From the IMG/VR virus record IMGVR_UViG_3300017990_000045, positions 1 to 32,420 of that record: a stretch of DNA of 32,420 bases; one strand, 5' to 3'. The notes under the pieces were generated by a model. That model was not told the DNA's origin and made no database searches. It saw only the letters and a list, made by a program, of their open reading frames with translations. Made by a program: the position numbers and the translations under genes. Of the stretch, positions 1 through 32,420 are shown piece after piece. Position 1 is the first letter of the stretch; every line of letters starts with the position of its first letter. The DNA comes from a virus.

Positions 1-78
1 ATCAACAATAGTCCTCAATGGAACTGCAAAAGAAGTAACTGAAAGCAGCAGTCCTAAAAAAATAATGTACCTTAACAT
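1..78 (-). CDS. N-terminal fragment of an exported protein, truncated by the window edge
   Basis: An ATG preceded by AAAGGGG opens a frame that runs off the left edge of the window, giving 26 visible residues. They form a typical Sec signal peptide: a short basic start (MLRY), a hydrophobic core of about ten residues and a small-residue cleavage site (SFA) near residue 18. It starts 18 bases after the stop of the membrane coiled-coil gene, so it belongs to the same operon. The mature protein lies outside the window. A secreted lysis enzyme or another envelope protein would suit the position, but nothing visible proves either. Confidence 0.6.
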   Translation of the reverse strand, partial: MLRYIIFLGLLLSVTSFAVPLRTIVD

Positions 79-95
79 CGTAGTTACCCCTTTGT

Positions 96-359
96 TTAGT
101 GTTCTGATGTGTATTCTTCTATCTCTCTGATCTTTCGATGAGCAGCATGTATGTCTTTTTTGATCGCTTTTTGCTCGTGATCTAAAATTATTATCTTCTC
201 ATGGTCTGGTTTAACATCAGAGATCGCTTCTTTTATCACCGCTATGTCTGTCGTGGCAGTAGATACTTTATCGGTGTTCCTTTTAACTAACCAGATGAGC
301 AAGCCCATTCCGAATGTAATTAGCGTTAAAAGAATTTTGTCTAAAGAAAGTTCAATCAT
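96..359 (-). CDS. Small membrane-anchored coiled-coil protein (holin- or spanin-like candidate)
   Basis: This gene encodes 87 residues. Residues 8 to 25 form one hydrophobic segment (LLTLITFGMGLLIWLV) followed by KR. The rest is charged and helical with heptad-like spacing, which suggests a cytoplasmic or periplasmic coiled coil. It overlaps the end of the upstream lipoprotein gene by 8 bases. One membrane segment plus a coiled coil occurs in inner-membrane spanins, XhlA-like proteins and some phage holin accessory proteins. The position after the tail fibre and beside a lipoprotein suggests a lysis role, but no family signature settles it. Confidence 0.65.
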   Translation of the reverse strand: MIELSLDKILLTLITFGMGLLIWLVKRNTDKVSTATTDIAVIKEAISDVKPDHEKIIILDHEQKAIKKDIHAAHRKIREIEEYTSEH

Positions 360-1167
360 CTAACAAAAACACACTCCATATAAAAAGAATTGCTGGAGGG
401 GCGTCGTTCCAAGCAAACAACTCAAGAGGCTCAATAGGAATACGATCAGCAGGAAAATAAGTATCGTTCGAAAGGATTGAGATGGCCTTGGAATGATCTC
501 CATCCGTGTATCTGTGGAGGATCGTATGGTAGATTGGATTAGATGGTTCTGCATCGACGAGTTTTCGGATGAGTTGAAGTTCAATATCTCTAATGTATCC
601 ATACAATTTCCCTTTTGTTGCAATCCAATGACCAATCACATTGCCTTTGTACCCTTTGAACATATCTTTAAAATCAATCAAAGACATATGACGTGACGTA
701 AGATTTGCTTCAACGAAACTCTCTAGCAGGTATTTGAGCTGAGGAAGACGAGTGTACTCTTCCGGCCCTTCACCATATACCCAATCGTTTTGCTGCCCGT
801 AACTGTAAATCTGTTTGATCCCGTCAACGTCATCCATTGATATCAAAAAATTGATAGCAGATAACATGCCCTCAAGGCTAATACCGCTTCGACTTTCACC
901 AACAGGATAGACCTCGTAGACGTTCCTGTTCCATGTATTATTATACATGTGCTTATATAGAGGTTCCCACTTTACAGCGGAAGCGTATAACCCTACAAAC
1001 GTAAGCGCATCACCTGGCGTAGTTAATCTGTAAGGATCGTCACCTATCAAAGCCCTATAGGTGCGATCCTTCTCTTTTAGGTTTTCCAAATCGGTTACAG
1101 TCTCATGATCTTCGTGCTTTGAGCATGACGAGAGTAGGATTAGGATTGTTAGGAGTAGGTGTTTCAT
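352..1167 (-). CDS. Phage-encoded lipoprotein of unknown function
   Basis: The frame opens further upstream, but the ATG at 1167 overlaps the stop of the fibre gene as ATGA and begins exactly at a lipoprotein signal: MKH, a hydrophobic core, then LSSC with the lipidated cysteine at residue 15. I therefore chose this start, giving 271 residues. The mature protein is mostly helical and rich in aromatic and charged residues, with no motif I recognise. It is too long for a typical outer-membrane spanin subunit. Phage lipoproteins often alter the host envelope, for example in superinfection exclusion. Here that is inference from the signal alone. Confidence 0.75.
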   Translation of the reverse strand: MKHLLLTILILLSSCSKHEDHETVTDLENLKEKDRTYRALIGDDPYRLTTPGDALTFVGLYASAVKWEPLYKHMYNNTWNRNVYEVYPVGESRSGISLEGMLSAINFLISMDDVDGIKQIYSYGQQNDWVYGEGPEEYTRLPQLKYLLESFVEANLTSRHMSLIDFKDMFKGYKGNVIGHWIATKGKLYGYIRDIELQLIRKLVDAEPSNPIYHTILHRYTDGDHSKAISILSNDTYFPADRIPIEPLELFAWNDAPPAILFIWSVFLLDD

Positions 1168-3425
1168 TCGTCTACCACCCATGAGATTGATCCACCATTT
1201 ATAGCAGCAACATTCACACCCGTACCTGAATAGTTGAAATTGTTACACGAAAATGTTCCATCCGATGCTACCGTAATTCTACTCACAATCGAGATTGATG
1301 CTGTGTTAGCGGAATATATCGTCTCTGTAGGCCTATACTGAGTTGGTATAAAACCAGAAGCAGAGGCCGGGCCTATTTTGGATGTTGTAGTCATTGCTTG
1401 CCATGTCAAAGTAACCAAACTTCCAACCTTAGCAATTCTTAAAACAGGCTGTGCTGCATCAAAATCACCGCTTGATGAGATATCTAGTTCCTCATACTTG
1501 TATGAAGGAACAAGCCCCGCCCTATCCTCGGTTGCTATGCTAAACCCCGTGATAGCGCTGCCAAGGTATTCTTTAGATAGAACTGGTTCAGCAAAAAAAT
1601 ATGATTTATCCTCACCGCCCTCTATATTCCATGTAGCAGAACCACCTGTTGTTGCACCAAAAGCCTGAATATCAACATAATCAGTAGTACCATTAAAATG
1701 AATTACTACACTTCCTACTGAAACATAGGAATCCATTATATTGTCAGCGGATGAATCTCCACTAAAACGTGTACCATATTTTACACTTACGCCGTTTTTA
1801 TGAATCTGTGAGTGCGCTCTAAATAAACCAACACTAGCTCCTGCATCAATAGTAACTCCCCATTTTATGCTATAGTATCCTTCCTTTGTTGGTTGGAATC
1901 TATAGTTGGTCGTTGAATCAAAATAGTTACCGAAGTCCCATTCTTCGGTATCATATTCTACTACGGCAGGAGTACCGTAAGTTAAACCAGTCTGGTCTGT
2001 TGAAGCATACGCCGATACTCTGTTAAAAGCTAAATCAGGCGCACTTGCAAGGTAAACATCTGGAGCGTACTTCGTAGCCCATGTTGGTTTTGAGGCTAAT
2101 GCTACGTTAAAGGTTATCAGTGTATTAGAAAGAGAACCGCCTTGTGGCTGAGCATATACATCGTTGTCTCCAGACCCGTTAACAGTTTCACATTGGGCAG
2201 TATATATAGAACCAGAAGTCGTCGAACAAGCTAATGCTTGTCTGGCACCAGTATCCCAACTAACTCCAGATATTTCCATTTCTAGTTTTGAAGTAGTTGC
2301 GTCATACGAAGCGTAGACATTACCTGTTAATCTCCACTCACCAGTTGCGGTTTGATAGGGTACTAGATTTGCTAAATAAGAAAACCCAGACAAATTAGCT
2401 GTAATCGTGACTTCACTTTCGTCATAACTAGGCCAACGAGGGTCTGGAGCTGTAACAATGTCCTTAACTCCCATGTGGATATCATCAAGATACAAGGGGT
2501 TAGCATTTGAATCTGCTTCAAAAATTAAGATTAAGTTTGTGCCTTGAGCCGGACAAGGAAATGTATTTATAGCCGTAGTCCATTTTGTAGATTCGACAAG
2601 GTATTTTTCTTCGCCAATAACTGACGAGCCATTCCAAGCATAGAATTTAATGTTGTCTTCGCCGCCTTTGTACGGAGCAAAAATCCCACATAGTTTTCCA
2701 TCTAATCCTGCTTGAACAGTTATTGTTGCGCTTTGGAGTTTTTCAGTTGCAGAGCTTGCATCCCACAAGCCAGATTTTTCACCGTTATAGACATGGGTTG
2801 CTGAGGTAACGATAGTGAAAGTCGAAGCACCCGTCTTAGTCCAGTTGCCATCGTCTCCAAGCTCGAAATCCCAGTTATAATCCTGAAGGACATTGATGCC
2901 ACCTCCGGCTCCACCGCCAGAACCAATGCGTCTAACCGTAGTTCCATCGTTACTGAAGACCAGAGCTTCGTCTGTCTCAGACCATCCGATAGTGGCGTTA
3001 TTTGCCCCGTTGTTGGCCTTAAAAGTTATGGTTTGATCAGCGTCGGTGTCGTCTCCAACGTCCACTGAGTCGGTGTTTAGCACCACTGACGCATCATTGT
3101 CGATTGAGACATTACCGCTTGCATCTACACCAAGAGCAGGATCGTTTGGAGATGCACCTGTGTCAAAGTAGAAAGATTTTATGCCTGCCGAGCCATCACC
3201 GACTCCAAAGTTATTCTTGTTGAAGCCCATGTCTCCGGTCGAGCCATCGACGGTCATCTTAGCGTTTGGCGAGAGGCCAGTATCAAACTCAATGGACTTG
3301 TCGTCTGATGTGCCTGTGCCAATCATTAACTGGTCTTTTGAAATCCTCTCATAACCTGCTGCAAAAGCAACCGTAGCTATGAGAAACGCAACTAAGGATA
3401 GAACGTATTTTTGTCTCTTATTCAT
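1164..3425 (-). CDS. Large tail fibre with an N-terminal signal peptide, CBM-like and C1q-like domains
   Basis: The product has 753 residues. Residues 1 to 22 look like a Sec signal peptide: KRQK, a hydrophobic core, and AFA before AG. Residues about 40 to 110 carry two imperfect copies of a motif around FDTG-SPN. A glycine-rich linker at about 168 to 176 leads to a jelly-roll-like region that opens with a WDFELG motif and closes with LYLDDIHMG near 320, resembling CBM4/9-type carbohydrate-binding folds. A C1q/TNF-like block occupies roughly 490 to 620, and a distinct tip domain ends the chain. The product probably binds the host surface. It sits between the fibre-associated gene and the lipoprotein. 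A Sec signal is odd for a virion protein assembled in the cytoplasm. Confidence 0.8.
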   Translation of the reverse strand: MNKRQKYVLSLVAFLIATVAFAAGYERISKDQLMIGTGTSDDKSIEFDTGLSPNAKMTVDGSTGDMGFNKNNFGVGDGSAGIKSFYFDTGASPNDPALGVDASGNVSIDNDASVVLNTDSVDVGDDTDADQTITFKANNGANNATIGWSETDEALVFSNDGTTVRRIGSGGGAGGGINVLQDYNWDFELGDDGNWTKTGASTFTIVTSATHVYNGEKSGLWDASSATEKLQSATITVQAGLDGKLCGIFAPYKGGEDNIKFYAWNGSSVIGEEKYLVESTKWTTAINTFPCPAQGTNLILIFEADSNANPLYLDDIHMGVKDIVTAPDPRWPSYDESEVTITANLSGFSYLANLVPYQTATGEWRLTGNVYASYDATTSKLEMEISGVSWDTGARQALACSTTSGSIYTAQCETVNGSGDNDVYAQPQGGSLSNTLITFNVALASKPTWATKYAPDVYLASAPDLAFNRVSAYASTDQTGLTYGTPAVVEYDTEEWDFGNYFDSTTNYRFQPTKEGYYSIKWGVTIDAGASVGLFRAHSQIHKNGVSVKYGTRFSGDSSADNIMDSYVSVGSVVIHFNGTTDYVDIQAFGATTGGSATWNIEGGEDKSYFFAEPVLSKEYLGSAITGFSIATEDRAGLVPSYKYEELDISSSGDFDAAQPVLRIAKVGSLVTLTWQAMTTTSKIGPASASGFIPTQYRPTETIYSANTASISIVSRITVASDGTFSCNNFNYSGTGVNVAAINGGSISWVVDE

Positions 3426-3428
3426 TGA

Positions 3429-4055
3429 TTAAACCTCCGAGATAGTATCAGTGATAGGCCCTTTTTTACCTGCCGGAACAGCAGACTGATCGACCTCTGA
3501 ATTAGTAGATGCTCCAAAACGACAGCCGAATACTTTGGCGTATTCTGCCGCTGCATTCTGAAGGATAACAACATCACTTCCGCCTGTCCAACCTGTGAAG
3601 CGACCGTAGTTTATTTCTATTCCTTCGGCTTCGACGCTAAACGCAGACGTAGGTGCTCCTCCACCTTTTGAGTAGACAACACCTGGAGCAATATCGATTC
3701 TCCACCTTGCTTTTGTCAAACTTATCGCCGTGTTAAGGGCTTCACCCTCTTTGACAAGCACCCAAAGATCAGTTCCCAAAGCAACGTCATTGACCGCCGC
3801 TTGCAAAGTTGCATGAGTAGCATCAGCGCCAGAGCCGATAACTACAGGGTATTTTCCTGCAAAAGAATCTGTCTGAGATTCAAAGTATTTATTCCACTCA
3901 TCCTGACGGAAGAAAAGCCAGTTCATGAACTCATAAGGTGGCCTTTCATCAGCAGCCCAAGCTGAGATTTTCTTAGCGGACGAAGGTTCAATAATGTTTA
4001 GACTGGGATTAGGGTTCCCTACCGCCCAATCTAAGTGCGAAGTTGGTTTAGCCAT
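3429..4055 (-). CDS. Tail fibre-associated protein with a beta-helix-like segment
   Basis: This gene encodes 208 residues. The first 65 residues contain the block PPYEFMNWLFFRQDEWNKYF, a pattern seen near the N terminus of many phage fibre and baseplate-attached proteins. Residues from about 70 to 190 have short beta repeats (ATLQAAVNDV, WRIDIAPG, IEINYGRFTG) like a pectin-lyase-type right-handed helix. It lies between the DUF2612-like gene and the large fibre gene. A role as adaptor or short fibre linking the baseplate to the receptor-binding fibre fits, and I infer that from position and composition. Confidence 0.7.
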   Translation of the reverse strand: MAKPTSHLDWAVGNPNPSLNIIEPSSAKKISAWAADERPPYEFMNWLFFRQDEWNKYFESQTDSFAGKYPVVIGSGADATHATLQAAVNDVALGTDLWVLVKEGEALNTAISLTKARWRIDIAPGVVYSKGGGAPTSAFSVEAEGIEINYGRFTGWTGGSDVVILQNAAAEYAKVFGCRFGASTNSEVDQSAVPAGKKGPITDTISEV

Positions 4056-4069
4056 ATCGGTTTACTCCC

Positions 4070-4783
4070 TTACGTTGTTACTAGCGTTCCACCTACTAGC
4101 GGATCTCGTACAGTTCCGAAGCCACGCCTATCGACCGACTGCCCGTCAAAAGCAAAAGGGATCAACTGTCTGTGGATTCTAGCAAATTTACCGCCAGCGT
4201 TTGCATCTAATGTATTTCCAAAGCCCAACGCAGCAGCGTCAGCATTACTACCTGCACAAGCAAAAGAATCGTCATTTTCTGAAAAACTCACAAGGTAATC
4301 TATCCGTATTCCTGCTGCTGCAACTTTTTGAAGGTTTTCATACAGGAAGATAACATCGTCTGGATCGCTGCTTGGGTCTAAATCTCGGTCTGCTGCAAGA
4401 AGTACAGATGCACGAGTCAAATTCTGATAAAAGACCACATCGGCCTCTGCCAAAAGTTTCAGAACTGTGATCAGTTTTTCCGGTGCACCTTGAGAAGTGT
4501 TCTGCCCAATCTTGACATAAAGCAAAACCCTATATCTCTCGTCAGATAGGCCGGATTCTCGCTCCAAGTCAACAATGGTTCCTAAAAGATCAAGCTGCTT
4601 ACCTTCGGCTGTAGAAATAGCTCGACCTAAAATTAGAGAAAAAGTCACGTCCTCTAAATCTTGAAATTGATCGGCTAAGGCTTCAATGATACCTTCTGTT
4701 TTTTCTTTGCCTTTATATCTCTCAAGAAGCCTCGCAAGAGCGTCCTCTACGTGAGTTGAGATTGTGGTAATTTCTTGAGCCAT
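4070..4783 (-). CDS. DUF2612-like baseplate protein (tail protein I / gp53-like role)
   Basis: The product is 237 residues long. The N-terminal 120 residues are helical and contain the pattern ISTAEGKQLDLLGTIVDLER followed by SDERYRVLLYVKI, which is typical of DUF2612 phage proteins found directly after the J-like baseplate protein. The C-terminal part is rich in Gly, Asp and Phe (FACAGSNADAAALGFGNT), a layout often seen at the fibre-binding end. By gene order it should sit between the wedge ring and the fibres. It starts 10 bases after the J-like gene ends. Confidence 0.75.
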   Translation of the reverse strand: MAQEITTISTHVEDALARLLERYKGKEKTEGIIEALADQFQDLEDVTFSLILGRAISTAEGKQLDLLGTIVDLERESGLSDERYRVLLYVKIGQNTSQGAPEKLITVLKLLAEADVVFYQNLTRASVLLAADRDLDPSSDPDDVIFLYENLQKVAAAGIRIDYLVSFSENDDSFACAGSNADAAALGFGNTLDANAGGKFARIHRQLIPFAFDGQSVDRRGFGTVRDPLVGGTLVTT

Positions 4784-4793
4784 TAGATCACCC

Positions 4794-6887
4794 TTAGAGC
4801 ACAGTAATAGTTGTTCTTGAAGTATCCCACTTGCTTACTTCCCTAGATGAAATCTCAATGTTGTCGTCTCGGCCTCCGTATGAAACTGTATGAGTGCCTG
4901 TTCCTGCATTGTTGAAAGGAACAGGATCACCGCCTCGCTCAGTGGCAACTTGAAAAGTGTCTGTCCCTGCACTAACCACATGATAGATCACTCCGGCAGA
5001 AATGCCATCAGGCAAAGTTCCGGTAGATGAGAACGTGACCCTGTTGTTGTCTATAAGTCCGTGAGATGCCTTTGTAAACTCAAGATCGCCAGCATTATCC
5101 GCAGCGGTAACGGTTGTAGAACCTGCCACTGGCATCGCAGCGGCTCCAATTCTTACCACAACATCTAAAATTCCTGGAACACTTGAGAAGGAGCAAACCA
5201 ACTGAATGTAGACAATAACATCCTTGCCGATTCCTAAGCTATTACCGTGAGCAACGATCAAGTCTCTAACTTGTTCTGCTCCATCACTCGGGAACTCATT
5301 CGCATCAACTGTAAGGTCGACTTCGCAGTGTATTTCGACGCCATCTGGTCGGCTGAACTTTACGGTTTGAGCAAAGCCTTGAGAATCATTGACTGTTTTA
5401 GAAATATCGCCTATCGTTTCGATACCTGCTGCTACAACATCAAAGACTTCCTCTGCGATTTCGTCTTCATCTCCACCTTCTACCACTATGTCAACTGAGT
5501 GAGGTGGTCGTTCATCTTGATCTTCGATTGAGGAATTGTTGGTAAATACCACTACGGCAGTCACTTCGTTAATAGCGATCAAAGCAGCACGTATGGCTTC
5601 CGGTGTGGCTTTACCTGCAATGGCTATCTCGTCCAAACGCCTTAGTTTCAACGCTTGGTCAGATTCGACCTCTGTTCCTACGTCTATGTCCAAGGCATTT
5701 GTGCAACTATCCCAACCGCTTACAGGGGTTTCTATCACTGTCAAAGTTCCTGCAGGGGCTTGAACCTCACCTGCCTCCTCGGCAGTAACAGAAACGTCGA
5801 TCTGTGGGTAAACACCCTCAGTGGTGGTCGAAGTCGTGATGGTTAAGTCTCCTGCGCTGCGACCTTGAACTGTTGTATTGAAAGTAAACCCTGTGTCTCC
5901 ATCTGAAAAATCCGCAAGTGCGCCAGCCACCGCTGCCACATAGCTAATCTGAGACCCGATAGCTGACGCAGAAGAGATTGCTGCATCCGCTTGAAGCGCA
6001 GCAGCGACCTTGGTAGCGACTACAGAGGCAGAATCGCCAGTATTGATAGTCGTTATTTCTACAGCCCTGTCCATCGCAGCAGCTCCGGCAGGTATGGTTG
6101 AGCCAGAATCATCTACGTCAATCCAAAACCCTATTGAACCTCCGACCTCGTTAATTCTGAACCACGTTTGATCTAAGGAAGCAGCAACGTCAGCAACCGT
6201 ATCTATTGTTCCTTTTTCTAATGCTCTCAGAAGGTTAGCGTCTACAGCAATTTCAGGCTGAGGACTTAGCCCATTGTCACCTTGGAATAAGATAGTGAAG
6301 CCGGAAGAAAATGAGCCAGAAACTGACACAGCATCGATCTCGTCCAACGCCTCCAGTGCTGCCTCTACGTCAGCGTCCGTGGCAGTTTCATCTAAAGCTG
6401 AAGTTGGAACTCCATTGAAACTGAGTATGAATGTTCCTGTGTCTGGAACTTGAAGGAACGAGATTAGTTGCTCTTCATCTGTTCCCGCTTGGATAGTGGC
6501 ATCTGCGTCCGTGATAAATCTTGCATCCTCATTTCCTTGGACTGAAATCACTGAGTTTAAAGGGATCAGCGTACCTGCGTCACCTATCAAAGTGAGGACA
6601 CCCACAGACTTAGTTGCGCTTTTTCTGTTCGTTCCAGTAATAGCCACTACATTGTCAAGAGGCACACCTTCTGAAGTATCAGGATATTGGCTGTTATAGA
6701 CCTCTTCGAGAAGTTCCCAAACTAATGCTTCTCTTTCAGAAACGATGCCAATGATCTGACCAAGTATGCTCCTTGCATCTAAGTTTATTGACTTTCCAAA
6801 GGTGCTTTGAAAGGAAGTTTCTAATTCTGTCTTAATGTCTGAGGCTCTTTTGATGTTTAAGCCACTTGTTGATAGTCCAAAACTCAT
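4794..6887 (-). CDS. Baseplate J-like wedge protein with inserted beta domains
   Basis: The product has 697 residues, against about 350 to 480 for ordinary J-like proteins. The N terminus (residues 1 to 120) has the J-family pattern of FGKSINLDARSILGQI, then LEEVYNSQYPDTSEG and LDNVVAITG. The extra length comes from beta modules. One near 150 to 220 has the form SFNGVPTSALDE, EAALEALDEI and FTILFQGDNG. Another near 600 to 680 contains SHGLIDNNRVTFSSTG and GVIYHVVS. The J core resumes around 380 to 590 with ALKLRRLDEIAIAGKATPEA. In contractile tails this protein dimerises to form the wedge ring. It overlaps the gp25-like gene by 4 bases. Confidence 0.85.
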   Translation of the reverse strand: MSFGLSTSGLNIKRASDIKTELETSFQSTFGKSINLDARSILGQIIGIVSEREALVWELLEEVYNSQYPDTSEGVPLDNVVAITGTNRKSATKSVGVLTLIGDAGTLIPLNSVISVQGNEDARFITDADATIQAGTDEEQLISFLQVPDTGTFILSFNGVPTSALDETATDADVEAALEALDEIDAVSVSGSFSSGFTILFQGDNGLSPQPEIAVDANLLRALEKGTIDTVADVAASLDQTWFRINEVGGSIGFWIDVDDSGSTIPAGAAAMDRAVEITTINTGDSASVVATKVAAALQADAAISSASAIGSQISYVAAVAGALADFSDGDTGFTFNTTVQGRSAGDLTITTSTTTEGVYPQIDVSVTAEEAGEVQAPAGTLTVIETPVSGWDSCTNALDIDVGTEVESDQALKLRRLDEIAIAGKATPEAIRAALIAINEVTAVVVFTNNSSIEDQDERPPHSVDIVVEGGDEDEIAEEVFDVVAAGIETIGDISKTVNDSQGFAQTVKFSRPDGVEIHCEVDLTVDANEFPSDGAEQVRDLIVAHGNSLGIGKDVIVYIQLVCSFSSVPGILDVVVRIGAAAMPVAGSTTVTAADNAGDLEFTKASHGLIDNNRVTFSSTGTLPDGISAGVIYHVVSAGTDTFQVATERGGDPVPFNNAGTGTHTVSYGGRDDNIEISSREVSKWDTSRTTITVL

Positions 6888-7243
6888 ATCGTCAGCACCT
6901 CGCTAAAGTCGATTACGCCATCTGTTGAAACTGCTTCAAGTGTAACAGTTAACTCTCTCAAAGATGAGTCAATATCTAACTGAAACTGTGAGAGTTCTAA
7001 AATACCTGGAGTATTTAGAATCTCATTTTTGAAAGCAGACTCGATTGCTATTGGATTAGGATTTTTCTTGAAAACTTCTTGATAGTAGGGAACGCCTATT
7101 GTTGTGTCCAAGAACCACTCGCCGAAGAAGGTAGTCAGTCGCTGCCTAAGTAGTTGTGTCACTTCATCAGCCCCATTGACGAAAGACAGGTTGCTCGACT
7201 CTACATAAATATCTCCATCTTCAGTCTGTCTAATATCTGTCAT
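6884..7243 (-). CDS. gp25/GpW-like baseplate wedge protein
   Basis: This 119-residue protein matches the gp25-like (DUF2634-type) wedge family. It has GDIYVESSNLSFVNGADEV, then the conserved helix VTQLLRQRLTTFFGEWFLDTTIGVPY, and a C-terminal beta part. The arginine-rich helix and the phrase ending in GEWFLD are the strongest marks. In contractile injection systems gp25 anchors the first sheath ring to the wedge. Its place between the spike region and the J-like gene is canonical. Its stop overlaps the next start, implying translational coupling. Confidence 0.85.
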   Translation of the reverse strand: MTDIRQTEDGDIYVESSNLSFVNGADEVTQLLRQRLTTFFGEWFLDTTIGVPYYQEVFKKNPNPIAIESAFKNEILNTPGILELSQFQLDIDSSLRELTVTLEAVSTDGVIDFSEVLTI

Positions 7244-7785
7244 TGTGTCGCCCTCGCTGTGTCTACCAGTGATTTAGGTGGTGAATCTGAGTCCAAACCA
7301 CTTGTAGTGATCGTCAATAGTAAAAACGCCTCTCTGAACTTGATAGGAAATTCACTGTCCAGTGCGTTTGCTGTGGGGGGGGCTGAAACTAATTCTTTAA
7401 TTTTGTTCTTCGCAGCCAGAATTGAAGGTGGGTCTATCGTAGTCGTATTGACCACTGACCACGTTGTACTGGGCGAAGGGCTACCGATGTATGACCCTGC
7501 CGCTACAACCGCTACAGACGCGAGTATGGCGGTCTCCCACGCATCTGCAAAAGCAGTTATGCCAGCCAAAGCATTTCCTGTCGGTGTTAGCGTAATTAAC
7601 TGTGCTTCAAACACAGTTTTATTAAAAGTAAAAGACAGACCTGCCCCCCCCATACCGTTTAGGCCCATCTTATTAGTCACACGACTATCTACCCAGCTAG
7701 CGAAATTACCCGCCCAAGAATTATTGGCGACCTTGGGTAAGGCTGCGAAGGTTGACTGCCAGATTGGTAGTGCATCTATCGTCAC
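7240..7785 (-). CDS. Baseplate-region protein of unknown function
   Basis: This gene encodes 181 residues from a GTG start that overlaps the stop of the spike gene. The sequence is rich in Ala, Thr and Ser, with a central aromatic and glycine patch (NKMGLNGMGGAGLSFTFN) and a C-terminal helical segment. There is no signal peptide or membrane span. Its position between the spike and the gp25-like wedge, with overlaps on both sides, makes a structural baseplate role likely. I cannot place it in a named family. A G8 run at + strand 7374-7381 and a C8 run at 7645-7652 lie in the gene and could attract sequencing errors. Confidence 0.7.
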   Translation of the reverse strand: MTIDALPIWQSTFAALPKVANNSWAGNFASWVDSRVTNKMGLNGMGGAGLSFTFNKTVFEAQLITLTPTGNALAGITAFADAWETAILASVAVVAAGSYIGSPSPSTTWSVVNTTTIDPPSILAAKNKIKELVSAPPTANALDSEFPIKFREAFLLLTITTSGLDSDSPPKSLVDTARATQ

Positions 7786-8492
7786 GACTTCATTCCATCA
7801 ACTAAGGCTTTAATCACTGCATACTCTGCTGCGTTTATCGGAGGACCACTAGGCCCGACCGCTGTAGGATGAGTATGTGCAATGTCTTTATCTAAATGTT
7901 GACTGATTAAATCAACTAATTCTCCGGTCAATCCTTTCAACTTCAATTTACCTGCTTTGTCCACGGTCAACTCAGCGATAAGATTCTTTATTGTCACTGT
8001 TCCATCTTCCAAAAGAAGAACATCAGCAGCGGCGTTCTTGACATGAAGTGCGCCATCCTGCACAGCCACAGGTGGGATTGTCAGTGGATAGCCGCCGAGC
8101 ATGAAAAAGCCATCTGACAAACTATGCTTGCGTGGGTCTTGTGGGTCTTGACTTCCACCGTATGTCTTGTAGCGGTCAATAGAACGCTCTGAAAAGATCA
8201 AAAGACCGAGATCATCCTTTTTGATCGGCAAGTGGACATAGGCCGATAGAGTCCGAGGGAAGCAAACCGGAACAGCATTGCAAACTGGAAGATCGACCAC
8301 TTCACCGTCTTTAAATTTTCGCTTTAAAAGGGGTTGCACATCTGCCTGACCAGTTTTGGAGTCATAACTGACTATTTTTGCAGGAATAGCGGTATGCAGC
8401 TCGCATAATCTCGACTCAAAAGCGTCCTGTAGAACCTGCGCCCAAGATGGAGATTCAGTTAATGTTGTTCCTGTGGTATCTAAATCAGCCAA
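7782..8492 (-). CDS. Gp138-like baseplate spike (membrane-piercing tip)
   Basis: The product has 236 residues. The N-terminal OB-fold region shows the Gp138 pattern IPAKIVSYDSKTGQADVQPL, PVCFPRT, and DDLGLLIFSERSIDRY. Residues 140 to 200 give a repetitive beta spine (VTIKNLIAELTVDKAGKLKLKG) that should form the trimeric needle. An HTH motif at AHTHPTAVG resembles the iron-binding HxH of other phage spike tips. The start is a TTG preceded by GGAGG. A stop codon two codons upstream rules out any longer frame. The spike sits under the hub and pierces the outer membrane on contraction. Confidence 0.8.
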   Translation of the reverse strand: MADLDTTGTTLTESPSWAQVLQDAFESRLCELHTAIPAKIVSYDSKTGQADVQPLLKRKFKDGEVVDLPVCNAVPVCFPRTLSAYVHLPIKKDDLGLLIFSERSIDRYKTYGGSQDPQDPRKHSLSDGFFMLGGYPLTIPPVAVQDGALHVKNAAADVLLLEDGTVTIKNLIAELTVDKAGKLKLKGLTGELVDLISQHLDKDIAHTHPTAVGPSGPPINAAEYAVIKALVDGMKS

Positions 8493-9348
8493 TAGCTATC
8501 GCCTCCACAGTTGTCTCCCAAGGCCCACCGTCTAAATCACCTACAAAATCTACCTTGCGAGGTCTGAATAGACCGGTTGCTGTTTTGCTAATTACAGATA
8601 AGGTACGACCTGGTCTTATTTTAGGGTTCAAAAGGCTCTTAAAAATGTAGCCTCCATTAGCCATCTTGGTCGGCACTCCAATAAGTCCAGTGTTTTCAGT
8701 TAGTAGAACGACTGGTTCTGCTGTTGGGAGTTGTTTGTCAACAATGTGAAGTTCATCGTCTTGGATAGACCATTGAACTCCGAGCTTCTTTAGAATGGTA
8801 GTGAGGGCATCTTTGGAAGACCCGCTTAAACTCAAACCGCCTAAAAAAACATCAGCCCCAGACGTTTGAAGCTGTGCAATGTTAAGACCCATGCTTGAAG
8901 CTAAGTCTGTGATAACCTGTATAGCGGTCGTTCCTTTCGTGTATGACTTGTTGATCTTAGCCTCATTGAGAGCTACCAGACCAGTCGAACACTCCAATGT
9001 TGTGGCTATGTCAGGGCCACGCCTTTCGTTCTTAATGCCGTTTAGTCGTATGTCTCCAACGTAGATAATCTCGGCCAAGTCACCTCCAAGAATCGATGCT
9101 GTCTCAATCGGGTTGACACCGAAACCGCTATACCCTGCCTTGACTACGATCTGTGAGTTCGGCTCCTCTAACAGACTTCTATTTTGTGCTGCCAAATTAA
9201 ACAGTGTGATCTTTCCGGTGTTAGGATTTGCCTCTGAAGTTTTGGTCACGTTGAAACTGAACCTGAGACCCTTAAATTCACGAGCCTGAGCTTCCCCACG
9301 CTTGAGGACACTCACACTACCTATTCTCCCAAAAAGTTCGTTAGCCAA
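8485..9348 (-). CDS. Baseplate hub protein (gp27/D-like)
   Basis: The frame can open at an ATG at 9429, which would overlap the previous gene by 89 bases. The TTG at 9348 has AGGGAG about ten bases upstream, overlaps the previous stop by only 8 bases and begins at NELFGRIGSVSVL, where hub homologues usually begin. I chose it, giving 287 residues. The N-terminal block FSFNVTKTSEANPNTGKITL is characteristic of phage hub proteins, and IQVITDLASSMGLNI resembles the middle domain of D/gp27-like hubs. The protein connects the tail tube to the spike encoded next. Confidence 0.75.
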   Translation of the reverse strand: MANELFGRIGSVSVLKRGEAQAREFKGLRFSFNVTKTSEANPNTGKITLFNLAAQNRSLLEEPNSQIVVKAGYSGFGVNPIETASILGGDLAEIIYVGDIRLNGIKNERRGPDIATTLECSTGLVALNEAKINKSYTKGTTAIQVITDLASSMGLNIAQLQTSGADVFLGGLSLSGSSKDALTTILKKLGVQWSIQDDELHIVDKQLPTAEPVVLLTENTGLIGVPTKMANGGYIFKSLLNPKIRPGRTLSVISKTATGLFRPRKVDFVGDLDGGPWETTVEAIAIG

Positions 9349-9670
9349 CTGTTGTGGACTCCCTATAAAGCAATTTGAAATCAGACCCAAAGCCATCCCT
9401 TGTCGGATTTCTTTCTTCGCCTGTTTCATCCAGAATCATAAAACTTCCCAGTGGTAATCTTTCGTCTTGGTATCTGTCGAGAAGAGGTAAACCGTAAAGC
9501 AGTGGAACTCCAACTACAATCGGCTCATCGTCTACATTGTTAACATCCATTACCCAACGTTCTGCCCGTGTGTTGTAGTGAAAATGAAGAGTGTAGACGG
9601 TGCCTTCCAGTGTAATTTGAAACTGATAGGCTGGTATGTCTGTCCTAATCGGAATCTCAAGGTAAGCCAT
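9341..9670 (-). CDS. Baseplate plug-like protein (Pam3 gp18-type)
   Basis: This gene encodes 109 residues. It begins with the block IPIRTDIPAYQFQITLEG, then YTLHFHYNTRAERWVMDV and GVPLLYGLPLLDRY, a beta-rich pattern shared by small baseplate proteins of the cyanophage Pam3 plug type. The position between the Dit-like and hub genes supports a baseplate hub or plug role. Its start overlaps the stop of the upstream gene. I am fairly sure of the family and less sure of the exact structural role. Confidence 0.75.
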   Translation of the reverse strand: MAYLEIPIRTDIPAYQFQITLEGTVYTLHFHYNTRAERWVMDVNNVDDEPIVVGVPLLYGLPLLDRYQDERLPLGSFMILDETGEERNPTRDGFGSDFKLLYRESTTVG

Positions 9671-10359
9671 TAAGCAGCCCCCCCAAACAAGTTGTAAAGA
9701 ATAGACCCGCTTGAGCTTGTATCTTCACTGGCAGCACTCGCCGACTGTTTGCCAAGATTTGTCTCTCCGGCTGCGCTTGCACCAATGTCCTTCATGCTCG
9801 CTTCGTTAAGTGAAATTAACTGCGAGGTCACGAAGTTTACCTTTTCGATTACTGCCGTAAACTGGATTGCTTTTCCGATAGCGGAAGATCGTTCAGCGAC
9901 TACCGAAGTAAGAATCATGTCTTTATAGTTCTTTAGACCTGTAACCAGATCAAATTTTATTCTTTTTTGTTGTAGCTGAACCATGATCTCAAAGCTGTTG
10001 ACAGTACGGCCTCCATTGACAGCACCAAGCAAGGCGCCTCCGAGTATGCCAGAAGCTAGCGCACCACCTGCCGATGAAGAAACCAAACTCGCCGCTGCAC
10101 CTATGGCAGAACCAGACAATGAAGTGAACAAGTCAAGTGGTGTTTCTGAGATCACGCCTTTTATTACAACACCTTCAGGCGAAGTAACCATGTGGTCGTT
10201 TACTTCTGCGCCATCTTCCAATTCTCTCTTTGTTAGTTGCGCTCCGGCTGAATGAGTGGAACTAAGGGTAGCGTCTATAGTCAAAACGGCTAAACCAGAA
10301 TCAGGTGATTTGATCTCCGTCCTTGTATTACCGCCAAAAATTAATGCTGCAAGACCCAT
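9670..10359 (-). CDS. Dit-like baseplate/distal tail protein
   Basis: The product is 229 residues long. It has an N-terminal beta domain (ELEDGAEVNDHMVTSPEGVVIKGVISETP) and a matching second half (SFEIMVQLQQKRIKFDLVTGLKNYKDMILTSV). This pattern occurs in Dit-like N-terminal domain proteins placed straight after the tape measure in myoviruses. Between them lies a Gly/Ala-rich helical insert near 80 to 115 that may be membrane-active or structural. A GGAGAGA ribosome binding site precedes the ATG. It probably forms the ring joining the tube to the hub. Confidence 0.65.
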   Translation of the reverse strand: MGLAALIFGGNTRTEIKSPDSGLAVLTIDATLSSTHSAGAQLTKRELEDGAEVNDHMVTSPEGVVIKGVISETPLDLFTSLSGSAIGAAASLVSSSAGGALASGILGGALLGAVNGGRTVNSFEIMVQLQQKRIKFDLVTGLKNYKDMILTSVVAERSSAIGKAIQFTAVIEKVNFVTSQLISLNEASMKDIGASAAGETNLGKQSASAASEDTSSSGSILYNLFGGAA

Positions 10360-10361
10360 TC

Positions 10362-11996
10362 TTATCTCTCCACGTTAGTTCCTGTGGCTGCTTGTGTTTC
10401 TCTTGCCATCTCTTGAAGGGCATCTTTTATGCCTTGCTCTACCATCCTACGGCCTTCGTCTGGAGTAGTTCCCTCTGGAACCTCGACAGAAACAGTGACG
10501 TTGTTATTGTTGGTTACATTGTTGTTAGTCTGTCCTCCGGCTGCGCCACCTTGGATTAATCTTAGATCAGGTCGTGGTGCTGTTGCTTGAGGTGTGGCAA
10601 CGCCTGCGTCTTTGAGATTGCCAGCGATGTTTTTCTTTTGTTCTTCATTTTCATCTTCGTCGTCTCCAAAGCCAAAAAAGCCTGCCACACTTTTCGCAAA
10701 CTTAGTTTGAAGACCTTCCATGTGCTCATTCAAAGCACCAATAGTGTCGAAGTCAAATAGGTTTGCAACCCATTTCTGAATTTCTTCCTTAATCTCTTCA
10801 AGAGAAATAAGCATCCCTTTTAAGACTTCATCGAAATTTAAAGGCCCTATCCAGTCAAGCATTTCTGACGTTAGAGAATCACGACCTTGAAAAAATGCAA
10901 CTAAGTCTTCTATGATTAGCAGAACCGCAGCAACCGCAGCACCAACGGCGATAGGCATTAACAACATTTTTGCCTGAGCTATTAGTGCTGTATTTCCCAG
11001 CAAGTTGAAAGCTGCGACTAATCCGTGGGTTATAGCCATAGCCATGTTACCGATAGCAGATAAAAACTTAACTGCGGTAAAAGCTGCGAGGGCTATAGTG
11101 ACGATCTTCAAGACACGCTCTAAACCGCCTAAACTGGTCACAAGTCCTGAGAAAACTTTAAATGCAATCTTCACAAAACCGAGGAGCACTTTGAAGCCTT
11201 TAATCATGGCTCGGAGATTTTTCGTTATGGTAAATTTTAGCCATTGCTTATTGAGCAGTACCCACTCTTTAAAACGCTTCATATAGTCAATGACCACTGG
11301 CATTAGCTCAATGCCGATCTCGTTCTTAATACCATTGACCACGCTCTTGGCTCTGTGGAGTGAGTCTATAAAAACTTCAGACTGCCTAGCAGCGTCAGCA
11401 CTAAGTACAATACCCAGTTCTCTCGCTTCCATACGTTGTCTGCGTAAGGCAACGCTGCCTTGGTTCAGAACATTGACCATAGCCAGACCGCTACCGCCAA
11501 AAATCTTGCTTGCAAGTTCAGCTTTTTCTGTCTCGTCAGTCATCGCAGCGAAAGCATCGGCAAGACCGAGCATCATCTCATCCGCACTCCCCATACTCGT
11601 AAGCAGGTCACGACCTGTGAGTTGGTTCAAGCGAATAAGAGGCTCGATTAACTTGCCACCGCCTTTTCGTGCTTCGGCTATGCCAAGGGTCAATGCTTCA
11701 AGGGCAGAGTTCATCTCTTGCGTAGATGATCCGGCCAAAGCCGCTACGTGAGAATACTCCTGCAAAGCCTCGACGTTTATGCCTATACGGGCTGAAGTCT
11801 TCGCCGCTTCATCACCTAATTGCGCTACGGAGTTAGTAAGGCCAAACACGGCTCCGATCTGAGCTATTGCTTGAGCTCCTACCAAAGTTATGACTGCCTT
11901 GGTGTCGGCAAGAGACTTGTTCATGCGCTCTATAGGTTTGTTGTCAACCTCAAAGCCCCATTTAGTTAAAAGCTCTCTTACCTTTATTGCAGCCAT
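10362..11996 (-). CDS. Tail tape measure protein
   Basis: The product has 544 residues, is largely helical, and has hydrophobic segments near 295 to 320 and 340 to 370 (MLLMPIAVGAAVAAVLLIIEDLVAFFQG). The N terminus (KVRELLTKWGFEVDNKPIERMNKSLADTKA) and the pattern AAKTSARIGINVEALQEYSHVA are typical tape measure features. The C-terminal region is Asn-rich and disordered. It follows the chaperone pair directly. At roughly 1.5 angstroms per helical residue it would imply a tail near 80 nm, shorter than T4. That figure is an estimate from the family rule, not a measurement. Confidence 0.9.
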   Translation of the reverse strand: MAAIKVRELLTKWGFEVDNKPIERMNKSLADTKAVITLVGAQAIAQIGAVFGLTNSVAQLGDEAAKTSARIGINVEALQEYSHVAALAGSSTQEMNSALEALTLGIAEARKGGGKLIEPLIRLNQLTGRDLLTSMGSADEMMLGLADAFAAMTDETEKAELASKIFGGSGLAMVNVLNQGSVALRRQRMEARELGIVLSADAARQSEVFIDSLHRAKSVVNGIKNEIGIELMPVVIDYMKRFKEWVLLNKQWLKFTITKNLRAMIKGFKVLLGFVKIAFKVFSGLVTSLGGLERVLKIVTIALAAFTAVKFLSAIGNMAMAITHGLVAAFNLLGNTALIAQAKMLLMPIAVGAAVAAVLLIIEDLVAFFQGRDSLTSEMLDWIGPLNFDEVLKGMLISLEEIKEEIQKWVANLFDFDTIGALNEHMEGLQTKFAKSVAGFFGFGDDEDENEEQKKNIAGNLKDAGVATPQATAPRPDLRLIQGGAAGGQTNNNVTNNNNVTVSVEVPEGTTPDEGRRMVEQGIKDALQEMARETQAATGTNVER

Positions 11997-12218
11997 TTAC
12001 TTCCACCTGTTCTTTTCTCTGATATTCTTGGATTGAACCTCTTGCAGGTCATCCATTATGTCTAATGCTTCGTTTGCATCAAGAAGATCACATAAAGTCC
12101 AGTGCGTTTCGATCTCTTCAAGCGTAGCTATCTGTCTTACGATCGGCCTCCAAATGAGCCAATCTAGTTTTGACCCTTCTAGGATCAGGCGTTCTTCATC
12201 GCTAATTGGCTTTTTATC
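11997..12218 (-). CDS. Frameshifted C-terminal extension of the tail assembly chaperone
   Basis: This stretch is open in the -1 frame relative to the chaperone gene and has no obvious start of its own. It encodes about 74 residues (KDKKPISDEERLILEG near its start, ending EKNRWK) and stops directly before the tape measure ATG. The peptide is helical and charged, like known GT-type extensions. In most tailed phages a programmed -1 slip joins such a segment to the chaperone to produce a small amount of a longer form. The segment would otherwise be a 185-base non-coding gap, which this genome shows nowhere else. Confidence 0.75.
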   Translation of the reverse strand, partial: DKKPISDEERLILEGSKLDWLIWRPIVRQIATLEEIETHWTLCDLLDANEALDIMDDLQEVQSKNIREKNRWK

Positions 12219-12628
12219 TTTCCGATGAAGCCGCCGCTTACGCCTAAAAAATCACCGTAGTTCACCTCCAAAGCAGCTTTAACTACTTTAAAAAGATGAG
12301 CCAACTCCCCGTGGAAGTCTTTCTCCATCGAAACAGGTGCTAAGTTGCCTTTGTCATTCTTTCGTTCTGTATGGTTTAACAGAATTTCAATCTGATCTAT
12401 GACTTTATCATCGTCTATGGAGGTCAGAGCCTCCTTGATAAACCGACCGACAACGCCTGCGTCAGCATCAAGGAAGCCCCCTTCCCCACCATCTTCTCCC
12501 AATGCAGTTCCTAGCGGCGACCCTATTGTGTCCATTATGAACTTCATAGTTTTGATCTGCTGCTTAGGCCCCATATACATGAAGGAATAACTTTTTCCGT
12601 CAATGACTCGGTTCTCTGGTCTTTTCAT
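12185..12628 (-). CDS. Tail assembly chaperone (G-like)
   Basis: This gene encodes 147 residues and lies between the tail tube and tape measure genes, where tail assembly chaperones always sit. The product starts MKRPENRVIDGKSYSFMYMGPKQ and is largely helical, with an acidic Gly-rich loop. Near its 3' end, runs of A allow a -1 slip into the extension that follows. The short form stops after QLAMKNA. The chaperone coats the tape measure during tube assembly and is not expected in the mature virion. Confidence 0.75.
   Translation of the reverse strand: MKRPENRVIDGKSYSFMYMGPKQQIKTMKFIMDTIGSPLGTALGEDGGEGGFLDADAGVVGRFIKEALTSIDDDKVIDQIEILLNHTERKNDKGNLAPVSMEKDFHGELAHLFKVVKAALEVNYGDFLGVSGGFIGKIKSQLAMKNA
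12210..12224 (-). promoter_or_regulatory. Candidate -1 ribosomal frameshift site
   Basis: On the minus strand the in-frame codons read GGA AAG ATA AAA AGC near the chaperone 3' end. Two slip sites are possible. CGGAAAG resembles the lambda-type GGGAAAG, with the A-site codon re-pairing as AAA. A AAA slips on the A5 run. Either moves the ribosome into the extension frame that stops at 11997. I cannot tell which is used, and no strong downstream pseudoknot was evident by eye. Confidence 0.6.
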
Positions 12629-12639
12629 TTACGGCTTCC

Positions 12640-13071
12640 TTATCCTTGCTGTTCGCTGCCACCGATAAACATATTTAGCTGTGCTGTCTCAAATAGCCAA
12701 GTTCGATCACCTGTCTCTTTTGCAAAAGCAGAATCACCTGGCTTTTTAATCCAACCACTCTCGGCTGCAAAAAGTGAACTTCCGAGGTTGTCTTTTATCA
12801 AGATTGGCACAACTCCGCCATTGCTAACTTCGTCTGAGTTCGCAAGTTCAGACAAGAAATCGTTGTCGCTACTACCTTGTTGCAGGACGATTTCAACTTG
12901 TCCACTTCGGTCATTGGTCTTACTTCGCACACCTTCGCCATCTGCGCCGATCTGCAAAGACCAAGAGTCACTATTGCGTCTTACAGTGACAAAAGTACCA
13001 TCGGCTAAACCCGTCAAAGGACGAGTACCAATGATAATAGAAACTTCTTTAGGATCGTATGTCTTAATCAT
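12640..13071 (-). CDS. Tail tube protein (DUF3277-like)
   Basis: The product has 143 residues and begins MIKTYDPKEVSIIIGTRPLTG, then has DGTFVTVRRNSDSWSLQIGADG and QVEIVLQQGSSDNDFLSEL. This is the pattern of the DUF3277-type tube proteins that follow DUF3383-type sheaths. The size is typical for one tube ring subunit. The order sheath, tube, chaperone and tape measure is canonical for contractile tails. A purine-rich ribosome binding site precedes the start, consistent with high expression. Confidence 0.85.
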   Translation of the reverse strand: MIKTYDPKEVSIIIGTRPLTGLADGTFVTVRRNSDSWSLQIGADGEGVRSKTNDRSGQVEIVLQQGSSDNDFLSELANSDEVSNGGVVPILIKDNLGSSLFAAESGWIKKPGDSAFAKETGDRTWLFETAQLNMFIGGSEQQG

Positions 13072-13085
13072 CTGGAATTTCCTCC

Positions 13086-14420
13086 TTAAACGCTAACCGT
13101 TCCTCGAATAATTGTTTTGTGAATTGCACCTGCCAGTACTCCTTCAAAAGTTACGTCAGGCAGAATACGGTTTGCTCTATCGTTAGTAGGAACATCAGAA
13201 ACGAGTGGAGCGAAAACTGAAGGCTCAGGATCGTTGCTAAGAATTGTTCTTGTAACGGCTTGATCTAGAATCTGCTTGATGCGGTTAACAATGATAGAAG
13301 CACCATTATTTGTGTATGGAATTTTGTCTTCTGAGATAAATGCTTGGAAGATGTTCTCAGTTATCCTTGCATCCATCCAGTCAACGCCTCTAATAATGTC
13401 GATGAACTCACCTTGAGCCATCTTGCCCTCTTCCATCATGTTCTGACCACCTACAGTTGTGTAGATGTTACAGTTTTTAGAAAGAGCGTTTGCAATTTCT
13501 GTATCTGTGAGGTTATCAACAGCTACGCCGCTTAGAGTCTTGAACTTCCAAGTGATAGAACCCGGCTGTTTTGGAAGCTGTCCACCAAGTGCAGCTCCTT
13601 CTGGGTACTTAGCTTGGTCTGCCGAGTATATTATAAAGGTTCTGTCGTAAGAATTTGCTTTGAGCTGTGACGCTATGTCAGTGTCAACGGCTGTCAGTAC
13701 GTCAGAATCATCCACGGCAACACCGTAAATTTTTCTTTGTGCTTGGATAAATGCAGCGAGAAGCAGAATATCAGCTGCTGTGCGCTCGTATGCTGCAAGG
13801 GCATACCAGTCATTGTTGGACTGTTGAGCTTCTTGGAGGCTTGCTACGTTGGTCAAAACTTCGTCTTCGTACTGCGTCACAGTGACCGAGCCAGTAGTCT
13901 GAGAAGCACCGCCTGCAACAACAATCTCAGAAACTACAACTGCCGTGTCTATATCGTCGCCAGTGATAGTTATTTGTCTCGAACCAGTTACCGAAGCAGA
14001 GGATACGTCAGCATTTGATTGAATCTGCGAATTTAACGCTGCAAGCGTTGTGGCTTGGTTGGTGTCAAAAGGAACCTGCGTAATAGAAACTCCATTAATT
14101 TTAAGATCAATAGTATTTCCAGTAACAAAGTCCTCTACAAAGTCCAAAGTCTGTATTCTAACTAAATCCTTGCCCTTCTTGGTGACATACAAGGTAGTAG
14201 GACGTACTGACTGTCCGAAATAAACAGTAGCAAATGCTAACGTGTCTGCTCCGGCAAGATCGTCCTCTGAAACAGCTTGTAGACTTGAGTATTGCTTGAT
14301 TCTTTCACTAAAAGCGGCATCGTTGCTTAGGAAGTTTCCTGCACCAAAGCCAGCCTGACTTACAGCAGCCGTTTCTCGACTGATCTGTAGATCAATGATT
14401 CTTTCTAAACCGTTAGACAT
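13086..14420 (-). CDS. Contractile tail sheath protein (DUF3383-like)
   Basis: The product is 444 residues long. The N-terminal part carries LQISRETAAVSQAGFGAGNFL and YSSLQAVSEDDL, and the middle NDWYALAAYERTAADILLLAAF. The C-terminal part has SITWKFKTLSGVAVDNLTDTE and GEFIDIIRGVDWMDARI. These match phage sheath proteins of the DUF3383 type. A beta insert near residues 95 to 180 (IDLKINGVSITQVPFD, SVTGSRQITITGDD) resembles the exposed Ig-like inserts common in this family. It demonstrates that the phage has a contractile tail. It is followed by the tube gene after 14 bases. Confidence 0.9.
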   Translation of the reverse strand: MSNGLERIIDLQISRETAAVSQAGFGAGNFLSNDAAFSERIKQYSSLQAVSEDDLAGADTLAFATVYFGQSVRPTTLYVTKKGKDLVRIQTLDFVEDFVTGNTIDLKINGVSITQVPFDTNQATTLAALNSQIQSNADVSSASVTGSRQITITGDDIDTAVVVSEIVVAGGASQTTGSVTVTQYEDEVLTNVASLQEAQQSNNDWYALAAYERTAADILLLAAFIQAQRKIYGVAVDDSDVLTAVDTDIASQLKANSYDRTFIIYSADQAKYPEGAALGGQLPKQPGSITWKFKTLSGVAVDNLTDTEIANALSKNCNIYTTVGGQNMMEEGKMAQGEFIDIIRGVDWMDARITENIFQAFISEDKIPYTNNGASIIVNRIKQILDQAVTRTILSNDPEPSVFAPLVSDVPTNDRANRILPDVTFEGVLAGAIHKTIIRGTVSV

Positions 14421-14431
14421 TGTAATCCCTC

Positions 14432-14986
14432 CTAAGGCTTGTCAATAGTCTTATTAATGGTGTCCACCACAGTACCGTCTTCTTTCACGACTGTAGCATC
14501 CTTAATATTAATAGTTGTAATCTCACCTTCATCATCTGTCTGAATTGAAGATACTCCGAAAGTAATATCTAACTGGTGTCGATCTTCAATGCCCGTCTCA
14601 ATAACTGTAGATATTTCAAGAACAGGATTGACTATCCAAACAGCCATGTTTCTCGTAGTGAAGTATTCCCTTACAGATATAAGCTCTAATGACGCTTGCA
14701 AGTTACTCATTATCTGATGGGATTGCTCCCCGTATGCTTTCAAGGATATGGTGACTGATCTATGACCAGAAACAACGTCACCACCCTCAGCAGGATCGTA
14801 CTTGTGAGTGTCGGAAGTGCCAAGGACGGAAGGCCCGCTTAATATCCTGAAAGAAACAGATGGTGGAGTTGGCCTGTCGATGTTTGGATCTTCTTTAAAT
14901 ATCTTTTGACTATCAACTACTGACCTTGAAGCGATCCAAGAGTAGATAGAATCTAAGATATAATCTATATCAGTTGCGTTTGACAT
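14432..14986 (-). CDS. Tail terminator / neck protein
   Basis: This gene encodes 184 residues. The pattern of an N-terminal helix (IDYILDSIYSWI), a central beta segment (SVTISLKAYGEQSHQIMSNLQASLELI) and TTRNMAVWIVNPVLEISTVIE fits the phage neck terminator fold that caps the tube and sheath. The C-terminal 40 residues (EITTINIKDATVVKEDG) resemble an added strand-rich tail. It overlaps the preceding gene by 17 bases and lies immediately before the sheath gene, as expected for the terminator. Confidence 0.7.
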   Translation of the reverse strand: MSNATDIDYILDSIYSWIASRSVVDSQKIFKEDPNIDRPTPPSVSFRILSGPSVLGTSDTHKYDPAEGGDVVSGHRSVTISLKAYGEQSHQIMSNLQASLELISVREYFTTRNMAVWIVNPVLEISTVIETGIEDRHQLDITFGVSSIQTDDEGEITTINIKDATVVKEDGTVVDTINKTIDKP

Positions 14987-15332
14987 CGACCAACCTTGCT
15001 ATGGCTTTTGTGAAAGTTCCCCAGTTGAGTAATACTTGCACTTCGTATTCTTCTTCACCTCGCTCGATTATGTCATCTCGTTTGAGATTGAACTTGGTGT
15101 AGACCTTTACGTGCGACTTCAACCTGTCACCTTCTGGTAGTTGCATTGTCTCTCGTCCAGACATGGGCTGAAAACTCGCTTGAGCTTCAAACTCTTCATA
15201 CCTGTTCGATGTTCTCCAACGGCCTTTGTAGTAGCGACCAGACTCCCTTCGCCTGATCGTAATTTTTTCACCGTCTTTGATTATCTCAAAGTCTTCTGTG
15301 ATGTTAGGATGTAGACCGCTAGAAGAAGTCAT
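14970..15332 (-). CDS. Head-tail joining protein (head closure/stopper candidate)
   Basis: The product has 120 residues and is beta-rich: ITIRRRESGRYYKGRWR, FEAQASFQPMSGRETMQLPEGDRLK and YEVQVLLNWGTFTKAIARLVDV. The phrase PMSGRETMQLPEGDR is a recurring feature of small phage head-closure proteins. It sits between the HK97 gp10-like protein and the tail terminator. It starts at a 4-base overlap with the previous gene. The family is inferred from sequence pattern and gene order. Confidence 0.6.
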   Translation of the reverse strand: MTSSSGLHPNITEDFEIIKDGEKITIRRRESGRYYKGRWRTSNRYEEFEAQASFQPMSGRETMQLPEGDRLKSHVKVYTKFNLKRDDIIERGEEEYEVQVLLNWGTFTKAIARLVDVKRN

Positions 15333-15823
15333 GCAACTTTCCCACCTTTCTTCCTTTTGACTGTAGACTCAAAAGTGATAGACCGCCAAAGTTGGCGACT
15401 ATCTACCAGTGGGTTATTAAAGCCTTTAGCTGCGATGGTTCTTGGTGCGTTTGGAGGATCGTTCGTTTCTAATATTTTCTTTCTAATCAACTCTTGAATA
15501 AGGAATCCGAGGGCATCTAATGCTTTTTTAGCATCCATGCGACCGGACTCTACTTTTGAGAATAGTTCGGCTGTTTTCTTTTCAAGTTTTCTTCTATTCT
15601 CGTCAATAGTTGATCTTAGAAATGACCGTTCTGGTGCTGTCACAGTTCCAAACTCGTTAAAAAAAGCAACCTCTGCAACGGTCAGTAATGGTTCATCTTC
15701 ACCTTCGTGCATACCTGCGCTCTCATGGACACCGATCTCAACAAAACTTCCATTGACTGTAGCAGCTTCATTTATAATTCTTGAAGCCCCAGTGTCTTTG
15801 TCAGTTGTGCTGTTGATAGCCAA
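15329..15823 (-). CDS. HK97 gp10-like neck / virion morphogenesis protein
   Basis: The product has 164 residues. The block VAFFNEFGTVTAPERSFLRST and the C-terminal NPLVDSRQLWRSITFE are hallmarks of the HK97 gp10-like family that completes the head-tail interface. A lysine-rich tail (VKRKKGGKVA) ends the protein. The start is a TTG with GAGG about nine bases upstream. A TAG stop two codons above it excludes a longer frame. The gene follows the connector gene by 19 bases. Confidence 0.75.
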   Translation of the reverse strand: MAINSTTDKDTGASRIINEAATVNGSFVEIGVHESAGMHEGEDEPLLTVAEVAFFNEFGTVTAPERSFLRSTIDENRRKLEKKTAELFSKVESGRMDAKKALDALGFLIQELIRKKILETNDPPNAPRTIAAKGFNNPLVDSRQLWRSITFESTVKRKKGGKVA

Positions 15824-15842
15824 AATCTAAATCCTCTATCCT

Positions 15843-16283
15843 CTAAGGTTCACAAGGATCGTACTCGGTGTTAGAGCCTGATCTCGGGTTGTTATGCAGT
15901 TCTTTGTTGAAAGCGTTATCTACTCGATCTTCATCCAAAACATTTGTCTCTTTGTCGGCCTTAGATATGCCACCAGCATAAGGACAGACTGATCTTTCAG
16001 CATTTCTTCTGCGTAATGCTTTAGCAAGTTTTTCAAAAGCATCAGCACGTTGGCTGTAGCTCTTGCTAACATCACCTACGCTTTCATCTGACAGGCGAGA
16101 ATACCGAGCTTGCAAAGCGGTAGCACAAGCCACCGCCGCAAGCAAAGCATTACCTTCAGATGATATAGCGTATAAAATCTCGCTATCGCCCAGTTGAGGC
16201 GAATTTACGTCAGTGTCACCTATTAAAAAGCGAACTTCGTCCTTGGTGCTTTTTGTCGGGTCTCCTGAGTAGGTAAATTCCAT
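15843..16283 (-). CDS. Head-tail connector (adaptor) protein
   Basis: This gene encodes 146 residues. The N-terminal half shows the adaptor pattern KDEVRFLIGDTDVNSPQLGDSEILYAI, followed by helices (ALLAAVACATALQARYSRLS and QRADAFEKLAKALRRR). This matches gp6/gp15-type phage connectors that bind beneath the portal. The C-terminal 45 residues are polar and probably disordered. It follows the zinc-finger gene, ahead of the neck proteins, as expected. Confidence 0.75.
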   Translation of the reverse strand: MEFTYSGDPTKSTKDEVRFLIGDTDVNSPQLGDSEILYAISSEGNALLAAVACATALQARYSRLSDESVGDVSKSYSQRADAFEKLAKALRRRNAERSVCPYAGGISKADKETNVLDEDRVDNAFNKELHNNPRSGSNTEYDPCEP

Positions 16284-16284
16284 G

Positions 16285-16611
16285 TCAATGATACCTCATG
16301 TGGACTTTTAGTGCTCTTGAAGTTTTGAAAACCTTGTTGCATATATCGCAGACAAACTCTTCAGGATCATCTTGCTCATCAACTTCGGCTTCTACTTCGG
16401 TTTCTGGCTCTTTTTCTTTCTTGGGTTTACTGCTACTCTTTTTAACTCCGGCAGGAATCAGGTCTGTGATCCACTCAATGTTTTTTAGAGAAGAAAACGT
16501 AGGCCATCTTTCAACACCTTCGACGATATCCCCACGACTGTAGTCGCAGGGATCGCCGTTTTTGTCTATTCCTTTGAAATTTCTGGTAGCATACCACACT
16601 GTTTTACTCAC
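16285..16611 (-). CDS. Head-region protein ending in a classical C2H2 zinc finger
   Basis: The product has 108 residues from a GTG start with an AAGGAGAG ribosome binding site. Residues 1 to 52 form a compact domain (WYATRNFKGIDKNGDPCDYS and DLIPAG). Residues 57 to 84 are a charged linker rich in Lys and Glu. The last 23 residues form a C2H2 finger: C88-x2-C91-x12-H104-x3-H108, with the family's Phe at 95 and Leu at 101. This spacing is the classical eukaryotic form, not the Ros type usual in bacteria. It lies between the capsid and connector genes, so a virion or DNA-contact role is possible. The function is unknown. Confidence 0.75.
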   Translation of the reverse strand: MSKTVWYATRNFKGIDKNGDPCDYSRGDIVEGVERWPTFSSLKNIEWITDLIPAGVKKSSSKPKKEKEPETEVEAEVDEQDDPEEFVCDICNKVFKTSRALKVHMRYH

Positions 16612-16634
16612 TCTCGGCTCTCCTTAACAGTGGT

Positions 16635-17597
16635 TTAAGAAACTGGGGTATCAAAGAATACACCAAGATCAGCAGCTACCTGCTTCATGTCAAAAGCCAT
16701 GTCGATTTCAGCACGGTCACTTTCGAGGTGAACCATGCGGAACTTCTTCATGCGAGTTCCCATAGCTCCGGCTCCCAAGAGTCCAGTCCAACTGAACATA
16801 TAGCCTGCTGATGGCTGAAGGAGAGAAGGAGTTGGGTTAGCATACGCCAACAAAGCGTGTTTGCCGTAGATGTACTGCATACTTCTTGTAGCACCTTCCG
16901 CAGCAATATTGTTTGTGGCACGAGCAACAACGTACTTCTGTACGCCAAAGAGACTTGCAAGAAGTTCTTCTTGAAGAATGGCTTTTTGGACGTACTTAAT
17001 ACGATCTCTAATGTCTGGGTGGTTCTTCAAGGCTCTGTGAACCGCTGGAGAAACAACAAAGACGTTAGGTCGCATACCTGTTTTCTCACCCATTGCGTCC
17101 TGCTGTTCTTCAACGTCCTCGATAGGAGTAGAAGAGGCATTATCCCAAAGGGTTGAAGGAGTGATATCACCACCAGTAGTAGAGCCTGTCCACTTGCTGC
17201 CAGTAAAATACTCACTTACGAATTGCTTTTCTTTGCGAAGCATACCTTTTTGCGACAAGAAGAGAGTTGCGTCTCTGTCTGCGTCGAGAGGTTGGTCTGT
17301 ATTTGCTCTGATTTGGTCAGAAATATCCTTGTGAAGCGACCAGACGTCACAAGAATAGTTGTCTGTTTCAAGCTCGTAGCCAGAACCGGAAGATTCCGTA
17401 CCTGGAGCACGCTTTTCCATTTCGTCTCTGAACCATGAGTCTCTGTCATACTTGTAGTAGACGTCTGACTTCTTAGGTACTGGAACAGCAGGAAAAATCT
17501 TATCAGCGATAAAATTTTCTGCCGACTGAATGTATGCTACGGAGATGTTAGTCAACGGTCGGTCAACATGAACATCGCTCAGGGTTGGTTGTGGCAT
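16635..17597 (-). CDS. Major capsid protein (HK97-fold type)
   Basis: The product is 320 residues long. It has the pattern NISVAYIQSAENFIADKIFPAVPVP near the N terminus, then YYKYDRDSWFRDEMEKRAPG, RANTDQPLDADRDAT and RPNVFVVSPAVHRALKNHPDI, typical of a widely spread family of phage major capsid proteins. There is no long N-terminal delta domain. A separate scaffold gene lies two genes upstream. The gene starts at an ATG with an AGGAGGT ribosome binding site. Strong signals are expected for the most abundant virion protein. Confidence 0.9.
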   Translation of the reverse strand: MPQPTLSDVHVDRPLTNISVAYIQSAENFIADKIFPAVPVPKKSDVYYKYDRDSWFRDEMEKRAPGTESSGSGYELETDNYSCDVWSLHKDISDQIRANTDQPLDADRDATLFLSQKGMLRKEKQFVSEYFTGSKWTGSTTGGDITPSTLWDNASSTPIEDVEEQQDAMGEKTGMRPNVFVVSPAVHRALKNHPDIRDRIKYVQKAILQEELLASLFGVQKYVVARATNNIAAEGATRSMQYIYGKHALLAYANPTPSLLQPSAGYMFSWTGLLGAGAMGTRMKKFRMVHLESDRAEIDMAFDMKQVAADLGVFFDTPVS

Positions 17598-17610
17598 GAC
17601 TTACCTCCTA

Positions 17611-17982
17611 TTATGCTACACGGCCAAAACGAGTTAAAACAACGCTAACGATCTCGTCAGCACCACTTGCTGCTTCCAAAGCTCTGCCAACAATGTAGTT
17701 GCCAGACACTGCGGTAATGAGCTTACCGGAAGCGTTTACTGCCAAAAGTGCTCCTTTAGCAAAAGCGGCTCCGGCTACAGCTTTCGACTTACCAAGGACG
17801 GTAACTTTTCCTGCTGAACCAAGTGCTGGCTTGTCTTGAAGGATGCCATCACAGGCTTCACCTGCTGCCGAACAAACTGCAAAGCCAGTTGCACTAAACT
17901 TGACACCGAGAAATTGGCTTGAGGTGTAATCGCCATCAGCCGTTTCTGTTCCGATTGAGAATCCCAATTGTTCTGTAGCCAT
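17611..17982 (-). CDS. Capsid decoration-like protein (DUF2190 type)
   Basis: This gene encodes 123 residues, rich in Gly, Ala and Val and strongly beta. Patterns such as FSATGFAVCSAAGEACDGILQDKP, AVAGAAFAKGALLAVNASGKLITA and YIVGRALEAASGADEIVSVVL match DUF2190-type capsid cement proteins. These lie between scaffold and major capsid genes in many phages and bind the shell after expansion. The start overlaps the scaffold stop as TAATG, behind GAGGAGGG. Confidence 0.8.
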   Translation of the reverse strand: MATEQLGFSIGTETADGDYTSSQFLGVKFSATGFAVCSAAGEACDGILQDKPALGSAGKVTVLGKSKAVAGAAFAKGALLAVNASGKLITAVSGNYIVGRALEAASGADEIVSVVLTRFGRVA

Positions 17983-18938
17983 TACATAGCCCTCCTCTTC
18001 TCATCTTCGTATTCTTTGTAAAGCTCAGGGTTTCGCTTTAGAACGAGGTCGATTGCTTCTGCTTTAGAAATTGACTCTTTTTTTGCAACTTCTTCAGCAG
18101 TTTTTTCGATCTTTGTCCAAGCATCTGCGCCTGCGTTAATTCCACCAGTGGTGCCTTTTTCTTCAAAAAGACTTCCTTCCTCAATTTTGCTGTTTGCAGC
18201 TTTGAGGATTTCTTCGACAGCTTTTCCATTCTCAGGATCAGCGTCATGAACTGACTTCAGAACCTTGGCAAGTTTCGTAGCGTCCTCGCCGAGGTGTCCG
18301 TAAGACTTCGCTTTTTCTTCAAATTCTTTGAGGATGCGAGCGTCTTTTTCCGCTGCGAGCTTGTCAGCAAGAGTCTTGTTCTCAGATTTTTGATCTTCAA
18401 GAGACTTCGCTAATTGCTCATTTGATTTACACACAACTTCGAGAGCAGGACGAATGTTCTCGTCTACGCCATCGAGATCCCAAGAACCATCTTCTTTCCG
18501 AACTGGAACTTTAGTGGGCATACCTTCTCCTTCCTTGTTTTCTGTGGGTTTGTCACCCTCTTTATTGACTGAGCTTTGATCACCGTCTTTGTCATCCTCA
18601 GATTTTCCATCTTCAGAATCTTCTTTCTCGGTGTCGCAACCCATCTCTTTGAGGGCTTTCATCAACTTCTCTTTCGAGAGAGGAGATTCATCTGCCCCTA
18701 CCATCTTCAAAATTGCTTTTAGAACTTTCGTTCCATCTTCTTCAAGACCGAGGCTTTTGGCAACCTTGTCAACCGCCTCCTCGTCTTTTAGACCCTCTTT
18801 GAGGATCGCTTCCAAAAGTTTGTCCATGTCCAAGTCTCCATTTTCTTTGACAACCAAAAACCTTTTCTTCTTATTAGCGCCTTTCGGAACTAAAGAAACC
18901 TCATAACCAGTTAAGTCTTTCAACTGGGTTAAAGCCAT
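17982..18938 (-). CDS. Prohead scaffold protein
   Basis: The frame is open further upstream, but the ATG at 18938 overlaps the stop of the protease gene as TAATG and follows GAGAGGAG, so I start there, giving 318 residues. The N terminus has LTGYEVSLVPKGANKKKRFLV, a pattern found at the start of phage scaffolds next to XkdF-type proteases. Residues 25 to 160 are acidic and disordered. Residues 165 to 230 form a coiled coil (EQLAKSLEDQKSENKTLADK). The scaffold shapes the procapsid and would be removed by the protease encoded just before it. Confidence 0.8.
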   Translation of the reverse strand: MALTQLKDLTGYEVSLVPKGANKKKRFLVVKENGDLDMDKLLEAILKEGLKDEEAVDKVAKSLGLEEDGTKVLKAILKMVGADESPLSKEKLMKALKEMGCDTEKEDSEDGKSEDDKDGDQSSVNKEGDKPTENKEGEGMPTKVPVRKEDGSWDLDGVDENIRPALEVVCKSNEQLAKSLEDQKSENKTLADKLAAEKDARILKEFEEKAKSYGHLGEDATKLAKVLKSVHDADPENGKAVEEILKAANSKIEEGSLFEEKGTTGGINAGADAWTKIEKTAEEVAKKESISKAEAIDLVLKRNPELYKEYEDEKRRAM

Positions 18939-20131
18939 TATTCGAGCTCCTCTCTTACTCCAAAGCCACCAACAGAAAAGCCATTGATTTCTCCGTCTTT
19001 GACCATCTGCCATGTGTCAGGATTGTAGATTTTGATACCTAACAACCAGCTACCTTTCTTTACTAACTCACCATTCAGTTCAAAGTCAACTGGTGCGATG
19101 TAGCTCTCGGCCACGACTGCGTCCTCTTCATCTTTGTGCCTAAAGCCCACAACCCTATGATTTATAAGGTAATCATGTGCTGTCTCTTCTATGTCAGCAG
19201 GGATCATAATGTCCTCTTGCTGATCGACTTCCATTGGTTCAAGAACAACACCAAGTACGAACTGCTTTTCATTATCGGCCTTGAGGATCGACGCTTTAAT
19301 TTTTTCGTTAGATTTTTTTTCTTTTTCTATCGAACTTTTTGATGTTTCGTCAGTGATCTCTTCCACCTTGAAACCTAGTGCTGCTGCTGCGAGAAGTGAA
19401 GTTTCATCAATTTGCTTTAAAATAGAGGTCTTCAAGAAGTCTCGGCCCTTTCTTAACTCATACCAATCTGAACTTTTTGACTTGGTCGGATAGATGCCAT
19501 CGTAAGACTTGAACAGTGCGGCTTTTGTCCTTTTTTGGCTCAAAGCCCATCTCACTGCTTCGTGCAACTCTGTTATGCTTGTAATCCATTTTATCTCAAC
19601 TACCTCGACAAGCCCACTACCAATTAGATTTTTTCTTGAGAACTCTATCATCTTCTGTCTACGGTCAGCAAAAGGAGCCTCTACAATGTTATCTCCCCAG
19701 AACAGTAGATCAATCAAGTAGATTTTTGGAACTTCCCCACTATCTTCACTAGGAACCATCACAACTTCAGCGGTAAAGTCCTCATCGGCTTCCAATGTTG
19801 CTTCTTTAAGTTGGCCTATGACGTTCTTGGAAGGTTCGTCCTCAAGTTTCAGAATCGCTCGTTCGCCTTGTTTGGCAAGCAGTCCACGTATTCCTTTGTA
19901 TAGTGGTTGAACTGCCACCTCACCACGACCTTGTGACCAAGCCCATGCGTCTTCGATTGAGTCGTAGTTTTCTATATCGTCAATTTCATCAGAAATGTCA
20001 GCCTTTTGCAGTCGAAAAGGCTCTATGTTTTTCTTCACAGAGCAACTTCCGACAGATTCAGCCACAGAATTATTGCCAGAATTAGATTCAGCAAGTCTTT
20101 CCGGCAGAGTTTTTCCTTCTTTTTCACTCAT
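18938..20131 (-). CDS. XkdF-like prohead protease fused to an inactive DNA-ligase-like domain
   Basis: I start at the ATG at 20131, which overlaps the previous stop and follows GGAGGGGG, giving 397 residues. Residues 285 to 397 match the XkdF protease family (FVLGVVLEPMEVDQQEDIMIP, AESYIAPVDF, GEINGFSVGGFG). Residues about 70 to 235 resemble an ATP-dependent DNA ligase core: LYKGIRG at 77 to 83, AEVVMV near 121, YLIDLLFWGD at 138 to 147, DRR at 156, and FKSYDGIYP at 207 followed by SSDWYELRK. In active ligases motif I reads KxDG. Here the lysine position is Leu77 and the aspartate is Lys79, so adenylation is unlikely. The fused domain may bind DNA or the scaffold. Confidence 0.75.
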   Translation of the reverse strand: MSEKEGKTLPERLAESNSGNNSVAESVGSCSVKKNIEPFRLQKADISDEIDDIENYDSIEDAWAWSQGRGEVAVQPLYKGIRGLLAKQGERAILKLEDEPSKNVIGQLKEATLEADEDFTAEVVMVPSEDSGEVPKIYLIDLLFWGDNIVEAPFADRRQKMIEFSRKNLIGSGLVEVVEIKWITSITELHEAVRWALSQKRTKAALFKSYDGIYPTKSKSSDWYELRKGRDFLKTSILKQIDETSLLAAAALGFKVEEITDETSKSSIEKEKKSNEKIKASILKADNEKQFVLGVVLEPMEVDQQEDIMIPADIEETAHDYLINHRVVGFRHKDEEDAVVAESYIAPVDFELNGELVKKGSWLLGIKIYNPDTWQMVKDGEINGFSVGGFGVREELE

Positions 20132-21150
20132 ATAGCCCCCTCCAATTCTATAGACCAAGAGCAGTTACAGTTTGGGTGAGCCGGAGGATGAGGAACAGAC
20201 TCACCATTCCTCAGCGTAAACTCACCGTCAACTGGGACAGTTTTGCCTTGCATGGGTTTGCAGATTTTGCACACTCGATCATAAGGTGTGACGATCCACT
20301 TTTTCTTTGCCTTGCTCCTGTCGAAGAGTCCAGCATCAGCGTTCTGGTTTACCACCTCCATCAAGCCCCTGTTGTTTGCGGTCATTGATTCGGTTCTGGC
20401 TATCAGCTCACTGCGGTACTTTAATTGTTTTTGGGTGTACCTTTCTACAGCGTCCTCTAGGCGGCGTCCTCTCATGCCTGAGGCCATTAGTTTTTCCCGA
20501 CGATTTATCACGGCGGTAACTTGGCGGTCGTTCAGGCCGACTATTTGACGGATCATCTTGGCACTTTCACGAGGAGGCAAACCTTCATTGATTGATCGCA
20601 TGACTATCTGTTGTATGCCTTTTTGAGTGCTATCCTTTATGTTTGTAACCAGTTCGCCTATGTGATTCTCCATCCAGTTTTTAATAGCAGGATTTTCTGC
20701 GTCAAAAGTCACATCAGGCTTCAGCGTAGGAATTAACCGTTGAATAGATTTTCTGAAAAGGAATTTTGATTTTTCTGCCGACTCTGAGACACCGTCCAAA
20801 ACGACCTTATCAATGCCTTTTATAGCCCCTCTAAAGTCATCCCACGGCACTACGTTGAGAGCTTCGGCTACATCGGCCTTGGAGATCGCAGCTGCTAGGT
20901 CATTGAGGTCGATGTTCTTCTTGAAGGCGTTTATACCCCTGACGAGCGAGGCCCGTATGATCGGCCTCAACCTCTGAGCTATTCTTTGTAATGCCTGATA
21001 CTCCGGCGACTGTGGCTTACCCCTTGTTCTGGGGATCTTGGGGAAGGTCGGGTCTTTGTTGATAGCTTCACGAGTGTCTTCGTGCCAGAAATCTCCGCAA
21101 GAGCAACCTTCTTCATGTGTCGATTTCGCTACAAAGCGTATTTGACTCAT
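20128..21150 (-). CDS. Mu F-like minor head / head morphogenesis protein
   Basis: The product has 340 residues. The N terminus holds a CSCGDFWH cluster. The middle is helical, with the block GIQQIVMRSINEGLPPRESAKMIRQIVGL typical of Mu F-like proteins. The C-terminal module has RSELIARTESMTANNRG, then WIVTPYDRVCKICKPMQGK and HPPAHPNCNCSW, a likely metal site. This family is found with portal proteins and assists head maturation or ejection. It starts at a 4-base overlap with the small basic gene and ends just before the protease gene. Confidence 0.85.
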   Translation of the reverse strand: MSQIRFVAKSTHEEGCSCGDFWHEDTREAINKDPTFPKIPRTRGKPQSPEYQALQRIAQRLRPIIRASLVRGINAFKKNIDLNDLAAAISKADVAEALNVVPWDDFRGAIKGIDKVVLDGVSESAEKSKFLFRKSIQRLIPTLKPDVTFDAENPAIKNWMENHIGELVTNIKDSTQKGIQQIVMRSINEGLPPRESAKMIRQIVGLNDRQVTAVINRREKLMASGMRGRRLEDAVERYTQKQLKYRSELIARTESMTANNRGLMEVVNQNADAGLFDRSKAKKKWIVTPYDRVCKICKPMQGKTVPVDGEFTLRNGESVPHPPAHPNCNCSWSIELEGAI

Positions 21151-21299
21151 TTTTTTCTCCTACGAATAGCAGCGAGTCTTCGACGTTCTTTTCTATTTAG
21201 TTTTCGTGGCTTCTTATCTTGCTCTAGTCTCTCTTCTCTGAGGTCAAGAGGTTTACTGAAATCTGGAGGCCACACTATCGGTTCTTTTTTTTCTTGCAT
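21147..21299 (-). CDS. Small basic protein (50 residues) between portal and head genes
   Basis: A frame of 50 codons starts at an ATG overlapping the portal stop by one base (TAATG) and ends in a TGA that overlaps the start of the Mu F-like gene (ATGA). This perfect fit makes it a real gene despite its size. The product begins MQEKKEPIVWPPDFSKPLDL and ends with a very basic helix (RKERRRLAAIRRRKK). Such a tail could bind DNA or the acidic scaffold. No family is recognised. Confidence 0.7.
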   Translation of the reverse strand: MQEKKEPIVWPPDFSKPLDLREERLEQDKKPRKLNRKERRRLAAIRRRKK

Positions 21300-22597
21300 T
21301 ATAAACCTTCTGAATCTGTATCTGATACTGGAAGTCCGGCTTGTTTACGGAGATGATTCTCTAACTTCTCATCAGGAAACAACATAGCACCTGCGCCAGA
21401 CAGTTGGCCGATATAGGAGCCTAGTTCATTTAGATCGACTGTCTCTATGTCTCCATGTGTGATCTTTGGCAGAGCCATATCAACTGGAAAGTTATTCAGC
21501 TTGAACAACCTTGGAATAGCGAATCTATTGAAAACATCGGCTATGGTGTCAAGCCATGCGCCTATCGCTGTTGAGAACATTTCTGTCTTACTTGAAGCTA
21601 AGGCGAAAGAGCCAACTTTTTCATGCCCCAACAAGATGAAATCAGCCAAGACAGACATGGTTATGCCTTGGTTATATCGCTGTATAATAGCATTGGTGTC
21701 GAACTGACGAGAACCGCCTGATGTTAGCAGTTTAAGGTCATACATCTTGTTGTTGTTCTCATCGTAAGCCATAGGCATGATAACGCCCTCTTGCTCATCA
21801 CGCTTAATCGAGGTTACGATTTTTTTAAGAGCTTCAAGGACAGCTTTATCGGAAGCCGAAGCGTTCTTATCCAGAAGAGACGGAGGACACTCTATTACGG
21901 GAAGTCCTGCTAAGTCTCTCTCAACACCGATTGCTTCAATGTTCTGAATGTTCTTTTTGAAGTACCAAGATCGGTAAGCATTTCTTAGAATCGATTTCCC
22001 TTCTGGGTTGTTCTTCCTTTTTCTGGTTACAAAGTGCAAAGACTTTTCGATAGGAATAACGGCCTGATGGCCTTTGTAGGTATCCCACTGCTCAAATGCT
22101 TCAACAGAGCCATCTTCGCTCATGTGCCATCTAAACCATGTTTCCTGTGCTCTAGGTGGAATTTTCCTCCATCCAATTCTTCCATCAGTGAATTTAGATT
22201 TTTTCGATGGGTCTTTTTCGTCAGGGCCTACCCGCCTTTTGTAGACCAGTTCATGCCAAGACCACCCAAAGACCAACATTGACAGAACCTCAGAGACCAT
22301 TTCCTTCCAAGAGTGAGACATATCCTCCATACACTCTTGTACGGAGTTTGCAGCTTCTAGGTCGTACTCATCTTGGCTTGCCTCCTGAACTTTCCAGTCA
22401 ACCTGCCGTATGAGCATATCTATAGCAAATAATACTGCGCCAACTATCTCATCATTTTCTGACATCTCCCGAAAGACTTGTTGGCCTTTCTCGCCTCTGA
22501 GATCGTTAAGAAATTCTTCATTGATTCGGCCTCCAGTTTCTTTAAGGCCGACCACTCCGAGTTGGTTCATATCTAAATTATTATTTGTCTCAGCCAC
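21299..22597 (-). CDS. Portal protein (DUF935 / Mu gp29-like)
   Basis: The product is 432 residues long. Characteristic parts are NDEIVGAVLFAIDMLIRQVDWKV, the stem region MVSEVLSMLVFGWSWHELVYKRR, and GVERDLAGLPVIECPPSLL. These match the DUF935 / Mu gp29-type portals. The GTG start follows GGAG with nine bases between. The dodecameric portal forms the DNA channel and docks the terminase encoded just upstream. A 65-base gap separates it from the terminase, with no convincing promoter or terminator in it. Confidence 0.85.
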   Translation of the reverse strand: MAETNNNLDMNQLGVVGLKETGGRINEEFLNDLRGEKGQQVFREMSENDEIVGAVLFAIDMLIRQVDWKVQEASQDEYDLEAANSVQECMEDMSHSWKEMVSEVLSMLVFGWSWHELVYKRRVGPDEKDPSKKSKFTDGRIGWRKIPPRAQETWFRWHMSEDGSVEAFEQWDTYKGHQAVIPIEKSLHFVTRKRKNNPEGKSILRNAYRSWYFKKNIQNIEAIGVERDLAGLPVIECPPSLLDKNASASDKAVLEALKKIVTSIKRDEQEGVIMPMAYDENNNKMYDLKLLTSGGSRQFDTNAIIQRYNQGITMSVLADFILLGHEKVGSFALASSKTEMFSTAIGAWLDTIADVFNRFAIPRLFKLNNFPVDMALPKITHGDIETVDLNELGSYIGQLSGAGAMLFPDEKLENHLRKQAGLPVSDTDSEGL

Positions 22598-22662
22598 GTT
22601 CTTGATCTCCGCTTTTTAGTTGCACTAAATACCTGCTGACTCTTACCATAGCACTTAAATGA

Positions 22663-24057
22663 CTAACCTTGCCAGTTACTTGCTTTGGTCATACTGAATG
22701 GAGCCACAGCCTTGCTCTTCTTTTTTGGCCTAAGCCTTGAAATTGCTTGAGTCATTGAGTCCACTTGATCCTTATAATCGCTGTTCGGAAAAGTACAGCA
22801 CTCTTCTATAAATGCCTCAACCCACTTGTGTTTTTTAGGATTAGGTAACCAGACATTACCTGCTTCAATGAAACAAGAAATTGCCTCTGCTCTTGCGATT
22901 TTACTGCCTTTCGGCTGAACTGCTATTATGCCTCCTATTTCGTCCTTGAGGTCGTCAATCAAAGGAGTACCATTGGCAGCATCTTCTACCAGTTTCTCTT
23001 GGCACTCAGGCCACTTTTCGTTTAGTGTTTGCATGGCTTTTTTCGACTTGCGGTAGCCCATTTTTTCTCGGAACTGGTCGATCAAATATATGTTTGCACC
23101 TTTTTTGCCCCAAACCTGACCTACGCAATAGGCAGAGTTTTTCTTCTCCTTGCGTGAAGGGTCCCAAGATTGGATCATCTTTTCTAAGCCATCTGGAACT
23201 TCATCGTAATACCTCCACCATAGGCGTTTGAAGATTTCTCCTTCTTCCGGAGATGGTCTTTGCTGAAACAATGCAGCGAAAAACTTCTCACCGAGGTCGT
23301 TTCTTATGTCTTCCAGAACATCAACTGAGTATCGGTCAGGGCAAAGTGCTTCTCCGACTTCACGTCCTAGTTCATCGTCCTCTTCTGCAATAGCAGGGAA
23401 CCTAAGAACTTTATAGCCGAAATCACCCTCTTGAAGTTTACCTGCCAAGTCTTGCTGATGCCATCTGGTCTGAAGGACGACAATCACGGCTCCAGGTTCG
23501 GCTCGTGTTCTCATGGTCGACTTCATCCAGTCGATGTTTCGCTGACGATAGACAGCACTATTGGCTTCATCCCAGTTTTTAACAGGGTCGTCTATTATTA
23601 TTAAGTGACCACCTTTACCAGTTACAGGCCCACCTATACCTGCCGTGACCATCCCTCCACCTTCGGTAGTGTTCCACCTGTTACTGGCTGATGAGTCCGA
23701 GGCTACCTTAACCGAGATATTTGAATTTTGCTGAATCTCGTTACGAACTTGTCTACCCCAAGTCGAAGAAAACTCAGCGGCGTATGTTGCTAGAATAATT
23801 TTCTTTTTAGGGAAGAGGTCGAGAAACCAGATAGGCACCCACTTAGAAATCAACGTGGACTTACCGTGGCGTGGAGGAACTTCTACGATCAGCTTGCCTC
23901 CACCGTTGGCTACCATTGAGGCAATCTCGTATGAGATTCTTTTGAGGTAATTGTAAGGAACCCACGGCTCATCTATAGAGCAGCGTTCAGCGTAGGTATG
24001 AGGAAACGCTCTCCATAGGTCTCCGGCTAAGTCGATATGTTCTGAGGGATCCGGCAA
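22663..24057 (-). CDS. terL: Terminase large subunit
   Basis: The product has 464 residues. The ATPase domain holds Walker A VPPRHGKST at about 60 to 68 and Walker B LIIIDDP at about 152 to 158, with QTRWHQQDLAG further on. The C-terminal nuclease domain begins at MIQSWDPSRKEKKNSAYCVG, with acidic residues VEDAANGTP and DQVDSMTQA. The start is a TTG. A TGA lies three codons upstream, and no ATG or GTG lies between, so TTG is forced. The enzyme packages DNA through the portal. The small subunit is four genes upstream, with an HNH gene between. Confidence 0.95.
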   Translation of the reverse strand: MPDPSEHIDLAGDLWRAFPHTYAERCSIDEPWVPYNYLKRISYEIASMVANGGGKLIVEVPPRHGKSTLISKWVPIWFLDLFPKKKIILATYAAEFSSTWGRQVRNEIQQNSNISVKVASDSSASNRWNTTEGGGMVTAGIGGPVTGKGGHLIIIDDPVKNWDEANSAVYRQRNIDWMKSTMRTRAEPGAVIVVLQTRWHQQDLAGKLQEGDFGYKVLRFPAIAEEDDELGREVGEALCPDRYSVDVLEDIRNDLGEKFFAALFQQRPSPEEGEIFKRLWWRYYDEVPDGLEKMIQSWDPSRKEKKNSAYCVGQVWGKKGANIYLIDQFREKMGYRKSKKAMQTLNEKWPECQEKLVEDAANGTPLIDDLKDEIGGIIAVQPKGSKIARAEAISCFIEAGNVWLPNPKKHKWVEAFIEECCTFPNSDYKDQVDSMTQAISRLRPKKKSKAVAPFSMTKASNWQG

Positions 24058-24059
24058 GT

Positions 24060-24335
24060 TTAACTCTCAGGGCAAGAACATGGTTTACTCGAGGAAAGGT
24101 CTTTTCTTAACTCGTTGATTTCTCCTTCTTTTTCTTTTATGACTTCCCCAAGTGTCAAGGCATACTGTTTTGTCCTGTTCAACTCATAGATCAGAACTGT
24201 TAGAAGGTCGGTCATATCTAGACCAGTTCCGTGGCCTCTGGTGATGTCCTGCATCTTGATTAAATCTTCTACACCAATTTTTCTAGGGTCTACTGTTTGC
24301 AAAGTCTTGCCATCCACACCAACAATCTTTCCCAT
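24060..24335 (-). CDS. Hypothetical protein with C-terminal coiled coil and CxC tail
   Basis: This 91-residue product starts MGKIVGVDGKTLQTVDPRK, has a helical middle (DMTDLLTVLIYELNRTKQYA), a short coiled coil (GEVIKEKEGEINELRKDL) and a PCSCPES end with a CxC pair. It sits between the zinc-ribbon gene and the terminase, with 2 bases before the terminase start codon. A GGAG ribosome binding site precedes its ATG. Its position suggests a packaging helper, but no family is recognised. Confidence 0.7.
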   Translation of the reverse strand: MGKIVGVDGKTLQTVDPRKIGVEDLIKMQDITRGHGTGLDMTDLLTVLIYELNRTKQYALTLGEVIKEKEGEINELRKDLSSSKPCSCPES

Positions 24336-24561
24336 CGTCTAATCTCCAAATTCTTTTCGTTTCAGCCATGTGATTTCTATTAAATCGCCTTTTATGCTCA
24401 TGCTTACTAATTCTGATACTGCTACATCGTTCTGCACAGTCGGAAAAAAAGAAATAATGTGGACTATTTTTTGATACTCGAAAAGTCCGACCACAACCTC
24501 CGGCACAAATCCTTGTCTCCATCTCAACGTCCTGACCGTAGACAGTCATAGTTTCACTCAT
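24283..24561 (-). CDS. Zinc-ribbon-like small protein, possibly frameshifted at its 3' end
   Basis: The start overlaps the HNH stop as ATGA, so this frame is the true beginning. The N-terminal half has a zinc-ribbon pattern: C19-x3-C23, then C42-x3-C46 (RICAGGCGRTF and SDCAERC). As read, the product is 92 residues and overlaps the next gene by 53 bases, unusual here. A second frame, open from 24527, ends at 24339 just before the next start and gives a more protein-like C terminus (VSMSIKGDLIEITWLKRKEFGD). A +1 shift or a one-base error after the second cysteine pair would join them. The true end is therefore uncertain. Confidence 0.55.
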   Translation of the reverse strand: MSETMTVYGQDVEMETRICAGGCGRTFRVSKNSPHYFFFSDCAERCSSIRISKHEHKRRFNRNHMAETKRIWRLDDGKDCWCGWQDFANSRP

Positions 24562-24908
24562 AGTTCGCCAATCTCCAGTTGGTTTACTAAACTGTCCATT
24601 GCTCTGAGCATCAATTTCGGTGCTACATCGGGGTATTTCTCCATGAGATATCTTTCGATGAGATGAACTGCGAATAAATGGGGTCTGAGAATGCCACAGT
24701 CGCCCCAGAATCGACGTTCTCCGATGTGATGTAACTTTGCATGTAATTCTGCCCGAAGCGGCACAGACCAGTAGTCTGACGGTTTCTGACCAAACCCTCG
24801 ATTAGCGTCGATAGTCAGGTGATGTGCGATTACTTCATAGTCGGAACCTGTCACTACACATTTTTGCTGTCTTATCCATTCAAGATATTTCTTGTTCTTT
24901 GCAGGCAA
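24558..24908 (-). CDS. HNH-like nuclease (DUF968/Ref type)
   Basis: The start is a TTG with GTGGAG seven bases upstream, giving 116 residues. An ATG at 24950 would extend the protein by 14 residues but has no ribosome binding site and increases the overlap with the previous gene to 71 bases. The product has KNKKYLEWIRQQKCVVTG, VIAHHLT, then KPSDYWSVPLRAELHAKLHHIGERRFW, matching phage DUF968/Ref-like HNH-type nucleases with a His-rich metal site. HNH nucleases beside the terminase assist DNA packaging cleavage in several phages. Here that role is inferred from position. Confidence 0.75.
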   Translation of the reverse strand: MPAKNKKYLEWIRQQKCVVTGSDYEVIAHHLTIDANRGFGQKPSDYWSVPLRAELHAKLHHIGERRFWGDCGILRPHLFAVHLIERYLMEKYPDVAPKLMLRAMDSLVNQLEIGEL

Positions 24909-25086
24909 TGTATTTCTCCACTTTTTGTTTGTACCTATTCCTGAAGTCATTCATATTCTTGTGGAAGTCTTTATCGTTCTGTATTCGCTCAGTAAATTTC
25001 TCTTCTCCGCAGTGCCACTTGATTATGAACATATTTCTTTTATGCAGGTAATCGGTCGAGTCTATAGCGTATTCTTCACTTTTCAT
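24880..25086 (-). CDS. Small hypothetical protein, 68 residues
   Basis: The ATG overlaps the end of the small terminase gene by 11 bases, and the frame fills a stretch that would otherwise be empty. The product has FIIKWHCGEEKFTERIQ and a helical, charged C-terminal half (FRNRYKQKVEKYIACKEQEIS). Its end overlaps the start of the HNH gene by 29 bases if that gene uses TTG. It has a weak ribosome binding site and no family is recognised. It could be a true small gene or a chance frame. Confidence 0.5.
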   Translation of the reverse strand: MKSEEYAIDSTDYLHKRNMFIIKWHCGEEKFTERIQNDKDFHKNMNDFRNRYKQKVEKYIACKEQEIS

Positions 25087-25798
25087 CTTTTGAGTTGATC
25101 CTTTCAGCGAGCTCCTTAGCCATTTTTAAAGAGCGTGGGTCTTTCATTAGCTTTAAAATCTTTCTTCGTGTCTCATCTATTGTCTCACCTCCGGTCTTGA
25201 TTTCCCCAGAATGGTCTACGTTGTATTGCTTTGCCCACCTTGCAGGATATTTCCTTTCGAGTTTCCATGCAGCAGCTTGCCAACTTTTCTCACCTGCTTT
25301 ATCCACTCGGACAAGGTCACGTAGTTCAGCTTGAACCACGGCCTCTTCAATAGCATCACCAAACTGCTCATAGATTGGGTCTATTAGTTTCAGCTTGCCT
25401 CTTATCTCTTCCAGTTTTTTTGAATCTTTTTCTGACTTAACAGAGCTTTTGAGTACCCGCCTATTTTCTCCGAGTTTTAACCACTCATAGTAAAGAGCTT
25501 TGGACAAGCCACAAGCGGCGCAAGCTGTTTCGATGTATGCTCCTGCCAAGATGAGCGAGGACACTCTTTCGATAAGTTCTTCGGTCAGAACAGTAGGACG
25601 ACCAAACTTTCCTTCTCGTTTTGTTGTTGGTTTTTTGTGGGCTGTTTTCTTGCGTAGAGTTTTCGCCTTTTTCAGCGCTTTCTTAGTTTCGGCAGTGTGG
25701 CGTACCTTTTTGTTGCTCACTTTGATTGATTTCGATGTAGCTTTTTTCTTCTTTTTCGCCACCTTCTTTTTCTTGGTCGTTTTTTTCTTTTTTACCAT
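25076..25798 (-). CDS. terS: Terminase small subunit with a lysine-rich N-terminal tail
   Basis: The product has 240 residues. Residues about 70 to 118 form the helix-turn-helix region of small terminases: GRPTVLTEELIERVSSLILAG followed by CAACGLSKALYYEWLKLGE. The C-terminal region has KSWQAAAWKLERKYPARWAKQY, common to this family. The first 68 residues are an extreme lysine-rich tail (MVKKKKTTKKKKVAKKKKKA then further Lys/Thr/Ala repeats) resembling histone H1 tails. The tail probably binds DNA electrostatically. The ATG follows GGGAGG. Confidence 0.8.
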   Translation of the reverse strand: MVKKKKTTKKKKVAKKKKKATSKSIKVSNKKVRHTAETKKALKKAKTLRKKTAHKKPTTKREGKFGRPTVLTEELIERVSSLILAGAYIETACAACGLSKALYYEWLKLGENRRVLKSSVKSEKDSKKLEEIRGKLKLIDPIYEQFGDAIEEAVVQAELRDLVRVDKAGEKSWQAAAWKLERKYPARWAKQYNVDHSGEIKTGGETIDETRRKILKLMKDPRSLKMAKELAERINSKDEK

Positions 25799-25990
25799 CT
25801 ATGCCTCCCTTACAAATCTCCAAAGTTGCCACTCAGAAGTGAGAGCAACAGCACAGCCATTCATCTCGCCTTCAAAAAGTGCATTAGGCCAATAGTAATT
25901 TGTTATAACTACCTTCTGCTTTGAGTGCGGGTGTTCTACAATGAAAGGCATCTTAGCGCCTGCTTTCCAAATCTCCATTAGTGTAGCCAT
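25799..25990 (-). CDS. Small hypothetical protein, 63 residues
   Basis: This gene starts at an ATG overlapping the ParB-like stop as TAATG and ends directly before the terminase small subunit. The product has a compact look (MATLMEIWKAGAKMPFIVEH, VVITNYYWPNALFEGEMN, ALTSEWQLWRFVREA) with several aromatic residues, suggesting a small folded domain. No known family is recognised. Coupling to both neighbours makes it a real gene. Confidence 0.65.
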   Translation of the reverse strand: MATLMEIWKAGAKMPFIVEHPHSKQKVVITNYYWPNALFEGEMNGCAVALTSEWQLWRFVREA

Positions 25991-26697
25991 TATGACATTA
26001 ACTCCCGATCTGGAGTCTGATCTATGAAAGCGGTTATCAACTCGATAGCAGGAACAGGACTAACATCGTCTAAATCTCCTGCATCTGGGTTTAGGATTCT
26101 TTTTACACGATCTACCTGAGCTTCCCAAAGTTCACACACAGCTATAGGTAGTCTAACCGTGAATGTTTGCCAGTCGTCATCTTCATCTGAGTTTTTGGAA
26201 GACTCTTCCTCGTCTTCATCTTGCACTTTGTCGAGTTTATCCCAGTCAAAATGAAGCATCTTCGTGTAGTTATCTATGTCGTCTGAGGACATTGGCAAGG
26301 TTGACACAAGGTCGTCTATATCAAATTTCTTAGCAATGTTAGTTATCAACTCTGCTAATTTGATAGGGTCACTGTCGAACTTTGTTTCGTTAGTTTCGAC
26401 AGCGATGCGTTTAGCATCCTCTAAAGATATTTTGCCGAGCATGAAACAAACAGCGTTCTTTTTCTTCAGTGCTTTGAGGGCTATCAGCCTATGATTTCCA
26501 TTTACTACTTCGTAGGTGTTTTTCTTCCTACTCTCTCGAACTATGAGGTTTTCAATCTGGCCGTTTTTAGAGAGGTTCTTCTTTAACTTCTCCATCAACT
26601 TCTCAGATTCTTCGTCGTCAGTCTTTTTGTAGTTCCATTTGGCAGGGATTAGTTTGTCGATTGACACAAGTTTATACTTGTCCAGTACAGATGGCAT
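25990..26697 (-). CDS. ParB-like (ParB/Srx fold) protein
   Basis: The product is 235 residues long. It starts with SIDKLIPAKWNYK, then LSKNGQIENLIVRES and the ParB core VVNGNHRLIALKALKKKNAV. The helical middle carries EDAKRIAVETNETKFDSDPIKLAELI. A very acidic linker (about residues 158 to 176) leads to a C-terminal helical region. ParB-fold proteins near terminase genes in phages can bind or cleave DNA, and recent work on the fold has shown CTP binding in true ParB. None of these activities is proven here. A hairpin-rich leader lies just upstream. Confidence 0.75.
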   Translation of the reverse strand: MPSVLDKYKLVSIDKLIPAKWNYKKTDDEESEKLMEKLKKNLSKNGQIENLIVRESRKKNTYEVVNGNHRLIALKALKKKNAVCFMLGKISLEDAKRIAVETNETKFDSDPIKLAELITNIAKKFDIDDLVSTLPMSSDDIDNYTKMLHFDWDKLDKVQDEDEEESSKNSDEDDDWQTFTVRLPIAVCELWEAQVDRVKRILNPDAGDLDDVSPVPAIELITAFIDQTPDRELMS

Positions 26698-26790
26698 TTC
26701 TCGGTTCTCCGTTTTTTAAAGCGGCGTGAAGCTGAGAAGGGGAAGCAAAACAGCCCCACGCCTACACCCATTCATAGAATGGAGGAAGAT
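26698..26790 (-). promoter_or_regulatory. Structured intergenic leader with two hairpins
   Basis: This 93-base gap lies between the acidic protein gene and the ParB-like gene. The minus-strand RNA can form a 6-bp hairpin with a UAU loop (CCAUUC/GAAUGG) at 26768-26782. It can also form a 12-bp hairpin at 26723-26762: GGCGUGGGGCUG pairs with CAGCUUCACGCC through ten standard and two G-U pairs, around a 16-base loop. The G-U pairs form only in minus-strand RNA. An A-rich stretch and the ribosome binding site follow. No U-run follows the stem, so it does not look like a simple terminator. Confidence 0.55.
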
Positions 26791-27123
26791 TTATTTAATA
26801 AGGTCTCTGATCTTACGAGCGATCTCCATGCCGTGATCCCTTGCGGATTTACCTGCGTAAGCCGGAAGTTTAGCGGCGAGGTCGGCAGCTTCATTCAGAG
26901 CATCTTTGACAAGAGACTTATCGTTGAGTAGAGCTTTCACTTCTGCTTCTGTGTAAAGTTTTTCTTCTACCTCTTCTGGTTCATCTTCTCTGTCGCTATC
27001 GTTAGCAGAATCCTCTGCAACAGATTCAGCCACGTCTGTTTTTTCTTCAGTTGGTTCAGCCACTTCTTCAGTCGCCACATCTTCTTTTTCCTCAACTTGG
27101 GGTTTTACTTCTTCAGTCGTCAT
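26791..27123 (-). CDS. Acidic protein with helical C-terminal domain
   Basis: This gene encodes 110 residues. The first 57 are dominated by Glu, Asp, Val and Thr (EEVKPQVEEKEDVATEEVAE) and are probably disordered. The last 50 form a likely helical domain (YTEAEVKALLNDKSLVKDAL and GMEIARKIRDLIK). It is the first gene after the promoter-like gap downstream of the modification operon, with an AAGGAG ribosome binding site. Acidic tails of this kind occur in DNA mimics and in scaffold-like proteins. The function is unknown. Confidence 0.7.
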   Translation of the reverse strand: MTTEEVKPQVEEKEDVATEEVAEPTEEKTDVAESVAEDSANDSDREDEPEEVEEKLYTEAEVKALLNDKSLVKDALNEAADLAAKLPAYAGKSARDHGMEIARKIRDLIK

Positions 27124-27172
27124 TTTTTACTCCTTAAATAAATTATACACTCGATGCTATGCACCATTAAAG
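27124..27172 (-). promoter_or_regulatory. Candidate sigma-70-type promoter
   Basis: On the minus strand a perfect TATAAT lies at 27142-27147, about 18 bases before the ATG of the acidic protein gene. A weak -35 element (TTTAAT) lies 18 bases upstream. The gap is one of few non-coding stretches and falls between the modification operon and the packaging and structural genes. It could start a late transcript. The poor -35 keeps confidence moderate. Confidence 0.45.
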
Positions 27173-28045
27173 TCAGTCTTGCCACTTTACACCACGAGCC
27201 TCCCACATGGAAGTGAGTATGCGCTCAAATTCTCTAAACTTTTCAGCCGAGTGACTGAGTTTCGCTGTAGATGCTTCAGGCCCTTTTTGAATTGAGAAAA
27301 TATCTACAGGAATATCATTGTCTAGGTAATTTTCTTTGGAAGGGCCTTTTTGAACAATGGAGCCAAAGCGATTAAGGGCGAAGAATGTTCCGTACCTAAC
27401 CGGAGATGTCCACGTAGTTGAGTCAATCGAGTAGAATGGGTACTCGTTAGCCACAGACGGGTTAGTTAATGCGAAGCCATGAACCTTAACCTGTTTCTCG
27501 TAAGCGGTTTTCAAGCACTTCATGTAAGGCACACACATCTTCCCGTGCCTCAACCCTTCAAGTCCAACATACTTAGATTGCGAGTCTTTCAACATATCTA
27601 GGTAGTCTTTCCACTCGTCGCAGCGGTGATAGACGGTTATGCACTTCTCGTACAGACCTTCTTTTTTCATTCGTTTTCGCCACTGTTTGACTTTATCGAG
27701 TCCGACTATCGCCTGAATGTCTAACTCTACAAAGTATGAAAACTTTTCCCAGTGTTCTTTTAGCCACTTAAAGTATCTTTCCACATACTCATCAGGATCA
27801 GGCATTTTGCTTTTGTCTGCGTTTTGCTGATGTGTGGCCGACGAGATTCCTGCGTAGCCGAAGAAGGAGTGAGCTCCCGAATCTATAGTTATCAAACCTT
27901 CGTGTTTGCGCTCGGCCAACTCATTTAGTAACGAGGTGGTATTCTTTTGGTAGAAGAATGTTCCAAAGACATTATCCGTAGTTTTGATCTTCACGTCTTT
28001 GTAGGAGTTTAAGATGGACTCCATGCCAGCGAGGTATACTTTCAT
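27173..28045 (-). CDS. dpdA: DpdA-like DNA 7-deazaguanine transglycosylase
   Basis: I start at the ATG at 28045, which overlaps the glycosyltransferase stop as ATGA, giving 290 residues. The product resembles the tRNA-guanine transglycosylase superfamily, phage DpdA branch. It has ITIDSGAHSF with DSGA at 55 to 58, FVELDI at 105 to 110, GLEGLRHG near 161, KVHGFALT at 187 to 194 and YSIDSTTW at 205 to 212. The conserved aspartates in DSGA, ELD and DST are good candidates for base recognition and the nucleophile. DpdA enzymes swap guanine in DNA for a 7-deazaguanine made by FolE, QueD and QueE, all encoded upstream here. The tRNA role of bacterial Tgt is less likely given this context. Confidence 0.8.
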   Translation of the reverse strand: MKVYLAGMESILNSYKDVKIKTTDNVFGTFFYQKNTTSLLNELAERKHEGLITIDSGAHSFFGYAGISSATHQQNADKSKMPDPDEYVERYFKWLKEHWEKFSYFVELDIQAIVGLDKVKQWRKRMKKEGLYEKCITVYHRCDEWKDYLDMLKDSQSKYVGLEGLRHGKMCVPYMKCLKTAYEKQVKVHGFALTNPSVANEYPFYSIDSTTWTSPVRYGTFFALNRFGSIVQKGPSKENYLDNDIPVDIFSIQKGPEASTAKLSHSAEKFREFERILTSMWEARGVKWQD

Positions 28046-29019
28046 ATCTGTTCTATCCAATCTATTGTTTCTGAAAAGCCGAAATCCATCACTTTTTCAT
28101 CGTAGTTATCTAATCCTTGGTAGATCATGTCAGCAGCTTCTTCTAATGTGTCGTACCTGTACTCCTTTGGGTATAAATCCGAGTAGGACAAACGGTTAGG
28201 TACTACTGGGACACACCCACGAGCGGCACCCTCAGCCATTGCTATGCCAAAGGTCTCCTGACGGGCGGTAGATACTACTATTTTTGCCTTTGAAAGTAGG
28301 CCATAATACTCAGGTTTAGTAGCACACTCCTCGACCGTTTTAAGCCATTGAGTTTCGGGGTATTTTTCGGGGTATTTTTTCGAGAATATTCTTTCGATAG
28401 TAGCAAACTCCTCCGGCGCCTTCTCGGGAGCAATCCTATGTGGAAATACTACTAAATCCTTCTTTCGTGGAGGTGTTTCCCACTTTGGACAGGAGACAGG
28501 CCAGTTCACGATCCTAAACTTATGGTGATAATCTGTTCCGAGGTGTTCTTGGATAAGATCAACGTGGAATTGAGTTGCGACAAAAACTTCGTCGGCTGCT
28601 GCAAGCAGTGATCGTTCAAAGCCTTTAGCCCATTTGCCCATTCCTACTCTCGATATAAAGTCGTGCTCATCCCAAGTTCCTGCATGGAGGCATCCTTTGA
28701 TCTTGAAATCCAGACCCATACCATCTCTCATGTAAGCAATAGCAGATACGACAGGATTCCACAGGTCGGCAAAGAAAACGGTCTTCGGAGAAGTTTTCTC
28801 TAATGCTTTAACAAGGTGAGCTCCTTGGGCGAGCTTAAAGAAGTTTGTCTCTGAAACGTCCAAAAACTCACCGCATCGAATCTCATGCTTCTTCGTATCT
28901 CCTACGGTAAAGTAGGATTTTCCGTGCTTTTTGAACCCTTCTTCAAACCATCCCCACCACTGAGAGGAGTAGCGTGCTTCTATTTTTTCGATGGGGCAGA
29001 AGAATATGTCAACCTGCAT
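28042..29019 (-). CDS. GT4-like glycosyltransferase
   Basis: The product is 325 residues long with a GT-B layout. The N-terminal half includes VFFADLWNPVVSAIAY and GCLHAGTWDEHDF (near 109 to 121), then a helix with ADEVFVATQFH. The C-terminal half has FPHRIAPEK at 192 to 200, matching the R and K donor-phosphate residues of GT4, and ETFGIAMAE at 255 to 263, the EX7E motif. The gene starts behind GGAG, overlaps the radical SAM gene by 11 bases and the dpdA gene by 4. This places it inside the modification operon. Glycosylation of the 7-deazaguanine is a plausible role, but the acceptor is not shown by the sequence. Confidence 0.8.
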   Translation of the reverse strand: MQVDIFFCPIEKIEARYSSQWWGWFEEGFKKHGKSYFTVGDTKKHEIRCGEFLDVSETNFFKLAQGAHLVKALEKTSPKTVFFADLWNPVVSAIAYMRDGMGLDFKIKGCLHAGTWDEHDFISRVGMGKWAKGFERSLLAAADEVFVATQFHVDLIQEHLGTDYHHKFRIVNWPVSCPKWETPPRKKDLVVFPHRIAPEKAPEEFATIERIFSKKYPEKYPETQWLKTVEECATKPEYYGLLSKAKIVVSTARQETFGIAMAEGAARGCVPVVPNRLSYSDLYPKEYRYDTLEEAADMIYQGLDNYDEKVMDFGFSETIDWIEQI

Positions 29020-29725
29020 CCTGAGACTCCTTCCATTTTAGTAGTTTTTGGTGGATTTCGTGAGGATTAGTCACGCCACAGTAGCGGCAGATATATGGGT
29101 GTTTTTCTTTGACCGATAACTGGTGAAGGAAGTCGGCTCTCTTTTTGGAGTTCCATATTTCTTCCATTGTTTGGTCATACAAGTTTCCGAAGACGTGCTG
29201 TTTCCCGAAACACTTACAACAAGGAACGACATCTCCATCCCAGTGGATTGAGACATACTCGAAAGGAGTACGGCACTTAAACACTTTTTCTGAGAAGCAT
29301 GGTTTTTTGTGAGTAGTATCTTCGTAAGGGTGATCTTCGCCGAGGTGTTGGGTGAAAACTTGAGTAGGATATTCCTTTGCCAGTGTTTTCGACCGGAAAG
29401 AGTCCACGGTATTTGTAATAATATCTACGTTTGAAAGGTCACGTTCTTTTGTGGCATTAGTAGACAGCCCTACTTTTATCCCTAATTTTTTGACGTGTTC
29501 TACTATTTGAGTAAGCTCAGTGTGAAGGGTAGGTTCCCCAGCCATCTGCAACTCGGTGTACTCTGTATCTCCCCAATCTATCCGATCAAGTAAATCCATC
29601 TTCATAAAGCCGTGCTCTCGGTGCGCCCACTGTTCTGTACGAGCGCAAAAAGGACACTTCATGTTGCAGATACTTGTGACCTCTACTTGGTAAACTTTCC
29701 ATTTCTTCAAAAGTATCAACCTCAC
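29009..29725 (-). CDS. Radical SAM protein with SPASM-like C-terminal cysteines
   Basis: The product has 238 residues from GTG. An internal TTG at residue 6 with a GAGG ribosome binding site is an equally good start. C20-x3-C24-x2-C27 (CNMKCPFC) is the radical SAM cluster motif, and GEPT at 63 to 66 is the usual second motif. Further cysteines at about 143, 151, 169, 170, 172, 213 and 216 (VPCCKC and CRYC) resemble a SPASM or twitch domain that holds extra Fe-S clusters. It sits between the kinase and glycosyltransferase genes. Radical SAM/SPASM proteins modify peptides, sugars or nucleotides. The substrate here is unknown. Confidence 0.8.
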   Translation of the reverse strand: MRLILLKKWKVYQVEVTSICNMKCPFCARTEQWAHREHGFMKMDLLDRIDWGDTEYTELQMAGEPTLHTELTQIVEHVKKLGIKVGLSTNATKERDLSNVDIITNTVDSFRSKTLAKEYPTQVFTQHLGEDHPYEDTTHKKPCFSEKVFKCRTPFEYVSIHWDGDVVPCCKCFGKQHVFGNLYDQTMEEIWNSKKRADFLHQLSVKEKHPYICRYCGVTNPHEIHQKLLKWKESQDAG

Positions 29726-29766
29726 TTTCAGACACTAAAAGTCACACTGTAACTTCTTGTAACTTC
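29726..29766 (-). repeat. Tandem 10-base repeat at the gap after the kinase gene
   Basis: Two adjacent copies of TGTAACTTCT (plus strand) lie at 29748-29757 and 29758-29767. They fill about half of a 41-base gap between the kinase and radical SAM genes. No palindrome or -10 element is clear in it. It could be an operator or a replication slip remnant. Confidence 0.4.
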
Positions 29767-30348
29767 TCAAAACATTGTTCCTATCATTGACGAGACCTTA
29801 TCCACTCTTGCTACAACTTCTCGGTCTTTGATAAGGTAAAGGTCAGTCATGCCACTACTTTTCAAAGTCTTATAGAGATCATTATAAAGTGAATCCATCT
29901 GATCTCTCAGATCGACCGATTTAGGACGAAAGCCATCGTTTACATAATCTATGCCTTCGGTAGACATGAAGAAAATAATGTCATAAGATTTCTTCCAATC
30001 TGCCACCATATCTGCGACGAGTTTATCTGGCTTAACGGACACATTCTTACAAGTCCACAAGTAGTAAAGCCACCAATCTAAAACGGTTCGCTCGGTAACT
30101 AAAAAATCTACATCATCCCTTACCATGTGCTCACACTCAGCGGCCATCTGCTTGTATAAGACATGAAGTCGAGCGTTTGGGTCTGTGTCAAACTTCTCAG
30201 GATTAAAAGGCACTGATCGGCAGAGGTCGTTACAATAGCCGACCCGCTGTTTCTTTAGTTTTAATTTCTTCACTGTTTCAAAGGCACAGGTTGTTTTTCC
30301 TGTACAGCCGTTACCTATGAAAGCAATCTTTTGTATGTTTTTCTTCAT
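29767..30348 (-). CDS. P-loop NTPase/kinase (AAA_28-like)
   Basis: The product has 193 residues. A P-loop (GNGCTGKTT) lies at 12 to 20. Downstream are FLVTERTVLDWWLYYLWTC, with the TER/DW pattern of small nucleoside or cofactor kinases, and YDIIFFMSTEG. The pattern fits AAA_28/NadR-kinase-like proteins common in phages. It lies in the modification operon, overlapping the T-fold gene as ATGA. It may phosphorylate a nucleoside or sugar precursor, or serve NAD or dNTP salvage. The sequence alone does not decide. Confidence 0.75.
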   Translation of the reverse strand: MKKNIQKIAFIGNGCTGKTTCAFETVKKLKLKKQRVGYCNDLCRSVPFNPEKFDTDPNARLHVLYKQMAAECEHMVRDDVDFLVTERTVLDWWLYYLWTCKNVSVKPDKLVADMVADWKKSYDIIFFMSTEGIDYVNDGFRPKSVDLRDQMDSLYNDLYKTLKSSGMTDLYLIKDREVVARVDKVSSMIGTMF

Positions 30349-30662
30349 TTAATTAAAATTGCTCCATTCTCTCCGTCTTCTAAAACGGAGCAAGAGTCAA
30401 GGTCAAATCTATTTATCAAATCTTCAGCAATGTCTTCGCAAGACCATGAACGAAGGTCGTCGTAGTTTTGACTTATGCAAGTTTGAATCTCTCTTTTCAA
30501 AGTTATAAATTCTATATCCCTGTCATTGTGGCTAACCTCTTTTATAGCTTTAACGTGAAAGATATGTCTGTGTGGGTGTTTTAAAAATTCAACGTCACCT
30601 TCAGCACCATGCCACTGGTGTATTCCTTCAAATTGAAGTTTTACGACTATGTATCTTGTCAT
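30345..30662 (-). CDS. Divergent QueD-like (T-fold) protein without the catalytic cysteine
   Basis: This gene encodes 105 residues that align by eye with the QueD of this operon. F11-x3-H15 keeps identical spacing. H31-R-H33 stands for the H-x-H zinc ligands. IEF near 50 to 52 stands for the VDF block. CEDIAEDLI stands for the PTAEN helix. Glu95 stands for the conserved pterin-binding Glu. The cysteine that precedes the H-x-H in true QueD enzymes is replaced by Leu27. Zinc and pterin-like binding may persist, but the QueD reaction is unlikely. It may bind or process a pterin or deazapurine intermediate. Confidence 0.65.
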   Translation of the reverse strand: MTRYIVVKLQFEGIHQWHGAEGDVEFLKHPHRHIFHVKAIKEVSHNDRDIEFITLKREIQTCISQNYDDLRSWSCEDIAEDLINRFDLDSCSVLEDGENGAILIK

Positions 30663-30665
30663 TTC

Positions 30666-31214
30666 TCATCCTTTCACAAGTTTCAAAAACTCTTCTTTTG
30701 TCGATTGCTGTCTAAAAGCCCCTCTAACGGCAGAGGTCACCATAACTGAGTTTTGCTTTCCAACACCCCTCATGGTCATACACAGGTGTTGAGCTTCTAT
30801 GACTACCATGACTCCTTTTGGCTGCAATACTTCTTCAATAGTTGAAGCAACTTGTTCAGTTAACCTCTCTTGTATCTGCATACGTTTGGCATAGCAATCT
30901 AACAACCTGGCCAACTTTGAGATTCCAACTACCCGTTTGTCTGGTATGTATGCAATGTGCGCTTTACCTGAGAACGGGAGGGTGTGATGCTCACACATGG
31001 AGTACATCTCTATATTCTTGAGCAATACCATCTGGTCATAGCCATCACTGTTAAAGGTAGTGCCTAAGATTTTCTTTGGGTCTTGCTTATATCCCGAATA
31101 GATTTCTTTCCACGAGTTTACAATCCTTTTTGGCGTATCTAGCAAACCCTCTCGTTCAGCATTTTCGCCTATATATGATAAGGTATCTTTTACCTTGTCT
31201 AAAATATCAGTCAT
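30666..31214 (-). CDS. folE: GTP cyclohydrolase I
   Basis: I start at the ATG at 31214, which overlaps the QueE stop as ATGA. An ATG 15 bases upstream is possible. The 182-residue product matches GTP cyclohydrolase [19 protein letters not shown], the [19 protein letters not shown] block with zinc ligands C74 and H77, [25 protein letters not shown], and the second cysteine in [12 protein letters not shown] (C145). It converts GTP to dihydroneopterin triphosphate, the first step toward 7-deazaguanines. A bacterial host normally has its own FolE, so this copy probably boosts supply. Confidence 0.95.
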
Positions 31215-31810
31215 TTTATTCCCATCCATTTATGAGTTTGCAGGCTAATTCTCCACTTAGGATTTTTTCTTATGTAGATATAAATCTTTTTAAGGTTTTC
31301 ATACATCGCCGAAGATTCTGGTGATAGGTATAAGAAAGCTGTGTCGTCATCTCTATGCCTATCAAGAATTTCAAAGTTGAAGTTATTATCAACAACGTAC
31401 TTAAACTCATTGACGAGTGGGTAAAGTTTTTCGTCTATCTCATAGCAAGATTGTTCCTTTGGTGAGCAGGTAATCCAATCTGGAATTACGCTTGGTGGAG
31501 GCTTAGTTCCGTTAGTCTCCATCGCAACATAGAAACCGAGTGATTGTAGCATATTAATAATTTGAGGTGTCTGGGCATTAATAGTCGGCTCGCCTCCGGT
31601 CAAAACTGCAAAGCGTCCTATCTCTTCGGTGGCAAAAGCCGTGAAGTCTGTCAGTGGAACTTCAATTACCTGATCATACTCGGTGTCACAGAAGTGACAT
31701 TTCAAGTTACACTTAGGTACACGAACAAATAATGCTCTACGCCCTGCATGATATCCTTCACCTTGAAAAGACCAGAACATCTCATTTAACTTTAGAACAG
31801 TTCTATCCAA
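31211..31810 (-). CDS. queE: 7-carboxy-7-deazaguanine synthase
   Basis: The frame extends to 31843, but a TTG at 31810 has GGAGG six bases upstream and overlaps the QueD stop, so I start there (199 residues). The product has [19 protein letters not shown] and the radical SAM motif C34-x3-C38-x2-C41 ([13 protein letters not shown]), typical of QueE, followed by TGGEPT at 71 to 76 and METNGTK. It makes 7-carboxy-7-deazaguanine from 6-carboxytetrahydropterin. The C-terminal half is shorter than in some bacterial QueE proteins. Confidence 0.9.
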
Positions 31811-32231
31811 GCGACACCTCCGCATAGCAATTGGGCGTTTCATACAATCTAACTTTAGTGATCTTTACTCCAGTTCCCACCATTAGTTCAGGTGCTACCG
31901 TTTTCAGGATGTAATAAGCCATGTTTTCTGCTGTAGGATTCCAACGTGAGACCCACAAATCCTTGCGGTGAGGTATGCTTTTTAATGCTTTAATGGTTTC
32001 GATATCATCCTTGTAGATAATGCAGTTATGATCCCATTTCTCGTCAATCCATCCACCTATTTTTTCTTTGATGACTGAGAAATCTACGACTCGTCCGATC
32101 TGGTCAGGAGCACCTTCTGCGGTAAGCTCTGCTACATAGCGATGGCCGTGAAGGGTAGCGCATTTTCCCTCGTGGTTCATAAGGCGATGTGCTGTGTCAA
32201 ACTCTATTTTTCTGGTGCAAGTCATCTTCAT
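31803..32231 (-). CDS. queD: 6-carboxytetrahydropterin synthase
   Basis: The 142-residue product has the full QueD set: F11-x3-H15, the catalytic C24 in GKCATLHGH with zinc ligands H28 and H30, RVVDF near 47 to 51, WDH at 66 to 68, PTAEN at 99 to 103 and the LYET block with Glu131. It converts dihydroneopterin triphosphate to 6-carboxytetrahydropterin, between FolE and QueE. The ATG overlaps the end of the upstream gene as ATGA, behind AGGA. The E at 131 and the intact Cys separate it from the T-fold paralogue. Confidence 0.95.
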   Translation of the reverse strand: MKMTCTRKIEFDTAHRLMNHEGKCATLHGHRYVAELTAEGAPDQIGRVVDFSVIKEKIGGWIDEKWDHNCIIYKDDIETIKALKSIPHRKDLWVSRWNPTAENMAYYILKTVAPELMVGTGVKITKVRLYETPNCYAEVSLG

Positions 32232-32419
32232 CTAGTTTTTCCTTTTTTGGTGTTTTTGCTAACTCTTTTTTGGTATTTCTCAATGCAAGCTTCCCTTATG
32301 TGGAAGCCATAACCTTTGCCGGATTTCTCGCCAAGATCAACCAACAGGTCATATAAACTCAGAGGCAAGCAAAAACCGACCCTTACAGTTGGCTCGCCTT
32401 TCGCAAGGCTTTTTCTGCC
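32228..32419 (-). CDS. C-terminal fragment of a ribbon-helix-helix-like protein, truncated by the window edge
   Basis: A frame open from the right edge ends in TGA overlapping the queD start. The visible 63 residues read as TVRVGFCLPLSLYDLLVDLG followed by GYGFHIREACIEKYQKR and a lysine-rich end. A short strand followed by two helices, with basic residues, resembles the ribbon-helix-helix fold of small transcription regulators. As the first visible gene of the modification operon it could be its regulator. The missing N terminus limits confidence. Confidence 0.55.
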   Translation of the reverse strand, partial: GRKSLAKGEPTVRVGFCLPLSLYDLLVDLGEKSGKGYGFHIREACIEKYQKRVSKNTKKGKTR

Positions 32420-32420
32420 C

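Follow-up and report, generated by a model that had tools for sequence, protein, structure and literature searches.

Which base would a phage make with an operon for 7-deazaguanine DNA modification that also encodes a glycosyltransferase (GT), a kinase and a radical SAM protein? Known phage systems for such modification, as in phages 9g, CAjan and Rosebush, comprise FolE-QueD-QueE-QueC-DpdA, and simpler 7-deazaguanines in DNA protect against restriction (PMC6884629). In the viral stretch of 32,420 nt analyzed here (the window), eight consecutive genes occupy positions 27173-32231 of the minus strand in the order queD-queE-folE-p17812-kinase-rSAM/SPASM-GT4-dpdA. The preliminary description of this DNA had recognized FolE, QueD, QueE and a DpdA-like protein, with a T-fold paralogue, a P-loop kinase, a radical SAM/SPASM protein and a GT4 glycosyltransferase between FolE and DpdA, and profiles, motifs and structural models confirm every one of these identities. 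Most junctions were said to overlap, and five of the seven do: queD/queE by 41 nt, queE/folE by 19 nt, p17812/kinase by 4 nt, rSAM/GT by 11 nt, and GT/dpdA by 4 nt if dpdA begins at the ATG at 28045 or by 19 nt if it begins at the TTG at 28060. The folE/p17812 and kinase/rSAM junctions are gaps of 3 and 41 nt, respectively. A partial ORF upstream of queD (32228-32419, minus strand) shares 4 nt with it and is still open where the window ends; the operon therefore runs off the contig and probably continues past its end. Another contig in IMG/VR matches this one at 99.99% identity across 12,199 bases, and the gene order is thus no accident of a single contig; the virus itself is known here from metagenomes only.

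The enzymes predicted to lead from GTP to 7-carboxy-7-deazaguanine (CDG) are clustered together, as in Dpd-type systems. FolE, GTP cyclohydrolase I (30666..31229), matches PF01227 (E 2e-74) and TIGR00063 above its cut-off. QueD, 6-carboxytetrahydropterin synthase (31803..32231), matches PF01242 (PTPS; E 4e-31), phrog_2389 and, below cut-off, TIGR03367, and retains all of the residues H15, C24, H28 and H30. QueE, CDG synthase (31211..31843), matches phrog_2076 (E 5e-31) and TIGR04508 (E 2e-30, below the curated cut-off) and carries a CX3CX2C motif at residue 45. These enzymes, the overall operon layout and a DpdA type with Asp residues and a conserved His are shared with the phage Dpd systems named above. 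The locus differs from them in its additional p17812, GT4, SPASM radical SAM protein and kinase, and in that the window has no QueF, no amidotransferase and no queC, the contig ending inside the operon with the upstream part beyond it. Pfam QueC is likewise absent from PA5oct, Phosso, ACP17, BUCT-ZZ01 and phi13:1, reaches only a sub-threshold match in X1, and is present in PhiXhv-15. No QueC-like motif was found among the GT loci collected below, only the PAPS-reductase-like SGGKDS.

At the other end of the operon, dpdA (27173..28060; likely start ATG 28045) encodes a DNA-guanine transglycosylase-like protein that matches phrog_887 (E 2e-29) and resembles Bipper DpdA (E 2e-7). D60, D114, H194 and D213 are invariant among 30 sequences, and H194 appears to correspond to the His196 described previously (PMC6884629). 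Neither a Pfam TGT match nor a CxCxxC zinc motif is present in the protein, which rules out a canonical tRNA TGT. When its profile was searched against solved structures, bacterial DpdA (7ui4) was matched only weakly (E 0.075), amid chance matches. Three DpdA-type families pair with the same GT. By hhalign, the ACP17-type and PA5oct-type families, called transglycosylases on DSGG and (F/Y)D(S/A) motifs and on the annotation of X1, align with each other (probability 95), and neither aligns significantly with the type in the window.

The small protein p17812 (30345..30662; phrog_17812, E 2e-21) has the fold of QueD in AlphaFold/Foldseek comparison (TM about 0.8; TMq up to 0.81). With the QueD/PTPS (T-fold) family it shares, besides the fold, the zinc histidine triad and the substrate-binding glutamate, and H15/H31/H33/C75/E76/E95 are kept in all 51 p17812 sequences. 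It differs in being shorter and in having an invariant S-C-E motif in place of the catalytic cysteine: none of the 51 sequences has a conserved Cys at positions 18-30, the site between the zinc histidines where QueD carries it. A second working QueD is ruled out by this loss. We propose CDG or a close relative as the substrate. It may be the enzyme called DpdL, a CDG decarboxylase.

The most informative of the additional genes is that for the GT (28042..29019). Its Pfam matches are weak; its AlphaFold model (pLDDT 91) has a GT-B fold with GT-B/GT4 structure matches, among them a GT4 that glucosylates tetrahydrobiopterin. The fold is accompanied by the EX7E motif of retaining GT4 enzymes at 255-263 (E255/E263); E263 is invariant and E255 is kept in at least 90%. 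Relatives of this GT number in the hundreds among viruses. A profile of the phage GTs scores bacterial QTMAN-type proteins at 63-77 bits, as against at most 19 bits for other GT4s of the same genomes and at most 23 bits for those of other genomes and the PDB, and hhalign relates phage GT and QTMAN with a probability of 98.9 (E 2e-17). By these measures QTMAN is the closest family found, and the relation, which sets it apart from other GT4s, lies in the catalytic GT4 half, including the PNRLxYxE region. QTMAN is a tRNA-queuosine mannosyltransferase built of PF12038 and GT4, whose acceptor is a 7-deazaguanine nucleoside (PMC12518689), and the phage enzyme is proposed to share this acceptor class. 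Scans of the window and of further phage GTs turned up no QTMAN_N domain (PF12038); outright QTMAN membership was for this reason rejected, and QTMAN is kept as a related family. Further differences are an N-terminal signature of the phage GTs' own (PIEPxExRY), the proposed DNA substrate, and a pathway that does not make the queuosine diol.

The preliminary description drew its link to DNA modification from the synteny of one sequence and held that absence of the gene order from related phages would speak against it. The GT, p17812, FolE/QueD/QueE and a transglycosylase in fact co-occur in dozens of diverged loci and in isolated phages, and this comparison lends the link its support. In a scan anchored on the GT (54 clusters at 60% identity), FolE/QueD/QueE lie near the GT in 50 clusters, p17812 in 49 and a transglycosylase-like gene in 48, with the TGT-like gene, p17812 and FolE together in 41; the loci are not fully independent of one another, and the family models were refined iteratively on the collected loci themselves. 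The background rate of FolE is 0.8% of 50,697 phage records. A scan anchored on p17812, whose 80 loci were selected independently of the GT, found the GT in 54, and in 52 of the 57 with a detectable transglycosylase. Among isolated phages, p17812 and the GT occur together in 16 of 20 GT records (PA5oct group, ACP17, Phosso, X1, BUCT-ZZ01), and in PhiXhv-15, which has the most diverged GT, a single gene stands between the GT and a GATase-QueC fusion. Searched against bacterial genomes, profile A8 had matches in four MAG contigs only.

We consider it likely that the product of the operon is a glycosylated 7-deazaguanine located in the DNA of the phage itself. In the proposed pathway, FolE, QueD and QueE would convert GTP to CDG, and p17812, as a QueD-fold metal enzyme, would process CDG or a close relative and set the C7 group. 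DpdA would then exchange guanine in replicated DNA for the modified base, to which the QTMAN-like GT4 would attach a sugar donated by a nucleotide sugar, the C7 substituent being the most likely point of linkage; the purpose would be protection from restriction. Sequence and profile comparison shows which families the proteins belong to, that catalytic motifs are intact, that the genes recur together and that the GT is related to QTMAN; we infer what p17812 uses and makes, that the GT acts on DNA, which atom it modifies and with which sugar, what the radical SAM protein and kinase do, and that protection from restriction is the purpose. Several points count against glycosylation. CDG and 7-deazaguanine have no obvious hydroxyl acceptor, QTMAN attaches its sugar to the cyclopentenediol of queuosine, for whose synthesis there is no gene here, the GT is without a QTMAN_N domain, a CDG decarboxylase role for p17812 would leave a product without a C7 handle, and the substrate of the GT could be a free base or a pterin.

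This last point leads to a rather unlikely alternative, namely that the DNA carries a plain 7-deazaguanine (dCDG, or dDG should p17812 be a decarboxylase) and that another product of the pathway, for instance a free pterin or a free base, is the substrate of the GT. In its favor, p17812 occurs without this GT in phi13:1, Roos and others, Cellulophaga phiST likewise has p17812 and no GT, the tetrahydrobiopterin-glucosylating GT4 is among the fold matches, and both dCDG and dDG are said to occur in phages. However, the closest GT family modifies a 7-deazaguanine nucleoside within a polynucleotide, and the GT accompanies the transglycosylase across all three DpdA-type families. It is quite improbable that the GT, kinase and radical SAM protein are separate host- or surface-modifying cargo brought into the operon by chance: phage GTs often act on host surface sugars, and the kinase and radical SAM protein are not universal, but the GT stands with p17812 and FolE in 45 to 50 of the 54 diverged clusters and is related to a nucleic-acid GT.

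We regard tRNA as a most improbable target of the pathway, even though TGT and QTMAN act on tRNA and FolE, QueD and QueE also supply queuosine, for the transglycosylase lacks the TGT hallmarks and groups with phage DpdA-like proteins, and the window has neither a tRNA gene nor any queuosine-specific enzyme that we could see. As to glycosylated DNA, the recurrent gene set and the QTMAN-related GT support the suggestion of the preliminary description that the base is more complex than CDG, preQ0 or ADG, and make its alternative, a linked host-modifying step, less likely.

Sugar-decorated DNA bases of phages are known on pyrimidines, and to our knowledge a sugar on a guanine analogue in DNA has no earlier report. 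No glycosylated 7-deazaguanine DNA base was found in the literature searched, which did not extend to Cui et al. 2023, where dCDG and dDG are reportedly described in phages. The glucosylated hydroxymethylcytosine DNA of T4-type phages follows the same logic of a modified DNA base glycosylated by a phage GT; it differs in that the base here would be a purine-like guanine analogue introduced by base exchange rather than polymerase incorporation, and there is no sign that the GT in the window belongs to the T4 GT families. In the carboxymethylcytosine hypermodification by CmoX/CmoY, a carboxyl on the DNA base serves as handle and phages reuse RNA-modification enzymes (PMC12783734), a precedent on both counts that differs in using an amide ligase on cytosine, without a GT. 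We see an even chance that many phages carry glycosylated 7-deazaguanine in place of guanine, made by a GT sharing ancestry with QTMAN, and that in some, this virus included, the radical SAM protein remodels the sugar or base. If true, this would constitute a class of hypermodified guanine without known report, explain a conserved pair of unknown function (phrog_17812 and GT4) in jumbo and other phages, give 7-deazaguanine glycosylation in DNA and in tRNA a common descent, and predict restriction and CRISPR defences that such phages escape. The idea is directly testable on cultured phages with the module, among them Pseudomonas phages PA5oct and Paride, Acidovorax phage ACP17, Xanthomonas phage X1 and Synechococcus phage BUCT-ZZ01.

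The kinase and radical SAM protein are accessory, a minority of loci having either, and may tailor the base or sugar further here and in a subset of relatives. The thymidylate-kinase-like P-loop kinase (29767..30348; PF13521, E 3e-8; phrog_2107, E 6e-21; GNGCTGKT) has direct relatives in loci L032, L043, L047 and L069, and its tblastn search against isolated phages gave no match. The radical SAM protein with SPASM domain (29009..29725; PF04055 and PF13186) has BtrN as its best solved relative, the match being confined to residues 144-217 (E 1e-7). In roughly a dozen loci a direct relative lies close to the GT; only direct matches were counted, because on iteration the SPASM model began to take in other radical SAM proteins. 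In favor of the proposed pathway, sugar-nucleotide genes recur beside the GT, and guanine-salvage genes recur nearby.

The window, a linear IMG/VR virus record of 32,420 bases, derives from a myovirus whose tail sheath, baseplate, tape measure, major head protein, portal and terminase lie on the same strand. The gene set claimed in the preliminary description is found in full at 27173-32231 on the minus strand: queD, queE, folE, a T-fold paralogue (p17812, named after phrog_17812), a P-loop kinase, a radical SAM/SPASM protein, a GT4 glycosyltransferase (GT) and dpdA. Its remark that most junctions overlap is likewise borne out, with overlaps at five of the seven junctions in this eight-gene operon; for dpdA, an ATG at 28045 is a possible start, giving a 4-nt overlap with the GT stop. 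A partial ORF at the end of the window overlaps queD, and the operon is therefore probably truncated there. Over 12,199 bases, a second contig, found in a different metagenome record, differs from the window by a single mismatch. A DUF968 protein is encoded at 24558-24950, upstream of the large terminase gene, and ParB-like proteins recur close to dpdA in otherwise different phages (window 25990-26697; L098:202-861; comparison loci L009, L114, L115 and L124).

Enzymes of the FolE, QueD and QueE families convert GTP to 7-carboxy-7-deazaguanine (CDG), and we place the operon, as predicted from its genes, as a variant of phage 7-deazaguanine DNA modification. The identity of FolE is clear; QueD retains the zinc histidines and cysteine, and QueE carries the CX3CX2C motif, its top matches being QueE families with scores under the NCBI curated cut-off. 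For DpdA, the matches are phrog_887 and Bipper DpdA, from a Mycobacterium phage that has the same dpdA, queD, queE and folE set and, according to PMC6884629, lacks queC. Residues D60, D114, H194 and D213 are invariant among 30 DpdA sequences; the window protein shows neither a Pfam tRNA-guanine transglycosylase (TGT) match nor the CxCxxC zinc motif. The kinase is thymidylate-kinase-like, and the best solved relative of the radical SAM protein is BtrN, with similarity confined to the SPASM part. About a dozen loci have a direct relative of the radical SAM protein near the GT, and four have one of the kinase.

The strength of the finding lies in the association of the GT with this module and in its relation to the tRNA-queuosine mannosyltransferase QTMAN. 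A profile built from six phage GTs retrieved at least 452 relatives from IMG/VR. Among 88 GT-anchored loci with flanks of up to 8 kb, dereplicated at 60% identity to 54 clusters, FolE, QueD or QueE occurs in 50, p17812 in 49 and a transglycosylase-like gene in 48, and a TGT-like gene, p17812 and FolE stand together in 41; for comparison, FolE is found anywhere in 393 of 50,697 phage records. The gene order, which the preliminary description had proposed seeking in other phages, recurs many times as queD-queE-folE-p17812-GT-dpdA, and one locus (L032) holds the full window set in nearly identical order. A second scan, anchored on p17812 to remove selection on the GT, recovered the GT in 54 of 80 loci, and in 52 of the 57 where a transglycosylase could be detected. 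Where p17812 occurs and the GT does not, the transglycosylase-like gene is mostly a different one, of the phi13:1 type; such loci also often encode a phrog_1574 protein (L152:4433-5452 and nine other p17812 loci) that weakly resembles GT-A glycosyltransferases and may be a replacement GT. The GT is paired with three DpdA-type families, those of the window, ACP17 (phrog_10773) and PA5oct gp168; the latter two have DSGG and (F/Y)D(S/A) motifs, but profile alignment shows no significant relation of either to the window type. Of the records of isolated phages, 20 contain the GT, 27 contain p17812 and 16 contain both.

The GT model (pLDDT 91) has a GT-B fold of GT4 type; the EX7E motif lies at E255/E263, and R195 and K200 are invariant. 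Against full proteins from eight loci with the QTMAN_N domain (PF12038), the phage GT profile scores 70-77 bits over the catalytic half, and hhalign aligns the same half with a probability of 98.9 (E 2e-17). In six genomes with QTMAN, QTMAN-type proteins reach 63-77 bits and no other GT4 exceeds 19; across six genomes sampled from the set lacking QTMAN, the top GT4 reaches 23 bits, as does the best solved GT4 structure. By these sequence comparisons, the relation to QTMAN, which mannosylates the queuosine base of tRNA (PMC12518689), is specific. QTMAN_N is absent from the phage GTs, which have an N-terminal signature of their own; membership in QTMAN is thereby ruled out, and they are better regarded as a related family. 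Of 396 genomes from the bacterial phylum to which the Bacteroidetes MAG L109 belongs, 100 contain QTMAN_N; QTMAN-family genes are thus common in this phylum (L192-L201), some genomes having two copies, which suggests that bacteria glycosylate queuosine or some other acceptor.

The p17812 model (pLDDT 93) shares the QueD fold (TM about 0.8), and H15, H31, H33, R48, C75, E76 and E95 are invariant in 51 sequences, in which the QueD cysteine is not conserved. With these features, p17812 is likely to bind a metal, and a pterin-like or deazaguanine ligand as well, yet it cannot perform QueD chemistry in QueD's way. In 2023, Cui et al. reportedly described DpdL, a decarboxylase of CDG to which p17812 may correspond, along with a DpdA3 subfamily associated with complete guanine replacement. 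In the proposed mechanism, FolE, QueD and QueE would lead from GTP to CDG, p17812 would act on CDG, DpdA would put the product into DNA and the GT would then glycosylate the inserted base. The acceptor is the weak point: CDG has a carboxylate at C7 and plain 7-deazaguanine has nothing there; we tentatively favor the C7 substituent. The carboxymethylcytosine system offers a precedent, both for a carboxyl on a DNA base as a handle and for phage reuse of RNA-modification enzymes (PMC12783734). A literature search on 7-deazaguanine or DpdA with glycosyltransferases, covering few subscription papers, returned no report of glycosylated 7-deazaguanine in DNA, which is not proof.

The most diverged phage GT, that of Xanthomonas phage PhiXhv-15, is again in a 7-deazaguanine setting: one gene, a PIG-L deacetylase, separates it from a GATase-QueC fusion (L099:4600-6120) annotated as glutamine-fructose-6-phosphate aminotransferase. 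Here, an amidine or nitrile would be available as acceptor. Acetyltransferase-like genes also adjoin the fusion, alongside the GT and deacetylase. Elsewhere, 21 loci have a nucleotide-sugar epimerase some 1 kb past the GT, and a fusion of a cytidylyltransferase with a mannose-6-phosphate-isomerase-like domain recurs in seven loci. Phosphoribosyltransferases and IMP dehydrogenase/GMP reductase recur near the module and would fit salvage of guanine freed by base exchange; in one group (L075-L097) both recur around it with a peroxiredoxin-like gene. Six loci (L005, L067, L068, L072, L074 and L095) encode small proteins resembling PAPS reductase (SGGKDS) close to the GT module, which may represent a further tailoring step. 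In Synechococcus phage BUCT-ZZ01 (L006:5001-6341), a second GT4 lies on the opposite side of the DpdA-type gene, and two sugars may be added.
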